DNA of 64,000 nucleotides, taken from assembly GCA_003576695.1 (NCBI GenBank), contig QOZQ01000015.1:62001-126000 (forward strand), in the 5' to 3' direction. Position numbers and translations under genes: made by a program. Below the pieces are notes generated by a model that saw only the letters and a program-made list of their open reading frames with translations, did not search any database and was not told the origin of the DNA. Shown here piece after piece: positions 1-64,000 of this stretch (the stretch's first letter is position 1; each line of letters opens with the position of its first letter). This stretch comes from Taklimakanibacter lacteus. GTDB taxonomy: Bacteria > Pseudomonadota > Alphaproteobacteria > Rhizobiales > Aestuariivirgaceae.

Positions 1-829
1 AGATGGAGAGCTGGCCCTTGCGGGTCTGATCCGTTTGGGCCGGTTGCGCCGCCGGGTTGAGCCGGTCGGCCATGTCATAGGCAGTCTCGAGGCTGTCAGC
101 CATGCGCGTCGCCAGCAGGCGGCTGACGGTATCGGCGAATTCCTCGTCCTTCATACGCGGATGCGTCTCGGCAAAGGCCTTCACCTGCCGCTCGATCTCT
201 TCATTCTGGCGCGCCGCCAGGCTGGAGGTGACGCCGCCGATCTGGTTGCGCAGATCGGCAATCTCCTGGCGAATGCCGTGCAGCGGCTGGTCCGCTCCGG
301 GCTCCTTGCTGCCGCCGTCCAGAATGAGGTTTGCATAATCGGCTGGCGCAAGCCCTGCGTGGTCGAGCACAGTCTGGATGGCAAGCAGCTTTTCCTGCCG
401 GTCATCGGACAGAAGCGCCCTGTCCAGCGCCGTATAGCGCTCCATCGCCTCATGCACCGTCGTATTGTGCTGCTTCGCCAGCGCGAAATAGGGCTTCAGG
501 GGCTCGACCGTCTTGCGATATTGGGTCAGCCCCCCTTCCAGTTCGCGCAAGGCGCGATGAGTCTCCGCCCTGACTGTTTCGGGTGCGGCCTGCCACGCGG
601 CCCTGGCCTCTGCCGCAAAGCGTGCCGGCGCTTCCTCGTCCGATGGCGTTGGGCTCGCGGATGCGTCGGCCTCCCTGGCCACGGTCTCGTTTGTGCTGCC
701 GGCATCGAGCGCGGCGAAGGCGCGATCGATCGACGCGCGGGGCGCTTTCGCCGTCGCGGTTTCCTGTGCCGTCGAAACGGACACCGTCTCGCCGGTCCTG
801 TCACTTGCTTCGGCGCTGTCAGTCATCAT
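1..829 (-). CDS. Phage head scaffold-like protein (partial, C-terminus beyond left edge)
   Basis: This reading frame stays open from an ATG at 829 (or the adjacent in-frame ATG at 826) to the left edge, so about 276 residues are visible. It is acidic and Ala/Glu/Gln-rich, with a disordered N-terminal 70 residues followed by helical, coiled-coil-like segments such as GIRQEIADLRNQIGG and an E-I-E-R-Q-V-K stretch. No enzymatic motif is seen. Composition, size and position on the strand of the terminase and portal genes fit a scaffolding protein that shapes the procapsid before the coat protein, which would be expected next to the left. The assignment is inferred from architecture, not from a diagnostic motif. 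Its start overlaps the stop of a small upstream frame as ATGATGA, suggesting translational coupling. A long plus-strand frame over the same bases is a shadow. Confidence 0.6.
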   Translation of the reverse strand, partial: MMTDSAEASDRTGETVSVSTAQETATAKAPRASIDRAFAALDAGSTNETVAREADASASPTPSDEEAPARFAAEARAAWQAAPETVRAETHRALRELEGGLTQYRKTVEPLKPYFALAKQHNTTVHEAMERYTALDRALLSDDRQEKLLAIQTVLDHAGLAPADYANLILDGGSKEPGADQPLHGIRQEIADLRNQIGGVTSSLAARQNEEIERQVKAFAETHPRMKDEEFADTVSRLLATRMADSLETAYDMADRLNPAAQPAQTDQTRKGQLSI

Positions 830-1068
830 GTGATCCTCATGCGATGCATGTCCCGGCCGGCGGAACCATCTTTCAGGAAAAGCCGTTTCCCATTCGGGAG
901 AATGTTCAACTGAGAGCCGCCTGCCTCATGCTCTTCTATGTGTCTTTTGAGACGCCCGGATTCCTGGTGGCGATCCACCGGGGCGGCTGCCGTCATTGCC
1001 GGAATGGCACCGTTCAGAGCACGGCCGATGCCCGTCACCTGTCCTGGTCGCGAGTTTTCGGGAGTCAT
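826..1068 (-). CDS. Small hypothetical protein coupled to the scaffold-like gene
   Basis: An 80-residue frame (MTPENSRPGQ at the N-terminus) ends in a TGA at 828-826 that overlaps the ATG of the scaffold-like gene at 829. Such a 4-nt overlap is typical of cotranslated phage genes and is the main argument that the frame is real. AAGG lies about 7 nt before the ATG at 1068. The frame stays open to an earlier ATG at 1140, which would give 104 residues, and a later ATG at 996 would give 56. The C-terminal half is basic (RLKRHIEEHE, LPNGKRLFLK). No family was recognised. A minus-strand hairpin and T-run about 140 nt upstream suggests the transcript begins between that terminator and this gene. Confidence 0.4.
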   Translation of the reverse strand: MTPENSRPGQVTGIGRALNGAIPAMTAAAPVDRHQESGRLKRHIEEHEAGGSQLNILPNGKRLFLKDGSAGRDMHRMRIT

Positions 1069-1208
1069 GCCGAGGCCTTGCGGCATGCCCGCAATACCTA
1101 TGGCTTCTTCAGAGCGGCGGTGAACTGCAGCGACTGCCACCCGGAAGGGTCCGGGCAGGCCTGACGAGTCTTTGACTGGAGCGTTCTACGCAGTCCGGGG
1201 TATCAAAG

Positions 1209-1239
1209 AGAAAGCCCGCCCTACTGGCATAGGGCGAGC
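1209..1239 (-). terminator. Rho-independent terminator (minus strand)
   Basis: Read on the minus strand, CGCCCTA and TAGGGCG (1230-1236 and 1217-1223) form a 7-bp stem around a 6-nt loop, followed by GGGC and TTTCTCTTTG. It would stop leftward transcripts arriving from the IS remnant and the cassette before the scaffold gene. Confidence 0.5.
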
Positions 1240-1441
1240 CTCAGTACAGAGCTCGAATTTATTCCACCCGGACTCTCGCCGTCTTTTTTGCCGTCCTCAT
1301 GATTGGATATCATCCGCACACAAACTTCAATGCCCGCTGCGAAATTCAGAAACGGTGTGCTTTTCCGGCAACACACACTCTCGATGTCTTCATGGATCGG
1401 GCTTCACGGGATCGTGGGGCGGTTATTCGGCACACTGATCG
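1240..1441. other. Intergenic DNA without a recognisable gene
   Basis: No frame here has a plausible ribosome binding site or protein-like composition; short plus-strand frames have scrambled composition. The stretch lies between a minus-strand terminator and the 46-bp repeat. It contains a plus-strand run of six T (near 1284), but no strong hairpin was found before it. Confidence 0.4.
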
Positions 1442-1487
1442 ATCCTGATAATTTCCAAATCTCACGCTTGTGTCCGCAAAGTCAAGC
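1442..1487 (+). repeat. 46-bp dispersed repeat, copy 1
   Basis: This is a diverged copy of a 46-bp sequence starting ATCCTGATA and ending GTCAAGC; the other copies are at 11042-11087 and 11168-11213. By eye it differs at a few positions (ATAATTTCC for ATATTTCCC, CAAAG for CAATG). Its GTCAAGC end abuts the broken end of the IS481 transposase remnant, so the repeat seems to mark the end of something that truncated that element. Read on the minus strand the repeat begins with a TTGAC -35-like sequence. Confidence 0.75.
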
Positions 1488-1497
1488 GCGCCGTGAT

Positions 1498-1970
1498 GGC
1501 GTGCGATCAATGGCGACATACAGGTACAGCTTACCTTCGGCGGTCTGAACCTCAGCGATGTCGATGTGGAAGTAGCCGACTGGATAGCTCTTGAGCTTCT
1601 TCTTTTAGCTTGTCGCCTTCGATGTCAGGCAACCGTCCGATCCCGTGACGCTGCAGGCAGCGATGCAATGAAGATCGTGTCAGGTGCGGAACGGTCGGCT
1701 GCAAGGCGTAGAGGCAATCGTCCCGAGGCAGGAGCGTGTGTTTGCGGAACGCGACGATGATCGCCTCCTCCTTGATCGACGGCACGGTCGACCTCGGTTC
1801 TTTCGGGCCAGTCGGCACATCGGTGACCGAAGTCCGGCTCTTCCACTTCGCCACCGTCTTCTGGTTGATGCCGTAGCGCTTGGCGAGCCGCCTCAGGCTC
1901 TCTTGGCTATTTTGTATTGCCGACGGATCGCCTCTGTCGTGGTGGCGCTCCCGTGAAGAACCTAGCCCAT
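1498..1970 (-). pseudogene. IS481-family transposase, N-terminal part, multiply disrupted
   Basis: The recognisable protein runs from ATG at 1970 (MG-stop-VLHGSATTTEAIRR) through IQNSQESLRRLAKRYGINQK and KTVAKWKSRT, an HTH of the IS481/IS3 type, and LTRSSLHRCLQRHGI to a piece of the DDE catalytic domain (YFHIDIAEVQTAEGKLYL, with the first catalytic Asp in HIDIAEV). Damage seen: the third codon is TAG at 1964-1962 where Gln is expected, the frame slips after AIRR, it slips again after EGDK, and sequence is lost after VAIDRT. The remaining DDE residues and C-terminus are absent. The longest intact frame (1552-2010) is an artefact of this damage and starts upstream of the native start. Confidence 0.8.
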
Positions 1971-2025
1971 GGCACTTCCTTTGATTCGTGCGACAATAGT
2001 GCACCACCAAAGTGCGGGTTCAACA
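1498..2025 (-). mobile_element. IS481-family insertion sequence remnant
   Basis: One end is preserved: read on the minus strand it begins TGTTGAACCCGCAC at 2025, followed by a short leader and the transposase start at 1970. The other end is missing, because homology to the transposase stops near 1498 where sequence adjoining the 46-bp repeat begins. The intact terminus lies one base beyond the stop codon (2027-2029) of the neighbouring cassette gene, so the element inserted exactly at the 3' end of that gene. The coding part carries a nonsense codon and two frameshifts, so the element cannot move on its own. Confidence 0.75.
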
Positions 2026-2026
2026 C

Positions 2027-2533
2027 CTAGGCGTAAATCTCATCAATGGATCTCAAGCGCTCGAAGAGCTTCAGTAATAGCTTTTGAATGCGCAGGGCCT
2101 CCGCACTGCTTATACACGCACTAGCAATGCCCGTTGCGTGGGCCTCGTTGGTCAGGTCGCCCGCATTACGGACTGGGTCGTCGAAGACGCAGAGCGACTG
2201 GGCTCCTGTATCAGCATCCACAATCTCTCGGACTTTCTCAGCCGTGCTGATCGCAACGCCTGCCACCGTTCTATCTTGAAGCGTGTCGCTTATAGCCCTT
2301 GCCAGTCGATACATCTCGTCTTTTCCAAGATGGGTCTGGCGGATCAGAGATACGCCCTTTCGCTCGATGTCGCTTGGAGCAATTAAGCTGGCGCGCAGTG
2401 TGCCGTCTTTCCTGACGTGGGTTGGCGAGCAGACGACTTTAACCAAGACTTCCGCGTCAGCAAGAGGTCCGCACTCTCCGAGAGAGGCCGCCTCGCATGA
2501 ACAGAGCCCCACTGCCGTCACAAATGATCTCAA
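2027..2533 (-). CDS. Uncharacterised protein, third gene of the TIGR04255-type cassette
   Basis: A 168-residue protein starts at TTG (2533), which overlaps the stop of the preceding gene as TTGA. It resembles, from memory, small proteins with an acidic -LADAEVL- segment, a -H-x4-DGTLRASLI- stretch and a mixed alpha/beta body that often lie beside TIGR04255-like genes; this is pattern recognition, not a search result. Cys residues cluster at the N-terminus (CSCEAASLGEC), and the C-terminus is helical. No catalytic motif was recognised. The gene ends one base before an IS481 terminus, so its native C-terminus may have been trimmed. Base composition looks more A/T-rich than that of the phage structural genes. 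Translational coupling implies it acts together with the two genes upstream. Confidence 0.6.
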   Translation of the reverse strand: MRSFVTAVGLCSCEAASLGECGPLADAEVLVKVVCSPTHVRKDGTLRASLIAPSDIERKGVSLIRQTHLGKDEMYRLARAISDTLQDRTVAGVAISTAEKVREIVDADTGAQSLCVFDDPVRNAGDLTNEAHATGIASACISSAEALRIQKLLLKLFERLRSIDEIYA

Positions 2534-3096
2534 GCTTCGATTGTGGTCAACAAATCTGCAGGAAGCGACTGACCGTCAAAGAGAGCGACCCCTTTTACAG
2601 GGGACTCCATACAGTCGCACTCGCCGTAATACACAAGTCGCCCGTCCCCCGGCAAGTGCACTGTGATGTATTTGTCGCTGGTCTGCCAATTCCATCCGGC
2701 TGTACCATCCGCAAATGCGAGGGCTTCTGGCGCCGCGACTTCAGCCGGCAGTAGCTTCAAAAATGTCAAAGCATCGATGAGCGAGGCTTCCGAAAGCGGC
2801 TTGCTTCCGGGCCCATCCCATCCCTCCTTCAGTTCGGCAAAGCTCAGCATTTCCAAGAACGCCTCGTGCATCGAAACAGGAAGCGCCCGTGGGACGGTCA
2901 CCTCAGCAATCGACTGGCTTATAGCTGGGTTCAGCGGGTTGGCGATAGTTTCGCTGGTGTAACTGGTCGTCAACGCCAATGCGCCCGCAGCCAGCGTCGT
3001 GACGAAATAGGTGACGATCTGCGGCGGGCTGGGCGGAGGCGCAGTGTAGTCGGCGCCCAAAGTCTCGGTCTTGAAACTAGTTTCGGCAAAGTTCAT
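2530..3096 (-). CDS. Membrane-anchored GWDG-motif protein, second gene of the cassette
   Basis: 188 residues. A short N-terminal region with a proline run (PPPSPP, residues 20-25) is followed by one predicted membrane helix at about 28-46 (VTYFVTTLAAGALAL). The soluble part has EGWDG at 91-95 followed by GSKPLSE, an arrangement seen in a family of small proteins associated with restriction or conflict loci, and a C-terminal beta-rich stretch (WNWQTSDKYITVHLPGDG, 135-152). The start ATG at 3096 overlaps the upstream stop as ATGA, and the stop overlaps the next start as TTGA. No catalytic residues could be assigned. The membrane helix suggests the partner complex is tethered to the inner membrane. 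Function is unknown. Confidence 0.65.
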   Translation of the reverse strand: MNFAETSFKTETLGADYTAPPPSPPQIVTYFVTTLAAGALALTTSYTSETIANPLNPAISQSIAEVTVPRALPVSMHEAFLEMLSFAELKEGWDGPGSKPLSEASLIDALTFLKLLPAEVAAPEALAFADGTAGWNWQTSDKYITVHLPGDGRLVYYGECDCMESPVKGVALFDGQSLPADLLTTIEA

Positions 3097-3902
3097 GTTA
3101 GGCCAATGTCCTTTGCGAGTTCAGGTGTTAGATAATCACGAAGGATGCGCTTGTCCATATCGTGCAGGAACTCGAAAATGGGACCTAGTCTATCCTTCTT
3201 TTCCTTAAGACTCCCCCTCACGATCATCGGATCTGCGAAGTCCAGGTTAAGATAGCTGTCGATCTTGACGAAGGTGCTTGGCTGACGAGATGTGCCGGCG
3301 TCCAAGTGGATTCGCTGCAACAGCCTACCTTTGACCGGCAGGCCATCCTCAATATATCGCCCCTGATGAAGATGCCAGGCCGTGCCAGATTGGAACACGC
3401 TAGCAGGGACATAGGGACTTCCACGCCGCAGCAGCTTGTCGACCGAATAGTCCTTCTGGTTGCCTAGCCACTCAAACACGTCCACATATTGCAGAAATGC
3501 GCCCTTGATCGGGTTGTTTCTGCTCTGAAGCGCCTCACTCGCCCTTTCGAAATAATCCCAGGCCTTAGGCCAGACTTCGCTCCAGCTAACATAATCGAGA
3601 CAGTTAACGATTATTTTTGCTTCATCGAGTCGGAGGCGCCAGCCTAGCTTGCCATCTGGCTTGACCCGGTCGAATGACACCCCGGCCACGAGCGGCGGCA
3701 TTGATGCTTGGTCGGGTAGCGGCCCCTCCCCCATCTGGACTTGCAAAACCTGTGTTCGATTGAGCCGGGGCAGCTCCGGCCATTGCTGCTGATGAACGGC
3801 AACGGCGGCCTCGATCTCCTTGGCCGTGAACTGGCGCGCATAGAGCAAGCCGAAGACCGCCTCGATAATGGCGTGCTTTTCCGTCGCCGGTTTGAAGGTC
3901 AC
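3093..3902 (-). CDS. TIGR04255 family protein, first gene of the cassette
   Basis: The preferred start is GTG at 3902 with GGGAG 7 nt upstream, giving 269 residues. An upstream ATG at 3989 would add a low-complexity, Arg/Pro-rich extension unlike the family. The N-terminal KHAIIEAVFGL matches the characteristic opening of TIGR04255 proteins (usually -P-ii-E-v-f-). Later landmarks are the mid-protein -DYVSWSEVWPKAWDYFER-, a second half of similar alpha+beta build (TFVKIDSYLNLDF) and an acidic helix near the C-terminus (LGPIFEFLHDMDKRIL). TIGR04255 proteins are about 230-280 residues, occur sporadically and have no established biochemical role. It overlaps the next gene by 4 nt and lies among phage structural genes on the same strand, which fits a moron or defence cargo; that role is inference. 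Confidence 0.8.
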   Translation of the reverse strand: MTFKPATEKHAIIEAVFGLLYARQFTAKEIEAAVAVHQQQWPELPRLNRTQVLQVQMGEGPLPDQASMPPLVAGVSFDRVKPDGKLGWRLRLDEAKIIVNCLDYVSWSEVWPKAWDYFERASEALQSRNNPIKGAFLQYVDVFEWLGNQKDYSVDKLLRRGSPYVPASVFQSGTAWHLHQGRYIEDGLPVKGRLLQRIHLDAGTSRQPSTFVKIDSYLNLDFADPMIVRGSLKEKKDRLGPIFEFLHDMDKRILRDYLTPELAKDIGLT

Positions 3903-4412
3903 ATGGAATCTCCCAGAGGATTTCTTATCAACCCCAATCCGGGGCGGCAATAGGCCCGGACCTCTGCTGCTTCGCGGCCCGGCCGCCAATGGTCCTCCCT
4001 ATTCTTCCGGCTCCGACCGGAATCAGGGTTTGGTCATCACCTTCGGCTCGGGCCACGGTCTCGTAGCCTAACCCCCGCACCGCCACCGCTGTCGGGATGA
4101 GGACTATCGGCGATACCAGCCGGAACGAATTTCCGATCAAGCGTCTGGATGCGTAGATTAAGGATCCGAGAAGCGGGAAGCCAAGGCTTGACTCCCGGGC
4201 CGATTGTTCTCACAATGTTCTTGCGGCCAGCCATGATGACGCATGGGTTCTGCTCGATGAATAAGAGGTGAAAAGCAACATCACGATCATCTTGGCGGCG
4301 CACGGTTAGAAGTTCCTCCCAGCTTCGCGGGAAGACCGTTCGGCCCGATCGGCGCGAAGCTCGCCGTCATGGCTTGCGAAAAAAAAGCAAATGAGCGGCC
4401 CACGCGGAAATT
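3903..4412. other. Gap between the cassette and the phage tail-side genes; doubtful 88-residue frame
   Basis: No recognised gene. A minus-strand frame from GTG at 4303 to 4037 (88 residues, MRRQDDRDVAFHLLF at the start) has GGGAGGA about 12 nt upstream but resembles no family known to me, and its C-terminus is Gly/Arg-rich; I rate it a doubtful gene. A perfect 9-bp inverted repeat, AGCTTCGCG at 4321-4329 and CGCGAAGCT at 4353-4361, sits upstream of it. Read leftward, eight T at 4385-4378 follow the end of the 4413-4697 gene, but the hairpin before them is weak. A cassette promoter would be expected in 3903-4030. Confidence 0.35.
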
Positions 4413-4697
4413 TCAGACGAATCCGGCTCGCGCAAAGGCCCGCTCAACCGAGTTCCGCACGTCCTTGCGAAAGGATTCTGGCTTGCGGGCCCTGCGCTGG
4501 AGGGCGGGATCATTGCCGACTTCCGTCACGCCGGCAGCTCGGTAGGTCGCCCGCAAGGCGGCCTTGCTGTCATAGACCTTGCCGTCGAGCATCGACTGGA
4601 CAGGCGCCATGCCGTCCCTGATCACCGCTGGGCAAGCCAGTGATGCGCGCCTGTGGCGGGCCGGGGCGACCCCGTGGGAAATGCGATGGACGATCAT
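4413..4697 (-). CDS. Small phage protein, downstream of the alanine-rich repeat protein
   Basis: 94 residues from ATG 4697. The upstream part of the same frame (to 4838) overlaps the preceding gene and has a poor composition, so the later ATG is preferred; GGGG lies about 12 nt before it. The body PVQSMLDGKVYDSKAALR followed by TYRAAGVTEVGND is a pattern I associate with short proteins near the head genes of alphaproteobacterial podovirus-like prophages, where residues around -MLDGK-YDSK- are strongly conserved. The C-terminus is basic (RRARKPESFRKDVRNSVE), compatible with nucleic acid or capsid contacts. Role unknown. It is the last phage gene before the cassette insertion. Confidence 0.6.
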   Translation of the reverse strand: MIVHRISHGVAPARHRRASLACPAVIRDGMAPVQSMLDGKVYDSKAALRATYRAAGVTEVGNDPALQRRARKPESFRKDVRNSVERAFARAGFV

Positions 4698-4719
4698 GTG
4701 GCGGGTGGCCCCTGCAAAC

Positions 4720-5427
4720 TTACGCGGCAAGCAGCAGCACGGCGATCGCCTCATCCCGCGCATGCTGCTCACGCGCCGCGGCAATGGCCATCGCGCGCTC
4801 GAAGTCCTTCCGGTCGGCCTTCCGCGAAAGGACAACACGAATGCGGCTCAGATCCGACGGCGGCAGTTCCGCTCGCGTGACCGGGTCGATCTCGCCACCG
4901 GCGATCCGCCAGGCCTCGTCGATGATCCGGCGAAGATCATCTCTCCAGCGCTTCTCGCGCTCATGGCGCTTCCAGTCGCCGTCACCTCCTTTTCGATAGG
5001 GTAGCGGGACACGACCCATGAAAGTCTGGGCGATGACCGTGTCATCGAGCTCGATGAGCGCGGCTCCAGCCGTGATCGCAACGGCGCCGGCGCCCGCCGA
5101 AGCGTCGTCGGCCTCGGCAATCGCCGCCGAACCCGCCAGCGCGATGGCTCCGGCCGAAACCGGCATGTCCGCCGCTTCGATCAATGAGGCATGGATCTGG
5201 ACAGGTAATCTGGCCTGACCATCCAGCGCATCGGCCGCTTCGGCTTGTGAAAGCGTTGCCTTGATCGCAGGCGTCGCGCTTGCCGTCAGGATGTCCGCCA
5301 CGTCCGTGACGCCGGCCTGGGCTATGATGCCAAGCTTGGCTGAACTGTTCGCCGTGTCATTTGCCTCGGCGACCACGGCGTTGCCGATGATCACATCGGC
5401 GGAGTTGTAAAGGAGGAGCAAGCTCAC
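4720..5427 (-). CDS. Phage structural protein with alanine-rich repeat segment
   Basis: 235 residues from GTG 5427, which overlaps the previous stop as GTGA. Residues about 5-140 form degenerate units of roughly 20-25 residues built on a small-residue/acidic pattern, for example SAAIAEADDASAGAGAVAI and GAALIELDDTVIA, with older units degraded (GNAVVAEANDTAN). Such repeats recur in phage tail or neck proteins and are likely beta-stranded. The C-terminal 95 residues are charged and helical (WKRHEREKRWRDDLRRI), ending in an Ala-rich helix. It lies in a compact run of overlapping structural genes downstream of the portal gene. A role as fibre, neck or decoration protein is inferred. Confidence 0.6.
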   Translation of the reverse strand: MSLLLLYNSADVIIGNAVVAEANDTANSSAKLGIIAQAGVTDVADILTASATPAIKATLSQAEAADALDGQARLPVQIHASLIEAADMPVSAGAIALAGSAAIAEADDASAGAGAVAITAGAALIELDDTVIAQTFMGRVPLPYRKGGDGDWKRHEREKRWRDDLRRIIDEAWRIAGGEIDPVTRAELPPSDLSRIRVVLSRKADRKDFERAMAIAAAREQHARDEAIAVLLLAA

Positions 5428-6125
5428 GGATTGAAACTCCACGTCCCGGCAATGGCGCCGCTCGAGCCTGACCATGACAGGGTGACCGAGGGTGTCACCG
5501 ATACCGGCTCGATGCGCCGCCACCAGGAGACGAACTGATCGGTGGTCCCTGCCCCGGCAAGGTTTCCGGCTGCCACATCTGCTCCGGAAACGCTGTTGAG
5601 ATTGGCGTTGGTGTGGCCGCCCATTCCCAGCATGAACCCGCCCGGATTGATGGTGCAGGCGTTGAGGTTGAGCGACGTGCTGAATGCACTCGATGCCGTA
5701 TCCGAGTCCGTTTCGCCCTCCCCGTATTTCACCCGGCCCACCACCCTGAACACCGAGGCTATCACATAGTCTGCGACCGAGCCGCTGAACGTCATGCTCA
5801 GAAAGCCGTGCTGCAGCTTGTCCGGTGCCGGGAACATGATCGCCTGCAATCTGGTGCCGCCGATGGTGGTTCCAGTCTGCAAGCTGCCGGCAAACAGGCC
5901 GGAAATGCTCGCGGCCGTTATGCTGCGCGACGTGCTGACACCATTCTTGATGTCGACTGTGACGATTATTTCACGGCTTCGGTGCGGCTTGCCCAGCAGG
6001 ATCGGTATTGATACGGCCGATGCTCCGGCGATATCGACGCTGACAAAGCCCATGTGCTGCAGTTTCGGCCCCTCGGCCCAGGCGCTGGAGCGCCGCGTCT
6101 TGTAGCGAAAAACCGGTAGGCCCAT
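5424..6125 (-). CDS. Phage structural protein, beta-rich, unknown role
   Basis: 233 residues, rich in Ser, Thr, Gly and Val with alternating hydrophobic residues, as expected of a beta-sandwich virion protein. The N-terminus PVFRYKTRRSS is followed by segments such as AASISGLFAGSLQTGTTIGG and the glycine-rich GGFMLGMGGHTNANLNS. No enzyme motif is visible. The C-terminal SVTLSWSGSSGAIAGTWSF resembles a receptor-binding or tail-associated fold. It overlaps the next gene by 4 nt and starts 12 nt after the upstream one, so it is part of the same late operon. Possible roles are head decoration or tail fibre; sequence alone does not decide. Confidence 0.55.
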   Translation of the reverse strand: MGLPVFRYKTRRSSAWAEGPKLQHMGFVSVDIAGASAVSIPILLGKPHRSREIIVTVDIKNGVSTSRSITAASISGLFAGSLQTGTTIGGTRLQAIMFPAPDKLQHGFLSMTFSGSVADYVIASVFRVVGRVKYGEGETDSDTASSAFSTSLNLNACTINPGGFMLGMGGHTNANLNSVSGADVAAGNLAGAGTTDQFVSWWRRIEPVSVTPSVTLSWSGSSGAIAGTWSFNP

Positions 6126-6137
6126 GCCGCCCCCCCG

Positions 6138-6785
6138 CTACTGCCGGATGGCCTTGACGATGACGGTGACAACCTCGCCCGAGGCGGGCACATAGGCGTT
6201 CTTCACACGCATCAGGAACCGCAGATCTGCCGAGCCGACGCAGGTGTAGTTTATGGCGAGGCCCGAAGCATGCGCGAAATCGTTGTTCCCCATATCCTCG
6301 AGCGCCAGCCCTATTTTTCCGAGACAGGTCTTGATCTCGGCATCGGACACCGCGAATGCCGCATTGTCGTTGATGGCGGTGACGGCCTGGTTGAAGAAGA
6401 CGACCTCGCATTGCAGCGGCGTGGCGGGATCGTTGCTCGAAGTGACGATCACATCGGTGATGATACCCGAGCCGCCGGAGACCTTGGCCATGCTCGCGAG
6501 AGTGAAGCCGCCGGCCGTCGGGCCCGAGGTGGAATCGGCCAATGCGTCATTGACGGCATAAGCGGTCGTGTCGGCCGGTCGCGTGATATCCACCTGAACC
6601 GCAATCTGGTCGTCACTGGGTCCCACCACCGGCACCGAGCTTGCGGATGTGGCCTGGCCGCTCACGAGGGGCGCCGAGAGACCGTCGCCACCAAGGTCAA
6701 GCTTGACCTTCTGGAACTGGACGCCGCTGACCTCGTCGGAGGCGATGACAGAACCGGCGCCGGGCAAAGACACATTGTCGGCCAT
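6138..6785 (-). CDS. Phage structural protein, unknown role
   Basis: 215 residues. The body is Asp/Thr/Val/Ala-rich and predicted mostly beta. The stretch VQVDITRPADTTAYAVNDAL followed by Gly/Thr-rich residues and SMAKVSGGSGIITDVIVTSS is a pattern I associate with uncharacterised virion proteins of alphaproteobacterial phages. Near the C-terminus -FLMRVKNAYVPASGEVV- recalls head or neck proteins of that group. Its ATG at 6785 overlaps the upstream stop by one base (TGATG), indicating coupled translation. Assigned as structural from composition and position only. Confidence 0.6.
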   Translation of the reverse strand: MADNVSLPGAGSVIASDEVSGVQFQKVKLDLGGDGLSAPLVSGQATSASSVPVVGPSDDQIAVQVDITRPADTTAYAVNDALADSTSGPTAGGFTLASMAKVSGGSGIITDVIVTSSNDPATPLQCEVVFFNQAVTAINDNAAFAVSDAEIKTCLGKIGLALEDMGNNDFAHASGLAINYTCVGSADLRFLMRVKNAYVPASGEVVTVIVKAIRQ

Positions 6786-7192
6786 CAGGCATTCCCCGCT
6801 GTCAGGGAGAAGGTCGTCACGGTGAAGCTTTGGCCCGTGGCGAAGGACGTGTTGTCGACCGTCATGTCGCCGCCGCCGCCATTCAGCGTGACCGTTCCTT
6901 GCATGTGGCAGGTTGCGCCGGCCGAATCATAGATGCGGAAATGGCCGGCCGTGCCGGTTGCATTGGCGCTCAGATCCTCCCAGGTGCCGTTCTTGGCTTT
7001 CGACCCGGCGCTCGCGGCCAGCATCCAGTCGGACGGCAGGACGCATTCGGCGAGGATGGTGCCGCTATCGGCCGTGGCGCATGTCGCCGGCGGGGCGCCC
7101 GTCCGCATACGCAGAATGGGACCTGTGCCGATGGTCGTTTCGACCACATCGAGCTTGGCATTCCTGACTTCTGTCGAATATTGCAGCGTCAT
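6785..7192 (-). CDS. Phage structural protein, unknown role
   Basis: 135 residues beginning MTLQYSTEVRNAKLDVVE. The segment GTGPILRMRTGAPPATCATA followed by ADSGTILAE matches a small protein type that I associate with the position next to the portal gene in rhizobial prophages. Composition is Gly/Thr/Ala-rich and beta-prone; two Cys (in PATCATA and AECVLP) and a third in ATCHMQG are notable. It starts one base after the portal stop codon. Role unknown; position suggests a head-completion or decoration protein. Confidence 0.6.
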   Translation of the reverse strand: MTLQYSTEVRNAKLDVVETTIGTGPILRMRTGAPPATCATADSGTILAECVLPSDWMLAASAGSKAKNGTWEDLSANATGTAGHFRIYDSAGATCHMQGTVTLNGGGGDMTVDNTSFATGQSFTVTTFSLTAGNA

Positions 7193-7193
7193 C

Positions 7194-9332
7194 TCAATTC
7201 ACCATCGTGGGTTCTGTCAGATAGATTCGGCCTTCGGGCGTTGTCACTTTCTTCGGCGCCGCCAGGACGCGGGCGATCAGTTCCATGCTGCGCAACGCCT
7301 GTTCGTTCTGCCGGGACAGGAGCTCAACGATCTCGGTCATCGAATAGGCCGGCGGCTCGCCCTGCGCCATTGCCAGCGCATCGCCTTCGAGGCGGGCTTT
7401 GCGGATCTCGCGCTCATGCAGCTTGTTCACCTCGTCCTGCTTCACCGCCACTTCGGCCTCATGCTTCTTCGCATCGAACTGAAGCTTTTTCTCCTCGAGC
7501 TGGAGCTTCATCTGGTCGGGGCTTGGTCCGGGATTCGCCAGGCGTTGCTCGGCCTCGCGGCGCACCGTCTCGGCGAACTCGTCGATCGAGCCTTCGAAGG
7601 ATCGTCCGGCCCGGAATGGCGCTATGGCGAATTTCAGGACCTCGATCGCAAAGGACGCCGATGACGGCTGCTGCGCCACCATGGGCGTCAGTTGCTGGAT
7701 CGCCATGCTGAGCGCGCCCAGGAATTCGGTGCGGCGCTGCTTCTCGGCATTCTCGTCGGCATGAATGGTCGAATCGGTCTCGATTTCCAGGATGAAAGGC
7801 CGCAGCCGCTGTTCCCGCAGCAAGGCCACGGCTTTTTCGAGCGTCACCGTCGCTGCCAGCGACGACAACCGCGTTTCCGTCTTCTGCCTGGCATCGGCAA
7901 GCCCCTCTGGCGAGGGGCCATCCGGTTCCGCCGTTTCGGCAAGCTGCAGCGCTTGCAGCCGCAATACCCTGATCTCACCGGCAACTGCGTCCTCGCGCGG
8001 CAGGTCCATCTGCGCGATCTCGGCGAACAGGTCGGGCGTATAGTTCTCGGCAATGATCTCGGCCGAGATGCGGGTGATGTCGCGGGCGATCCTGACAAGC
8101 TCCGCCTGGCGGTCGCGGATGCGAACCGAACCATACTGGCTCTTCAGCTCTTGCGCCGCCGCCGTCTCTGCAGGATCCGTGGCGCCGCGCATGATGTCGG
8201 ACAGGCCGGTGATCTGGTAGACATCCTCGATAAGCTGGCGGCGCAGGAACACCAGTTCCTTGATCGTCGCGGCGATCTCTGCGACGGGCAGCCAGATGAT
8301 GCTGTCGCGCAGCGCCGTGCCGCCCAGCGCGGCAAAATTCGAGACCGGCACCAGGATGGCGTTGCGGTCGTTCTGCCGGACCGCCGTCTCGACGGCTTCC
8401 GCCAGGTCGCCGGCGCCCGCCGGATAGAATCCCTTCATGCGCAGGCCCTCGGACAAGGCCGAGATGCGGGCCGTGAGCTCGTTGATCTCCTCGAGCTGAT
8501 CCTTGTAATAGACGAAGTCCGGGACCGGGATCAGCCGGCGGCGCTCGGTCGTCGCATAGGCCGGCCGCGGGCACGGGAAGAACGTCTCGAGCTTCAGGAA
8601 GGGCTCGCGAATGTCGAGCACGTCCTCAAGGCCCGGCGCCACCCAGACCACGACGCCGCTTCTGCGGCTCCAGATTTCCCACACTTCGGCTTTCTTCTCG
8701 CCGGCATAACCGCCATGGCCGGAATCGCCCAGAAGGTCGCGGCGGCTCTTGAGCTCGACCTCAATGAAACGATCACCAAAACGCTTGATGCCTTCGCTGC
8801 GCGTCAGCCACGCTCTTTTGGCCACCCAGCCCACTTCCTGCCATTTGCGCGCCGGCTCGTGCAGGAAATCGGCACGGTCCACATGCTCGATGAGGTTGCG
8901 CAGCCGGCCATCCACCTCCTCGAGCCTGACCCATGCGGCTCCCCTGCCATTGGTGGCCAGGTCGTCACGGATCTGCAGCATCACGGCATTGATGTCGGCT
9001 TCCTCGAAAGTGAGGACAAGCGTGCGCTCGAGCAGTTCCGAGGCCTTGCGCGGCAGGTCCTTCATGGTGCGGAAGCGCGGCACGACGACCGGCGCGGGTG
9101 GACGTGCATAGATCGACGGCTTCAGGATTTCGAGATTGGCCCAGAACATCTGGTATTCGCGGTCGGTGCTTTCTTCCGACAAGGTCTTGAGATCGGCATA
9201 GAGCTTGTCGATGCGGTCCGATTTCTCCTGCCACAGCTGGAAATACTTCTGCGCGTCGGTGATCGCATCGAGCCAGGGACGCGCCTGCCGGGGCAGCTCC
9301 CCTTTGGCTTCCTCATTCGGATCTTCGGTCAT
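7194..9332 (-). CDS. Phage portal protein (P22-like)
   Basis: 712 residues, the usual size for P22-type portals. The portal forms the dodecameric ring at the capsid vertex through which DNA is packaged. N-terminal helices (PWLDAITDAQKYFQLWQEK) and MFWANLEILKPSIYARPP are characteristic. The middle (about 80-420) holds the wing and stem, with LTRSEGIKRFGDRFIEVELK. The last 200 residues are strongly helical with coiled coil (QMKLQLEEKKLQFDAKKHEA), as in P22-like barrel extensions. It abuts the terminase gene (stop 9333, start 9332), the canonical packaging order. Two long plus-strand frames in the same stretch are antisense shadows. Confidence 0.88.
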   Translation of the reverse strand: MTEDPNEEAKGELPRQARPWLDAITDAQKYFQLWQEKSDRIDKLYADLKTLSEESTDREYQMFWANLEILKPSIYARPPAPVVVPRFRTMKDLPRKASELLERTLVLTFEEADINAVMLQIRDDLATNGRGAAWVRLEEVDGRLRNLIEHVDRADFLHEPARKWQEVGWVAKRAWLTRSEGIKRFGDRFIEVELKSRRDLLGDSGHGGYAGEKKAEVWEIWSRRSGVVVWVAPGLEDVLDIREPFLKLETFFPCPRPAYATTERRRLIPVPDFVYYKDQLEEINELTARISALSEGLRMKGFYPAGAGDLAEAVETAVRQNDRNAILVPVSNFAALGGTALRDSIIWLPVAEIAATIKELVFLRRQLIEDVYQITGLSDIMRGATDPAETAAAQELKSQYGSVRIRDRQAELVRIARDITRISAEIIAENYTPDLFAEIAQMDLPREDAVAGEIRVLRLQALQLAETAEPDGPSPEGLADARQKTETRLSSLAATVTLEKAVALLREQRLRPFILEIETDSTIHADENAEKQRRTEFLGALSMAIQQLTPMVAQQPSSASFAIEVLKFAIAPFRAGRSFEGSIDEFAETVRREAEQRLANPGPSPDQMKLQLEEKKLQFDAKKHEAEVAVKQDEVNKLHEREIRKARLEGDALAMAQGEPPAYSMTEIVELLSRQNEQALRSMELIARVLAAPKKVTTPEGRIYLTEPTMVN

Positions 9333-10706
9333 TCAGAGCTTGATCCTCCTGCCCCCTGGCCGGTCGACCGGTGGTCCCGGCAGGAAAACTGTGCCGCGCG
9401 GCCACGCCGGCTTTGCTTGAACCGGCTTCGGGGCAATCAGGGCGCAGTTGACGGCATATTCGCCAAAGGCATCGGAGCCATGGCTGTTGATATCATGCAG
9501 CGGACCGGCGAAGCCGCCGATCAGGGTGCTGTGCTTGCGCGCATAGCGCCTGAGCCGCGACAGCCCGAGCATGACGCGCGGCGTCCGGTTGAAGCGCATC
9601 AGCGGCAGCAGGATCCGCGTCGCGTTGATGCGCTCCACCGGCCCTTGCTGGGCGCCGACACGGATCGGCTTCACGCCAAGCCCCATCAGGGTCAACGCCC
9701 GCGTCCGGCCGCCGGCGCCCCATTCGCGCAATTTCACGTCATGCGGCAGGAAATGCGCGCCATAGCGAAAGGGGTGTCTTCGCCCCAGCGCCGCAAGGCC
9801 CGCCGAAATCCGCAGCGGATCGGGCTGTAGCTCCGGCAGGGCCTCGGACACGATCTCCTCGGCCCCCTGCCCGCTTGTCTCGTGATAGTCGAGCGCCGTG
9901 GCGATCACGCCGTCATCCTGGATGAACCAGATGGCGGTATAATCGTCTATGCCGATGTCCCAGGCGGTATTCACCACGCGGTTCCCGTCATGCGGGAAGT
10001 CGCCGATGCGGCCCTGCTTCTCGGCATCGGCAATGAGGCGCGCATAATAGGACGCCTCGCTGAAGATCTCATAGCCGCCGCCCCAGACATGCTCGGCCAT
10101 TTCCGGATTGGCGGCATAGTCGGAGTCCTTCTCGTGCAGCAGCACCTCGGGAAACCACGGATTGTCGAGCCAGCTGACCGCGACGAGCACCGCGTCATCG
10201 CGCGGCTTGCCGCCCCTGAAGAACTGATCGACGGCGTCGGTCTCGTGGCGCGGGTTCCAGCTGAACCACAATTCCGAGCCGGGCTTGCGGATGGTCGGCC
10301 GCAGCAGCCGCAGGGAGACATCGGAAAGGCACTGCGCCTCCTCCACCCAGGCGATGTCATAGTCTTCCAGCGACTTGATGTTCTCGGCATTGAAGGCCTG
10401 CATGCCCTTGAAGATGATATGCGAGCCGTTGCGCCCGCGGATCTCCGCATCGAGGATGGTGAACTGCGCCCCTAGATCCAGCTGCATGATCTTGTTGACG
10501 ATGAGCTGGCGTACCGACTCCTTGATGGAATTCTGGACTTCCCGGATGCAGACCACGCGCGTGGCCTGGCCCATGCAGCGAAGGACCACCTGCTCGGCAA
10601 AGAAATGAGACTTGGCCGCGCCGCGTCCCCCATAGGCGCCCTTGTAACGCTTCGGCGCCAGCAAAGGCTGGAAAGCGCGCGGCACATCGCTAGGCAGGAT
10701 CAACAA
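9333..10706 (-). CDS. Phage terminase large subunit
   Basis: 457 residues. The ATPase domain has a Walker A-like motif GGRGAAKSHF (about 26-35), IREVQNSIKESV after the first strand, and a Walker B with catalytic Glu in YDIAWVEEAQ (about 115-125), followed by a coupling motif near LWFSWNPRHETD. The nuclease half begins around NTAWDIGIDDYTAIWFIQ, which supplies acidic metal ligands. This is the PBSX/Terminase_3-like group that pumps and cuts concatemeric DNA at the portal. Length is normal and no frame break is seen. It overlaps the small upstream gene by 17 nt and abuts the portal gene downstream. Confidence 0.92.
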   Translation of the reverse strand: MLILPSDVPRAFQPLLAPKRYKGAYGGRGAAKSHFFAEQVVLRCMGQATRVVCIREVQNSIKESVRQLIVNKIMQLDLGAQFTILDAEIRGRNGSHIIFKGMQAFNAENIKSLEDYDIAWVEEAQCLSDVSLRLLRPTIRKPGSELWFSWNPRHETDAVDQFFRGGKPRDDAVLVAVSWLDNPWFPEVLLHEKDSDYAANPEMAEHVWGGGYEIFSEASYYARLIADAEKQGRIGDFPHDGNRVVNTAWDIGIDDYTAIWFIQDDGVIATALDYHETSGQGAEEIVSEALPELQPDPLRISAGLAALGRRHPFRYGAHFLPHDVKLREWGAGGRTRALTLMGLGVKPIRVGAQQGPVERINATRILLPLMRFNRTPRVMLGLSRLRRYARKHSTLIGGFAGPLHDINSHGSDAFGEYAVNCALIAPKPVQAKPAWPRGTVFLPGPPVDRPGGRRIKL

Positions 10707-10950
10707 TGCGATATTCGATCAGGGCCTTGCTGACCTCTTCGGTTTCCTTCTCCGGCTTGTTGGCGACGACGACGGTCGAGAGGTCCGGCAGCACCTTCTT
10801 CAGGAGGCCGAGCGCCGCCCTGACCTGGGTATAGGACATATATCGCTTGCCAAGCGCATGCTCGACCAGGGCTTCGACGATCCCGCTCGCCATGATCTTG
10901 GCGCGCTCCACGCCATAGAGGTCCACGGTGACTTCGTGTTTCTTGGTCAT
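10690..10950 (-). CDS. Small terminase-associated phage protein (candidate small terminase subunit)
   Basis: 86 residues from ATG 10950 (MTKKHEVTVDLYG). An earlier in-frame start at 11058 would run through the terminator hairpin and is rejected. The helical core ERAKIMASGIVEALVEHALG and TQVRAALGLLKKVLPDLS is conserved, as I recall, in a short protein directly upstream of large terminases of rhizobial phages. It is shorter than classical TerS proteins and lacks an obvious HTH, so the small-subunit role is inferred from position. It heads the leftward packaging operon and overlaps terL by 17 nt. Confidence 0.65.
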   Translation of the reverse strand: MTKKHEVTVDLYGVERAKIMASGIVEALVEHALGKRYMSYTQVRAALGLLKKVLPDLSTVVVANKPEKETEEVSKALIEYRIVDPA

Positions 10951-10996
10951 GTGATGGCCTTTGCTAAAGGGGGCGGATCGATGCGCGCCCGGCGCC

Positions 10997-11029
10997 AAAG
11001 AAAAAGCCCGGCAGCTTGTCGCTCCGGGC
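10997..11029 (-). terminator. Rho-independent terminator (minus strand) before the packaging operon
   Basis: On the minus strand GCCCGG (11029-11024) pairs with CCGGGC (11011-11006) around a 12-nt loop, followed by TTTTTCTTT. It would block leftward transcription coming from the repeats, so the packaging operon must start between here and 10950, or read through. Confidence 0.6.
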
Positions 11030-11041
11030 GCAAATTCTTCG

Positions 11042-11087
11042 ATCCTGATATTTCCCAAATCTCACGCCTGTGTCCGCAATGTCAAGC
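11042..11087 (+). repeat. 46-bp dispersed repeat, copy 2
   Basis: Starts ATCCTGATATTTCCC and ends AATGTCAAGC. It differs from copy 3 (11168-11213) at two positions by eye (CCTGTG against CTTGCG). The two are in direct orientation with a 126-bp period. On the minus strand it opens with CTTGACATTGCGG, containing a perfect -35 hexamer TTGACA, but no strong -10 hexamer at the right distance. It could be an IS terminus or a promoter-like repeat. Confidence 0.8.
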
Positions 11088-11167
11088 ACGAGTTTGTTGC
11101 CGCCGGGCAGGCTGTCAGGGAATCATCGGAAGCAGATGCGCCCCGCTCGTTTTGCGCAGGTGTTGCT

Positions 11168-11213
11168 ATCCTGATATTTCCCAAATCTCACGCTTGCGTC
11201 CGCAATGTCAAGC
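11168..11213 (+). repeat. 46-bp dispersed repeat, copy 3
   Basis: Near-identical to copy 2 and in the same orientation. The 80 bp between copies 2 and 3 shows no gene. The 230 bp between this copy and the PAN-domain gene at 11444 also hold no recognisable gene; AAGGAGATTCGAT just before 11444 is that gene's ribosome binding site. Confidence 0.8.
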
Positions 11214-11443
11214 GGGTCAGGGCGTATGGCAGCGTCACAATCTCCTGACCAGGCACGAACATGAAAGACAGCTAAAGGCACCGTTCAAGGACCATTCAGG
11301 TGAGGCCGCTAGAATGGGATCAGTCTTAGGATGTAAAGCGGCCGCCAAATTTGCCGTCACTTCGTCTGCTTATGACTGCAACGCCCTATCCATCTGCCGT
11401 TGTAGCTAAGGGCTGATAACCCAAAGGCACAAGGAGATTCGAT

Positions 11444-12271
11444 ATGTCGCCACTCGTCCTTTGGAATTTCCGCTTGTTCAGATTTGCTGCCCTTCTCACC
11501 GCGCCGCTCGCTTTTGCCTTGCCGGGAGACGCCGGTGCCGCTGAATGTGTTTGTGAGGCGCATTTCGAACTTCGTGAACCTTCGAAAGGGCAAGGGCGCC
11601 CTCATTTTGACCCGTCGTTCAAGCCGGATATTCCCGTCGATCATTTCACTGCGGGCCTTGGCCAGGGTGCAGGGACCATGAATGGCTGTCGGCGCCAGGC
11701 GCAGCATCGGGCTCACAGTTGTATGAATAGGATTTGGGACAATCGCCTGACACCGGACAACGAACCCGGCGAGTGCTCCACGAGTCTCGGGATACATGGA
11801 TCTGTGCCTTACGACATCAAGTGGTGGATCGAGCGCAGCGCCTGTCAGGGGTCATCGCCAATCGCCCATCGTCACAATGCAACTGTCTCACTCTATCGTC
11901 GCACCCATGGGGGCACCGGCTGCGGGGATGACTTGAGGACTGTGAAATCGGTTTTTGTGCACGACTACGTGGTCGATTGCCTGGCCATTCGCCACCGGGA
12001 GAAGCTCGGCGTGGTGGCCGAGAGTCAAATCGAGGGCGTCGACCGACCGGGTTCCGATCTCGCCGAGGGAGCTACCACTGGGGACGGTTCAGTCGGCGCT
12101 TGCAAGGCAGCCTGCAATCTCTCCAGCCAATGCAAGGCCTGGACGTGGGTACCCCCAGGGGTTCAGGGGCCACAGTCGAGATGTTGGCTGAAGAGCAGCG
12201 TCCCCTGGCACAAGGTCCACGCCACGAGCACCAATATGGTGTCAGGAACCCGGCAACATAACAGCGAATAG
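11444..12271 (+). CDS. Secreted cysteine-rich protein with C-terminal PAN/Apple domain
   Basis: 275 residues. A signal peptide covers about 1-33 (hydrophobic FAALLTAPLAFALP, cleavage near GAA-EC). The middle is Cys- and His-rich (at least eight Cys, several in ECVCEAH, GECSTS, GTGCGDD) and unlike any domain I know. The C-terminal 70 residues match a bacterial PAN_4 domain: GVDRPGSDLAEG, ACKAACNLSSQCKAWTWVPP, a QGPQSRCWLKS strand and a closing VSG. PAN domains bind proteins or carbohydrates outside the cytoplasm. AAGGAG precedes the ATG. It has its own strand and composition, between the packaging module and an outer membrane protein gene. Surface or lysogenic-conversion function is speculative. 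Confidence 0.7.
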   Translation: MSPLVLWNFRLFRFAALLTAPLAFALPGDAGAAECVCEAHFELREPSKGQGRPHFDPSFKPDIPVDHFTAGLGQGAGTMNGCRRQAQHRAHSCMNRIWDNRLTPDNEPGECSTSLGIHGSVPYDIKWWIERSACQGSSPIAHRHNATVSLYRRTHGGTGCGDDLRTVKSVFVHDYVVDCLAIRHREKLGVVAESQIEGVDRPGSDLAEGATTGDGSVGACKAACNLSSQCKAWTWVPPGVQGPQSRCWLKSSVPWHKVHATSTNMVSGTRQHNSE

Positions 12272-12813
12272 TCCTCAGACCCTGGCTCCGAGGCCTGCCA
12301 GTTTCGACCGTTTCCTTTTGTCGCCCAATTGGCAGCGGCGCGCCGCCGCCCCCCCCCGGCGATGAAGCGCCAATGAGAGCCCCGCGGCGCCAGCTTCGGG
12401 GCTTTGGTGGGGCGCCGTCCAGGGTGGAGAGCATCGCGACCAGAATTCCGATCTCACCTCTCACATCGGCTGGAAAGCGTTGCGCGGGGTGCGGAGCCGA
12501 GTGCTTCCTGTCTGGTAAAATGCTAGCGGGACGGCCGCAGTAATCCACAACCGAGAGCGCATGACGGGTCAAAGGGGAATCTATGGCTTCCTTTTGAGGG
12601 CTCATGCCTGCTCGCCGATTCCCCTTCCGCTCAAGGGGTTAGGAGCGGTCTCGCGCTTAGTGCCCCATTTGGGGACGGGCAGTTCTCAGGAGACTGTGCT
12701 CTTGGGGCCACAGTAAGCCATTATTTGAGAGATCCGGCTGTTGGCTGGTTGGCCGGCGCGCCGACTTGGCGCTATATTCCTTGAGGGAAAGACTCGGACA
12801 GGGGAAGCAGACC
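12272..12813. other. Non-coding gap with a long inverted repeat
   Basis: No gene is supported. A 177-residue minus-strand frame overlaps the PAN gene and is Arg/Pro-biased, so it is treated as a shadow. The gap has a run of C at about 12350-12357, an inverted repeat at 12572-12626 and a small palindrome CCCCATTTGGGG. The promoter of the outer membrane protein gene should lie in the last 100 bp. Confidence 0.4.
12572..12626. repeat. 10-bp perfect inverted repeat with 35-nt spacer
   Basis: AAGGGGAATC at 12572-12581 and GATTCCCCTT at 12617-12626 are exact reverse complements. There is no T-run, so this is not a standard terminator. It could be a structured RNA fragment, a remnant of a mobile element end or chance. 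Confidence 0.45.
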
Positions 12814-13770
12814 ATGACCAAGCTGAGATTGACTGTCAGCGTCGCCGCTATGGCATTGATCATTGGCGGAGCGGCCACAGCGTCCCGTGCGGCCGATTAT
12901 GTCGAGGATCCGGGCTGCCTCCTTTCGGGCTCCGTCATGGCCGGCTTTATGTATGACTGGCAGAGTTCCGAATTCTCCGACGAAGGCGACGAATTCGACG
13001 GAAAGGACGTGGACTGGACAACGCCCTTTGGCGAAGGCGCCGGGCTCGTGACCTGCGGGGCCTTCAATATACAGGCCGATGTCGCTTATTACGCCCATTC
13101 GGCGGATCTGGATTTCGATGACGCCGATCTCGACCAGACAAACACTCATATTGGCGGCGCGCTGTTCTATCGCGACCCCGGTTCCTGGGCTGGCGGCGTC
13201 AGCGGCTCATGGATTGGCCAGGACATTTTCGGAAAGGACATCGATACCTTCCGCGTAGGCCTGTTCGGCGAGTTCTATTTTGATGACATGTTCACGCTGG
13301 GCGCTTCGGCACATTATTACAACAGGGATTGGCCCAGCGAGTTCATCCTCGACAATAAGGACGAGGACGGCTTCGAGCTGGCCGCCTGGGGCAGGTTCTA
13401 CGCCACGCCAGACTTGGCCCTGACCTTGCGCGGCGATGTGCTGCTCGCCAGTCTTGACTTCGACAACGAGAACGCTGACCTCGAAGGCTTCGCCATCACC
13501 GGTGATGCCGAGTATCTGGTGTGGGACCAGGGCTTGGCGATCTTTGGCGGCGCCCGCTATGCCGACCGCCAGCTCGACTCGGACGAAGTCGACGAAGAGG
13601 CTGAAATCGAGGACTTCCAGGTGTTTGGCGGTCTGAAGTTCTATTTCGGCTATGATGGCACGCTGATCGAGCGCCAGCGCACGGGCACGGTGGACAACAC
13701 CAGCGTATTCCATGAGAAGCTGCCGGAATTCTTTACTTCCGGCGTACTCGCGACCAACGGCCCGAACTAG
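12814..13770 (+). CDS. Putative outer membrane beta-barrel protein
   Basis: 318 residues from ATG 12814, with GGGGAAG 8-10 nt upstream; an in-frame ATG at 12766 lacks a site and would bury the signal peptide. The signal peptide (about 1-26, VSVAAMALIIGGAATASRA) is followed by DYVEDPGC. The mature part is acidic and aromatic with alternating strands (GGALFYRDPGSWAGGVSGSW, LALTLRGDVLLASLDFDNE), and glycine/aromatic pairs resemble girdle residues of a barrel. The C-terminus is not the classic terminal Phe, but -FGGLKFYFGYDGT- is a plausible final strand. It is a stand-alone gene closed by a terminator. Specific substrate unknown. Confidence 0.6.
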   Translation: MTKLRLTVSVAAMALIIGGAATASRAADYVEDPGCLLSGSVMAGFMYDWQSSEFSDEGDEFDGKDVDWTTPFGEGAGLVTCGAFNIQADVAYYAHSADLDFDDADLDQTNTHIGGALFYRDPGSWAGGVSGSWIGQDIFGKDIDTFRVGLFGEFYFDDMFTLGASAHYYNRDWPSEFILDNKDEDGFELAAWGRFYATPDLALTLRGDVLLASLDFDNENADLEGFAITGDAEYLVWDQGLAIFGGARYADRQLDSDEVDEEAEIEDFQVFGGLKFYFGYDGTLIERQRTGTVDNTSVFHEKLPEFFTSGVLATNGPN

Positions 13771-13794
13771 TAGCTTTACGGCAATATCCCGCGG

Positions 13795-13822
13795 AAAGGG
13801 AGCCGGTGGTGGCTCCCTTTTT
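13795..13822 (+). terminator. Rho-independent terminator of the outer membrane protein gene
   Basis: AAAGGGAGCC (13795-13804) pairs perfectly with GGCTCCCTTT (13811-13820) around a 6-nt loop, with TTTTT at the end. The A-run on the other strand makes it potentially bidirectional, so it could also end the leftward GFA transcript. Confidence 0.85.
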
Positions 13823-13897
13823 GTTGGTTGGGCCCTGCCTGACTAAGCCCTGATACAGGCTGGCAACTCCAACACCTGACCTTTCAAGATGCGTAGT

Positions 13898-14296
13898 TCA
13901 TCCGGGCGGGTTTTCCTCTCCCGTTTCGCCAACCCAGTGGTGCTGGTGATGCGTATAGACACGTTTGCCCGGCGCCGGGAAAGCCGGATCGGCAAAGGCG
14001 CCGACGGCTACGGCAATCAGGCCCGGTTTTCGTGATGGCTCCCAGTATACGGTGCTGCCACAACGCGGGCAGAAGTGAAAGGTCACATCATGGCCGCTGT
14101 CGGAAGCCCGGGTGAAGTCGCCATAAGGACCTGACACCTTGACCCTGTCGCGGGAGAAGAAGGCGGCGATACCATAGGCACTGCCCGTCCGCTTCTGGCA
14201 ATCGAGACAGTGGCACAGCGAAACGGCCACCGGCTCTCCGCCACAAGTGACACTCAGGTCTCCGCACGCGCATCGCGCCTCACGCGATTCTACCAT
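13898..14296 (-). CDS. GFA (glutathione-dependent formaldehyde-activating) / Mss4-like zinc protein
   Basis: 132 residues. Zinc-binding cysteines fall in the usual order for the GFA family: CACG near residue 9, CHCLDCQKRTGSAYG at about 28-42 and CPRCGSTVYWEP at about 76-87. The fold is a small beta-sandwich binding one or two zinc ions. The founding member was proposed to catalyse S-hydroxymethylglutathione formation, but most members, including this one, have no proven substrate. It is separated by 6 nt from the FecR-like gene upstream, so the two may be cotranscribed. Length is typical. Confidence 0.85.
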   Translation of the reverse strand: MVESREARCACGDLSVTCGGEPVAVSLCHCLDCQKRTGSAYGIAAFFSRDRVKVSGPYGDFTRASDSGHDVTFHFCPRCGSTVYWEPSRKPGLIAVAVGAFADPAFPAPGKRVYTHHQHHWVGETGEENPPG

Positions 14297-14302
14297 CGGA
14301 GC

Positions 14303-15043
14303 TCATTGCGGATTGGGATCAGGCCTGTCGGGCCTCTTGCCGCGCCCCCCGCCTGAAAAATCATTGTCGCGCAGCTGCTCGTTGCCCGGTCCCGCAAGGA
14401 AAGCCTGGCAGCCCGATGTATCGACGCGGAATCGCGGCGCAAGCCGGCCCTGATGGCTGACATAGGGCAAGGAGCGCAGCGCCCGCGCCTTGGCCCTGCC
14501 GCTCAGCTCGGCAACGTTGCCGCGCGATGCCCTGGCGACGCCGCAATATTGATCGACGCTTGCGCATTCACCATAGGCGCAGAGCCCCACTTTGCCGGCA
14601 TAGACCGCCACCAGGGTGCCCGAGCCCGTCGATACGTCGAAAGCCGTGCCATGGATTCCGATCGTCGCATTGGCGGTCCGGATATCATAGGCCACCTTGC
14701 GGCTGTTGCCGCTGATGAAACGGAACGTGCCCCGCAGCGCATCGATCGAGAATTTCCGCACGCTGTTGCCGCCGCGCAGCAGGAAGCGCTCGATGACGAG
14801 GGTGGAGCCCGGTCCGACCAGCAGCTTCGTCCGGTCGACGAACATGATCTGCACATTGCCGCCGCCGGTGACGAGCCTGTCATCTTCATAGATGGCGCTG
14901 CCGGCGGCAAGCGCGCGACCGGAAGCTGTCGGGGATCCGCTCGTCGCAATGACGGTGCCGATCGGATCGGCGGCGATGGCAGGTGCGGCAAATGAAAGGA
15001 AGCAGAGCGAACCCGCAGCCAGTCGTCGGGCTGTGCGCAGCAT
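14303..15043 (-). CDS. FecR-domain periplasmic protein
   Basis: 246 residues from ATG 15043, with GGGGAGAT about 5 nt upstream. The signal peptide ends near APAIA-AD (about 1-23). The FecR domain covers about 24-150: IGTVIATSGSPTASGRAL, DRLVTGGGNVQIMFVD and the typical TANATIGIHGTAFDVST. A Cys-containing loop (GLCAYGECASVDQYCG) and a Pro/Asp/Arg-rich tail follow. FecR domains sense or bind in the periplasm. In classical FecIR pairs FecR is a membrane anti-sigma regulator, but here no transmembrane helix beyond the signal and no sigma factor is nearby, so it belongs to the secreted FecR-like group of unknown role. Confidence 0.75.
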   Translation of the reverse strand: MLRTARRLAAGSLCFLSFAAPAIAADPIGTVIATSGSPTASGRALAAGSAIYEDDRLVTGGGNVQIMFVDRTKLLVGPGSTLVIERFLLRGGNSVRKFSIDALRGTFRFISGNSRKVAYDIRTANATIGIHGTAFDVSTGSGTLVAVYAGKVGLCAYGECASVDQYCGVARASRGNVAELSGRAKARALRSLPYVSHQGRLAPRFRVDTSGCQAFLAGPGNEQLRDNDFSGGGRGKRPDRPDPNPQ

Positions 15044-15133
15044 GGTCTTATCTCCCCAAGGCAAGGCCTCTTGCCCCTCTCGCCCCATATTCTGGAGTGT
15101 TAGCGGAAGAAACACAACAGCCGGTTCACCTGC

Positions 15134-15679
15134 TCATTTCCTGCCGGTGACGAGGCCACGATGCAGGACACGGCTCAGCGCGTTGAGACCTGAGCGCAAG
15201 AGGCCAAGCTCCTTGTCGCGCATGCGGTCATTTTCCGAGATGCACACATCCCAGACAATGCTGGTCGCCGATGGCGAGGTGGGATCGAGACTATCGACCT
15301 CGCGCAAGGCCTCCATATAGATGCGGGCGCGCTCCTGGGAACGCACTGGCCCCTCGGGCCCCGCGGTGCCACGCATCGAGACAAGGAAGCTCGCCTTGCC
15401 TTGGCTCGGCCGCTGGCCTTCGCTTGCTGCAAGATAGTCGCGCATGGTGAGGGCAAAGTCATAGCCCGCATCGGCCTGGGCCGGCGTAATGATGTTCCAG
15501 TGCAGCAGGCGGCCCAGAGGCGAGCCCATCACATCGCGGCCCGCCAGCTCCAGCCCGACACCGAAGACGCGCATGCGCGCCTCGAGCGCCACGCGGCGCA
15601 CTTCTTCCTGGCGCACCGCCTTCATCCTGTCGCCCGAGGCGTAACGGCGGCCCGGCTTGCGTTTGCGTCCGGCTTTCAT
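15134..15679 (-). CDS. Phage-associated hypothetical protein
   Basis: 181 residues from ATG 15679, with AAGGAGAAG 5-6 nt upstream; the frame continues to 15850 but that extension overlaps the gene upstream. The N-terminus is very basic (MKAGRKRKPGRRYASGDRMK), suggesting nucleic acid contact. The rest is helical, with GRLLHWNIITPAQADAGYDF and a C-terminal region rich in Arg and Leu. It is 44 nt downstream of an HTH gene driven by the repressor-controlled leftward promoter, so it is probably an early lytic gene. No family recognised. Confidence 0.6.
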   Translation of the reverse strand: MKAGRKRKPGRRYASGDRMKAVRQEEVRRVALEARMRVFGVGLELAGRDVMGSPLGRLLHWNIITPAQADAGYDFALTMRDYLAASEGQRPSQGKASFLVSMRGTAGPEGPVRSQERARIYMEALREVDSLDPTSPSATSIVWDVCISENDRMRDKELGLLRSGLNALSRVLHRGLVTGRK

Positions 15680-15723
15680 GGGACTTCTCCTTGCAATGTA
15701 AGGCTGACTGGCCGCCCGCTCGT

Positions 15724-16149
15724 TCACCTGCCTGGCGGCTTCATGCAATAGCGGCCGGTGATCATGAGGCCCGGCACGAAGGGCAAGGTCGGAAGATCCG
15801 CCTCGTCCATCACTTCCGCCGGGGGCTGTCGGTTGAGCTGCGCGGCGCACCTGCGTTTCGCATCATATTCGGTATCGACCCAGCGGCGCGCCGTGTCGGG
15901 CGTGATGCCGAGAGCTCTGGCGATGGCGGAATAGCTCTCGCCGCGGCGATAGAGCGTGCGGCCGAGATTGAGCCGGCTTCTCGTCTTGCGGCACTGGAAA
16001 TAGTCGGCACGCGTCTTTCGCATTGCCGGGTGAAAGGTCGGGCCGGGAGCCATGTCCGGGGAGGAGGACGGCTCGACCGGCCCTGCCGCCGCGAGCAGCG
16101 CTCCAGCGGCGGGTTTGAAATCTGTCGGAAGGACGATGGGCTGGGGCAT
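15724..16149 (-). CDS. Phage HTH protein transcribed divergently from the repressor
   Basis: The preferred start is ATG 16149 (MPQPIVLPTDFKP, 141 residues), because the promoter predicts a transcript beginning at about that base; ATG 16155 is two codons upstream. There is no ribosome binding site, which fits a leaderless mRNA. An HTH is visible in YSAIARALGITPDTARRWVD (about 84-103), a recognition-helix pattern of Sigma-70 region 4 or Trp-repressor type. The N-terminal 50 residues are Pro/Ala-rich and probably disordered. Divergence from an S24 repressor gene suggests an early lytic regulator or antirepressor-like role; inferred. Confidence 0.65.
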   Translation of the reverse strand: MPQPIVLPTDFKPAAGALLAAAGPVEPSSSPDMAPGPTFHPAMRKTRADYFQCRKTRSRLNLGRTLYRRGESYSAIARALGITPDTARRWVDTEYDAKRRCAAQLNRQPPAEVMDEADLPTLPFVPGLMITGRYCMKPPGR

Positions 16150-16155
16150 GCTCAT

Positions 16156-16186
16156 TATATACGCATAAAACGTACAAAATGTCAAT
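16156..16186 (-). promoter_or_regulatory. Repressor-controlled leftward promoter with operator
   Basis: On the minus strand TTGACA (16185-16180) and TATATA (16161-16156) are separated by 18 nt. The palindrome TACG-N7-CGTA at 16160-16174 lies in the spacer and overlaps the -10. Predicted start is about 16149, the first base of the ATG. Confidence 0.6.
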
Positions 16187-16187
16187 G

Positions 16188-16216
16188 TTGAAAGCGTATG
16201 AATTTTACGTTATATT
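16188..16216 (+). promoter_or_regulatory. Repressor gene promoter with internal operator
   Basis: TTGAAA (16188-16193) and TATATT (16211-16216) with a 17-nt spacer. The palindrome CGTA-N7-TACG at 16195-16209 fills the spacer, so bound repressor would limit its own synthesis. The predicted start falls at or near the ATG at 16223, so the mRNA is probably leaderless. Confidence 0.6.
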
Positions 16217-16222
16217 CGTGAA

Positions 16223-16912
16223 ATGACAGATATTCCGGTTACGGAACGTTTAAAGGCGCTGCGGGTGCGCGCGGGCGTCAGCATGGCTGAGGCGGCAAAG
16301 GCTCTCGGCAAGAAGACCGCGTCCGGCTACCAGCACTATGAGGACTCCGAGAGGTTCACAAAGCAGTATCTGCCGCGGCAAATCATGGAGCCTCTGGCGG
16401 CCCTGTTCGCCAACCGCGGCGAGCCGCCCGTTCAGGCCATCGAGATGTGGCGGCTCGGCGGATATGACCGGATACCCGAGCAAGACACCGTCATCGTCGA
16501 CTATCCGGTGGTGCCGCGCACCACGCTGGTGCCCGTTTATGCCGCCGCCCAGGGCGGCGAGGGCCATCTGATCATCGACTTCCACCCCATCGACGAGGTG
16601 ACGCCGCCCGAGGACATCGCGCGGGTCAGGGGCGCCTATGGAATACTGATCGTCGGCGAATCCATGGTGCCTGCCTACCGGCCGGGAGACATCGCCTGGG
16701 TCAATCCGCACAAGCCGCCGGAACGCGATACGGATGTGGTTCTCTATCACGTCCCGCCCAATGGCGAGGCTGAGGCCATCATCAAGATGCTGATCGGCTT
16801 CTCGCCGCGCGAGTGGAAGCTTCGGCAATATCAGCCGCCGAAGGATTTCACTGAATCGACCGCCGACTGGACCGTCTGCCATCGCATCGTCGGCAAGAAG
16901 AATGTGCGCTGA
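16223..16912 (+). CDS. Phage repressor, S24 (CI/LexA-like) family
   Basis: 229 residues. The N-terminal part (about 5-65) is a helix-turn-helix domain: RLKALRVRAGVSMAEAAKAL and the KKTASGYQHYEDSE segment. The C-terminal S24 domain has the catalytic Ser in GESMVPAYRPGD (S147) and a candidate Lys in AIIKMLIGF (K188). The usual Ala-Gly self-cleavage bond is not evident; the linker reads VPVYAAAQGGEGH, so cleavage may occur elsewhere or not at all. It should maintain lysogeny by binding the TACG/CGTA palindromes on both sides. No ribosome binding site precedes the ATG, consistent with a leaderless transcript. Confidence 0.85.
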   Translation: MTDIPVTERLKALRVRAGVSMAEAAKALGKKTASGYQHYEDSERFTKQYLPRQIMEPLAALFANRGEPPVQAIEMWRLGGYDRIPEQDTVIVDYPVVPRTTLVPVYAAAQGGEGHLIIDFHPIDEVTPPEDIARVRGAYGILIVGESMVPAYRPGDIAWVNPHKPPERDTDVVLYHVPPNGEAEAIIKMLIGFSPREWKLRQYQPPKDFTESTADWTVCHRIVGKKNVR

Positions 16913-16915
16913 GGC

Positions 16916-17164
16916 TCAGGCCGCTTCTTCCATGTCGCCTTCCGGCACCTTGCCCCACCGCGCCAGCACCTCGGCCGCCTCATAGTCGCCCGCTTCCGGA
17001 TCCGCCCGGCGTGAGAAGGCGATCGCGCCAACGGCGCCGGCCTGGCTCCTGATCAGCCGGCGCGCATGGTCGGCGTCTCTGGCGGCCACGGGCGGCAAGG
17101 CGACGAGCGCCCCGCGCCTGGTCTCCATGAAGGGCTGGACAACGAAATAGGTCTGCAAGGCCAT
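16916..17164 (-). CDS. Small phage-region hypothetical protein
   Basis: 82 residues from ATG 17164, with GGGAGGA about 8 nt upstream. The N-terminus MALQTYFVVQPFMETRRGAL and the HARRLIRSQAGAVGAIAFSR core resemble short early proteins in rhizobial prophages as I recall them, but there is no defined domain. The C-terminus is acidic (GDMEEAA). It converges on the repressor gene with 3 nt between stop codons and diverges from the gene at 17330. Its promoter should lie in 17165-17270, near the operator-like sites. Confidence 0.55.
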   Translation of the reverse strand: MALQTYFVVQPFMETRRGALVALPPVAARDADHARRLIRSQAGAVGAIAFSRRADPEAGDYEAAEVLARWGKVPEGDMEEAA

Positions 17165-17272
17165 TGATAATCCTCCCGAAGTTGAGATCTGACGGCTCCC
17201 AGCATGACTCCATTATGAGAACAAAACAAGAACATTTTTCATCCCCTCGTCCATACGCAAGAATCCGGAATA

Positions 17273-17312
17273 TACGCTAAATACGTTGACAATCGCGCTT
17301 TAAACGTATAAG
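17273..17312 (+). promoter_or_regulatory. Putative operator-controlled rightward promoter
   Basis: TTGACA (17286-17291) and TATAAG (17307-17312) with a short 15-nt spacer. TACG-N7-CGTT at 17273-17287 overlaps the -35, and a half-degenerate CGCG-N7-CGTA at 17294-17308 overlaps the spacer and -10. These resemble the repressor sites at 16160 and 16195. Confidence 0.45.
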
Positions 17313-17329
17313 GAGAAAGCGCCGCGACG

Positions 17330-17563
17330 ATGAGAAAGGAACCGCCCATGATCTTCTCGGAAGCGGAGGCCCGCCGGCGCCGCAACGCGCTCTATATCGA
17401 GGCCTATGCCAGGGCCTGGGCAGAAGCCTCTCCGGCGGAGCGCGAGCTGGCGGTGCTCACCATGAAAGACCGATGGAGCGACGCTGATCGCGCCCGTCAT
17501 GCCGAACTCTCCCGCCAGCCTTTGCCCATCGCCATGGGCGCCACAGGGAATCCTTATCCATGA
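17330..17563 (+). CDS. Small phage-region hypothetical protein
   Basis: 77 residues from ATG 17330; an in-frame ATG at 17348 (MIFSEAEARRRRN) has AAAGGAA 7 nt upstream and could be the real start. The protein is helical, with a basic N-terminal part and YIEAYARAWAEASPAERELA. It lies behind a promoter with repressor-like operators, so it is probably under prophage control. It converges on the dehydratase small-subunit gene with only 5 nt between stop codons, placing the functional edge of the prophage region here. Confidence 0.5.
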   Translation: MRKEPPMIFSEAEARRRRNALYIEAYARAWAEASPAERELAVLTMKDRWSDADRARHAELSRQPLPIAMGATGNPYP

Positions 17564-17568
17564 AAATA

Positions 17569-17991
17569 TCAGTAGCGCCGGCTGAACAGTCCGCGCGCAT
17601 CATAGGCATCGGCCGCCTCTTCAAGGAATCCGGCAATCTGGATCGCGCCAAATTGCTCACGCAGGGCACGGGCGCGCTCGCGCAAAGCGTGCGAGCTCTC
17701 CGTGCGCCCGGGCCGCAGCAGCTCATAGGTCGACATCAGAACTTCTTGTGGAACCCTGGCAAGTTCCGCTGCTCTTTCCAGATTGAGCGCCAGCCGGTCG
17801 CGGCCGGCAGATCGGGCGACCTCCGCCTGCAGCCGCAAAGTCTCCGGCGTGATCGCCACATCGCTCGCGGTTACCTTGCCCTTGATCACCGCATCGAGCG
17901 TCATGTCGGTAAGGGAGAGTCCTGTTGCCGTCCTGACATTGTCCGGATCCCGTTCCGACAGCGGGTAGATGGTTTTGCGGGTTTCGTTCAT
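17569..17991 (-). CDS. pduE: Diol/glycerol dehydratase small subunit
   Basis: 140 residues. The small (gamma) subunit of adenosylcobalamin-dependent diol dehydratase, which stabilises the large/medium core. Diagnostic features are YPLSERDPDNVRTATG with LSLTDMTLDAVI at the N-terminus and the later block SDVAITPETLRLQAEVARSA, NLERAAELARVPQEVLMSTY and the ELLRPGRTES motif. The C-terminal FLEEAADAYDARGLFSRRY matches the usual ending. It overlaps the fused large/medium gene by 4 nt. The next genes in such operons are normally the reactivating factor subunits, but here the gene ends 5 nt from a prophage-region gene. Confidence 0.88.
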   Translation of the reverse strand: MNETRKTIYPLSERDPDNVRTATGLSLTDMTLDAVIKGKVTASDVAITPETLRLQAEVARSAGRDRLALNLERAAELARVPQEVLMSTYELLRPGRTESSHALRERARALREQFGAIQIAGFLEEAADAYDARGLFSRRY

Positions 17992-20255
17992 GCGCTCGCT
18001 CCGCCAAATTCCGCAACCACATCGACTGGCTTCGCTCCCGGATCGACCAGTTCAGTTTCAAGCGCGTAAAGCAGGGCGACCCGTACATGGAAGCGCGCGC
18101 CCAATGCCTCGCCGCGCACGGGCACGATGACGGGCTCCGGCCGTTCTCCCCGCGCATAGCCGGCCGCATTGCGCCCGAAGGCGCGATAGTGGTCGAGGCT
18201 GATCAGAGGTGCATTCGAGAACAGCTCGAGATTGAGATGCGGAAGGCGGTCCGCCTGATGGATCACCGCGGTCCCCTTGGCCTGGATACCGATCCCAATG
18301 CCCGATCCCGCCAGTTTCGCGGCGGTGAGCCCGAGAAAGGATGTATCGGCCGTATGCAGGATGCGAACGATGCGGGCGATGCCGCCACCCTCCTCTATCC
18401 CGGCAGTCAGCGTCCTGATGACGTCGCTCAACGGATGACCGGCCGTCGTCTGGTGCAATCTTTCGGCAAAAGCGGGGCTTACACCGATGACGACCTCGCG
18501 CGGATCATTCCCTTGCCTGGCCGGGCCTGTCGACTGCAAACGGAATGGCGGATGACCATCAACCCTGCCCGTGCTCTCGGCGGCGAGGACGGCAGCGCGG
18601 GACAGCGTGCCGCGGATATTTCGGACCTGCTGCCACCGTTCCGGCGTCATCCGGTAGCCTGTGCCTGGTCCCTGGTAGTCATTGGGTGTGTTGACGGCAC
18701 TCATCACCCGGCCATCGCGGATGATCGCCGAGGTCTGGAGATAGTCGCCGGAGACGCGCTGGCGCAGCATGAAGATGAGATTCTCGGCCTCCTCGCGGAA
18801 CCCCTGTTTGGCCAGTGCCTTGACGACATCGAGGGCGGTGAGGCCATGGTCCTTGATCTTTGCGCTGATCTCGCTCGCCTGACCTGCGCTAAAGCTCGCC
18901 GTTTCATCGGAGCCCGATGCAAAGACCACCGAGGAGCGCATGGCCTGCGTCACATCGGCCAGCCCCAGTTCCTGCAGCACGGCCGCGAGCGCTTCGGTCG
19001 CCCTGACCCTGAGTCCGAGAATTTGATCCTCGCTCACCGGCCTCAGACCGCCATCAACCTCGAAATCGCGCTGCAGGGCCAGGTAATCCTCGACCTCCTC
19101 GCCATTGAAGAGCGACGCGTTGAACGAATTGTCATATTTCTTGATCGAGCCGAAGCCGGAACAGATCAGATCCGAGCCCGCCATCAGATAGGGCGTGATC
19201 TTCGCGCCCACCCTGATCTCGGATTCGCTGATGCGGGTGTCATTGCCGGATGCGCATTCAAGCCCCAGCCATACGGCGAGCAGGTTTTCCGCCATGAGCT
19301 CGCGCACGCCGCCCGCCATCGAGGCGGTCAGCGGCGCTCCATCAATACCGCCATTCTGCGTGCCCTGAACGCCCATGGCGCGCTGCAGGCAGAGACAGCG
19401 CGCCTCGAGATAAAGCAGCGAGCGCTTCTCATGGAAGCCCATCAGGAGCTCGGCCGCGGCGCCCGAGGTGCAGCGCGCCTTGATGCCGCGCGAGGCATAG
19501 GCCGCGGTCAGGAAGGCCTTGGACCAGGGCGTATCATCACCATCGATGAAGGCCCGTTCCGTGCCATAGACGGAGACCGTTTCGGCATAGGAGGCGAAAC
19601 CGGCAAAACCGATCTGCAACTCCTCCGCCTCCTCGATCGAGCATTGGAACAGGACACCGCCTCTCCCGACCGCTGCGCCCACCGTGCAGGCCAGCGCATT
19701 GGACCAGGCATTGCCCGCCACCCGCATGGTGGTTTCGATCTCATCGAAGCCGAGCGCCACCGCGGTCGCGGCATCGGCGGCAAGCTGCACGGGATCGTCC
19801 TTGGCGTTGGTCACATGCGCCTGATTGCCGGGTGCATGGCGCTGGCGCATCTTCGAATAGGCAAAAGCGATCTCAAGGGCCGAAAGCCGCGAGACGACAT
19901 CGGCCAGCTTGGCCGGCGTCATGCCGCGCGCCAGGCTTTCGAGCTCGGCCCGCGGCACATTGATGTCGACCAGCATGCGGGCGATCGCTGCCGATTCCAT
20001 TCCCATCGCCCGCTCGGCCGCATCCAGATCGAGATGATGCCGGGCAATGAACATGTCGATGATGTCGAAATCGGCAAGCTTCCGGCCATCCATCGAAACG
20101 AGCTTTCCGTCTTCGATCTCGATGGCAGGCTCGGGATCATAAGGGCTCTTGAAGACGGAGAAGCCGTTCTCGGCGTCCTCGACCGCGAAGCGGTCGAGAC
20201 CGAGCGGTCTCTCCTCCCATTCAGTGAAACGACGCCAGCGGTTGGAAGACGACAA
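17988..20255 (-). CDS. pduCD: Diol/glycerol dehydratase, fused large and medium subunits
   Basis: 755 residues. Residues 1 to about 555 match the large (alpha) subunit: DFDIIDMFIARHHL, the QAHVTNAKDDPVQLAADAAT block with its catalytic His, CSIEEAEELQIGFAGFASYA with a conserved Glu, YGTERAFIDGDDTPWSK, LYLEARCLCLQRAMGVQG and EVDGGLRPVSE, which carries the substrate-binding Asp region. Residues about 570-755 match the medium (beta) subunit: DPREVVIGVSPAFAERLH and GIGIGIQAKGTAVIHQAD. The enzyme converts 1,2-propanediol or glycerol to an aldehyde and water by B12 radical chemistry. The fusion is known in some actinobacteria and rhizobia. No cobalamin riboswitch is visible, and no microcompartment shell genes are in the window. 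Confidence 0.9.
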   Translation of the reverse strand: MSSSNRWRRFTEWEERPLGLDRFAVEDAENGFSVFKSPYDPEPAIEIEDGKLVSMDGRKLADFDIIDMFIARHHLDLDAAERAMGMESAAIARMLVDINVPRAELESLARGMTPAKLADVVSRLSALEIAFAYSKMRQRHAPGNQAHVTNAKDDPVQLAADAATAVALGFDEIETTMRVAGNAWSNALACTVGAAVGRGGVLFQCSIEEAEELQIGFAGFASYAETVSVYGTERAFIDGDDTPWSKAFLTAAYASRGIKARCTSGAAAELLMGFHEKRSLLYLEARCLCLQRAMGVQGTQNGGIDGAPLTASMAGGVRELMAENLLAVWLGLECASGNDTRISESEIRVGAKITPYLMAGSDLICSGFGSIKKYDNSFNASLFNGEEVEDYLALQRDFEVDGGLRPVSEDQILGLRVRATEALAAVLQELGLADVTQAMRSSVVFASGSDETASFSAGQASEISAKIKDHGLTALDVVKALAKQGFREEAENLIFMLRQRVSGDYLQTSAIIRDGRVMSAVNTPNDYQGPGTGYRMTPERWQQVRNIRGTLSRAAVLAAESTGRVDGHPPFRLQSTGPARQGNDPREVVIGVSPAFAERLHQTTAGHPLSDVIRTLTAGIEEGGGIARIVRILHTADTSFLGLTAAKLAGSGIGIGIQAKGTAVIHQADRLPHLNLELFSNAPLISLDHYRAFGRNAAGYARGERPEPVIVPVRGEALGARFHVRVALLYALETELVDPGAKPVDVVAEFGGASA

Positions 20256-20323
20256 GATCCTGCTCTTTCAGCTATCGAGACAGGCTGATGCTTACAGGAG
20301 ATCGAGGCTGCCGGCCATCTTTG

Positions 20324-22144
20324 CTACCATCCGCAAGCCTTGCCCTTGTTCTGCTCGTCCAGCCATGTCTTGAGCGGGGCAAAATAGCTGAGCATCGCCT
20401 TGCCGGAGATCTCGCGGCTGCCGGTAAAGAGCTCGAGCGCACCCGGCCAGGGTTTTGAGGCGCCAAGCGCCAGCATGGCATTCAGGCGCTCGCCCACCTT
20501 CTTGTTCCCGTAAAAGGAGCATTGGTGCAGCGGTCCCTTCCAGCCGGCCATCTCGCAGGCGGCCTCGTAGAACTGGAACTGCAGCACGCCTGCCAGGAAA
20601 TAGCGCATATAGGGCGTGTTGCCGGGAATGTGGTACTTGGCGCCCGGATCAAAGGCGTCTGATCCCCGCGTCACCGGCGGCGCGATCCCCTGATACCTCA
20701 GGCGCAGCTCCGTCCACGCCGCGTTGTAGTCACTTGGCTTGATCGTCCCATCGAAAACACCCCAGCGCCAGCGGTCGACCAGGAGGCCGAAAGGCAGGAA
20801 CGCCACCTTGCCCATCGCCTGCCTGAGGAGAAGTCCGATTTCCTTGTCTTCTCCCGGCACCTTAGCCCTGTCGAGCAGACCTATGTCGACCAGGTATTGC
20901 GGCGTGATCGAAAGCGCGATGAAGTCGCCGATCGCCTCGTGGAAACCGTCATTGGCGCCGTCGAGATAGAGCGGATCCCGGTCCTTGTAGGCGCGCTGGT
21001 AGTAATTGTGCCCCAGCTCATGATGGACGGTCACGAAATCGTCGCTGTTGACCTTCGTGCACATCTTGATCCGGATATCGTCCTTATTGTCGATATCCCA
21101 GGCCGAGGCATGGCAAACGACTTCACGATCGGCGGGCTTCACGATGAGCGAGCGCTGCCAGAATGTCTCAGGTAGCGCCGCAAGGCCGAGCGAGGTATAA
21201 AAATTCTCGCCGGCCTTGACCATGCCGATCGGGGTGAAGTTCTTGGCCTTCAGCAGGTCACCAACGTCATAACCCAGATCGCCGGCGCCGGGCGGGGCAA
21301 CATCGTTGTAGATACTCCCCCATTCCTGGGCCCACATATTGCCGAGCAGATCGGCGCGGATCGGGCCCGTGGCCGGCTGCACGGCATTGCCGTATTTTGC
21401 GTTGAGCTTGTCACGCGTGTAGCAATGCAGCGCATCGTAAAGCGGCTTGACGTCCTGCCAGATCATTTCTGTCAGGCCAGCGAATTCATCGGGCGGCATG
21501 TCATAGCCTGAACGCCACAAGGCGCCCACATCGGCAAAGCCCAGCTCCCGGGCGCCCGCATTGGCGATCGTCACAAGCCGCTCATAATCCGCCTTCATCG
21601 GTTTGCCGACATTGTCGTGCCAGCTGGTCCACATCTCGCTGTATTCCGCGGGCGTGTGGGGCTTGCCCATTTCCTCCTCGATGTCGCTGCCATTGATCTC
21701 TTTGCCGTTCAGCGTGCCTTTGCCGCGGCCGTAAGACGACTGGAGCCTGGTCTTGATGGCGCTGAGCTCACTCGCCGCTCCGGGCGTGGTCGGGGCCGGC
21801 AGCCCGATGCGGATGCGCAGGATCTTCAGCTTGCGTTCCAAATCGGGTGTCAGACCTGGAACGTCCTGGTATTTGGCTGCCTGCAGGGCAAATCGAACCG
21901 CCATTTCGGTCTGCTCGGCGCCGAACCGGGCGGCAAGGGCGTCGGTATCGTCGGTAAGGTAGGTGGAGTTTATCCACTCCGCCCGATTGAGGTCGATCGA
22001 GAAGTCAAAGCCCTGCTTCTCGGCATCGCGAACGAAGCGGGAAACCTCTTCGACCGTCGCGGTCTGCGCCTGCACCATCGCGGGCCACGTCAGGACCGCG
22101 GAGAATAACGCAACGGCAAAGGCAGTTTGTCGCCTGACGGGCAT
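20324..22144 (-). CDS. M2-family metallopeptidase (ACE-like dipeptidyl carboxypeptidase)
   Basis: 606 residues. A signal peptide covers about 1-26 (AFAVALFSAVLTWPAMVQAQ). The zinc site is HELGH (in TVHHELGHNYYQ) with the downstream Glu in DGFHEAIGDF, exactly as in angiotensin-converting enzyme. NRAEWINSTYLTDDTDALAA near the N-terminus and WWRWG-like VDRWRWGVFDG are further family landmarks. Length equals one ACE domain and there is no membrane anchor, so it is a periplasmic or secreted enzyme that removes dipeptides from peptide C-termini. It lies between the dehydratase operon and an ABC importer on the same strand, but the 68-nt gap upstream leaves cotranscription uncertain. Confidence 0.93.
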   Translation of the reverse strand: MPVRRQTAFAVALFSAVLTWPAMVQAQTATVEEVSRFVRDAEKQGFDFSIDLNRAEWINSTYLTDDTDALAARFGAEQTEMAVRFALQAAKYQDVPGLTPDLERKLKILRIRIGLPAPTTPGAASELSAIKTRLQSSYGRGKGTLNGKEINGSDIEEEMGKPHTPAEYSEMWTSWHDNVGKPMKADYERLVTIANAGARELGFADVGALWRSGYDMPPDEFAGLTEMIWQDVKPLYDALHCYTRDKLNAKYGNAVQPATGPIRADLLGNMWAQEWGSIYNDVAPPGAGDLGYDVGDLLKAKNFTPIGMVKAGENFYTSLGLAALPETFWQRSLIVKPADREVVCHASAWDIDNKDDIRIKMCTKVNSDDFVTVHHELGHNYYQRAYKDRDPLYLDGANDGFHEAIGDFIALSITPQYLVDIGLLDRAKVPGEDKEIGLLLRQAMGKVAFLPFGLLVDRWRWGVFDGTIKPSDYNAAWTELRLRYQGIAPPVTRGSDAFDPGAKYHIPGNTPYMRYFLAGVLQFQFYEAACEMAGWKGPLHQCSFYGNKKVGERLNAMLALGASKPWPGALELFTGSREISGKAMLSYFAPLKTWLDEQNKGKACGW

Positions 22145-22212
22145 GGCAATACCTCCGCTGGAATTTGAAACTGCAACAGCGTGACGCGCCGCTGTGCATC
22201 GGTCAAGGAAGT

Positions 22213-23010
22213 TCAGCTGCGGCGCAATCGGTTCGCCAGGATCACCAGCAATATGCCGGGAATGAAGACGACAGTCGCAATGGCGGGATAGAGCGGCGAT
22301 GAGCCAATGGCGATGCCGGAAAAAATGAAAGTCGGCAGCGTCCGGGTCGAGCCGGCAAGGCTATAGGTCAGGTAAAAGTTCCCCCAGCTCAGCAGAAAGG
22401 CGAAGATCGCCGCAGAGAAGATGCCGGGCCACAGCAATGGGATGGTGACATAACGATAGACTTCGTAAGTGCTGGCGCCGCAATCGCGCGCCGCATCCTC
22501 GACCGTGGCATCGAAATTGAACACCTGCACGGCAACGATCACCATGGCAAAGGGCGTGATATAGACGATATGGCCGATGATCGCCGTCGTTATACCGGTC
22601 GAGAAATCGAAGATGCGGCCGAGCACCGAGAACCACAAAAGCAGCACGATGCCGAGCAGCAATTGCGGAAAGGCCAGCGGGACGCCGGCCAGGAGCTGGA
22701 ACGCCTCGCGCCCCTTGAAGCGATAGCGCACCGCGACGATTGCCGCCATGGTTCCGATCGCCGTCGCGATCAAGGTGGTCACGACGGCAATGACCGTCGA
22801 GTTCCACAAAGCGGTGAGCGCATTCGAATTGCGGAACAACTCGCCATACCAGCGCAACGAAATCCCCTCGAAAGGCAAGGTCAGGAAGCGGCCTTCCTGA
22901 AACGAGAAAGCGATGAGGGTGAAGATCGGCACATAGAAGAAGATCAGGACGGCGGCGAGACTTCCCCACAGGATGAAATCGATGACCCTGCCCTCGAGCT
23001 TCGCCGTCAT
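22213..23010 (-). CDS. potC: ABC transporter permease, PotC-like
   Basis: 265 residues from ATG 23010, which overlaps the upstream permease stop as ATGA; a longer frame to 23277 runs inside that gene and is rejected. Six membrane helices are visible, for example FILWGSLAAVLIFFYVPIFT and AFPQLLLGIVLLLWFSVLG. The EAA loop, which docks on the ATPase, reads EDAARDCGASTYEVYRYVTI. The protein would form the membrane channel with the PotB-like partner. Family members import spermidine, putrescine or related cationic and organic compounds; the actual substrate is not shown by sequence. The gene symbol marks family resemblance only. Confidence 0.85.
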   Translation of the reverse strand: MTAKLEGRVIDFILWGSLAAVLIFFYVPIFTLIAFSFQEGRFLTLPFEGISLRWYGELFRNSNALTALWNSTVIAVVTTLIATAIGTMAAIVAVRYRFKGREAFQLLAGVPLAFPQLLLGIVLLLWFSVLGRIFDFSTGITTAIIGHIVYITPFAMVIVAVQVFNFDATVEDAARDCGASTYEVYRYVTIPLLWPGIFSAAIFAFLLSWGNFYLTYSLAGSTRTLPTFIFSGIAIGSSPLYPAIATVVFIPGILLVILANRLRRS

Positions 23011-23879
23011 GATGCAAGCCCGGCACGCTTGAGGCCGATGAGCCGGCTGAACAGCAGCACGATGAAGACGGAGACGACCATCAGCATCAAGGTGAGGGCA
23101 GCACCCAGCGGCCAGTTCACCCGAGTCTCGAAAGTCTGGCGGATGAGCTCCGCCGACATTGGCGATTTGCCGCCGCCCAGCACCTTGGGCTCGAGGAAAG
23201 CGCCAACGCTCAGGAGGAAGATCAGCACGCTGCCCGCCCAGATTCCGGGCTTGCACAAAGGTAGGGTCACTTCCCAATGCGCCCTGAGCTTCCCGGCGCC
23301 TGCATCATAGGCCGCCAGGATGAGCGAGCGGTCGATATTGCTGATCGAGAGATAGAGCGTGAAGATCGCGAAAGCGAGCAGCGAATAGACCATGCCGAGC
23401 AAAGTCGCCCAATCGGTAAACAGGAACGCGACAATTTCCGGCGACAGGCCGAGCGAGCCCAGGAGATAGTTGGCCATGCCGTTCTTGTCGAGAAAGAGCG
23501 CCCAGCCATAGATCTTGAGCGTCGCATCGGTGATGAAGGCGAAGGTGATGAGGACCTTGATCTCGTTCTCCCAGGCCTTGAAGCGGGTCGCGAGCCCATA
23601 GGCCACGGGAAAAGCGATCACCAGGCAGATCGCCACGCAGGCGACCGCCATGAAGACGGTATGCAGGAGGATCGTCCAATAATGCGGTTTCGAGAAGATG
23701 TCGGTCCAGGTCCACAGGTCCCATGTCCATTGCAGCTGGAAGTTCCGGCTGCGCTGGAAGGTGAGCAGGAAGGTCATGACGAGAGGTGCCAGGAAGCAGG
23801 TGGTCTGCAGGATGACGGTCGGCAGCGCCTTGACCAGCAATTCCGGATCACGCCAGCGTCTCGGCACCTCTTCCGCCAT
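23007..23879 (-). CDS. potB: ABC transporter permease, PotB-like
   Basis: 290 residues with a cytoplasmic N-terminus (MAEEVPRRWRDPE) and six membrane helices, including VILQTTCFLAPLVMTFLLTF and FMAVACVAICLVIAFPVAYG. The EAA loop is AAYDAGAGKLRAHWEVTLPL, with the invariant Gly followed by the hydrophobic turn. The gene lies 2 nt after the ATPase gene stop and overlaps the second permease by 4 nt, the standard order A-B-C in this operon with the binding protein gene first. Function as one half of the translocation pore is firm; substrate is unknown. Confidence 0.87.
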   Translation of the reverse strand: MAEEVPRRWRDPELLVKALPTVILQTTCFLAPLVMTFLLTFQRSRNFQLQWTWDLWTWTDIFSKPHYWTILLHTVFMAVACVAICLVIAFPVAYGLATRFKAWENEIKVLITFAFITDATLKIYGWALFLDKNGMANYLLGSLGLSPEIVAFLFTDWATLLGMVYSLLAFAIFTLYLSISNIDRSLILAAYDAGAGKLRAHWEVTLPLCKPGIWAGSVLIFLLSVGAFLEPKVLGGGKSPMSAELIRQTFETRVNWPLGAALTLMLMVVSVFIVLLFSRLIGLKRAGLAS

Positions 23880-23881
23880 GT

Positions 23882-24976
<1,095 letters not shown>

Positions 24977-24992
24977 ATGGTTCGCGATCGCG

Positions 24993-26174
24993 CTATTGCG
25001 CCGCCGCCAATTCCTCCTGCCAGATGGCGAGCATCTCATCGATATTGGGGGCGATGCGATGCATCTGTGAATTGTCCCAGGCCTTCCACATATAGTCGAC
25101 CTGCAGGATGTCGCGCTCCTCCGGCGTATAAAGCTCTTCCACCGCCTTGTTCGTCACGACATTGCAGGTGGAATCGAGCAGCGAGAGGATGTGGCCTGAT
25201 TCCTTGGAAACGACATGCTTCAGGAGCTTCTGCGCCAGCTCCGGCTGATCCGTGTCCTTGAGGATGGCGGTGGCCTCGACCCAGATGATGCCCTGCTTCA
25301 GCCCGTTCTTGGGCTCCGGCACCACGGCGATGATGTTCTTGTGGCCCTGCTTGCGCACTGCGGATGTCAGATATGATCCCGCCCCGATGCAGCCGAGCAG
25401 CGAGCCGTCGAGCAGGCCCTTCTGCGCCTGGGTCAGATCGGCAACCAGCATGCGGGTGTTCTTGAACATGGCGCGCAGTACCTTGCGCACTTCCTCGAGC
25501 GCGTTCTGGTCAAGCTCCTGATAGGGGTCGATGCCGGCATGCAGCGCCATCGGCAGGATCGGCCAGTCGCCCCAGTCCATGACGCAGATCTTACCCTTGT
25601 TGGCGTCATCGAAGACCGGATCATAGGTCTTCCAGACTTCGGGCTTGGTGATGTCGGTGTTGATGCAAGGCCCCACCCAACCCCAGCGCGTCGCGACGCC
25701 AATGGTCTTGCCTTCATGCAGCAAGGGCTCGAAAGGCGGTTTGAACTGGTCGTAGAAGGTCGCATAGACATCTTCATATTCGGACGGGTTGAGCTCATGA
25801 GCGAGCCCGGCCGGTCCCAGACGCGTGATCCACGGCATGTCGCTCGACACCAGATCGACCTCGCGCGAGGCGCCGGCCTGCAATTTGGCGAACCCGCCGG
25901 GGCTGTCGACGATGAGGTCGAAGGCGATATCGACGTCATTCGCCTTCTTGAACGGATCCATGATGCGCGGGTCGTTGTAGCCTTCCCAGCACATATAGGT
26001 CATCTGCGCTGCAGCCCGCGACGGGCGCGAGGAAAGTCCCGCCATCGCCACGCCCGCCGTCGCGGCCATGCCCTTTAGCAGCCTGCGGCGAGTGAGCCCC
26101 GCCTCATCGAGGCCCGCGGCCTTGATCTGGCGTTGATAATATTGCGGCAGATCGCTGTACCAGCTCTTCGTCAT
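24993..26174 (-). CDS. potD: ABC transporter periplasmic substrate-binding protein, PotD-like, Tat-exported
   Basis: 393 residues. The N-terminus carries a twin-arginine motif LTRRRLLKGMAATAG (about 27-41) followed by a hydrophobic stretch and an Ala cleavage site near RAAAQ, so the protein is predicted to be exported folded by the Tat pathway. The mature protein is a two-lobed type 2 periplasmic binding protein: MTYMCWEGYNDPRIM opens lobe 1, and SREVDLVSSDMPWIT and RWGWVGPCINTDI are typical of the spermidine/putrescine-like group. It is first in the ABC operon, 37 nt after a LuxR-type regulator gene. Ligand unknown. Confidence 0.88.
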   Translation of the reverse strand: MTKSWYSDLPQYYQRQIKAAGLDEAGLTRRRLLKGMAATAGVAMAGLSSRPSRAAAQMTYMCWEGYNDPRIMDPFKKANDVDIAFDLIVDSPGGFAKLQAGASREVDLVSSDMPWITRLGPAGLAHELNPSEYEDVYATFYDQFKPPFEPLLHEGKTIGVATRWGWVGPCINTDITKPEVWKTYDPVFDDANKGKICVMDWGDWPILPMALHAGIDPYQELDQNALEEVRKVLRAMFKNTRMLVADLTQAQKGLLDGSLLGCIGAGSYLTSAVRKQGHKNIIAVVPEPKNGLKQGIIWVEATAILKDTDQPELAQKLLKHVVSKESGHILSLLDSTCNVVTNKAVEELYTPEERDILQVDYMWKAWDNSQMHRIAPNIDEMLAIWQEELAAAQ

Positions 26175-26210
26175 CTTCCCCTCCCAAGGGTGGTTTCTCG
26201 ATTGGGGAGA

Positions 26211-27077
26211 TTATCCAAGAGATGGCGTGCGCTTAGTATATCCCCCGGGGAATAGGCCGGTTCCCCCACCCCGCGCCTGGACGAAGGCCAGATAGGCCGC
26301 GAAAAGCTCGGCCTGGGTCGAAATATTGAGTTTCCGGTACACATTCTTGCGGTGAATCTTGACCGTGCCCGGGCTGATATCGAGATGATGGGCGAGCGAC
26401 TGGGTGGAATGACCCTGGAGGATCATAGTCATGATCTGGCGCTCGCGGGCCGAAAGGATGCCGCCAGCGAAATCCTCCAGCGCCGCCACCGCGGTGGTGC
26501 CCATATTGTCGGGCGAAACCAGCCGCGCCCGGTTCATGCGGCTCCAGTGGCGGGCGCATAGCGCCCCAATTGCCGGCTCGATCGCCTGCAGAAGATCCAG
26601 TTCGTCACGCGACAAAGCGGGAGACGAGGTCCAGCGCGCCACCGACGCGACCCCGGTGATGTCGCGACCGGCATTGAACACAAAGCCTACCTCCTCGCCA
26701 ATGCCCGTGCGCTTGTAGTGAGTGCGGAAATATTCGCTTTGGCGGAAGCGATCGGGCGCGATGTCATGGAGGCGGAAGCAGCCTTCCCGAGTCCCATCTT
26801 CGACCAACTTGTAGAATGGATCGAGCAGATAGGGGCCATTCACATAATCCTCGGAGCAGACGCGGTGATGGTCGCGTTCAAGCGTGTCGCCCAGCATCTG
26901 GGGTTGGTCGGATCCGCGATAGCCGAATACCATGACGAAATCGGCATGGACGAGGCGCTGCACCGCCTGCAGCAAAGTTGGCACGAAGCCATCGCTCTCC
27001 AGCGCCACCGTCAATTCGGCGGTGCTGCGGCTCAGGCTGTCGAGCAGCAAATGGCGGCGCGGTGGCGATCCTGTCAT
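26211..27077 (-). CDS. LuxR-family transcriptional regulator
   Basis: 288 residues from ATG 27077, preceded by GAGGTGAA; an upstream ATG at 27098 is also in frame. The C-terminal domain is a clear LuxR HTH: ILSARERQIMTMILQGHSTQ and SLAHHLDISPGTVKIHRKNV. The N-terminal 190 residues resemble the variable sensor domain of non-quorum LuxR proteins found in alphaproteobacteria (FVMVFGYRGS, YLLDPFYKLVEDG) and not a canonical acyl-homoserine-lactone pocket. It lies 37 nt upstream of the ABC importer operon on the same strand, so it probably regulates, and is cotranscribed with, those genes. Confidence 0.82.
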   Translation of the reverse strand: MTGSPPRRHLLLDSLSRSTAELTVALESDGFVPTLLQAVQRLVHADFVMVFGYRGSDQPQMLGDTLERDHHRVCSEDYVNGPYLLDPFYKLVEDGTREGCFRLHDIAPDRFRQSEYFRTHYKRTGIGEEVGFVFNAGRDITGVASVARWTSSPALSRDELDLLQAIEPAIGALCARHWSRMNRARLVSPDNMGTTAVAALEDFAGGILSARERQIMTMILQGHSTQSLAHHLDISPGTVKIHRKNVYRKLNISTQAELFAAYLAFVQARGGGTGLFPGGYTKRTPSLG

Positions 27078-27189
27078 TTCACCTCTATAGCCCACCACCC
27101 CGAGCCCGCCTATTGCTTTGGGGATATGGCCAGCGAGACGCCGGAATATCTAGTTTGGCTCAAACAGACGAAGCAACGGGGAGCAACTC

Positions 27190-28236
27190 ATGGCGAAGAC
27201 AATGAAGGCGGCGGTCCTGCATCGGATCAAGGACAAGCTGGCCATCGAGGACGTGGCGCGCCCGGAACCTGGCCATGGCGATATCCTCATCAAGGTCGCC
27301 GCCTGCGGTGTGTGCCACAGCGATCTCCATGCCATCGAAGGCGACTGGTCGCCGCTCCCCAATCTGCCGCTGACCCCTGGCCATGAAGTGGCGGGACATG
27401 TTGTGGCCGTTGGCCCAGGCGTCGAGGGTTTCGAGACGGGCGATGCCGTGGGTGTGCCGTGGATGTACTCGTCCTGCGGACTTTGCGAATTCTGCCTCGC
27501 CGGGATGGAGACGATCTGCAAATCGGGCGAGGCCACCGGCTATTCGAAGCCCGGCGGCTATGCCGAATATATGGTGGCCCCTGCCGCCTTTGTCGGAAGG
27601 CTTCCCGCCGATGCCGATCTCTTCGAGCTTGCCCCGATCCTGTGCGCCGGCGTCACCACCTATCGCGGCCTCAAGCGCACCGGTGCGAGGCCCGGCCAGT
27701 GGGTGGCCATTCTCGGCATTGGCGGCCTTGGCCATATCGCCGTCCAATATGCGCGCGCCATGGGGTTGCGCGTGGCGGCGGTCGATGTCTCCGCCGACAA
27801 GCTCAAGCTCGCCAAATCGCTGGGCGCCGAGGTGCTGATCAATGGCGCGGAGGTGGATGCGGTCGCGGCCGTCCAAACGGAGATCGGCGGTGCCCATGCG
27901 GCTGTGGTGACGGCCGTCGCCAGCAAGGCCTTCGAGCAGGCAATCCTGATGCTCAGGCCCGCCGGCACCGTCGCCTATATCGGCCTGCCCGGCGGCAAAT
28001 CGGACGAGATCCGGGCTTCCATTGCCGCCATCACCAATTGGGAATTGAGCATCAGGGGCTCCAATGTCGGCACGCGCGCGGATTTGCGCGAGGCTCTCGA
28101 TTTCGCCGCCAATGGCCTCGTCCGGGCGACGATCCGCAAGGCGCCGCTGTCGCAGATCAACGCGATTTTCGACGAGATGCGCCAGGGCAAGATTGTCGGC
28201 CGCGTGGTCCTCGATCTCAGCCAAGGCGCGACCTGA
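27190..28236 (+). CDS. Zinc-dependent alcohol dehydrogenase
   Basis: 348 residues. Catalytic zinc ligands are Cys in CGVCHSDLHAIEGDW and the GHEVAGHVVAVG motif; the structural zinc site is CGLCEFCLAGMETIC. The Rossmann fold reads ILGIGGLGHIAVQYARAMGL (G-x-G-x-x-G) with the adenine-ribose Asp in AAVDVSADK, favouring NAD. This is the AdhP/medium-chain class that interconverts alcohols and aldehydes. It is divergent from the LuxR gene and could handle aldehydes from the nearby diol dehydratase, though this link is conjecture. GGGGAGCAA about 5 nt before the ATG is the ribosome binding site. Confidence 0.92.
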   Translation: MAKTMKAAVLHRIKDKLAIEDVARPEPGHGDILIKVAACGVCHSDLHAIEGDWSPLPNLPLTPGHEVAGHVVAVGPGVEGFETGDAVGVPWMYSSCGLCEFCLAGMETICKSGEATGYSKPGGYAEYMVAPAAFVGRLPADADLFELAPILCAGVTTYRGLKRTGARPGQWVAILGIGGLGHIAVQYARAMGLRVAAVDVSADKLKLAKSLGAEVLINGAEVDAVAAVQTEIGGAHAAVVTAVASKAFEQAILMLRPAGTVAYIGLPGGKSDEIRASIAAITNWELSIRGSNVGTRADLREALDFAANGLVRATIRKAPLSQINAIFDEMRQGKIVGRVVLDLSQGAT

Positions 28237-28334
28237 CCTTTCGTCAAAATCCGGCCATCTGAAAGCACAAAATCAGGCTTGCGGATGCCATATTGACGTG
28301 GTGTTTTCCGGTTGACCAAACCGGGAGGCATTAC

Positions 28335-31319
28335 GTGCTGCGCATCGCTGCGACCGCATTCTTCATTTTTGTCGTTCCATTGCAGGCTTTCGCCGAAAAG
28401 CGCGTCGCGCTGGTCATGGGCGCGGACGACTACAAGACCATCCGCCCGCTCGGCAATGCCGTCAATGATGCGCTTGCCATCGAGAAAACTCTGGAAGCGC
28501 TCGGCTTCGAAGTCACGCTCGAATCGAACCGCGATTTGAAGCGCATGCGCCGGGCGCTCGAGGATTTCCGCGAGGATGCCGCGGGCGCCGATGTGGCGCT
28601 GGTCTTCTTTGCCGGCCATGGCGTCGAGATCGGCGGGCAGAACTTCCTGCTGCCCATCGATGCCAAGGCGGAAACCGCCGATCTCCTCAAATCCTCGGCC
28701 CTGCCGCTCGATGAGGTGCGCGCCACCATCGCCGAGATCGGCAAGGTCGGGCTCATCATGCTCGACGCCTGCCGCAACGACCCCTTCGGCGGTCTGGGCG
28801 GTGACGGATCGAGCCGCGGCGCCAGCGTGGTCGAAGAGCCCGGTGCGCCGCTCGACATCAGGCCTGGTCTCGGACGCATGGGCCGCGCCGAAAATGTGCT
28901 CTTCGCTTTCTCGGCGGCGCCCGGCGAGACGGCTTCCGACGGCAAGGGGCCCAATTCTCCCTTCACGACGGCGCTTGCCAAATATCTCGCGACCGATGGC
29001 ATCGAGATCCGTTCCGCCCTCACGCTCGTCCAGCAGGAAGTCTACGACCAGTCGCGCGGCGGCCAGCTTCCCTATATCGAAAACGGCTTGCCCAAATTGT
29101 TCTTCGCCGCAACGACGGTCGACAAGCTGCCGGAGCGCGAGCGTCTGCTGCTCGCTATGGCGGATGTCACGCCGGATCTGCGCGAGGAGGTCGAGCGGCT
29201 GGCCAAGGAGAAGGACATGCCGCTGGCGCCGCTCTATGGCGCCTTGATCTCCTCCGATGCCAAGGATCTGACGCTCGAGCAGCGCACCAGGAAGCTCGCC
29301 GATGCGGCCGAGGCCTTCGTGACGACCCGCAACCAGATGCGCACGCTGGCCTCCACCGATCCCGCCGTCACGAAGCTCAGGCAGGAGGCGGAACAGCAGC
29401 TGGCGCTCGGCGCCTTCGATACCGCACGCGGCAAGCTCACGGAGGCGGCTTCCATCGATTCGAGCTCGCGCGACGCGCTCAAGGCGAATTTCCTCGAGCG
29501 CACATTGTCGGAGGCGGCCACGCATTCGATCAGCGGCGGCGCTTCGCGCGCCGACCTTAATTACGATCTCGCCATTGTGAGCTATGAGCAGGCCGCCGCG
29601 CTCTATAGCGAGATTGCGGGCGAGAAGCTGCCGGATGACCAACGTGAAGGACAGTTCCAGGCCTTGGCCGCATTGGGCGATCTCTATGTGACGGTCGGCG
29701 ACCTGGCCAAGGCCCGCAAGGCTCTCGAAACCGGGCAGGCTGTCGCAACGGATATGATGGAAGCCGAGCCCGGCAATGGAGCCTGGAAGGATAGGCTCGC
29801 TTCCGGCACGCTCAAACTCGGCGACGTGCTGCGCGATCAGGGCGATTCGAAAGGCGCCCTTGCCGCTTATGAGAGTGGACTCGGCTTGCGCAAGGAGCTT
29901 GCCACGGCCGATGCCGATGATGGCGCCGCGCAGGGTCTCGAGGCTGCGGCCTATCTCAAGGTCGGCGCCTTGCACAAGCTGCAGGGCAATCCGGATCAAG
30001 CGCTCGCTTCCTATGAAGCGAGCCGCGGCATCGTCGAGAAGCTGGTCGGGCGCGATGCCGCCAATGACGACTGGCAGGTGACACTGGCCAGCAGCCATCG
30101 GCTGATCGGCGAAATCCAGCAGGACGGCAAGAAGCTCGCCGAGGCCCGCGCGTCCTATCAGGCCAGCCTCGACATCGCCAGGAAACTTGCCGAAGCCAGG
30201 CCCGATGACCCGTTGCGGCAGTTCGATCTCGCCAGCGCCTATGAGGCCATGGGATCGATCCAGTTCGACCAGGCAGGCGCCTTCCAGAAATATGACGAGG
30301 CGGGCGGCGAACCGGCCCTGGCCTCGCTCGAAGCCTCGGCTTCCATCATCAAGCGCCTCGTTGCGGCCGATCCCAGGAACACCGCCTGGCAGCGGGGTCT
30401 TGCCGGCGTGCTGGAGAAGATCGGCGAGACGACCTATTTCGGCGACAATGTCATCACCAAGGAGGACGCCGAAAAATCGCTCGCCGCCTATACAGCGGCC
30501 AATGATATCCGGTTGAAGCTGGTCGATTCCGACCCGGCGAACAAGGTCTGGGTCGCAGACCTGGTGACCTCCTTCGAGAAGATGGCCACCTGGTACGAAT
30601 TCGTCCCCGACGACGTGACCGCCATCGGCTACAGCAAGAAGGCGCATGAGGCGGTGCTCAAGCTTGCCGCTCTCGATACGGAGAATGTCGCCTGGCAGCG
30701 CAATGCCACGCTCTATCACGCCAAGCTGGCGGGATCCTATGTTCAGCTGAAGGACTATGCGAATGCGCTGGCCTATGACCAGGCCGGTCTGGATTACGCG
30801 ATCAAGGTGGCCGACGCTCATCCCGACAAGCAGGTCTATCAGAGCGATGTCATCATCTTCCATGGCCGGGTCGCGTTCGACAAGACCAAGGTCGATGACT
30901 GGAAGGGCTTCTTCGCTCAGAACGACCTGAAGCTCGAAGCGGCCAAGACTTTCAACAAGCGCTTCCCGGACAATCCCGCCAGCCTGCGCGACCTGTACCA
31001 GTCCTATATGGATGTTGGTGACACCTATACGAAGAATTTCCCGGACGATGCGCTCAAGCTTTTCGAGGCGGCGCGCAACGCCGCGCAGAAAGCGGCCGGG
31101 CTGGAGCCCAAGAATCCGGAGAACTTCTATAACGTCTACCAGACCCAGGTTAAGAGCGGCTATGTGCTGGAGGAACAAGGCAACAAGGCTGGCGCATTGA
31201 AGGTCTATGAGACAGCTCTTGCGGAGATTGAGAAAGCCGTTGCTCTTCAGCCGGACAAGATCGCCTTCACCGCGAGCAAGGATCATGTGCTGGCGCGCAT
31301 CGCCGGCCTTCGCAACTAG
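28335..31319 (+). CDS. Secreted caspase-family (C14) protein with tetratricopeptide repeats
   Basis: 994 residues from GTG 28335, with GGGAGG 6 nt upstream; this start puts a signal peptide (IAATAFFIFVVPLQAFA) at the N-terminus, unlike the ATG at 28293. The caspase-like domain (about 19-250) has EKRVALVMGADDYKTI, the catalytic His in FFAGHGVEIGG (H95) and Cys in LDACRNDPF (C146), plus a C-terminal part with NSPFTTALAKYLAT. From about 330 to the end there is a long array of TPR-like helical repeats (AYESGLGLRKELATAD, SYEASRGIVEKLVG). Metacaspase-like proteases cut after basic residues; the repeats probably bind partners or regulate it. Target unknown. Confidence 0.85.
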   Translation: MLRIAATAFFIFVVPLQAFAEKRVALVMGADDYKTIRPLGNAVNDALAIEKTLEALGFEVTLESNRDLKRMRRALEDFREDAAGADVALVFFAGHGVEIGGQNFLLPIDAKAETADLLKSSALPLDEVRATIAEIGKVGLIMLDACRNDPFGGLGGDGSSRGASVVEEPGAPLDIRPGLGRMGRAENVLFAFSAAPGETASDGKGPNSPFTTALAKYLATDGIEIRSALTLVQQEVYDQSRGGQLPYIENGLPKLFFAATTVDKLPERERLLLAMADVTPDLREEVERLAKEKDMPLAPLYGALISSDAKDLTLEQRTRKLADAAEAFVTTRNQMRTLASTDPAVTKLRQEAEQQLALGAFDTARGKLTEAASIDSSSRDALKANFLERTLSEAATHSISGGASRADLNYDLAIVSYEQAAALYSEIAGEKLPDDQREGQFQALAALGDLYVTVGDLAKARKALETGQAVATDMMEAEPGNGAWKDRLASGTLKLGDVLRDQGDSKGALAAYESGLGLRKELATADADDGAAQGLEAAAYLKVGALHKLQGNPDQALASYEASRGIVEKLVGRDAANDDWQVTLASSHRLIGEIQQDGKKLAEARASYQASLDIARKLAEARPDDPLRQFDLASAYEAMGSIQFDQAGAFQKYDEAGGEPALASLEASASIIKRLVAADPRNTAWQRGLAGVLEKIGETTYFGDNVITKEDAEKSLAAYTAANDIRLKLVDSDPANKVWVADLVTSFEKMATWYEFVPDDVTAIGYSKKAHEAVLKLAALDTENVAWQRNATLYHAKLAGSYVQLKDYANALAYDQAGLDYAIKVADAHPDKQVYQSDVIIFHGRVAFDKTKVDDWKGFFAQNDLKLEAAKTFNKRFPDNPASLRDLYQSYMDVGDTYTKNFPDDALKLFEAARNAAQKAAGLEPKNPENFYNVYQTQVKSGYVLEEQGNKAGALKVYETALAEIEKAVALQPDKIAFTASKDHVLARIAGLRN

Positions 31320-31385
31320 CTGGGTCGGCGTGGGCTGGCGCTCTCCTCTTGCCATGATATGGTGCGCTGAGACAGGGAGAGACTG

Positions 31386-32720
31386 GTGTGGATTGATCGA
31401 CGCTTGCCGTCATTGAGGCGGCATCCGGCCTACGGGTTGCTGGCGGCGGCCGTCTTTGTCGTGATCGCGGCATTTCTCAAGCTCGTCATGCCGGGCATGC
31501 TGCCCTTCCTCACCCTCTACCCGGCCGTGCTGCTCAGCGCCTTTTTTGGCGGCCGCCAGGCGGGCATTGCCGCGCTCATCGCCTGCACCGCTCTTGCCGT
31601 CTACTTTCTCACGACATCGGGGACTGGCGATGCGAACGGCATTTGGGCGGTTGCCGCCATCATCGGCTTCATCATCGTTTGCGGCTTGATCCTTTTCGTG
31701 ATCGATCTTCTCGACAAGTCGATCCAGCGCCTGGAACGGGAGCGGCGGTCGCTCGAACTCGAGCGGCGACGCCTCGAACTCGCCTTCAAGGCGGCCGACA
31801 TGGCGAGCTGGGAAATCAAGCCGGACGGGACGCTGACCTGGGACGAGAATTTCTACCGCCTGATCGGACTCGATCCCGCCAGGGACACGCCGGCGGCGGA
31901 GCGCTTCCTGACCATGGTGCATCCCGAGGATCGCGCCCGCATGAGCGAGGCGCGCAGCCGGATGAAGCAGGGTGAGCCACCACCGCCGCGCGACGAATAT
32001 CGTTTCTATCGGCCGGATGGGAAGATGATCTGGCTCGAGAACCATCGCGTCTCGGTGGATCAGGAAGGCCGGCATTTCATCGGCATCACCCAGGACACGA
32101 CCCGCCGTAAGCAGGCCGAGAAACGGATCACCATGCTGATGCGCGAGCTGGCGCACCGGGTGAAGAACCAGTATGCCGTCATCCTGGCGATGATCCGCGA
32201 GACCAACAAGCAGGCGCGCTCGCCGGAGGAATTCGAGGCGCTGATCCAGTCGCGCATCACCGCCCTGTCGCGCTCGCATGACCTGCTCATCAACAGCGAC
32301 GGCGAGACCGCCGATCTGCACAGCCTCATCTCCACGCATCTCGACAGTTTCGGCGTGCGCGACCGACTCGAGATGAACGGACCGAACGTCCAGCTTTCTG
32401 CCGTCGCTGCGCAACATCTCGGCATGGCCTTCCACGAGCTCGCCACCAACGCTACGAAACATGGCGCGTTCTCCACGGTTGCCGGGCGAGTAAGCGTCAC
32501 CTGGTCGCACGCCGGTCCGCCGGAAGCGCGCGTCCTGACTTTGCGCTGGGAGGAGACGGGCGGGCCCGAGGTCGACGGCAAGCCATCGACCGGCTTTGGA
32601 ACAAAGGTGCTGGAACAGCTCACGCCCTCGGCATTGCGGGGCGAAGCCTCGGTCGAGCGCCGGTCATCCGGCCTCATATGGCAGCTCACCGCTCCGCAAA
32701 GCGGCTTCGACGGCAGCTAA
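31386..32720 (+). CDS. Membrane-bound HWE-family sensor histidine kinase
   Basis: 444 residues from GTG 31386, with GGGAGAG 5 nt upstream. Three or four membrane helices (about 14-110, DUF4118-like: LLAAAVFVVIAAFLKLVMPG) precede a coiled linker (LERERRSLELERRRLELAF), a PAS domain (about 134-245, MASWEIKPDGTLTWDE and GITQDTTRRKQAEK) and the kinase core. The phospho-accepting His is in ELAHRVKNQYAVILAM. The N-box reads FHELATNATKHGAFS and the late LRWEETGGP supplies the W-x-E of HWE kinases. No response regulator lies beside it. HWE kinases are concentrated in alphaproteobacteria, where several control the general stress response. Confidence 0.9.
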   Translation: MWIDRRLPSLRRHPAYGLLAAAVFVVIAAFLKLVMPGMLPFLTLYPAVLLSAFFGGRQAGIAALIACTALAVYFLTTSGTGDANGIWAVAAIIGFIIVCGLILFVIDLLDKSIQRLERERRSLELERRRLELAFKAADMASWEIKPDGTLTWDENFYRLIGLDPARDTPAAERFLTMVHPEDRARMSEARSRMKQGEPPPPRDEYRFYRPDGKMIWLENHRVSVDQEGRHFIGITQDTTRRKQAEKRITMLMRELAHRVKNQYAVILAMIRETNKQARSPEEFEALIQSRITALSRSHDLLINSDGETADLHSLISTHLDSFGVRDRLEMNGPNVQLSAVAAQHLGMAFHELATNATKHGAFSTVAGRVSVTWSHAGPPEARVLTLRWEETGGPEVDGKPSTGFGTKVLEQLTPSALRGEASVERRSSGLIWQLTAPQSGFDGS

Positions 32721-32837
32721 ACGGCTGAATACCGGCAGGTCTGCTCACTGGTGACATGTCCTGTCAGGGCATGTGCCTATGCTCACCCGGAACCAATTTC
32801 AGGCTCTCGGCATTGATGCAAGATCAGAGCAATCGCC

Positions 32838-32963
32838 ATGCGAAATCTGTTGCAGAAACTCTCACGCTGGTTCCATTCCTTCGATGAGGACGAGGAGGAC
32901 CAGGCCATCGAGATCAAGACGCCGGAGGACGGCGCGCGGATCGGCATGGTTGGATGGTATTGA
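32838..32963 (+). CDS. Possible 41-residue small protein
   Basis: The frame from ATG 32838 encodes MRNLLQKLSRWFHSF followed by the very acidic DEDEEDQAIEIKTPEDG and a GARIGMVGWY end. The pattern of amphipathic basic helix plus acidic tail looks protein-like, but there is no strong ribosome binding site (only GAGCAATCGCC). It stands alone between the kinase gene and the GGDEF gene. No family recognised. Confidence 0.35.
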   Translation: MRNLLQKLSRWFHSFDEDEEDQAIEIKTPEDGARIGMVGWY

Positions 32964-33146
32964 TCGCTTGCGAACGACGATCGCTCTTGCTCGCTCGTTA
33001 CATTTAGATTCACTCTCGCTGGGTTAACCTTTAAAGCCGAGAGCGGCAATCATTGAAAAATGTCACCATCAAATTAACCGCCGTAAAAACACTCGAAGGT
33101 TTAATGCCTCCTTAATGCCACAAAAGAACGGCGCGGGTGGTGTCAA

Positions 33147-34649
33147 ATGCTTCGCAACAAAGGTATTCCGCAGAGTTCTCAATCCGAGATCCTCCTTGTC
33201 TCCATCCTCTATTTCCTGTCGGCCTGGCTTTCGCTCAAATTCACCGGGGAAGGAGGCACCATCGCTTCCGTCTGGCTCGCCAATGGCGTGCTCCTCGCTT
33301 ATCTGCTGACCACGCCGCGCTCACATTGGCGTATGTTGGTCGCCGGTTGCATGCTCGCCAATGTCCTGGCCAATCTGGGCGCCGGCAACGACATGGCAAA
33401 AGCACTCGCGCTCAGCGCCTGCAACATGGCGGAAGTGGCTATTCCCGCCCATGTGCTGGGTGGCCGCTTGCGTAACCGCAGCACTATCATCAATTGGGCC
33501 TTCGCCCAGAAGTTCCTCATCTATGCGGTCGTTCTCGGACCGGCCTTTGCCGGGGCGCTGGCCGGCGTGGCTCTCTCCACGCTCCAGACCGAGAACAGCG
33601 GCGAGATCTTCAAGACCTGGCTTATGGCCGATGCATTGGGAATCGCTCTGGTGACACCTCTGGCGGTCGCCCTGCGCCGCTCCGGCATCAGCGCCATGAA
33701 AGACAAGGAAGGCCTCGCCTATATGGTCTTGTGCCTGGGCCTGGTCGGCGTCGTCACCGCGGCAGTGTTCTCGCAGTCACGGTATCCGCTGCTCTTCGTC
33801 ATCATGCCATTCCTGGTCTTCGCCGCCTTCCGCCTCGGCCTTGCCGGCCTTTCGGCGGCCTATGTTATTTGCGGCAGCATTGCACTGGCGATGACCAGTT
33901 CCGGCAGCGGACCGATGTTCCTCATCGCCGAGACGACCGCCGGCGATCGTCTGTTTCTCGTCCAGATGTTCATCCTCTTCATCGAGGTTTCGACGATCCC
34001 GGTGGCGCTGGCCCTTGAATCGCGCCTGCGGCTCGAATCTCAGCTCGCTACAGCCAATGCCAGGCTGGAACATCTTGCCGGCACAGATCCCTTGACCGGT
34101 CTGCCTAACCGGCGGGCCTTCGACCGTGCCTTCGAGCGCGAATGGGCGATCGCCGCTAGAGCGAAAGTACCTTTGGCAGTCGCTATCGTCGATGTCGATC
34201 ACTTCAAGGCCTTCAACGATACCTACGGCCATGTCGCCGGCGACGATTGCCTGACGCGGCTCGGCGAAATCCTGTCCAACACGATCTTCCGCCCGGGCGA
34301 TTTCATCGGACGCTATGGCGGTGAGGAATTCGTGATCGTTCTTCCCGGCACCGATATGGCCGGCGCCGAGAAAGTCTGCGAAAGAGTGAAGGAAATCGTC
34401 TCTGCGGCCAACCTGCCGCATGAGACGAGCCCACTCGATCACGTCACCGTCAGTGTGGGGTTCGCCAGCATGACCCCCGATACCTTGCTCAGCAAGAACC
34501 AGCTGCTGGAGGCCGCTGACGTCGCGCTCTACAGCGCGAAATCGAACGGACGCAACCGGGTGGCGCGGGCGGCCATCGGACAGGCTCCGATCATCAAGAG
34601 CCTGACGACCTCGCCGATCCTGGTGCCCGTACTCCAGACGACGCATTAA
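33147..34649 (+). CDS. MASE1-GGDEF diguanylate cyclase
   Basis: 500 residues. The N-terminal 290 residues hold about eight membrane helices of the MASE1 sensor type (SEILLVSILYFLSAWLSLKF, GGTIASVWLANGVLLAYLLT). The GGDEF domain begins at DPLTGLPNRRAFDRAF and carries the active-site GGEEF in IGRYGGEEFVIVLPG. The inhibitory I-site RxxD is present five residues before it (RPGD), so the enzyme is predicted to be active and product-inhibited. It makes cyclic di-GMP from two GTP. No EAL domain. An A/T-rich 180-bp region upstream, with several TTAACC/TTAATG elements, probably holds the promoter. Confidence 0.93.
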   Translation: MLRNKGIPQSSQSEILLVSILYFLSAWLSLKFTGEGGTIASVWLANGVLLAYLLTTPRSHWRMLVAGCMLANVLANLGAGNDMAKALALSACNMAEVAIPAHVLGGRLRNRSTIINWAFAQKFLIYAVVLGPAFAGALAGVALSTLQTENSGEIFKTWLMADALGIALVTPLAVALRRSGISAMKDKEGLAYMVLCLGLVGVVTAAVFSQSRYPLLFVIMPFLVFAAFRLGLAGLSAAYVICGSIALAMTSSGSGPMFLIAETTAGDRLFLVQMFILFIEVSTIPVALALESRLRLESQLATANARLEHLAGTDPLTGLPNRRAFDRAFEREWAIAARAKVPLAVAIVDVDHFKAFNDTYGHVAGDDCLTRLGEILSNTIFRPGDFIGRYGGEEFVIVLPGTDMAGAEKVCERVKEIVSAANLPHETSPLDHVTVSVGFASMTPDTLLSKNQLLEAADVALYSAKSNGRNRVARAAIGQAPIIKSLTTSPILVPVLQTTH

Positions 34650-34807
34650 CGCCGGAACATCAGCAGCCTTCGTTACCGGTTGTTTTTGCTGGCAAATGAA
34701 ATTGCCGGACCTTCGCCGTGGTTAACGGGAATTCTTGGATTTTCGGCCCCCTCCTTCAGATGCATTAGCACCTCGCATGGTAAATGCCACGGAAGGAGAG
34801 CGGTCCC

Positions 34808-35293
34808 ATGCAGAGAGCTGTGTTCGCCAAGACGTCGTATTCCGATGAAGAGCTCGCCCTCAAAGGCTGGCACTTCACGCAGATGCTGCAGTCCATCGAG
34901 TTGCTGCACCGCCGGTTCCTCGATGTGCTCACGACGGAACTGGGCCGGCGCGAGAAGGGGCTGAGCGCCGTTCAGGCGTTGATCCTCAGCCATGCCAGCG
35001 AGCGTCCCCTGTCCCTCGGCCAGCTCTCTGCGCTCGGACACTATGAGGGCACCAACCTCACCTATAATGTCGCCAAGCTGGCCGAGAACGGCTTCCTCAC
35101 CCTCTCGCGGCCGGAATGGGACAAGCGGTCGAGCGTCATCGAGCTGACGGTGGAAGGGCAGGAAATTGCGAGCCTTGTCGCCAGGACCATTGGCGAGCAC
35201 GCCGCATCGCTCCCCGATATCGGCATCACCGAAGAGGTGCTGACGCTCGTCACGACGACGTTCAAGAGCCTGCACCACCGCTGGTCGACCTGA
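34808..35293 (+). CDS. MarR-family transcriptional regulator
   Basis: 161 residues from ATG 34808, with AAGGAGAG 8 nt upstream. The winged HTH is seen in KGLSAVQALILSHASERPLS, LGQLSALGHYEGTNLTYNVA (recognition helix) and LAENGFLTLSRPEWDKRSSV with ELTVEGQEI (wing and following helix). The N-terminal helix (HFTQMLQSIELLHRRFLDVL) forms the dimer interface. These proteins repress adjacent or own genes and release DNA on binding a small ligand. It converges on the isochorismatase gene 8 nt away, so it probably regulates itself or distant genes. The A/T-rich upstream sequence has no obvious palindrome. Confidence 0.82.
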   Translation: MQRAVFAKTSYSDEELALKGWHFTQMLQSIELLHRRFLDVLTTELGRREKGLSAVQALILSHASERPLSLGQLSALGHYEGTNLTYNVAKLAENGFLTLSRPEWDKRSSVIELTVEGQEIASLVARTIGEHAASLPDIGITEEVLTLVTTTFKSLHHRWST

Positions 35294-35300
35294 CAGGCGG

Positions 35301-35969
35301 CTAACCGCGCAGAGCCTCCAGGCCCGCGATGACGTCTTTCGCCGCGGCAACGACCCCAAAAATCCCATCCTCCACCGTCACCATATGAATAGCCGCGTCA
35401 TGCGCATATTGATCACCGCTGGCGCAGCCATCCTCGATCAGCAGATTCTGGAAATTACGGTCCTGCGCCTCGCGCAAGGTTGTATGAACACAGACATCGG
35501 TGGTGCAGCCGGTAAAAAGCAGATGGGTGATGCCGCGGGCGCGCAGCACATGCTCGAGATCGGTATGGGTGAAAGCGCCATTGGCGGTTTTGTCGATGAT
35601 GACATCTTGCGGGCGGACATCGATCTCGGGAACGATCTCGAAGCCGGGCGATGAGCGCAGCAGGACATCGGTTCCATCGAGACCGGCGCGGCGCCGGCGC
35701 CAATGCTCATACGCCGTCATGTCGGCACGGTCGGCCCGATAGCCCTGGCGCGTATGCACGATGGTGCAGCCGGCCTCACGCGCCGCGGCGATGACGGCAT
35801 TCACGGTCGGAATGATCGCCCGCAAAGGTGCGGGATCATAGCCCTTGCGGGCGAAGTAGCCGTCGGGCGACAGGAAGTCGACCTGAAGGTCGATCACCAT
35901 AAGGGCCATGACGGCGGGATCGAGGTTCCCGTCATAAGGATAGTCGAAGGGGCGAGCTGAGATGGACAT
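35301..35969 (-). CDS. Isochorismatase-like cysteine hydrolase (biuret amidohydrolase group)
   Basis: 222 residues. The catalytic triad of the family is present: Asp in MVIDLQVDFLSPDG, Lys in VIIDKTANGAF and Cys in FTGCTTDVCVHTTLREAQ, with the cis-peptide bond region beside it. Features -TRQGYRADRADMTAYEHW- recall amidohydrolases acting on biuret, N-carbamoyl or ureidoacrylate-like substrates. Since a urease operon lies 2.5 kb away, an ureide-type substrate releasing urea or ammonia is plausible but unproven. Transcribed alone on the minus strand, with an A/T-rich promoter region between it and the TPR-sulfotransferase gene. Confidence 0.85.
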   Translation of the reverse strand: MSISARPFDYPYDGNLDPAVMALMVIDLQVDFLSPDGYFARKGYDPAPLRAIIPTVNAVIAAAREAGCTIVHTRQGYRADRADMTAYEHWRRRRAGLDGTDVLLRSSPGFEIVPEIDVRPQDVIIDKTANGAFTHTDLEHVLRARGITHLLFTGCTTDVCVHTTLREAQDRNFQNLLIEDGCASGDQYAHDAAIHMVTVEDGIFGVVAAAKDVIAGLEALRG

Positions 35970-37527
35970 GAAGCATCCGGGCTGTAGTGATTACGCAAAT
36001 GTAAACATTTTTGTCACATTAATAAGAAATTACCAGCGAACGTAGCCGGACCATGCCCAGCCTGAAATCAGATCCTTTGCTCGACGCGGCCGACAAGCTC
36101 AGATCCGCCGAGAATCTCCGCCAGGCCCGCAATTTTGCGGAAGCCCGGCGCCTGTGCGAGGAAATTCTCCGCACCTCCCCCGACTATGTGGCGGCACTGA
36201 ATACTCTGGGACTGATATTGATCGATCAGAGCGAGAGCGGGAATGCCCTGGCGCCTTTGGCCAAGGCGGCCGTACTGTGCCCGATCGACTGGAAGCTCTT
36301 CGTCACGCTCGGTATTGCCAATCTCAATCTGCGCAACTCGAACAGTGCCCTCCTGGCGCTCGACCAGGCGCTAAGGCTGCACCCCGACAATCCCGACATT
36401 CTCTACCTCATGGGCGAGGCCTACCGGCAAGATCGTGACCATGCAGCGGCGGCCACGGCCTTCCAGCGCTGCCTGGCCCTCAATCCGGCGGCAGGCGAGG
36501 CAAGACGGCTGCTCGCGGACAGCCTCTGCCAGATCGGCCAGTACGGCGATGCGGTCACTCAATTCAGGCAGATGGTACGGGACGGCAAGGCCGGCCTGAC
36601 GACGCTGGCACTCCTGTGCAACGTGCCCTTCAAGATGGTCGATTTCGACGCCGTGGCGGCCCTCGAAGCGGCCGAGAAGCGCAAGACCACGCTTGCGCCG
36701 GAGCGAGCCGCGGCTCTTTCCGCCTTCATCCGCGGCTGGATCTTCGACGGTCAAGGCAATCACGCGACCGCCTGGAAATCCCTGGTTACCGCAAACGAGA
36801 TCAAATGGCGCACGAGTGCCGCCGACTATGCCAAGGACGCCGTCCTCCGGCGCGAGCAACTTGCCGCAGCCAGGGCGCTTCCCGGCGGGCTCGGCGGCGC
36901 CATCGGCGACAAGGGTCTCGCCACATCGCTTTTCATATTGGGGCCGTCGCGCTCCGGTAAAACAACTCTCGAACGCCTGCTTGGCCATTTGCCGCAAACC
37001 GAGCGCGGCCATGACATTTCAATCGTCGAGCAGGCGGTGCGCGAGGCGACCCAGCTCGGCGGAGCGGTCACCCGCAACAGCTTGAACGCCCTGCCAACTC
37101 ATCTCGATAAGATATTCACGGCACAGTATGTCGCGGCTCTCGGGCGCAGAGCGAAAAACGCGCGGCTATTCACCAATACTCATCCCGACAGGCTCAGGGA
37201 TGTTGCGCGCCTGTCGGCGACAGTTCCGAACTGCCGCTTTGTCTTCTTGCGGAGAAGGGTGAAGGATCTCACCCTGCGCATCTTCCAGAAGCCGGAAGGC
37301 AGTCCCTATGCCTACGATCTCGAAAGCATTCGCGAATATCTGACCTGGTACAATGACTACATCTCCCTTCTGCATGCCCGCTTTTCTTCGACCACGCTCG
37401 TGCTCGATTATGAGGCGGTGATCGAGGATCCCCGCGGCGCGCTTGCCTCGGTGGCGAGCCTGTGCGGTCTCACTGCCCCGACTCCCGGTGTGCCGGCGCT
37501 GGGCGATGATCGCAATTGCAGTTGGTC

Positions 37528-38177
<650 letters not shown>

Positions 38178-38181
<4 letters not shown>

Positions 38182-38843
38182 GAGCGGAACAGCCTCACAC
38201 CCATGGTCTCGTGGCGCATTGCGACCATATCGGCCATGAAGGTGGCGCTGCCCAGATCGGCGAGCGACGAGCCTGCCGCTGCGCCGGCAGTCGCGATGAT
38301 GCGGGATTCCAAAGACGCTATGACGGTGGTTCCTTCCGATTGACCAAGCGGGACGAGCCGGATCGCTGTGGCGACGAGATTGGCGGCCGCGGCATGAAGA
38401 TAGGCAACACAGACATCTGAAAGCCCGACCTTCATCGTGCCGGCGACAGCGCCGACCGCCACCGGATAAGGCATGGCAAAATCCCATTCCGGCGGGGCGA
38501 TCCAGGCCCGCGCGGCGGCCAGGAAGGCGCGCCCCTGATCCATGGTCTCGAGATGGCGTTCGCGGCTCAGCGCCATCGCCTCCGCCCGCTCCGCCGCATG
38601 ACTGAGGCGCGGGAGATCGCCTGCCACTGCCGCATGCCAGGCCTCGGCGAGCAGGATCGCATCGTTCCTGAAGCTGCCTTGCGCAACGAGGTCGCCGATC
38701 CATTCGGCAAGGCTTGTCCGCGACGTCACGGCCCCATCATGCACCGCATATTCAAGGCCATGCGAATAGCTGAAGGCGCCGACCGGAAAGGAGGGCGAGA
38801 GCCAGGTGAGAAGCCGCAATGAAGCGAGGTGATCAGTGGGCAT
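38178..38843 (-). CDS. ureF: Urease accessory protein UreF
   Basis: 221 residues from ATG 38843 ([20 protein letters not shown]); an in-frame ATG at 38858 is an alternative. The [20 protein letters not shown] opening and [12 protein letters not shown] are diagnostic. UreF is a helical scaffold bound to UreD and UreG that gates GTPase activity during nickel transfer. The C-terminal [12 protein letters not shown] tail is normal. It overlaps ureE by 11 nt and ureG by 4 nt, which supports coupled synthesis of accessory factors. Length is typical. Confidence 0.95.
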
Positions 38844-39276
38844 GGCCGTGATGCGCATAGGCGCCGCCTTCCGGGTTGAAGGGCTCCCGCACTTGCCGCA
38901 GGCCGGCACCCTGATGCTCCAGCATATGGGCGATCACGCGGTCATAGCGGATCAGGATTCGGTCCGGCTCGATCTGGGCCGCCAGATGACGATTGCCCAG
39001 ATGCCAGGCCAGTGTCATCAGATGCAAGGGGTCGCGGCCTTTGATCTCGAGCAGATCTTCGGGCTTCGCCTTGATCTCGATGAAGCGGCCATCCTCGAGG
39101 ACAAGCGCATCGCCCTCCTTCAGATAGGTGGCACTAGCGAGATCGAGCAGGAAGGCCAACCCGCCTTCGCCCGTCATCGCGATGCGGCGGCGGCAGCGCT
39201 CGTCGTAGTCGAGCGTCACCCGGTCGGCGGGCAAACCCAGCCACAGACCGCGCCGCTGGACCGATTGCGCCCGCAT
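38833..39276 (-). CDS. ureE: Urease accessory nickel chaperone UreE
   Basis: 147 residues with the UreE N-terminal peptide-binding domain (VTLDYDERCRRRIAMTGEGG and FLLDLASATYLKEGDALVLE) and the metal-binding C-terminal domain (LMTLAWHLGNRHLAAQIEPD, with the central His of the dimer interface). The C-terminus AYAHHGHAH is His-rich but short. UreE delivers Ni(II) to the UreG/UreF/UreD-urease complex. It lies 2 nt after ureC and overlaps ureF, consistent with a single leftward operon. Confidence 0.95.
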   Translation of the reverse strand: MRAQSVQRRGLWLGLPADRVTLDYDERCRRRIAMTGEGGLAFLLDLASATYLKEGDALVLEDGRFIEIKAKPEDLLEIKGRDPLHLMTLAWHLGNRHLAAQIEPDRILIRYDRVIAHMLEHQGAGLRQVREPFNPEGGAYAHHGHAH

Positions 39277-39278
39277 GG

Positions 39279-40991
39279 TCAGAACAGGAAATAGCGCTGC
39301 GCCATGGGCAGCGTCTTGGCCGGCTCGCAGGTCAGAAGCTCGCCATCGGCGCGCACTTCATAGGTTTCGGGATCGACCTCGATATGGGGAAGGGCCCGGT
39401 TGTGGATCATCGACGCCTTGCCGAGCCCACCCCTCGTGTTCTCGACGGCAATGAGCTCTTTGGCGAGGCCGAAGCGCTCCCTGATGCCCCCTGCCAGCGC
39501 CGCCTTCGACACAAAGGTCGCGGCCGTGCGCGAGGGCGCCGTGCCGAGACTGCCGAACATCTTGCGGTAGTGGACAGGCTGCGGCGTCGGTATCGAGGCA
39601 TTGGGATCACCCATGGGCGCGGCAGCGATCATGCCGCCCAGGAGCACCATGTCGGGCTTGACGCCGAAAAAAGCCGGCGACCACAGAACGAGATCGGCCC
39701 GCTTGCCGGGCTCGATCGAGCCGACATGGCCGGCAACGCCATGGGCGATGGCGGGATTGATCGTGTATTTGGCGATGTAGCGCTTGACGCGGGCATTGTC
39801 GTTGTCGCCCTGCTCCTCGGCGAGCCGGCCGCGCTGGACTTTCATCTTATGCGCGGTCTGCCAGGTGCGGATGAGCACCTCGCCGACCCGGCCCATCGCC
39901 TGGCTGTCGGAGGAGATGATCGAGAAGGCGCCGAGGTCGTGCAGGATGTCTTCCGCCGCGATCGTCTCCTTGCGGATGCGGCTTTCGGCAAAGGCGATGT
40001 CCTCGGCGATGCGCGGATCGAGATGATGGCAGACCATCAGCATGTCGAGATGCTCGGCCACGGTATTGACCGTATAGGGCCGTGTCGGATTCGTCGACGA
40101 GGGGATCACATTGGCGAGGCCGCACAGCCTGATGATATCGGGCGCATGCCCGCCGCCCGCCCCTTCGGTGTGGAAAGCATGGATCGTGCGCCCCTTGAAG
40201 GCGGCGATCGTGTCCTCGACAAAGCCCGATTCATTGAGCGTGTCGGTATGGATCATCACCTGAATGTCATGATCGTCGGCGACCGAGAGACAGCAGTCGA
40301 TCGCCGCCGGCGTGGTGCCCCAGTCCTCATGCAGCTTGAGCGCGCAGGCGCCCGCCTCCACCATCTCGACGATGGCGTCGGGCAGCGATGCATTCCCCTT
40401 GGCCGAGAAGCCGATATTCATCGGCAATCCGTCGATCGCCTGCAGCATCCGCTCCATGTGCCAGGGACCCGGCGTGCAGGTGGTGGCGAGTGTCCCGTGC
40501 GCGGGACCGGTGCCACCGCCCAGCATGGTGGTGATGCCCGACATCAGCGCTTCATCGATCTGCTGCGGGCAGATGAAATGGATATGGGCATCCATGCCGC
40601 CCGCGGTGAGGATGCGGCCTTCACCCGCGATCGCCTCGGTGCCCGGTCCTATGATGATGTCGATCCCGGGCTGGGTGTCTGGATTGCCGGCCTTGCCGAT
40701 AGCTGCGATGCGCCCGTCCTTCAGCCCGACATCGGCCTTGACGATGCCCCAATGATCGATGATCAGCGCATTGGTGATCACGGTATCCACCGCGCCCGCG
40801 GCACGCGTCACCTGGCTCTGGCCCATGCCGTCGCGGATAACCTTGCCGCCGCCGAACTTCACTTCCTCGCCATAAATAGTGAAGTCGCGCTCCACCTCGA
40901 TGATGAGATCGGTGTCGGCCAGGCGGACACGGTCTCCGACGGTAGGCCCGAACATCTGCGCATAGGACGCCCGCGAGATACGTGCCGGCAT
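39279..40991 (-). CDS. ureC: Urease alpha subunit UreC
   Basis: 570 residues, the usual length. The nickel centre is complete: HIHFICPQQ (His pair), the carbamylated Lys in [13 protein letters not shown], later His residues in [12 protein letters not shown] and [16 protein letters not shown], and the mobile flap with catalytic His in [21 protein letters not shown]-terminal [20 protein letters not shown] is conserved. It hydrolyses urea to ammonia and carbamate. It is coupled to ureB by a one-base TGATG overlap. No disruption is seen, so the enzyme should be active given nickel. Confidence 0.98.
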
Positions 40992-41296
40992 CAGAGATCG
41001 CCCATGATCGTCTGGCGAAAGCCGTAGATGCGGCGCGCACCCGCTATCGGAATGAGCGCCACGTCGCGTTCCTGGCCCGGCTCGAAGCGCACGGCGGTGC
41101 CGGCCGGAATATCAAGCCGGCAGCCCAGTGCCTTGTCGCGATCGAAGATCAGCGCCGGATTGGTCTCATGGAAATGGTAGTGCGATCCGACCTGCACGGG
41201 GCGATCGCCGCTATTGGCCACTTTCAGGATAATCGCATCGGTACCCCTGTTGAGCTCGATGTCGCCCGGTGCCGTGATGACCTCGCCCGGGATCAT
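40991..41296 (-). CDS. ureB: Urease beta subunit UreB
   Basis: 101 residues starting [18 protein letters not shown], the standard opening. [20 protein letters not shown] and [18 protein letters not shown] are diagnostic. It is a structural subunit that packs on UreC in the (ABC)3 trimer. It is separate from UreA, as in most alphaproteobacteria and unlike the fused Helicobacter form. It overlaps ureA by 4 nt and ureC by 1 nt. Confidence 0.97.
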
Positions 41297-41595
41297 CGGA
41301 TCGGCTCATGCACGGTCACCAGCTTGGTGCCGTCGGGAAAAGTGGCCTCGACCTGAACGTCATGGATCATCTCGGCGACACCTTCCATCACCTGGTTGCG
41401 GGCAATCACATGGGCGCCTGCTTCCATCAGGTCGGCGACGCTCAGCCCATCGCGGGCCCCTTCGACCACGAAATCGGTGATCAGGGCGATGGCTTCGGGA
41501 TGATTGAGCTTCACGCCCCGCTCGAGACGACGGCGCGCCACCGTCGCAGCCATGGCGACCAAAAGCTTGTCCTTCTCACGGAGCGTGAGATTCAT
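41293..41595 (-). CDS. ureA: Urease gamma subunit UreA
   Basis: 100 residues starting [20 protein letters not shown], with [20 protein letters not shown] and [19 protein letters not shown]. The gene follows ureD by 18 nt, a gap that provides GAGGCGGGAC as ribosome binding site. It forms the small structural subunit of urease. Normal length, no oddities. Confidence 0.97.
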
Positions 41596-41613
41596 GTCCC
41601 GCCTCTTTTCTGA

Positions 41614-42435
41614 TCAGGCCGCCCAAACTTTTGGCACCTCACTCCCGCCGGAAAGCAAAGATACCAGCGGAACAAGCGTTTGTCTGAGCTCATAGGCCCC
41701 TCTCGCCGTCAATCTAGCAAGAAGCTTGCCAGCGAAAGCGGAAGTGGCAAGGGTGGGGAACTTGGCGCGCAGGCGATCGAGATGCTCCTCGGCATCGGGC
41801 GCCATCAGCGCAATAGTGGCAAGTGCCCGATCGCCTGCCGCGACAGCGCGCCGCTGCAGCATATCGTCGACCTCCCCCTCGAAGCGCACATTGTCCGCGA
41901 GAATGACCTTGCCGTCGCGGCGAACCACCCACTGATCGCGCAAGCTGGCCCGTCTTACCGTCTCGCCCATGGCGGCGCGGCCAAAGACGAAGGCCTCGAC
42001 GATGAGCAGGCGGGCATCAGCTGCGAGATCGGCCTCCAGGCCGCGGTTGAGCGCCGAACCGTCGAACAAGATGGTTTCCTGCGGCATCCAGTCGAGACGC
42101 GCATTCCTGCCGATCTCCAGCTTGATCGACAGATGCGCCGGCTCGCCATCGGGCGAGCGATAGATCCGCTCGCAAGCCTGGCTCACGCAAGTGAGGCCGG
42201 CGCCTTCCCCGGCAGCAATGGTCCAGGACAACCGGTCACCGCCGGTCAGTCCGCCGGCCGTATTGATCAACACGGCCTCGCAGGTGGATTTGTTCGCCGG
42301 CGAGGGAAAGCGGATCTTGGCCGCGCCTGACTGATAGAGCCGGTCGATGGCGGAACCGCGCGGCGTATGCTTGACCGCGATGCGCCCTTCGGCATCGACG
42401 CGCTGGAATTGAGCTGATGGAGACGCTGGCTTCAC
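41614..42435 (-). CDS. ureD: Urease accessory protein UreD
   Basis: 273 residues from ATG 42435, first gene of the leftward urease operon. Features: GSAIDRLYQSGAAKIRFPSP, VLINTAGGLTGGDRLSWTIA (conserved G-G-L-x-G-G-D) and LDWMPQETILFDGSALNRGL. UreD binds apo-urease and offers a tunnel for nickel from the UreF/UreG complex. The promoter should lie in the 36 nt or so to the GNAT gene or further upstream; since the GNAT, oxidase and Sua5 genes are on the same strand with tight spacing, read-through from them is possible. Confidence 0.95.
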   Translation of the reverse strand: MKPASPSAQFQRVDAEGRIAVKHTPRGSAIDRLYQSGAAKIRFPSPANKSTCEAVLINTAGGLTGGDRLSWTIAAGEGAGLTCVSQACERIYRSPDGEPAHLSIKLEIGRNARLDWMPQETILFDGSALNRGLEADLAADARLLIVEAFVFGRAAMGETVRRASLRDQWVVRRDGKVILADNVRFEGEVDDMLQRRAVAAGDRALATIALMAPDAEEHLDRLRAKFPTLATSAFAGKLLARLTARGAYELRQTLVPLVSLLSGGSEVPKVWAA

Positions 42436-42471
42436 CGGCTCACTCTGCCGGGCGTGGACCGGAAAGGCAAG

Positions 42472-42891
42472 TCAGCGGTCGATATCGCGCTTGCCCATGA
42501 CGATCACATCGCGCGTCTCGTAGCCGAGCGCTGCATAGAAGGCGCGCACCTTCTCGTTCTCCGTGCGGATGTTGAGGTTGAGCGCCCAGACGCCGCGCGC
42601 CTTGAGCCAGGCCTCGGCCGCCGCAACCGTCTCGCGGCCAAGACCCCTGCCCTGAAAAGCCGGGCTGACCGCCACATAATAGATCCAGCCACGATGGCCG
42701 TCATGGCCGACCATGACGGATGAGACAAGCGCATCATCGGCAAAGCCCAGGAGGATATCGGAGCCTTGCTTGCCACGGGCGAAATCGATGTCGCGGCGGG
42801 GATCGTTCCAGGGCCTCACCAGGCCGCAATCCGTCCACAACGCGACCACCGCATCGATGTCGTGTTCCGTGAGGGGCCGGAACGCGATCAT
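42472..42891 (-). CDS. GNAT-family acetyltransferase (YpeA-like)
   Basis: 139 residues from ATG 42891, overlapping the oxidase stop by 4 nt. The acetyl-CoA-binding A motif is VSPAFQGRGLGRETVAAAEA (R-G-x-G-R), followed by GVWALNLNIRTENEKVRAFY and the C-terminal FYAALGYETRDVIVMGKRD. The N-terminal FRPLTEHDIDAVVALWTDCG and RPWNDPRRDIDFA segment matches the YpeA/YjaB-like group, whose substrates are not established. It could acetylate a protein N-terminus, a small amine or another metabolite. Confidence 0.85.
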   Translation of the reverse strand: MIAFRPLTEHDIDAVVALWTDCGLVRPWNDPRRDIDFARGKQGSDILLGFADDALVSSVMVGHDGHRGWIYYVAVSPAFQGRGLGRETVAAAEAWLKARGVWALNLNIRTENEKVRAFYAALGYETRDVIVMGKRDIDR

Positions 42892-44306
42892 GACGGCAAT
42901 ACCTTGCCGGGATTGAGGATGTTCTTCGGATCGAACAGTTTCTTGACATCGCGCATCATCTGCAGCTCCACCGGCGACTTGATCTTGGTCATCAGATCGC
43001 GCTTGAGCCGGCCGATGCCGTGCTCGGCGCTGATTGATCCGCCATGCTTCAGCACGACATCGAAGACGACATCGTTCATCGCCTGCCATTGCCCGAGGAA
43101 CGCCTGCTTGTCCATGCCGATGGGCTGGCTCACATTGAAATGCAGATTGCCGTCGCCGATATGCCCGAAGGGCATCGGCCGCGCACCGGGCATGAAGGCA
43201 TGGATGGCGGCAAGCGCCGCGTCGACAAAAATCGGCAGCTCGGAGATCGGCACCGACACGTCATGCTTGATCGAGCCGCCCTCACGCTTCTGCACCTCGA
43301 CAATGGCCTGGCGGATGAACCAGAGATCCTTGCGCTGCGCCTCCGACTGCGCGACCGTCGCGTCGAGCACGATGCCCTGTTCGGCCGCTTCACCGAGAAT
43401 CTCGGTGAGCACACTGTCGAGATCGCCCGAGCCCGACAATTCGATCAGCACATACCAGGGGGCTGCGGCGGCAAAGGGATCGCGGATCGGAAAATGCTTG
43501 AGGGTGAACTCAAAGCCGTTGCGTGGAAAGAGCTCTATGGCAGTCACGGGTGAACTGCTGCGCTGGCGCGCCAGGCCTAAGAGATCGAGCGCCGCCTTGA
43601 CCGAGGGCAGCGCCACGAAGGCGGTGGCGCGGCTGCTCGGATGCGGAAACAGTTTCATGACCGCGCCGGTGATCACGCCCAGCGTCCCTTCGGCGCCAAT
43701 GAACAGGTTCTTCAGATCATAGCCGGTATTGTCCTTGCGCAGGCTCTTGAGCCCGCTCCAGACGCGGCCATCGGCCAGCACCACTTCGAGCCCCAGGCAT
43801 AGATCGCGCGTATTGCCGTAGGCGAGAACGCCCAGGCCGCCGGCATTGGTCGAGAGATTGCCGCCGATGCGGCAGGAACCTTCGGATTCCAGGCTCAAGG
43901 GAAAGAAGCGCTCGACCTTCTCCGCCTCGTCCTGCACCGTCTTCAGCGTGACGCCAGCATCGACGGTGATGCTGTTGTTGACGGCATCCACCTTGCGGAT
44001 CCGCGTCATGCGGTCGAGCGAAAGCACGACTTCGTCGCCGCGTTCAAAAGGAATCTGGCCGCCGACCAGCCCGGTATTGCCGCTTTGCGGCACGATGGCG
44101 GTTTCAGTTTCATGCGCGATGGCCAGAATTTTCGAGACCTCTCCGGTCAATGCCGGCCGCAGCACCATGGGCGACTTGCCGGTCCATATCTCGCGCCATT
44201 CCGTCATATAGGCGGTCATCTCGCGCGCGTCGGTGATCGCATATTTTTCGCCGACCACGGCGGCGAGGCGCGAAAGTGTCCGATCTGAAGGCTTGGTGGT
44301 CATCAT
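42888..44306 (-). CDS. FAD-linked oxidase (D-2-hydroxyacid dehydrogenase type)
   Basis: 472 residues of the glycolate oxidase GlcD/D-lactate dehydrogenase group. The PCMH-type FAD-binding domain shows IVPQSGNTGLVGGQIPF and GSCRIGGNLSTNAGGLGVLA. The FAD-oxidase C-terminal domain ends with FGHIGDGNLHFNV and EHGIGRLKRDLM, the catalytic His-bearing segment. D-2-hydroxyglutarate, D-lactate or a related D-2-hydroxyacid is the likely substrate; which one cannot be read. It overlaps both neighbours (GNAT and Sua5) by 4 nt, so all three are likely cotranscribed. Confidence 0.9.
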   Translation of the reverse strand: MMTTKPSDRTLSRLAAVVGEKYAITDAREMTAYMTEWREIWTGKSPMVLRPALTGEVSKILAIAHETETAIVPQSGNTGLVGGQIPFERGDEVVLSLDRMTRIRKVDAVNNSITVDAGVTLKTVQDEAEKVERFFPLSLESEGSCRIGGNLSTNAGGLGVLAYGNTRDLCLGLEVVLADGRVWSGLKSLRKDNTGYDLKNLFIGAEGTLGVITGAVMKLFPHPSSRATAFVALPSVKAALDLLGLARQRSSSPVTAIELFPRNGFEFTLKHFPIRDPFAAAAPWYVLIELSGSGDLDSVLTEILGEAAEQGIVLDATVAQSEAQRKDLWFIRQAIVEVQKREGGSIKHDVSVPISELPIFVDAALAAIHAFMPGARPMPFGHIGDGNLHFNVSQPIGMDKQAFLGQWQAMNDVVFDVVLKHGGSISAEHGIGRLKRDLMTKIKSPVELQMMRDVKKLFDPKNILNPGKVLPS

Positions 44307-45301
44307 TTCACCTGGGAACGCGGGGCTGCCGCGCGCGTGAGCCGGTCATTGATCGCCTCGCCCAGGCCCTCGCCGGGAATGGGCGCCACGGCAATCGCCT
44401 TGACGCCGGTCGCGTCGATCTCATGCAGCAGGCGGAAGAGATTGGCGGCGGCCTCTGTCAGGTCGCCGGCCGGCGACAGATTGAAGGCGGCATCAGGATA
44501 CGCAGCGCCGAAGGCGAGATAGGCCTCACCCTTCTTGGCTCCTCTGGCATTGAGCCGGAGCCTGGCGCGCGGCGCGTAATGGCTTTCGAGCTGGCCCGGC
44601 GCGGACGGCTTCTTCGCGTCACCGCCAACCCCGAGCCTGTGGCCAAGCGCGCTTTCGATTTCGGCCCGCGCGAGGCCACCCGGCCGCAGCAGGCGCGCGC
44701 GCCCGTCAAGGAAACCTACAATGGTGGATTCGAGCCCGATGGCTGAAGGTCCCCCGTCCAGGATGACGCTCACCTTGCTGCCGAGGCCCGCTTCGACATG
44801 CGCGGCCGTGGTCGGGCTGATGCGCCCGGAAGGATTGGCGCTCGGCGCCACGACCGGCAGGCGCACCGCCTTGAGCAAGGCCTGGGCCAGGGGGTGTTTC
44901 GGCACCCTGATGGCGAGGCTCGGCATGCCGGCGGAGGCGAGCAGCGATACCGGGCATCCCTTGCGGCGGGGCACCACCAGGGTCAGCGGCCCCGGCCAGA
45001 ACAATTTGGCGAGCTCGCTGGCCTCCGGGCTGAACTCGCCCAAAGCGACGGCGTCCTCGAGCGAGGGCACATGCACGATCAGCGGATTGAAGCGCGGCCG
45101 GCCTTTGGCGGCGAAGACCTGCGCCACCGCCGCGTCACGGGTCGCATCGGCCCCCAGGCCATAGACGGTCTCGGTCGGGAAGGCGACGAGCTTGCCCGCG
45201 ATCAAGGCCTCTGCGGCTTGGGTGACGGAATGGGTCAGAAGCGTTTTCCCGGTTGCAATTGAGGGAGGGTCTCTATAGCAGCTTGAAGAGGATGACGTCA
45301 C
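44303..45301 (-). CDS. tsaC: L-threonylcarbamoyladenylate synthase, Sua5 type
   Basis: 332 residues. The YrdC domain (about 20-210) has the invariant AFPTETVYGLGADAT and AKGRPRFNPLIVHV (the KxR...N of the active site), GLAS-type loops and SPTTAAHVEAGLG. The additional C-terminal Sua5 domain (about 225-330) includes APGQLESHYAPRARL. It makes threonylcarbamoyl-AMP from Thr, bicarbonate and ATP for the tRNA t6A37 modification. ATG 45301 overlaps the divergent SDR gene start by 10 nt; a later start is possible but no clear alternative with a site was found. Confidence 0.9.
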   Translation of the reverse strand: MTSSSSSCYRDPPSIATGKTLLTHSVTQAAEALIAGKLVAFPTETVYGLGADATRDAAVAQVFAAKGRPRFNPLIVHVPSLEDAVALGEFSPEASELAKLFWPGPLTLVVPRRKGCPVSLLASAGMPSLAIRVPKHPLAQALLKAVRLPVVAPSANPSGRISPTTAAHVEAGLGSKVSVILDGGPSAIGLESTIVGFLDGRARLLRPGGLARAEIESALGHRLGVGGDAKKPSAPGQLESHYAPRARLRLNARGAKKGEAYLAFGAAYPDAAFNLSPAGDLTEAAANLFRLLHEIDATGVKAIAVAPIPGEGLGEAINDRLTRAAAPRSQVK

Positions 45302-46113
45302 TTAAAGGCCGCACATTATTCATCACCGGCGCCTCGCGTGGCATCGGCCTCGCCATTGCGCTCAGAGCGGCGCGTGAGGGGGCCAATATCGCCATTGCCG
45401 CGAAGACAGTCATGCCGCACCCCAAGCTCGAAGGCACCATTTACACCGCGGCGGAAGCCATCGAAGCGGCCGGCGGACAGGCGCACGCGCTCCAGGTCGA
45501 TATCCGCGATCAGGCCCAGGTCCAGGCTGCAGTGGATGCAACCCTGCATCGCTTCGGGGGCATCGATATCTGCATCAACAATGCCTCGGCCATCGCTCTC
45601 AGCGACACGCTCAACCTCGACATGAAACGTTTCGACCTCATGCAGGCCGTGAACGGGCGCGGCGCCTTCCTGGTTTCCAAACTGTGCCTGCCGCACCTCC
45701 TCAAAGCCCCTCATCCGCATATCCTGACACTGGCGCCGCCAATCAATCTCGATCCGCGCTGGTTCGCGCCGCATCTTGGCTATACGATGGCAAAATACGC
45801 CATGAGCCTTGTCACGCTGGGTCTTGCCGAGGAATTCCGCGACCGTGTCGCGGTCAATGCCCTGTGGCCGCGAACCACCATCGCGACCGCGGCGATCGGC
45901 AATATCGTGGGGGGCGACGAGATGATGCGGCGGTCGCGAAAGCCTGAGATCATGGCCGATGCCGCCTTTCTGGTCCTGACCAAACCGGTCAGCTTCAGCG
46001 GGCATTTCCTGATCGATGAGGATGTGCTCAAAAGCCATGGCGTCACCGATCTCGAAGGTTATAGACTCGACCCTTCGGTTGACCTGCAGCCCGATTTGTT
46101 CCTAAGCCAATAG
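45292..46113 (+). CDS. Short-chain dehydrogenase/reductase, HSDL2-like
   Basis: 273 residues from ATG 45292, with GAAGAGG immediately upstream. The cofactor-binding motif is TGASRGIGLAIALR and the dinucleotide region continues to IAIAAKTVMPHPKLEGTIYT; the catalytic Tyr and Lys are in LGYTMAKYAMSLV and the structural Asn in INNASAI. The long insert HPKLEGTIYTAAEAIEAAGG marks the hydroxysteroid dehydrogenase-like 2 group, whose bacterial members act on unknown lipid substrates, possibly acyl-CoA-like. The start overlaps the divergent Sua5 gene by 10 nt. It precedes the deacetylase gene by 2 nt. Confidence 0.9.
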   Translation: MTSLKGRTLFITGASRGIGLAIALRAAREGANIAIAAKTVMPHPKLEGTIYTAAEAIEAAGGQAHALQVDIRDQAQVQAAVDATLHRFGGIDICINNASAIALSDTLNLDMKRFDLMQAVNGRGAFLVSKLCLPHLLKAPHPHILTLAPPINLDPRWFAPHLGYTMAKYAMSLVTLGLAEEFRDRVAVNALWPRTTIATAAIGNIVGGDEMMRRSRKPEIMADAAFLVLTKPVSFSGHFLIDEDVLKSHGVTDLEGYRLDPSVDLQPDLFLSQ

Positions 46114-46115
46114 CC

Positions 46116-47096
46116 ATGACGACATTGCTGTTGCACCATCATGCAAGCCTCGCCCACGAAAACCCGCCGGGCCACCCCGAGCGGGTCGACCGCATCAAGG
46201 CGATCAACCAGATCCTGTCGCATTCCCATTTCAAGCCCTTGAAGCGCAAGCAGGCGCCCACCGCACGCGATGAGGATATCATCCGCGCCCATCCCGACGG
46301 CTATCTGCGCCAGATCCGCGAGGCCTCGCCGGAAGACGGCTTCGCCCAGATCGACATGGACACCTTCATGTCGCCGGGCTCGCTGGAAGCGGCCTTGCGC
46401 GGCGCCGGTGCCGCGGTCGCTGCGGTCGACGCCGTCTTCAGCGGCGAGGCTGACAATGCCTTCTGCGCCATGCGACCGCCCGGCCATCATGCCGAAGCGC
46501 GCCGGGCCATGGGTTTCTGCCTGTTCAACAATGCCGCCATCGCCGCCCTCTATGCGCGCGAGCGCTTCGATGCCGAACGCGTCGCCGTGGTCGATTTCGA
46601 CGTGCATCACGGCAATGGCACCCAGGACATCTTCTGGAACGACAGCGACCTTTTCTATGGCTCGACCCACCAGATGCCGCTCTACCCCGGCACGGGTGCG
46701 GCGTCAGAGACCGGTGTCGGCAACATCTTCAATGCCCCATTGCGTGAAGGCGACGGCGGCGTTGAATTCCGCACCGCGATGGCGACCAGGATACTGCCGG
46801 CTCTCGATGCCTTCGGCCCCGACCTGGTGATCATCTCGGCGGGCTTCGATGCGCATCGCGAAGACCCTCTGGGCGGCCTCAGCTTCACCGAGGAGGACTT
46901 CGTCTGGGCGACCCTCAACGTGATGGAAGTCGCCGACAAGCATGCCGAAGGGCGCGTTGTATCGGTGCTCGAAGGCGGCTATGACCTCAGGGCGCTTGCC
47001 GCTTCGGTCGCCGTGCATGTCCAGGCGCTGATCCGCGGCACCGGCGATCTTCTGGCGCGGACGCCGGACAATGAGGATGATGACGATGGCGAATGA
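46116..47096 (+). CDS. Histone deacetylase family protein (class II type)
   Basis: 326 residues. Zinc-dependent amidohydrolase fold: [15 protein letters not shown] near the N-terminus, catalytic His pair in [18 protein letters not shown], the metal ligands [14 protein letters not shown] and [14 protein letters not shown], and the final [12 protein letters not shown]. These bacterial enzymes remove acyl groups from acetylpolyamines or acetylated lysines. No binding residues discriminate the substrate here. It starts 2 nt after the SDR stop and overlaps xseB by 11 nt. Confidence 0.93.
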
Positions 47097-47334
47097 GAGG
47101 ACCGCAATCACCGCGATGAGCTTCGAGACGGCGCTGGCCGAGCTGGAAGATATCGTCGAGAAGCTCGAATCCGGCAAGGTCGACCTCGAATCCTCGATCG
47201 CCATCTATGAGCGCGGCGAGGCGCTGAAGAAACATTGCGAGAAGCTGCTGAAGGATGCCGAAGCGCGGATCGAGAAGATCACGCTCAAGGCGGATGGCAC
47301 GCCGGCCGGCACGGAACCTCTGGATCCGGGGTGA
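47086..47334 (+). CDS. xseB: Exodeoxyribonuclease VII small subunit
   Basis: 82 residues from ATG 47086 ([12 protein letters not shown]). The XseB signature is [20 protein letters not shown] followed by the E-rich helix ([20 protein letters not shown]). The helical protein assembles with XseA to cut single-stranded DNA from either end. xseA is not in the window. The start overlaps the deacetylase gene by 11 nt and the stop overlaps the tlyA start (GTGA), so translation is coupled. Confidence 0.93.
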
Positions 47335-48068
47335 CGCGCACGCGGCTCGACGAAGCGCTGGTCGCGCGCGGCCTCTATCCGACGCGCTCAAGGGCGCGCG
47401 ATGCGATAAAGCGCGGCACTGTCATCGTCGATGGCGTCATGATCACCAAACCCGCCCAGCCGGTGGCCGCCAATGCTGTCATTGCACTCACGGATGAAGC
47501 CCGCGCCTATGTGTCCCGCGCCGCCCTCAAGCTCAAGCACGCGCTGGATCACTTCCAATTGTCGCCGCAGGGCCTCAATTGCCTCGATGTCGGCGCATCG
47601 ACCGGCGGCTTCAGCGAAGTGCTGCTCGAGCAGGGCGCCCGCCATGTCACGGCCATCGATGTCGGCCATGACCAGTTCGCGCCGCCGCTCGCGCAGGATC
47701 CGCGCATCACGCTTCGCGAAGGCCTCAATGCGCGGGACCTCACCGCGGCGCAGATGGAAATGCCGCTCCAGTTCATTGTCTGCGATGTGAGCTTCATCTC
47801 CCTCAAGCTGGCCTTGCCCAAAGCTCTTGCTTTGGCGGCAGCCGGGGCCAGGCTCGTTGCGCTGATCAAGCCGCAATTCGAGGCTGGCCGCGAGGCCCTG
47901 GGCAAGGACGGTGTGGTCAAAAGCGAGACGCTGCGTCAGCAGATTTGCGACGATATCGCGTCTTGGCTTCAGGCCTCGGGTTGGCATGTGATAGGCTTGG
48001 TGCCGTCGCCGCTTGCGGGCGGCAGCGGCAACCAGGAATTCCTGATCGCGGCGGAGAAGTCAGCATGA
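47331..48068 (+). CDS. tlyA: TlyA-family rRNA 2'-O-methyltransferase / hemolysin A
   Basis: 245 residues from GTG 47331. An N-terminal S4 RNA-binding domain ([20 protein letters not shown]) is followed by a class I methyltransferase: [19 protein letters not shown] (SAM motif I), [16 protein letters not shown], and [17 protein letters not shown] (FtsJ-type motif IV) with [16 protein letters not shown]. TlyA in mycobacteria methylates 16S and 23S rRNA and can alter capreomycin sensitivity. The gene overlaps xseB and the next methyltransferase (ATGA). Confidence 0.92.
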
Positions 48069-49105
48069 CGCCTTTCGAAAGCCTCCACTATGCCGGCCGC
48101 CAGGGCGCGCGCGTCGCCTGGTATATGGGGCATTATTTCGCCTCGCGCCGCTTCCGCGCCGCGAAGCCGGCCGAGGAGCGCAAATCGGCAGGCGGCAAAG
48201 GCCCGGGCCGCAACTTCATCTTCGAGCAGATGGGCAATCTCTTCGCCCGCGATCTCGCCAATGTGGCCAAGGGTCACTATCCGATGCCGCGCGACCGCGA
48301 CGGCACGCTGCGCCAGGTTATCGAGACCAGCCGGCGCTATTTCGCCGATCTGCCGGCGGCCGCCGAAAGGAAAGCGCAAGGCCAGGGCGCTGAAGTCTAC
48401 TCAGCCGAGCTTGCCGAGAAATTCCCCGCTTACTTCCTGCAGAACTTCCATTTCCAGACCGGCGGTTATCTGACCGAGGAGTCGGCGAAACTCTACGACA
48501 TGCAGGTCGAGGTGCTGTTCTCAGGCACCGCCAATGCGATGCGCCGGCAATGCCTGGTGCCGATCGCCGAATATCTGCGCCACAAGGACCAGCGCCTGAT
48601 GGCGCTGCTCGATGTCGCCTGCGGCACCGGGCGTTTCCTGCGCTTTGCCAGGGAGGCCTTTCCCCGCCTTGCCGCGACCGGCATCGATCTCTCGGAAGCC
48701 TATATCGAAGAAGCCTGCCAGCACGTGCAGCCTTATAAGGTCGAGTTCAGGTACGGCGCCGCGGAAACCTTGCCCTTTGCCGATCAATCCTTCGATATCG
48801 TCACCTCGATCTATCTCTTCCACGAAGTGCCCCCGGCGATCCGCCGCGCCATTGCCGTGGAATTCGCCCGCGTGCTGAAGCCGGGCGGCCTCCTGGTCTT
48901 CATGGATTCACTGCAGCCCGGCGACATGCCGGAAGTCGACGCCATGCTCGAAGCCTTCCCGGTTAATTTCCACGAGCCTTATTATCCGTCCTATCTGCGC
49001 GAGGATCTGACGAATGTATTTGCTCAGGCAGGCTTCAAGGACGTGAGGGCTGAACCAATCTTCTTGTCAAAGCTGGTGACGGCAACGAAACCGGATCTGG
49101 CCTAG
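48065..49105 (+). CDS. SAM-dependent class I methyltransferase
   Basis: 346 residues from ATG 48065, overlapping tlyA by 4 nt. The N-terminal 170 residues ([36 protein letters not shown]) are a conserved but unassigned extension. The methyltransferase core has LLDVACGTGRFLRFAREAFP (motif I), ATGIDLSEAYIEEACQHV and AETLPFADQSFDIVTSIYLF. This is the Methyltransf_11 class related to ubiquinone/menaquinone-type enzymes; the substrate is not known. The gene converges on the AraC gene, sharing a 4-nt CTAG overlap. Confidence 0.87.
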   Translation: MTPFESLHYAGRQGARVAWYMGHYFASRRFRAAKPAEERKSAGGKGPGRNFIFEQMGNLFARDLANVAKGHYPMPRDRDGTLRQVIETSRRYFADLPAAAERKAQGQGAEVYSAELAEKFPAYFLQNFHFQTGGYLTEESAKLYDMQVEVLFSGTANAMRRQCLVPIAEYLRHKDQRLMALLDVACGTGRFLRFAREAFPRLAATGIDLSEAYIEEACQHVQPYKVEFRYGAAETLPFADQSFDIVTSIYLFHEVPPAIRRAIAVEFARVLKPGGLLVFMDSLQPGDMPEVDAMLEAFPVNFHEPYYPSYLREDLTNVFAQAGFKDVRAEPIFLSKLVTATKPDLA

Positions 49106-50196
49106 GCCGCATTCTGCTCGCGCCAGGCGACCGGACTCAATCCCGTCACCCGGCGGAATTCGCGATTGAAGTTCGATTTGGTCTGGAAGCCCGATTCGAA
49201 CATCACCGCCGTCACCGCATGATCAGTGTCCTTGAGCAGGCGGCAGGCTTCAGCGATGCGGTGGTCATTCACATATTGCGAGACATTCTTGGCGGTCAGT
49301 CGGTTGATGGCGCCCGATATGCGCCGGGCCGGAATGCCGGCGCGGCGCGCCAGCCGCGTGAGATTGAGATTCTCGTCGCGATAGAGCTTCTGGGTCAGCA
49401 TCATGCTCTCGATGCGGGCGAGAATGTCGCGATCCTCCGCACTTGCCGGCACGCCCGGCGGCTCGGCATCGCGTTTTGTCTCGGGCTCGGGCTGGGTGCG
49501 CCCGGCAACGGACGCCGCCAAGCCGAGCAACATGAGACCGAGGATATTGGCGCTGCTGACGAGAGCCGCCACATTGGCGCCCTTCGCCCATTCGAAATCG
49601 AGCAGCACGATGAGATCGAAAAGAGCCGAGGCGCAAAGCGCGCCGGCGGCGATCTGCAAAGCGCGATAGGCCGGTAAGGCGCCTTCGAACCGGGCCTCGT
49701 CGAGCGCATCCGGACCGGCGCGGCCCATATTGAGGAGGACGAAGGCGTAAGCGACATAGAGAACGATAAGCGCCGCATCGATCAGTATGGGCCAGGCGAT
49801 GATCAGCAGAATGACAAGCGCGACGGGGCCTGCAAAAACCAGGTAAATCCAGCGGCTGCGAAAGCGATCATCCCCGCGGACCAGGCTTCTGAAGCTCGCA
49901 TACACCAAAGGCGGCAAAGCAGCGGCGAGGACCGGCAACAGGAAACGAACCTCGGTAAAGCCATAACCCCAGCGCAAACCGACGCATACCGACTGCACGA
50001 CACACAACGCGATCAGGGCCAGAAATGGCCGGTTGGTCCAGTTCTCGTCATTGCGGCGCAGGAGTGTGACGAACAGGATCGCGAGCAGCAGCGCCACGAC
50101 GAAAGGCAAAGGCACGAAAAGCAAGAAAACCTCCGAAATCCAGGCAGGCAGGCCCGCACAATGGCCAAAATCGCGATCCGGGACGACCTCAAACAT
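49102..50196 (-). CDS. Membrane-anchored AraC-family regulator
   Basis: 364 residues from ATG 50196; the frame continues to 50259, but the later start avoids a low-complexity stretch. Six or seven membrane helices lie in about 15-240 (EVFLLFVPLPFVVALLLAIL, LALIALCVVQSVCVGLRWGY, ALVILLIIAWPILIDAALIV). The C-terminal 100 residues are an AraC/XylS HTH: LYRDENLNLTRLARRAGIPA and AVTAVMFESGFQTKSNFNRE, ending FRRVTGLSPVAWREQ. Such regulators sense a signal at the membrane. The divergent hydrolase gene at 50274 is a probable target. Confidence 0.85.
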   Translation of the reverse strand: MFEVVPDRDFGHCAGLPAWISEVFLLFVPLPFVVALLLAILFVTLLRRNDENWTNRPFLALIALCVVQSVCVGLRWGYGFTEVRFLLPVLAAALPPLVYASFRSLVRGDDRFRSRWIYLVFAGPVALVILLIIAWPILIDAALIVLYVAYAFVLLNMGRAGPDALDEARFEGALPAYRALQIAAGALCASALFDLIVLLDFEWAKGANVAALVSSANILGLMLLGLAASVAGRTQPEPETKRDAEPPGVPASAEDRDILARIESMMLTQKLYRDENLNLTRLARRAGIPARRISGAINRLTAKNVSQYVNDHRIAEACRLLKDTDHAVTAVMFESGFQTKSNFNREFRRVTGLSPVAWREQNAA

Positions 50197-50273
50197 GATC
50201 AAGGACGCCAGATGAGAGGCCAGGCTTGAGAAAGCGGAGCCTGCCCGGTTCCCGGGCATTCCGTGAGGTCTCC

Positions 50274-51347
50274 ATGAAAACCGCCCTGCTCCTGCTCTCC
50301 ATTCTGTTCGCCCTGGTCGCCGGCAAACCCTTATTCGCCGATGAATCCGTGGGCGTTCAAACCATCACCATCGCCTCACCGGCACGTGGCAAGGATCTCA
50401 AGGTCACCGTCTGGTATCCGGCCCGTCCGGGCGGCGAGCCGAAAATGGTCGGCGACAGCAAGCTGTTCCAGGGCGCGCCAGCCCTTGCCAATGCGCCTCT
50501 GGCCCCAGGCCGCTTCCCGCTCATCCTCGTCTCGCATGGTTCGGGCGCCCGGATCGAGAATCTGGGCTGGCTTGCGACAGGCCTCGTCCGGGCCGGCTTC
50601 ATCGTCGCCGGCCCCAATCATCCCGGTACCACCAGTGGCGATTCAACCCCCTTCGACACGACCAAGCTGTGGGAACGGACGAATGATCTCTCGATCGTCC
50701 TTACCGCCCTGACGAGCGATCCCACCTGGCAAGCCGCCATCGCCAAGAACGAGGTCGGCGTGCTCGGCTTTTCACTGGGCGGCAGCACCGCAATGGAGAT
50801 TGCGGGCGCCAGGGCCAATCGCGAGGCCTATGCGCGCTATTGCGAGACCTATCCGAAGATGGCGGATTGTGTCTGGTTTGCCGGCGGCAAGGGATATATC
50901 GATGGTGAAGCGGTGGTCAGCGAAAAGATCGATCTGCACCGGATCGACAAGGATCGCTTCGAGCAATCAAACCGCGATCCACGCATCAGGGCCGCCGTGC
51001 TTGTCGATCCAGGCCATGCCCAGGCCTATGACGTGCAAAGCCTGAAGGAGATCGCCATTCCGATGAACTTCATCAATCTCGGCGGGCCAGGCAAGATCCC
51101 GGTCGCCGTCATTGCGGACGAACTGGCGCGACTCGTGCCCAAGGCCACCTATGCACAGGTCGACGATGCGGTGCATTTCAGCTTCCTTGCCGAATGCAAA
51201 CCCGGGGGCGCCGCATTTCTGAGATCGCTCGGCGAGACCGACCGGCTCTGCGACGACGGCGGGGCAAGGTGGCGCGCGGATATCCATGCCGAACTCGTCA
51301 GGTTGATCGCGGCTGCTTTTGCCCGCAGCCTCAAGGCCGGCATGTGA
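50274..51347 (+). CDS. Secreted alpha/beta hydrolase (dienelactone hydrolase-like)
   Basis: 357 residues from ATG 50274. A signal peptide covers about 1-22 (TALLLLSILFALVAGKPLFA). The alpha/beta-hydrolase fold is recognisable by ILVSHGSGARIENLGWLATG (oxyanion region) and the nucleophile elbow GVLGFSLGGSTAM (G-F-S-L-G), with the acid around LVDPGHAQAYD and a His in AVHFSFLAECKPGG. It is probably a periplasmic esterase or lactonase. A membrane AraC regulator is divergent from it, 77 nt away, suggesting the pair forms a sensor-enzyme unit. Confidence 0.83.
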   Translation: MKTALLLLSILFALVAGKPLFADESVGVQTITIASPARGKDLKVTVWYPARPGGEPKMVGDSKLFQGAPALANAPLAPGRFPLILVSHGSGARIENLGWLATGLVRAGFIVAGPNHPGTTSGDSTPFDTTKLWERTNDLSIVLTALTSDPTWQAAIAKNEVGVLGFSLGGSTAMEIAGARANREAYARYCETYPKMADCVWFAGGKGYIDGEAVVSEKIDLHRIDKDRFEQSNRDPRIRAAVLVDPGHAQAYDVQSLKEIAIPMNFINLGGPGKIPVAVIADELARLVPKATYAQVDDAVHFSFLAECKPGGAAFLRSLGETDRLCDDGGARWRADIHAELVRLIAAAFARSLKAGM

Positions 51348-51468
51348 TGATGATTTAGGCGGCTTTCGGCGGCGGCCGAGCGCGCCGTTGACCTCTGACA
51401 AAAGGCCCAATAGACATGACTTCGGATCCGCGCAAGCCAAAGTCATGTTTTCAGGCATCTGCTGAGCA

Positions 51469-52677
51469 ATGGCCGAAGGACAAAGCAACGGCAATGGCCG
51501 CCTCAACAGCTGGAAAGAGATCGCGGCGTTTTTCGGCCGCGACGAACGCACCGTGAAGCGCTGGGAACATCAGCGCGGCCTGCCGGTGCATCGGTTTCCG
51601 GGCGACGGCCGCAGCCCGGTCTATGCCTATCGGCGCGACCTCGAAACCTGGCTGCGCAATGGCAAGGCCCCTGTTGCCCGCTCCGATGCCGCGGCCACGA
51701 AGCAACCCTCGCCGGAAGTGAAGGAGCTTCACCTCACCGGCGTCTATCTCTGGCAGAAGCGCACACCGGCGAGCCTCGCCAAAGCGGTCGAGACCTTCAA
51801 ACAGGTTCTGGTACTCGATCCGAACTACGCACCGGCTCATGCGGGCCTCGCGACGGCCTATGACCTCATGGTCGAGCAGGATGCGCTTTCATCGGTCGAG
51901 GGCTTTCCACTGGCGAAGGAAGCGGCGGAGCGGGCCATCGCACTCGACCCCGGCCTCGCCCAGGCGCAAAGCGTGCTCGCCGATATCGAGTTCTTCTGGC
52001 TGCGCCAGACCGAGCGCGGCCTCAAGCGCTTTGCGCTCGCCGCCAAACTCGAGCCCACCTCGGTGCAGACGCTGCATTGGCATGCCGAAGCGTTGCTTTA
52101 TTCCGGCCGCTTTGCCGAAGCGCTGGTCCAGATCGGGCGGGCGCAAGCGCTCGATCCGCAATCGCGCTCCATTCTGTCGGCCAAGGCGCTCATTCTCTTC
52201 CGCACCGGCAATCCGGCCGAGGCCGAGCGCTTGCTCATGCAGCTCGTCGCCAATGAGCCGGACTACCCGCCACCCTATTGGGGCCTGATCTTCATCCATC
52301 TCGCGCGCGCCGATCATGCGGGCTATCTCGACTGGTCGCAGCGGTTGTTTGACCTGAAGCGGTTCGCCGCCGGACAGGCGATTGCAGCAGCGGGCCGAAC
52401 TGGGCTTGCGGCCTCCGGCATCGAGGGCATGGCGGCAGCGATGCTCGCCGCCGCCGAGCCTCATCATGCAAAGGGCGACGTCACCCATTACTACATGGCG
52501 CATATTAACGGCCTCAAGGGCGATTGGCGCAAGGCCGCCCGCTTCCTCAAGCAAGCGCTCGCCAGTCATGAGGATTCAGTGGTCGACTACAGCGTCGATC
52601 CTGCCTTCAGGGCCGCGCAGGCGATCCCGCAATTCCAGGAGCTGATGGCGGAAACGACCCTGCCGATGATCAAGTAA
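51469..52677 (+). CDS. HTH-TPR protein
   Basis: 402 residues. N-terminal residues 10-65 form a MerR/excisionase-like HTH: NSWKEIAAFFGRDERTVKRW, EHQRGLPVHRFPGDGRSPVY and the arm RRDLETWL, which suggests DNA binding. Residues about 85-395 are tetratricopeptide repeats (ELHLTGVYLWQKRTPASLAK, FKQVLVLDPNYAPAHAGLAT, RIAL-type LDPGLAQAQSVLADIEF). No membrane helix. It could be a transcription factor whose activity is set by proteins bound to the TPR domain. The gene is alone, with a hairpin shared with the convergent bioY gene downstream. Start at ATG 51469 is chosen because no upstream in-frame ATG has a better site. Confidence 0.75.
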   Translation: MAEGQSNGNGRLNSWKEIAAFFGRDERTVKRWEHQRGLPVHRFPGDGRSPVYAYRRDLETWLRNGKAPVARSDAAATKQPSPEVKELHLTGVYLWQKRTPASLAKAVETFKQVLVLDPNYAPAHAGLATAYDLMVEQDALSSVEGFPLAKEAAERAIALDPGLAQAQSVLADIEFFWLRQTERGLKRFALAAKLEPTSVQTLHWHAEALLYSGRFAEALVQIGRAQALDPQSRSILSAKALILFRTGNPAEAERLLMQLVANEPDYPPPYWGLIFIHLARADHAGYLDWSQRLFDLKRFAAGQAIAAAGRTGLAASGIEGMAAAMLAAAEPHHAKGDVTHYYMAHINGLKGDWRKAARFLKQALASHEDSVVDYSVDPAFRAAQAIPQFQELMAETTLPMIK

Positions 52678-52690
52678 ACGGGCAAAGAGA

Positions 52691-52717
52691 AAGGCGCGGA
52701 ACCTTGTCCCGCGCCTT
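52691..52717. terminator. Hairpin between convergent genes
   Basis: AAGGCGCGG (52691-52699) pairs with CCGCGCCTT (52709-52717), a 9-bp stem with 9-nt loop. Neither side has a convincing T-run, so it may act as a weak bidirectional terminator for the HTH-TPR gene and bioY. Confidence 0.5.
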
Positions 52718-52738
52718 CACCATCTCAAGGTAAAATAC

Positions 52739-53305
52739 TCAGCGCTTCGAGCTCAGATAGCTCCAGGCCGCCGGGAAAGCGATCGCCGCCAGGGCCGCCT
52801 TCAGGAGGTCACCCCAGATGAAGGGATAGAGACCGAGTTCGAGCACCTTGTCATAGCCGGTATATTGCGCGAGCCAGAGCAGGCCCGGAACATACACCAC
52901 GGCAGCGCCGAGAACCATGATGGCGAACATGCTGATCACGCGACGGTCATGGCCACGCTCGGCGAACCAGCCGACAAGGGCTGCCGCCAGCACGAAGCCG
53001 ATCAGATATCCCCAGGTGAAGATCACGCCGGAGGCATTCTTGAATTCCGCGAAGACCGGCAGGCCCACGACGCCCTCGAGGATATAGAGAACCAGCGTCG
53101 CCGCGCCGAGGCGCATGCCGAAGGCCGCACCGACGGCGAGAACGGCAAAGGTCTGCATGGTGATCGGCACCAGCGGCAGCGGAATGGTGATCTGGGCGCA
53201 AATAGCGATGAAGAGACTGCCCAAAACCGCCAGCAGCACCTGCTTTGTCCAGGATCCCGAAACCGGCCAGACGCGGCTTGCCAGTGTTGTCGTCGATGTG
53301 GTCAT
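52739..53305 (-). CDS. bioY: Biotin transporter BioY
   Basis: 188 residues with five to six membrane helices. QVLLAVLGSLFIAICAQITI followed by PLPLVPITMQTFAVL, and GAAFGMRLGAATLVLYILEG, are diagnostic of the S-component BioY. EFKNASGVIFTWGYLIGFVL matches as well. BioY binds biotin, alone or with the BioMN energising module; neither BioM nor BioN is in the window. No known biotin operator was confirmed upstream. Confidence 0.93.
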   Translation of the reverse strand: MTTSTTTLASRVWPVSGSWTKQVLLAVLGSLFIAICAQITIPLPLVPITMQTFAVLAVGAAFGMRLGAATLVLYILEGVVGLPVFAEFKNASGVIFTWGYLIGFVLAAALVGWFAERGHDRRVISMFAIMVLGAAVVYVPGLLWLAQYTGYDKVLELGLYPFIWGDLLKAALAAIAFPAAWSYLSSKR

Positions 53306-53380
53306 CTGTGCCCTCTTTTGCTTGATCGGCCCGGACTATAAAGCGGGCAGGTTTCGGTCACAACCTGATCTTTAGGCCTC

Positions 53381-54286
53381 ATGGTTTCCTTGTCTTTCGA
53401 CCGCGATTTCGACATCGCCCCCGGCGCCATAACGACACTATCGCCGCTCATCCGCCGGGTGGTGGCCGACAATCCGGGGCCCTTCACCTTCAAGGGAACG
53501 GCGAGCTTCATCGTGGGCCAGGGCGATGTGGCGATCATCGATCCGGGTCCGGACAGCGATGCGCATCTCGCCAACCTGCTCGCCGCCATCAAGACCGAGA
53601 AAGTCAGCCACATATTCGTGACGCACAGCCATCTCGATCATTCGCCCTTGGCGCCCCGTCTCCAGCAGGCGACGGGTGCCACGACCGTCGGTTATGGACC
53701 GGCCGTCCAGCTGGATCGGCAGGACGCCGGTGCGCTCCGGCTCGATGCCAGCATCGATACGCAGTTCGACCCCGATATCAGACTGGCGCATGGCGGCGTG
53801 ATCGCGGGATCCAACTGGTCGCTCGAAGGCGTCTTCACGCCGGGCCATATGTCGAACCATATGAGCTACGCGCTCAAAGAGGAAAAGACCCTGTTCTGCG
53901 GCGATCATGTGATGGCCTGGGCGACCAGCGTCATCGCCCCGCCCGATGGCAATATGGGACAGTACTTCGCTTCATTGCGCCTGCTGCTCGAACGCGACGA
54001 CGCCATCTATCACCCGGCGCATGGACCGCCGCGGCGCGACCCCCGGTCCCTGGTGCGCGCCTATCTGGTGCACCGGAAAATGCGCGAGGAGGCGATCGTC
54101 GCCAGGCTCAGGGCCGGTGACCGCAGCATCGAGGAGATCGTCAAGGCGAATTACGCCGATATCGATCCGAGGCTTCATGCCGCCGCCGGGCTCTCGACAC
54201 TCGCTCATATCGAGCATCTGATCGAGCGGGGCCTCGTCCGACGCGGCCCCGACGGGGCGGCGAACGCACAATATTTCGCAACATAA
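53381..54286 (+). CDS. MBL-fold metallohydrolase (LACTB2-like)
   Basis: 301 residues. The metal-binding motif is THSHLDHSPLAPRLQQ (HxHxDH), followed by His in GHMSNHMSYAL and the Asp in FCGDHVMAW. The C-terminal helical domain (REEAIVARLRAGDRSIEEI and AHIEHLIERGLVRRG) matches beta-lactamase-like LACTB2 proteins, endonucleases or hydrolases acting on RNA or small esters. GPGRxx-type start TFKGTASFIVGQGDVAIIDP is normal. It is 95 nt upstream of fabI on the same strand, probably with its own promoter. Confidence 0.88.
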   Translation: MVSLSFDRDFDIAPGAITTLSPLIRRVVADNPGPFTFKGTASFIVGQGDVAIIDPGPDSDAHLANLLAAIKTEKVSHIFVTHSHLDHSPLAPRLQQATGATTVGYGPAVQLDRQDAGALRLDASIDTQFDPDIRLAHGGVIAGSNWSLEGVFTPGHMSNHMSYALKEEKTLFCGDHVMAWATSVIAPPDGNMGQYFASLRLLLERDDAIYHPAHGPPRRDPRSLVRAYLVHRKMREEAIVARLRAGDRSIEEIVKANYADIDPRLHAAAGLSTLAHIEHLIERGLVRRGPDGAANAQYFAT

Positions 54287-54381
54287 ATTGTATGTCTTTA
54301 GAGGTGGACCTCTGAAAACATCTGTGCCAGAAACGCGCCCGCCGGGGTTTCCCGCCCCTGGGCGCGGAATCAAGGCGAATC

Positions 54382-55206
54382 ATGAGCGAATCCAAAGGGT
54401 TAATGGCCGGCAAGCGCGGCCTTGTCATGGGTGTGGCGAACAACCGGTCGATCGGCTGGGGCATAGCCCAGGCCTGCGCGCGCCAGGGTGCCGAACTCGC
54501 CTTCACCTATCAGGGCGATGCCCTGAAGAAGCGGGTGGAGCCCTTGGCGTCCGGCATCGGCTCGAAAGTCGTAGTGCCCTGTGATGTCACCGATATGACG
54601 TCGGTCGACCAGACCTTCGCGACCATCGCCAGGGAATGGGGCGAGCTCGATTTCGTCGTTCACGCCATCGCCTTTTCCGACAAGGACGAACTCACCGGGC
54701 GCTATGTCGACACGACCGCCGACAATTTCACCAAGACCATGTTCATCTCCTGCTACAGCTTCACCGCCATCGCGCAGCGCGCCGAGAAGCTGATGAGCAG
54801 GGGAGGCTCCCTCCTGACCCTAACCTATTACGGGGCGGAGAAGTGGATGCCGCACTACAATGTGATGGGTGTCGCCAAGGCGGCGCTCGAAGCGTCGGTG
54901 CGCTATATGGCGGCCGATCTCGGACCCAAGAATATCCGCGTCAATGCGATATCGGCCGGCCCGATCAAGACGCTCGCCGCCTCGGGCATCGGCGACTTCC
55001 GATACATCCTCAAATGGAACGAATATAACTCTCCGCTCCGGCGCACGGTCACCATCGATGAGGTCGGCGATTCGGGCCTCTATCTCCTTTCCGATCTCGG
55101 CCGCGGCGTCACCGGCGAGATCATGCATGTCGACGCCGGCTACCACATTGTCGGCATGAAGAATCCCGAAGCGCCCGACATCACGGTTGCGCAAAACGGT
55201 GATTGA
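54382..55206 (+). CDS. fabI: Enoyl-ACP reductase FabI
   Basis: 274 residues. GLVMGVANNRSIGWGIAQAC is the FabI NAD-binding motif, HAIAFSDKDELTGRYVDTTA follows, and the catalytic Tyr and Lys occur in TYYGAEKWMPHYNVMGVAKA. The substrate-binding loop reads AASGIGDFRYILKWNEYNSP. It carries out the last step of the fatty acid elongation cycle and is the triclosan target in other bacteria. It overlaps the phosphatase gene by 20 nt, so the two are cotranscribed. Confidence 0.95.
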   Translation: MSESKGLMAGKRGLVMGVANNRSIGWGIAQACARQGAELAFTYQGDALKKRVEPLASGIGSKVVVPCDVTDMTSVDQTFATIAREWGELDFVVHAIAFSDKDELTGRYVDTTADNFTKTMFISCYSFTAIAQRAEKLMSRGGSLLTLTYYGAEKWMPHYNVMGVAKAALEASVRYMAADLGPKNIRVNAISAGPIKTLAASGIGDFRYILKWNEYNSPLRRTVTIDEVGDSGLYLLSDLGRGVTGEIMHVDAGYHIVGMKNPEAPDITVAQNGD

Positions 55207-55819
55207 GCCCAATCCGCCGATCTATTTCATCCGCCATGGCGAAACCGACTGGAACCGCGAAGGCCGCATCCAGGGTCAGATCGACATCCCGCTCAACGAT
55301 GCCGGGCATCAGCAGGCCATTGCCATTTCGCGCGGGCTCAAGACTTTCCTGGGTGCAACCAAGGTCGATCTGTTCGTCGCAAGTCCGCTGACGCGTACGC
55401 GCCAGACCATGAGCTATCTGTTGCGCGAGTTCGACATGCCTCAGAACAAGGTCGAAGCCGAGCCCGCGATGCTGGAACTCGCTTTCGGCATATGGGAGGG
55501 CCATTATTTCAAGGACCTCAAGACCAGCCCGGAATACCCCAGGGACCTGGTGGATCGCTTCCGCTGGCGTCCGCCGGAAGGTGAAAGCTATGAGCAAGGG
55601 CTCGAAAGAGTCCGCCAGTGGATCGGACGCATCGATGGGCCAACCGTCATCGTCGCCCATGGGGCGATCGGGCGCTGCCTGATCGGGCTCGTCTCCGATC
55701 TGGCCCCTGCCTCCCTCGTCAAGGCCCCGACACCGCAGGGGCATTTCTGCCGCCTCCAGGACGGACGCATCGACTGGTTCGACGTCAACGGCCATCCGGC
55801 CGGCAATTTCGAAGATTAG
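55187..55819 (+). CDS. Histidine phosphatase (phosphoglycerate mutase-like)
   Basis: 210 residues with the RHGETDWNREGRIQGQIDIP signature that carries the catalytic His, and IVAHGAIGRCLIGL with the second His. The segment ASPLTRTRQTMSYLL completes the phosphate pocket. The start is taken at TTG 55187; GTG 55199, 12 nt downstream, is a good alternative that would reduce the overlap with fabI to 8 nt. The substrate may be a phosphosugar, a nucleotide or a phospholipid-derived compound; sequence does not say. Confidence 0.85.
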   Translation: MRKTVIEPNPPIYFIRHGETDWNREGRIQGQIDIPLNDAGHQQAIAISRGLKTFLGATKVDLFVASPLTRTRQTMSYLLREFDMPQNKVEAEPAMLELAFGIWEGHYFKDLKTSPEYPRDLVDRFRWRPPEGESYEQGLERVRQWIGRIDGPTVIVAHGAIGRCLIGLVSDLAPASLVKAPTPQGHFCRLQDGRIDWFDVNGHPAGNFED

Positions 55820-55888
55820 CCATCCGGTTGCAAATCCTAATCGCCAAAGTCTTCAACTTTGTCGGGATTTGCTCTAATCAAGAGCGCC

Positions 55889-56977
55889 ATGTCGCATAAC
55901 AGCTTCGGCCATATGTTCCGGATGACGACCTTCGGCGAGAGCCATGGGCCGGCGCTCGGCTGCGTCGTCGACGGCTGTCCGCCGGGCATCTCGCTCACCG
56001 CCGCCGACATCCAGGCCTATCTCGACAAGCGCAGGCCCGGGCAGTCGCGCTTCACCACCCAGCGGCGCGAGCCCGACGAGGTCAAGGTTCTTTCCGGCGT
56101 CTTCGAGGACGAGCGCACCGGAGGTCCGGTGACGACGGGAACGCCGATCGCCCTCCTGATCGAGAATGTCGACCAGCGCTCGAAGGACTATTCGGCCATC
56201 CGCGACAAGTTCCGCCCCGGCCATGCCGACTACACCTACCTCGCCAAATATGGCGTGCGTGACTATCGCGGCGGCGGGCGTTCATCGGCACGCGAGACGG
56301 CGGCGCGGGTCGCGGCGGGCGCCATTGCCCGCAAGATCATCCCGCATGTCGCCGTGCGCGGCGCCCTCATCCAGATCGGCCCGCACAAGATCGACCGCAC
56401 CCATTGGAACTGGGATGAGGTCGACCGCAACCCATTCTTCACGCCGGATTCCGCGGCGGTCGACGTCTGGACGGAATATCTCGATCAGGTGCGCAAGGCG
56501 GGTTCGTCCTGCGGCGCCATCATCGAAGTGGTGGCAAGCGGCGTGCCGCCCGGCTGGGGCGCTCCCCTTTATGGCAAGCTCGATCAGGAGATCGCCGCAG
56601 CCATGATGAGCATCAATGCGGTGAAGGGCGTCGAGATCGGCGCCGGCTTCGCCGCCGCCCTGCTTTCGGGCGAAGAGAATGCCGATGAGATGCGGATGCG
56701 GCACGGCAAGCCCGAATTCAGCACCAACCATGCCGGCGGCATATTGGGCGGCATCTCGACCGGCCAGGAAATCGTGGTGCGCTTCGCCGTCAAGCCGACA
56801 TCCTCGATCCTGTCGCCGCGCAAGACGGTGACGGCGACCGGCGAGAACACCGACATCGTCACCACCGGGCGCCATGACCCTTGTGTCGGCATCCGTGCCG
56901 TGCCGGTGGGGGAGGCCATGCTCGCCATCGTGCTGGCCGACCATTTCCTCAGGCATCGCGGCCAGGTCGGCGGCTGA
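55889..56977 (+). CDS. aroC: Chorismate synthase
   Basis: 362 residues from ATG 55889 ([20 protein letters not shown]); the frame extends to 55859 but the later ATG matches the conserved start. [38 protein letters not shown] and [20 protein letters not shown] are diagnostic, as is [20 protein letters not shown]. The enzyme converts EPSP to chorismate with reduced FMN, ending the shikimate pathway. Length is normal. Confidence 0.97.
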
Positions 56978-57148
56978 CACGCACCGCAGGGAGTGAAAGT
57001 GTTTGCTGTGTGAAGTGAACGACAGGCGCAGCATACTGGTTGAATTTGCCGGATTCCGGCCGAATGCGCCTCAGCATCGCTATAAGTTGGTGACGTTTCG
57101 TCCGATTTTTGGCATGGAGTGCCCGGCGCAAAGACCCAGGAGATACCA

Positions 57149-57529
57149 ATGACACTTACCGTCAAGCAGCTCATGGCCGCCGCCAATGAGGCGGTCCCCA
57201 AGATCAGCGTGGAGGAGGCCCGCAAGCTCGTGACAAATGGGAATGCCCTGCTTGTCGATGTGCGTGATGGGACCGAGGTTGCCAAATCCGGCAAGCTCAA
57301 GGGCGCCACCCATGTGTCGCGCGGCATGATCGAGTTCCGGGCCGACAGCGAGACGCCTTATCACGATCCGCAGTTCCGCAAGGATCGTCCAGTCATCCTC
57401 TATTGCGCGTCGGGTGGACGCTCGGCGCTCGCCGGCAAGGTGCTGAAGGACATGGGCTACGGCAATGTGCGCAATCTCGGCGGCTTCAAGGATGCCGCCG
57501 ATGCCGGCTTCGAGACCGAGCCCGCCTAG
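57149..57529 (+). CDS. Rhodanese-like sulfurtransferase
   Basis: 126 residues from ATG 57149, with AGGAG 7 nt upstream. The rhodanese fold contains LLVDVRDGTEVAKSGKLKGA and the active-site loop LYCASGGRSALAGKVLKDMG, with the catalytic Cys in CASGGRS. The N-terminal LTVKQLMAAANEAVPKISVE segment marks a variant common in alphaproteobacteria. It may carry sulfur from thiosulfate or other donors. Stands alone, with convergent SRAP gene 4 nt downstream. Confidence 0.88.
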   Translation: MTLTVKQLMAAANEAVPKISVEEARKLVTNGNALLVDVRDGTEVAKSGKLKGATHVSRGMIEFRADSETPYHDPQFRKDRPVILYCASGGRSALAGKVLKDMGYGNVRNLGGFKDAADAGFETEPA

Positions 57530-57533
57530 TCGA

Positions 57534-58208
57534 TCAGAACAGATTCAACTGGCCGGGCTCTTGCCGAACCGGCTTTGGCGGCGCAGCCCGGCGTTCGAGT
57601 TCGACCGGCTCGATCACCAGTGTCTGGTCGGGATGCGCGAGCACCTGCGCCAGCGCTTTTCCCGCTTCGACCTGTTCATTGGCGAGCCATTGCGCATGAA
57701 GGTGCGGCGCGACGATCACCGGCATGCGGTGATGGATACGGGCGAGCTCGGCTGATGCTTCCGTGGTGACGATGGCGGCCGTCTCGAGCTCGCTGCCATC
57801 CGGTCCCAGCCAGTGCTCCCATATGCCGGCAAAAGCGAAAGGTCCGCCATCGGCGCGCGCGATATGATGCGCCTGCTTGCGTCCTTCCGCACCCGACCAT
57901 TCATAGAAGCCGTCTGCCGGGATGAGGCAGCGCCGGCGCCTGATCGCGTTCTTGAAGGAGGCCTTGTCCAGGATCGTCTCGGCGCGGGCATTGGTGAGCG
58001 GCTTGCCGGGCGCCACCTCCTTCGCCCAGGAGGGCACGAAGCCCCAGCGTACCAGGACCAGATGCCGGACATCCCCGGCGGCACGCACGATGGCGATCGG
58101 GCTGCCGGGCGACACATAGGGGCGCGGCGGGAAATCATGCTCCTCGACATAAAGGAGCAACTCGCGAAGATGGTCAGGCCGGACGCTGAGCTTATAGAGA
58201 TTGCACAT
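57534..58208 (-). CDS. SRAP/YedK family abasic site-binding protein
   Basis: 224 residues from ATG 58208 with the catalytic Cys at position 2 (MCNLYKLSVRPDHLRELLLY). The family forms a thiazolidine cross-link to abasic sites in single-stranded DNA through this Cys. Also seen: NARAETILDKASFKNAIRRR (with Asn and Glu of the active site), CLIPADGFYEWSGAEGR and RMPVIVAPH near the C-terminus, with the His in the usual position. It should protect replication forks at abasic sites. The longer frame to 58229 adds unlikely residues before Met-Cys. Confidence 0.92.
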   Translation of the reverse strand: MCNLYKLSVRPDHLRELLLYVEEHDFPPRPYVSPGSPIAIVRAAGDVRHLVLVRWGFVPSWAKEVAPGKPLTNARAETILDKASFKNAIRRRRCLIPADGFYEWSGAEGRKQAHHIARADGGPFAFAGIWEHWLGPDGSELETAAIVTTEASAELARIHHRMPVIVAPHLHAQWLANEQVEAGKALAQVLAHPDQTLVIEPVELERRAAPPKPVRQEPGQLNLF

Positions 58209-58247
58209 GCCCTTCTGTGTCCGAAGCAAGAGAGTCTGTCAAAAGGC

Positions 58248-58850
58248 TCAATGCGCTTCTGACTTCGACAGCAGGCCGCCGAGCATCAGCTTCAACGCCT
58301 CGACCGATTTCCTGGATGCTTCCCGCGGGTCCGCGGCATTGGCAATGAAGAAGGACGCATAGAGCGTCGCTCCATTGATCTGATGCGCCACCGCCACGGG
58401 GTCGATCTCGATAATTGTTCCCTCATCCATCAATTTCTGCAGATTGCGGCTCATCACCCGGATGCAGTCGTCCTGGCCCGGCCACTGGGTGGGATCGCCG
58501 AGGACGGCCGGGCCGTCGCACAGCACGATGCGCTGGATCTCCGGCTCGAGCGCCATCTCGACATAAGCGACACATTCATCGACGAAACCCTGCCACCGTG
58601 TCGGCGCTTTGCGTGACACCTCGTTCAGCCGGACAATCATCTCTGAATTGATCTCGCCCAGGACCGCCCGGAACAGGCCCTTCTTGTCGCCGAAATGGTG
58701 ATAGAGGGCGCCCCGCGTCAGGCCGGCGCCCGCGGTGAAGTCATCCATCGATGCCTCGGCATAGCCCACCTTGCCGAAGGCGGCGCGGGCCGCCGATACG
58801 AGCTTCGCCCGGGTCTCGGCAATCATTTCCGCGCGCGGTCTATGCGCCAT
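58248..58850 (-). CDS. TetR-family transcriptional repressor
   Basis: 200 residues from ATG 58850, with GGAAGGA 7 nt upstream. The TetR HTH is EASMDDFTAGAGLTRGALYH with HHFGDKKGLFRAVL. The C-terminal ligand-binding and dimer domain (about 80-200) is helical, with MALEPEIQRIVLCDGPAV. It diverges from an MFS transporter gene, and three near-identical operators lie between them, so it most likely represses the exporter and itself. Confidence 0.9.
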   Translation of the reverse strand: MAHRPRAEMIAETRAKLVSAARAAFGKVGYAEASMDDFTAGAGLTRGALYHHFGDKKGLFRAVLGEINSEMIVRLNEVSRKAPTRWQGFVDECVAYVEMALEPEIQRIVLCDGPAVLGDPTQWPGQDDCIRVMSRNLQKLMDEGTIIEIDPVAVAHQINGATLYASFFIANAADPREASRKSVEALKLMLGGLLSKSEAH

Positions 58851-58866
58851 TACGTCCTTCCAATCG

Positions 58867-58935
58867 CATACGCAACGTATGTCAATTGACATACGCGGCG
58901 TATGCCATTATATCCGAATACATACGCTGCGTATG
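58867..58935. promoter_or_regulatory. Triple TetR operator with divergent promoters
   Basis: Three 15-bp palindromes of the form CATACGC-N-CGTATG: 58867-58881, 58890-58904 and 58921-58935. Only the central bases differ (AA, GG, TG region). A plus-strand promoter TTGACA (58886-58891) and TATATC 17 nt later runs through site 2; a TATAAT is present on the minus strand. The sites are the likely targets of the TetR protein. Confidence 0.85.
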
Positions 58936-58970
58936 TAAATCATTCCCTTGCGAGATTCCAGGAGTTTGTG

Positions 58971-60194
58971 ATGTCCAACCCTTATCGTGAGATATTCCGG
59001 AAGCCCGGCACTGCGGGCTTTGCCAGCGCCGGATTCATTGCCCGCCTGCCGCTTGCCATGATGCCCATGGGCATCGTCGCCATGCTCTCCCAGACGCATG
59101 GCGAATACTGGTTGGCCGGCGCCGTTTCAGCCACCTTCGCCCTGACCAATGCCCTGATATCGCCGCAGGTTTCGCGCCTCGTGGACCGCCGGGGCCAAGC
59201 CCGCATCCTTATCCCGGCAACGGCCCTTTCGGTCATCGCCTTCGCCCTGCTGCTCCTCGCCACTCATCTGCACTGGCCGAGTCCGACGCTCTTCATTTTC
59301 GCCATTGCGGCCGCCCTCATGCCCAGCATGCCGGCCATGGTCCGGGCGCGCTGGAGCGAGATCTATCGTGACACGCCCCAGCTCAATACCGCCTTCGCCT
59401 TCGAATCGATCGCCGACGAAGTCGTCTATATGGCGGGATCGGTGCTCTCGGTCGGCTTGAGCGTCGTCCTGTTTCCCGAGGCGGGCATCCTCGCCGGCAC
59501 GCTCTTTCTTGCGATCGGCACCATCCTGTTCGTCATCCAGAAGGCGACCGAGCCGAAGATCCACGCAATCGAGAAATCGGACGGCGCATCGGCCATCTGG
59601 TCGCGGCCGCTGCAACTCATCACTTTCACGCTGATCGCCGTCGGCACGCTGTTTGGCACGGCGGAGGTCACCGTCATCGCCCTCAGCAAGATGTTCGGGC
59701 AACCGGCCGCTGCGAGCTTCATCCTCGCCGGCTATGCCGGGGGCTCGCTGGTGGTCGGGCTGGTCTTCGGCGTCCTGAAGCTCAAGGCGAGCCTGGCGCA
59801 GCAATTCGCCATTGCCAATCTCGTCGCGGCGCTTACGACCGTGCCGCTGCTCTTCGTCGCCAATATTCCGATGCTGGCCGCACTCTTGTTCATGGCCGGC
59901 GCCTCGATCTCGCCGACCTTCATCATCGCTTTCGGCCTGATCGAGCAGCGCATCCCTGCCGCCAAGCTCACCGAAGGCATCACCTGGGCTGTCACCGGGA
60001 TCGGCATCGGCATGGCGCTCGGCTCGTTCACCTCGGGCTATGTCATCGACGCCTATGGCCCGGCAAGCGGCTTCTGGGTATCGCTCGCCGCCGGCATAAC
60101 GGCCTTCACGGCGGCGACACTGGGCTACCCCCTGCTCGCCGGTAAAGGCCGTCGCAACTTTGCACCGGTTGCAGCGCCCGCCCCCGGCGAATGA
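58971..60194 (+). CDS. MFS transporter under TetR control
   Basis: 407 residues from ATG 58971, with AGGAG 7-8 nt upstream; in-frame ATG 58902 lies inside the operator region and is rejected. Twelve membrane helices are expected, for example FASAGFIARLPLAMMPMGIV, LFIFAIAAALMPSMPAMVRA and GITWAVTGIGIGMALGSFTS. The motif SRLVDRRGQARIL between helices 2 and 3 is the MFS motif A. It is probably an efflux carrier induced when the TetR ligand accumulates. Substrate unknown. Confidence 0.9.
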   Translation: MSNPYREIFRKPGTAGFASAGFIARLPLAMMPMGIVAMLSQTHGEYWLAGAVSATFALTNALISPQVSRLVDRRGQARILIPATALSVIAFALLLLATHLHWPSPTLFIFAIAAALMPSMPAMVRARWSEIYRDTPQLNTAFAFESIADEVVYMAGSVLSVGLSVVLFPEAGILAGTLFLAIGTILFVIQKATEPKIHAIEKSDGASAIWSRPLQLITFTLIAVGTLFGTAEVTVIALSKMFGQPAAASFILAGYAGGSLVVGLVFGVLKLKASLAQQFAIANLVAALTTVPLLFVANIPMLAALLFMAGASISPTFIIAFGLIEQRIPAAKLTEGITWAVTGIGIGMALGSFTSGYVIDAYGPASGFWVSLAAGITAFTAATLGYPLLAGKGRRNFAPVAAPAPGE

Positions 60195-60247
60195 CAGGCT
60201 CCTCTTCCCGTCGCGGCCCCCTCAGAGCCCGCGGCGGACCGGCCATT

Positions 60248-60439
60248 CTATTTCTTCTTTTTCAGCTTTCCCGCAGCCTTGTTCAGCGTGTCGCGGTTGT
60301 TGCCGTGCTTGTCGATGAGCGCCCGCGTCTGTGCCGCCGTGATGCCGTGCTTCCTGGCGAAATAGGCCACTTCATAGCCTTCGCTCTTCGAGACTTTCGA
60401 GCGGTCGGCCTTGCCGCGGGCCTTCTTGTTGTCTGCCAT
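60248..60439 (-). CDS. DUF3606-type small basic protein
   Basis: 63 residues, very Lys-rich: MADNKKARGKADRSKVSKSE followed by GYEVAYFARKHGITAAQTRA and a Lys tail (KLKKKK). The middle part EVAYFARKHGIT-x-Q-x-x-L is the DUF3606 signature found across Rhizobiales. GGGAGATGACG 5 nt before the ATG supports the start. Function unknown; nucleic acid binding or stress protection are possibilities based on charge. Confidence 0.8.
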   Translation of the reverse strand: MADNKKARGKADRSKVSKSEGYEVAYFARKHGITAAQTRALIDKHGNNRDTLNKAAGKLKKKK

Positions 60440-60607
60440 CCGTCATCTCCCTCATTGCCTGTTCAGCGACACGCCTCTGTTGAGTCGCGCAGACAAGGTA
60501 ATCCAACATTCCTTTCGCGTCATCCCATTTGGGAGTCTAACAGGGGCCCTCCTTGCTAGGCCAAACCTTCTGTATAAAGATGAGACCGTTCCGCCGTTGG
60601 AGGCGAT

Positions 60608-61540
60608 GTGTTCAGGATGATTATCAGCGTCAGGCGTCTTCTCGCCGGAAATGTGGCACCGTTCTCCTTGTGCCTGTTGTTCGCTGCGATGCTTGTCTTT
60701 GGGAATGCACGTGCCGAAGGCTCGCAAGAAGAGCAATGCCGGGACGCCCTAAAATCCTTCGATGCAAGTGGCTGGGCGCTTGAGAAAATGCCGCGCGCCG
60801 ATCGGTGCTCGGATGATATCCGGCTTTACGTGGATTATCTCGCCACGCTCAAGACCAGCGAATCGAACGAGAACGCTCGTGCCCAGGCGGAAAAGCTGCT
60901 CGCCGCCGCTGATGCAGGCAATCACAGCGCGCAGCTTCTCTACACACTCCTCTTCACGAAAATCGTGGACAGCAAGTATGTGTCCGAAATCGTGAGCAAT
61001 TCGTCCTATTCCCGCTATTCGAGCTACGTTAGTGCCTGGGACGTGTTGATCAAAGCCCCTGACCTTGTGAAGTACCAAGTTGGACCGGCATTGGATGGAG
61101 GCGTCGTTGAGGCCTATCTCCCACTCCACATTGCCGAGTATCTGGAGTGGCGGCAGACCAGATGGCCGGGCGACAGGCGCGGCGCGGCAGCCCGATTGCT
61201 CGCTGTGGCGGATTTCTACGCGGATCGCGAAAAAGTCAGGCCGTATTTGCGCAAACTCCTCTCGGCCAACGATGAGGAAATGGAGGATTTCGATGGACTG
61301 GCGTTCCAATATGTAGGGGCACAGCTCATTCGCGAGGAAACATTGTATTGCCGCGACAAGGCATGCGTCGCGGACGCCAATATCAAACGGTTAATCTGCG
61401 ATATCCGCACGCCAGAGGGCGACAGTCTGCTGAACCTTGGCCGTGATGCCTGCGATCAGCTGTCGGCACCACTGGTACGAATCTACCGCGCTATGGTTAT
61501 TGACCTCATCAATCAAATCATCGGCACTGTGCCCTTATGA
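60608..61540 (+). CDS. Secreted hypothetical protein
   Basis: 310 residues. The GTG at 60608 with GGAGG 4-5 nt upstream is preferred over ATG 60617. A signal peptide (about 1-36: [20 protein letters not shown]) ends near ARAEGSQ. The mature part is helical with six Cys ([51 protein letters not shown]), suggesting disulfides in the periplasm. A few Sel1-like helices ([20 protein letters not shown]) may be present. It overlaps the Nudix gene by 4 nt. Function unknown; composition is slightly less G/C-rich than neighbours. Confidence 0.65.
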
Positions 61541-61962
61541 GCGAGCCCAGAATTCCCAGAATCGGGGTCAGCGCCTGTGTGTGGCGGGATGGCAAGGTCC
61601 TCCTGGTCGAGCGCGGCAAGGAGCCGTGGAAGGGCAAATGGAGCCTGCCGGGCGGGGGGCTCGAATTCGGCGAGACGGTGCGCGAGGCGGCGCGGCGCGA
61701 GCTTCTCGAGGAGACCGGCATCGAGGCCGATCTTGTCCGGCTGGTCGATATCGATGATGCCATCATGCGCGACAAGGCCGGCCGCGCCATCGCCCATTAT
61801 GCTATCGCCTGCTTCACCGGCCATTGGCGCAGGGGCGAGGCCGTGGCCCGCGATGACGTAACGAAGGTCCGGTGGGCGGAGCGCCACGAGCTCGATGCTC
61901 TCGACATGACGCCCGGGACCGCCGCCTATATCCACGTGGCCTGGCAATTGTTAACGAGTTGA
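61537..61962 (+). CDS. Nudix hydrolase
   Basis: 141 residues with a complete Nudix box: [20 protein letters not shown] followed by TGI (G-x5-E-x7-R-E-U-x-E-E-x-G-U). The protein cuts nucleoside diphosphates linked to other groups. Start ATG 61537 overlaps the upstream stop as ATGA. Neighbouring MutT-type proteins act on oxidised nucleotides, sugars or coenzymes; here the substrate is not evident. Confidence 0.9.
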
Positions 61963-62106
61963 CTCAAAAAAGGATGCCGGCGTTAACCCTTTCCTAAGGA
62001 TGCGGTAGTCCTGCCGCATTGCTCTGATAAATTTCAAATTGTGCTGATTCGGTTGGCGGGCTTGCAGGCATCGGTGGAACAGATGCCGGCTTCAGGTGGA
62101 TGGGTG

Positions 62107-62367
62107 ATGGACAAAGAGACTTCGCGAGCACAGGCCGCCGCCCCCGGCGCCGAGCCTAAATATGTGGCGCTGCGCTACATCATGGAAGCCTGGGAAGAAG
62201 CCGTCTATGACGGCATCGATCCCGATTGCATCGCGACGGCAGCGATCTTCGCGGCCATGTCGGATCTCATCACCACCTATGGCGAGGAGCCGGTCGCCAA
62301 GCTCGCTGAGCGCCTGCCGGAACGCATCCGGGCGGGCGAGTTCACGGTCAACAAGACCAAGCAATAA
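62107..62367 (+). CDS. Conserved small hypothetical protein
   Basis: 86 residues from ATG 62107 (MDKETSRAQAAAPGAEPKYV); longer frames reach 62041. The helical body LRYIMEAWEEAVYDGIDPDC and IATAAIFAAMSDLITTYGEE resembles, as I recall, a small protein found beside truA in rhizobia. No catalytic motif. The preceding 140 bp have a hairpin (62000-62019) of 6 bp without a T-run. Probably cotranscribed with truA 42 nt downstream. Confidence 0.6.
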   Translation: MDKETSRAQAAAPGAEPKYVALRYIMEAWEEAVYDGIDPDCIATAAIFAAMSDLITTYGEEPVAKLAERLPERIRAGEFTVNKTKQ

Positions 62368-62409
62368 TCCCTTTCGCATTTCGGCCTTGAGCGGGCATAT
62401 AGCGCCTTG

Positions 62410-63144
62410 ATGCGCTATAAGATGACCATCGAATATGACGGCGGTCCCTTCGCCGGCTGGCAGCTGCAGGCCAATGTGACGACCGTCCAGGGTGTCCTGG
62501 AAGATGCCGTCTTCGCGCTGAGCGGAACACGGCCCACCATCCATGCGGCGGGGCGCACCGATGCCGGCGTCCATGCCATGGGCCAGGTGGCGCATGTCGA
62601 TCTCGACCGGGAATGGGATTCCCGGGTCCTGCGCAACGCCCTCAACGCGCATCTGCGCCCGCACCCGGTGAGCGTGCTCCAGGTCGAGGCCGTGGATGGG
62701 GATTTCCACGCCCGCTTCAAGGCCATCCGGCGCAGCTATCTTTACCGCATCGCCAACCGCCCCGCGCCGCTGGCGCTCGAGCGCGGCAAGGCCTGGTGGC
62801 ATCCGGTAAGGCTTGACCATGCGGCCATGCATGAGGCGGCGAAAGCGCTCATCGGCAAGCATGACTTCACCACCTTCCGCGCCGCCGCCTGCCAGGCGCA
62901 GTCGCCAGTCAAGACGCTCGACCGGCTCGACATCACGCGGACGGGTGACATGATCGACGTGACCGTCGAGGCCCGCTCCTTCCTTCATCACCAGGTGCGC
63001 TCGATGGTGGGCTCGCTCAAGCTGGTCGGCGAAGGCAAATGGCAGATTGGCGACATCGGCAAGGCGCTGGCGGCCCGCGACCGCACCCGCTGCGGGCCCG
63101 TGGCGCCGCCGACCGGGCTCTATCTCATGCGCGTGGATTACTAG
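62410..63144 (+). CDS. truA: tRNA pseudouridine(38-40) synthase TruA
   Basis: 244 residues from ATG 62410 (TTG 62407 is adjacent). The catalytic Asp is in [39 protein letters not shown] opens the domain and [20 protein letters not shown] follows. [20 protein letters not shown] is another family landmark. It isomerises uridines 38-40 in the anticodon stem. It ends 20 nt inside the convergent EamA gene. Confidence 0.95.
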
Positions 63145-64000
63145 ACTGGGCCCTGGTGGTCATGATGACCCCCATCACGATGATCGCCGCACCGAGCCAG
63201 GTCAGTAGCCGGTAGTGCTCGCCAAGAAACAGAACGCCCGAGGCAAGCCCGATAGCGGCGGCAACATAGCCAATCTGGCTCAGATAAACCGGACCGCCCA
63301 CCGCCTGGAGCCGAAAGAAGAAGGCGAACATCAGCGAGGCGGACGCGACCTGCGCCAGCACCAGCCAGGGTATGGACGGCAGGAGCGCGAAGGACGCACC
63401 CTCGCCCAGCACAAGCAGACCCACGAGCAGCATCAGCGCAGCAGCAAGGTGACTGCCGGCGGCAAGCTCGATCGGGCCCGTATCCTTGGGCCAGTCATAG
63501 GTGCGGTAGATATTGCCGGCGGCGAGCAAGGCCGGGATCAGCAGGCCGATCACCACCCAGAACAGATCGGCGGGCCTTCCTGCCTCACCGCGTGTCAGCG
63601 CCACCATGACGGCGCCGACAAAGCCCACCGCAATGCCCAGAATGCCCAGAAGATTCGGCCGGCGCACGCCGAGCAGGATCGACAGGACCAGCGTGATCAC
63701 CGGCGACAAAGTGAACATGATGCCGGCATAGCCCGCCCCCAGATGCGGAATGGCTGAGAACATCAGGAGATTGGGGATGGCATAGGAGATTGCCGCCGCA
63801 ATGACGAAATAGCGCAGGCGATGGAACGTGAGCGCGAAGAGCCGGCGGCGCGCCAGCAGCACAAGGAAGAGCACGCCGCCCGCGCCGCAGGAGATGACGA
63901 AGGCCCACAACATCGGCGGAACGCCATTCCCCGTCGCCAACTTGCCGAAAGGCAAGGTCAGGCCCAGCAACCCTCCGGTGACGATCAGGAGCCCAAGCGC
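63125..64000 (-). CDS. EamA/DMT-family transporter (N-terminus beyond right edge)
   Basis: The frame is open to the right edge (visible N-terminal part [13 protein letters not shown] then [13 protein letters not shown]), so at least 291 residues are present and the start is not seen. Ten membrane helices are expected, with EamA features [40 protein letters not shown] and [23 protein letters not shown] proteins export metabolites or amino acids. Overlaps the end of truA by 20 nt. Confidence 0.85.

What the first reader, a model, noticed from the sequence alone, without database searches (positions are those of the whole stretch)
2027..3902. Three-gene overlapping cassette with a TIGR04255-like protein inside a prophage block
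Seen: three minus-strand genes overlap by 4 nt each (ATGA at 3093-3096, TTGA at 2530-2533), giving a tightly coupled unit. The first resembles the TIGR04255 family, the second has a Pro run, one membrane helix and an EGWDG motif, and the third is a small Cys-containing protein. They lie between phage head and tail-side genes on the same strand and look more A/T-rich by eye. Known: TIGR04255 proteins are sporadic and uncharacterised. Inference: a moron or anti-phage/superinfection-exclusion cargo in which a soluble sensor signals to a membrane partner.
Basis: partly seen in the sequence, partly recalled or inferred. Interest (0 to 1): 0.78.

Follow-up and report, generated by a model that had tools for sequence, protein, structure and literature searches.

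The report
Mobile three-gene cassette in a prophage
A compact three-gene unit of unknown function has been inserted between two structural genes of an integrated bacterial virus; the same trio recurs on chromosomes, other phage-like elements and a plasmid, so it is an independent travelling module, plausibly a defence or toxin-type system.

Summary
In detail: three minus-strand genes overlap by 4 nt at each junction. A is a full-length TIGR04255 protein (40.9 bits, cut-off 30), B has a GWDG motif, C is small with Cys. The trio is not a phage core set. It lies in a 3.58-kb segment (830-4412, with an IS481 remnant) of a prophage head operon; the closest relative, L066, has 30 bp there, and 0 of 80 related contigs, many partial, carry it. 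A second trio sits in the same genome with no phage genes seen nearby. Trios in the same order recur in Pseudomonadota, beside an integrase (L047), beside phage-like genes (L045) and on a Mycobacterium plasmid (L049). In 376 genomes, 9 of 10 places matching a C profile adjoin A and B (7 of the 10 were its seeds); the tenth is at a contig end. Predicted A (pLDDT 86) resembles TATA-binding-protein-like folds; B and C match no named family. Best reading: a horizontally mobile accessory module, probably a tripartite defence or toxin-type system with A+B controlling C. Module status is well supported; function is inferred. A membrane-partner role for B is weakly supported.

The parts
3093..3902 (-). 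Gene A: TIGR04255 family protein, predicted TBP-like (two-fold beta-alpha-beta) fold
   Evidence: NCBIfam TIGR04255.1 40.9 bits over cut-off 30; AlphaFold2 pLDDT 86.0, pTM 0.84; Foldseek
2530..3096 (-). Gene B: GWDG-motif protein with Pro run and a borderline hydrophobic segment in its variable N-terminal part
   Evidence: No Pfam, NCBIfam or PHROG match; weak match to the C-terminal part of PADLOC PDC-M32A, E 8.7e-4; same family follows A elsewhere
2027..2533 (-). Gene C: small CxCE protein of a family with conserved S62, R102 and H132; proposed effector (inference)
   Evidence: No match in Pfam, NCBIfam, PADLOC or PHROGs; conserved columns in 16 homologues; 9 of 10 genomic places of the family adjoin A and B
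830..4412 (.). Extra segment (3583 bp) in the head operon, holding the trio and an IS481 remnant
   Evidence: Phage relative L066 has 30 bp between the homologous flanking genes
1500..2030 (-). IS481-family remnant whose homology to another copy begins at the CTAG that contains the stop codon of gene C
   Evidence: NF033577 1e-20, partial; 530-bp match at 78.5% in S. meliloti pSymA starting at CTAG
4413..4838 (-). Small phage gene upstream of the insert; its homologue in L066 directly precedes the scaffold gene
   Evidence: 40% identity over 109 aa, E 4e-21
1..829 (-). 5' part of the scaffold-like virion protein gene, downstream flank of the insert (continues left of the window)
   Evidence: phrog_25516 virion structural protein
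4720..10950 (-). Prophage head and packaging genes: TerL 9333-10685, portal 7194-9332, phrog_3758 at 6785-7192, and others without a named function
   Evidence: PHROGs

Best explanation
A self-contained, horizontally mobile three-gene accessory module (TIGR04255 protein A, GWDG protein B, small protein C) has been dropped as cargo into the head operon of a prophage. Shown here: the extra segment against a phage relative, the recurrence of the trio in fixed order, and its presence on different element types. Inferred: the three translationally coupled proteins form one complex; A, with a TBP/helix-grip-like fold, senses a nucleic acid or small ligand; B is an adaptor that ties A to C; and C, whose conserved Ser, Arg and His suggest an enzyme, is an effector held in check until infection or element loss releases it, so that the module works as an abortive-infection or toxin-type defence.
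For: Extra segment against L066 and absence from related contigs; low G+C. Unit inheritance: pairwise distances of A, B and C across 16 loci correlate (r 0.63, 0.70, 0.80; 0 of 5000 permutations reach them). Co-occurrence: C-profile scan of 376 genomes, 9 of 10 places beside A and B, 7 of the 10 being seeds of the profile; PDC-M32A profile scan of 385 genomes, 4 of 5 places beside A; B of the window as sole query, the 4 best of 8 places (the window among them) beside A; 4 of 4 loci fetched by A have the full trio. Mobility: beside an integrase (L047), beside phage-like genes (L045), on a Mycobacterium plasmid beside mobF, second chromosomal copy. Defence neighbourhood in 2 of 13 loci looked at: L153 near Z1/DUF4420/AIPR genes, L160 near an AAA_15 ATPase. 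A Vibrio plasmid TIGR04255 gene is followed by an uncharacterised gene and a zeta toxin gene.
Against: No member has a tested function known to me, and the searches for TIGR04255 in the paper library found nothing. None of A, B and C of the window matches a named defence protein over its full length. Most of the chromosomal copies read lie among ordinary genes, and no control set was scanned for enrichment. The C model is poor (pLDDT 56) with no structural match at E <= 0.001. The Vibrio zeta gene and its upstream gene are 107 bp away from TIGR04255 and may be an independent pair. TIGR04255 often has other partners: only 10 of 24 places in the class sample have a B match next door and 8 of 24 a C match; of 5 other genomes with window-type A, 3 have B and C and 2 do not; of 4 plasmid TIGR04255 genes, 1 has B and C. 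The interval between portal and scaffold varies among relatives, from about 0.4 kb (L075) to 5.7 kb (L094).
Confidence: 0.5

Rival explanations
1. A three-component toxin-antitoxin or addiction module that keeps the carrying element (prophage, plasmid) in the cell, with defence at most a side effect.
For: Small overlapping genes; presence on a plasmid beside mobilisation genes and next to phage-like genes; zeta toxin gene downstream of another TIGR04255 gene.
Against: Several copies sit in chromosomes with no mobile element recognised around them by reading; no known toxin or antitoxin family in the window trio.
Confidence: 0.22
2. A regulator: A binds DNA through a TBP-like fold and, with B and C, controls expression of the carrying element or of host genes.
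For: TBP hits for the A model; a TIGR04255 locus with an HTH gene in second place (L012, HTH_3 2.5e-5).
Against: Trios occur away from mobile elements too; TM-scores are low and the best PDB hit is S-adenosylmethionine decarboxylase/prozyme, so DNA binding does not follow from the fold.
Confidence: 0.12
3. Superinfection exclusion through a membrane-anchored B.
For: Hydrophobic stretch in B of the window, L045 and L047, three copies in or beside phage-like elements.
Against: Borderline hydropathy, and low in nine of 13 B proteins.
Confidence: 0.08
4. Fixed core phage morphogenesis genes.
For: Same strand and position inside the head operon.
Against: 0 of 80 related phage contigs carry them, 32 of which show the scaffold gene and 47 the major head protein; a second trio and others lie outside phages.
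Confidence: 0.01
5. A passive passenger brought in with an IS element, with no function in this prophage.
For: IS481 remnant abuts gene C.
Against: Three intact reading frames with conserved columns; the IS481 homology begins in the CTAG at the end of C, as if the IS had landed beside an existing trio. I noticed no IS beside other trios by reading but did not search for one.
Confidence: 0.07

Closest known systems
TIGR04255 family (NCBIfam, sporadTIGR04255)
   Same: Gene A is a member above the curated cut-off over the full profile
   Different: No paper in the library searched holds the name; here it is tied to two partner families and given a predicted fold
PADLOC PDC-M32 (phage defence candidate)
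   Same: B of several trios matches the C-terminal third of PDC-M32A (9.1e-8 in L030, 1.5e-7 in L001, 8.7e-4 in the window)
   Different: PDC-M32A is about 375 positions long and B matches only about 250-370; no PDC-M32B match; a candidate only
TATA-binding-protein-like (helix-grip) folds
   Same: Predicted A is two strand-helix-strands-helix halves; Foldseek finds yeast TBP (probability 0.82), a 178-residue chain of a human Pol III complex that I take to be TBP (0.91), and viral TBPs
   Different: No significant sequence match in the PDB, low TM-scores, and S-adenosylmethionine decarboxylase/prozyme ranks first
Phage morons and prophage-borne defence cargo (kind recalled)
   Same: Extra genes of different base composition between conserved phage genes, absent from the relatives examined
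   Different: This module is also found off phages, and its activity is untested

Membership tests
TIGR04255 (NCBIfam) | Score over the curated cut-off | tested here: met
   40.9 bits against 30, E 2.1e-10
TIGR04255 (NCBIfam) | Full-length match | tested here: met
   Residues 8-266 of 269 to profile 3-251 of 252
PADLOC PDC-M32 | Full-length PDC-M32A | tested here: not met
   Window B matches only profile 253-335 of 375, E 8.7e-4
PADLOC PDC-M32 | PDC-M32B partner | tested here: not met
   No PDC-M32B match among the three window proteins or the three of L001, at E up to 1
Moron (features recalled) | Flanking phage genes adjacent in relatives lacking the insert | tested here: met
   30 bp in L066 against 3583 bp here; 0 of 80 contigs with the trio, many of them partial. 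The portal-scaffold interval varies in other relatives
Moron (features recalled) | Distinct base composition | tested here: met
   G+C 0.560 against 0.635
Moron (features recalled) | Own promoter and terminator, expressed in the lysogen | tested here: inconclusive
   Promoter scan near chance (2 found, 1.2 expected); terminator scan 6 found, 3.9 expected, with one 14-pair hairpin at 1242-1211; expression not testable
TBP-like fold | Duplicated beta-alpha-beta(4)-alpha arrangement | tested here: inconclusive
   Secondary structure order fits roughly; Foldseek TBP hits with high probability but low TM-score
Toxin-antitoxin or abortive-infection system | One component toxic, another neutralising or phage-triggered | not testable with these tools
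   Needs expression and phage challenge
Superinfection-exclusion membrane protein | Conserved membrane segment | tested here: not met
   2 of 13 B proteins pass 1.6, one of them inside the conserved domain; the window's own B scores 1.49

The most novel reading that the evidence does not exclude
A phylum-crossing, previously unnamed tripartite immune or abortive-infection module in which a bacterial TBP-fold protein (TIGR04255) is the trigger-sensing hub, a GWDG adaptor couples it to the third gene, and the partner genes are exchangeable (C family, zeta kinase, HTH protein and others), so that TIGR04255 marks a whole class of modular systems.
Probability: 0.35. Interest if true: 0.82.

Novelty: new variant of a known kind. 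Interest (0 to 1): 0.58.

Why it matters
TIGR04255 is a named but unexplained bacterial family. Tying it to two recurring partner families, a predicted fold and a record of presence on phage-like elements, a plasmid and chromosomes turns an orphan into a defined three-gene system that can be cloned and tested in one experiment. If it proves to be a defence or toxin system, TIGR04255 becomes a searchable marker for a family of modules that the defence catalogue used here (PADLOC 2.0.0) did not recognise in the window.

Tried and rejected
Core phage genes: rejected on 0 of 80 related contigs. Close relatives by single-protein scans: none in genome contigs for B or in viral contigs for B, A and C; none of A or B in plasmids (C was not searched there). 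L047's A had no match in the plasmid or phage collections; L016's A had none in phages. The L001-type A alignment found nothing in viral contigs. B of the window was found in 1 of 69 genomes of its family, the window's own. Known structures by sequence: no significant match for A or C profiles. A HEPN resemblance of the third gene in L041, read by eye, was not supported by Pfam and is dropped. An empty site for the second copy could not be shown: in the 3 same-genus genomes that have the flanking gene, homology ends about 230 bp before the trio and does not resume on the other side within 20 kb in a way that marks an empty site. Five more TIGR04255 loci (L014, L016, L017, L020, L022) have genes of similar size and order, but these did not reach E 1e-3 against B or C and are not counted. 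Four weak B hits (L006-L009) are not next to A; I listed the ORFs of L008 only, and the profiles found none of A, B or C in any of the four. The PADLOC scan of flanks used 123 of the 132 ORFs listed (nine that looked antisense or spurious were dropped by eye); it printed 25 of 124 matching families without naming the member, had no control set, and its top hits (UvrD-type helicase to GajB) may be housekeeping genes, so no enrichment is claimed.

Full report
Observation. Three open reading frames on the minus strand lie at 3093-3902, 2530-3096 and 2027-2533 and overlap by 4 nt at each junction, as described. Gene A matches TIGR04255 over its full length (40.9 bits, cut-off 30). B and C match nothing in Pfam, NCBIfam or PHROGs at E up to 0.1. 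The trio is A/T-richer (G+C 0.560) than the phage genes beside it (0.635).

Surroundings. The trio is inside a prophage. Upstream on the same strand are a terminase large subunit, a portal and other head genes; downstream are a scaffold-like virion protein, the major head protein and, about 18 kb on, an amidase. A scan for the portal found 185 related viral contigs, of which the tool kept 80, each cut to at most 10 kb either side. TerL was found in 70, the major head protein in 47 and the scaffold in 32 of the 80, and none of the three trio proteins in any; profiles of A, B and C found nothing at E up to 10 in 6846 frames of those contigs. In the contig with the best match, L066 (portal 60% identical), the homologue of the small gene at 4413-4838 (40% identity, E 4e-21) ends 30 bp before the scaffold start; in the window the same interval is 830-4412, 3583 bp. 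In other relatives the distance from portal to scaffold varies from about 0.4 kb (L075) to 5.7 kb (L094); what fills it there was not examined. The segment in the window holds the trio and a 530-bp IS481 remnant. Homology to an S. meliloti copy begins at a CTAG that contains the stop codon of C; IS481 is known to favour CTAG targets (recalled), so the IS probably landed beside an existing trio.

Recurrence. The same genome has a second complete trio at G000:C1 389988-391724, G+C 0.549 against 0.616 in the left flank, with no phage genes that I could recognise within 10 kb by reading, lying where homology to 3 same-genus genomes ends. TIGR04255 was found in 20 of 385 genomes of the class, 24 places (the first look missed the window's own copy). 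A profile of 13 C proteins, searched without regard to A, hit 10 places in 9 of 376 genomes; 9 of 10 are next to A and B, and the tenth is cut by a contig end. Seven of the 10 places were seeds of that profile; of the three that were not, two adjoin A and B. B of the window as sole query gave 8 places in 385 genomes at E up to 0.01: the window and L003, L004, L005 lie beside A; four weaker ones do not. A PADLOC profile of a B-like domain gave 5 places in 385 genomes, 4 beside A. In 2397 frames from the window and the (partly overlapping) loci then held, B and C matched only frames in TIGR04255 operons, apart from L037, where B and C follow another first gene. Iterated profiles put B beside 10 and C beside 8 of the 24 TIGR04255 places; five of those ten B places and three of those eight C places were not seeds. 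A profile of window-type A hit 6 of 378 genomes of the phylum: the window, three with B and C (L039, L042, L043) and two with other partners (L040, L041). All four loci found by A in genome and viral contigs (L044-L047) carry the whole trio. Distances of A, B and C over 16 loci correlate (r 0.63 to 0.80, 0 of 5000 permutations as high), as expected of a unit inherited together, although shared host descent contributes. In the 13 loci, A and B overlap or lie within 2 nt of each other in every one.

Mobility and hosts. The trio stands next to a tyrosine integrase in a viral contig (L047); next to phage-like genes in Rhizobium ecuadorense (major head protein, excisionase-like and primase-like matches; L045); and next to a MobF relaxase and near a conjugative DNA transfer gene on a Mycobacterium paragordonae plasmid. 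Three further plasmid TIGR04255 genes (Crinalium, Vibrio, Thermus) lack B and C. L042 (G500) carries the trio in another class of the same phylum. Others lie between genes that read as ordinary chromosomal genes. One of the 13 loci (L153) has AIPR, DUF4420 and Z1 genes starting about 0.5 kb away; the PADLOC scan of 123 flanking ORFs lists MzaC at 7.3e-87, which I assign to that Z1 gene, the table not naming the member. Another (L160) has an AAA_15 ATPase about 1.4 kb away. Because the genome of L039 is listed in the same order as the window and L039 encodes the same proteins as L045, the window probably belongs to the order of Rhizobium.

Proteins. The predicted structure of A is good (pLDDT 86.0, pTM 0.84, five sequences): a strand-helix-strands-helix unit, then a second one with a shortened first helix. 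Foldseek gives S-adenosylmethionine decarboxylase/prozyme first (E 1.1e-5), then a 178-residue chain of a human RNA polymerase III complex, presumably TBP (E 2.1e-3, probability 0.91), and yeast TBP (2.7e-3, 0.82); among viral models several named TATA-binding proteins appear. Bet v 1/PYL-type folds also appear, with low probability. TM-scores are low, so the fold assignment is a lead. TBP-like domains exist in bacteria, for example the RNase H3 N-domain (PMC4132731; start of abstract in a search listing). B varies in its N-terminal part and keeps Trp93, Asp94 and Gly95 of GWDG in 13 of 16 homologues each, and Gly131 and Trp137 in 15 of 16. C keeps Ser62 in 14, Arg102 in 15 and His132 in 16 of 16, and Arg at position 32 in 13 (Lys in the window), which I read as a possible active site; its model is poor (pLDDT 56) and has no structural match at E <= 0.001.

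Variants. Other TIGR04255 loci have different partners: an HTH gene in second place (L012), further unnamed pairs (L010, L011), and, on a Vibrio plasmid, an uncharacterised gene followed by a zeta toxin gene (Pfam Zeta_toxin 3.1e-12). The last two may be an independent pair, since 107 bp separate them from TIGR04255.

Mechanism. Shown: the extra segment, recurrence, order, co-inheritance, presence on several element types. Inferred: complex formation from translational coupling, sensing by A, adaptor role of B, enzymatic effector role of C, and a defence or toxin-type function. I give about 0.9 to 'independent mobile three-gene module' and about 0.5 to the full statement.

Known or new. Two full-text searches of the paper library found no paper with the name TIGR04255. 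The nearest catalogue entry, PADLOC PDC-M32A, shares only a B-like C-terminal domain; one paper reports PDC-M32 hits in Sinorhizobium prophages (PMC12429752, passages read). I judge it a new variant of a known kind: a module of the accessory, defence-or-toxin type for which I found no description.

Noticed in passing
window 1242-1211 (-): A terminator-like hairpin of 14 pairs lies between the IS481 remnant and the scaffold gene, so the insert may cut transcription of the downstream head genes.
   Followed up: no
window 4720-5523 and L066 5568-6422: A phage head-operon protein that by eye is made of degenerate repeats of the type EANDTLSATAxLxIKG; function unknown.
   Followed up: no
L012, L013, L029: A different recurring set: TIGR04255, a gene of similar size (HTH by Pfam in L012), and a gene with a SQTCDIxR-type motif by eye; possibly a second modular system built on TIGR04255.
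   Followed up: partly
L037 1025-2420: B-like and C-like genes preceded by a 134-aa gene without a Pfam match instead of TIGR04255, suggesting that the first gene can be exchanged too.
   Followed up: partly
L153 11390-16423: Z1, DUF4420 and AIPR genes near a trio; the two AIPR matches lie in separate reading frames.
   Followed up: partly
L052 2875-8019: On a Thermus plasmid TIGR04255 lies near a CopG/VapC pair, a DNA methylase and cas6.
   Followed up: no
window 28335-31319: A 994-aa protein that by eye begins like a caspase-type peptidase; not tested.
   Followed up: no
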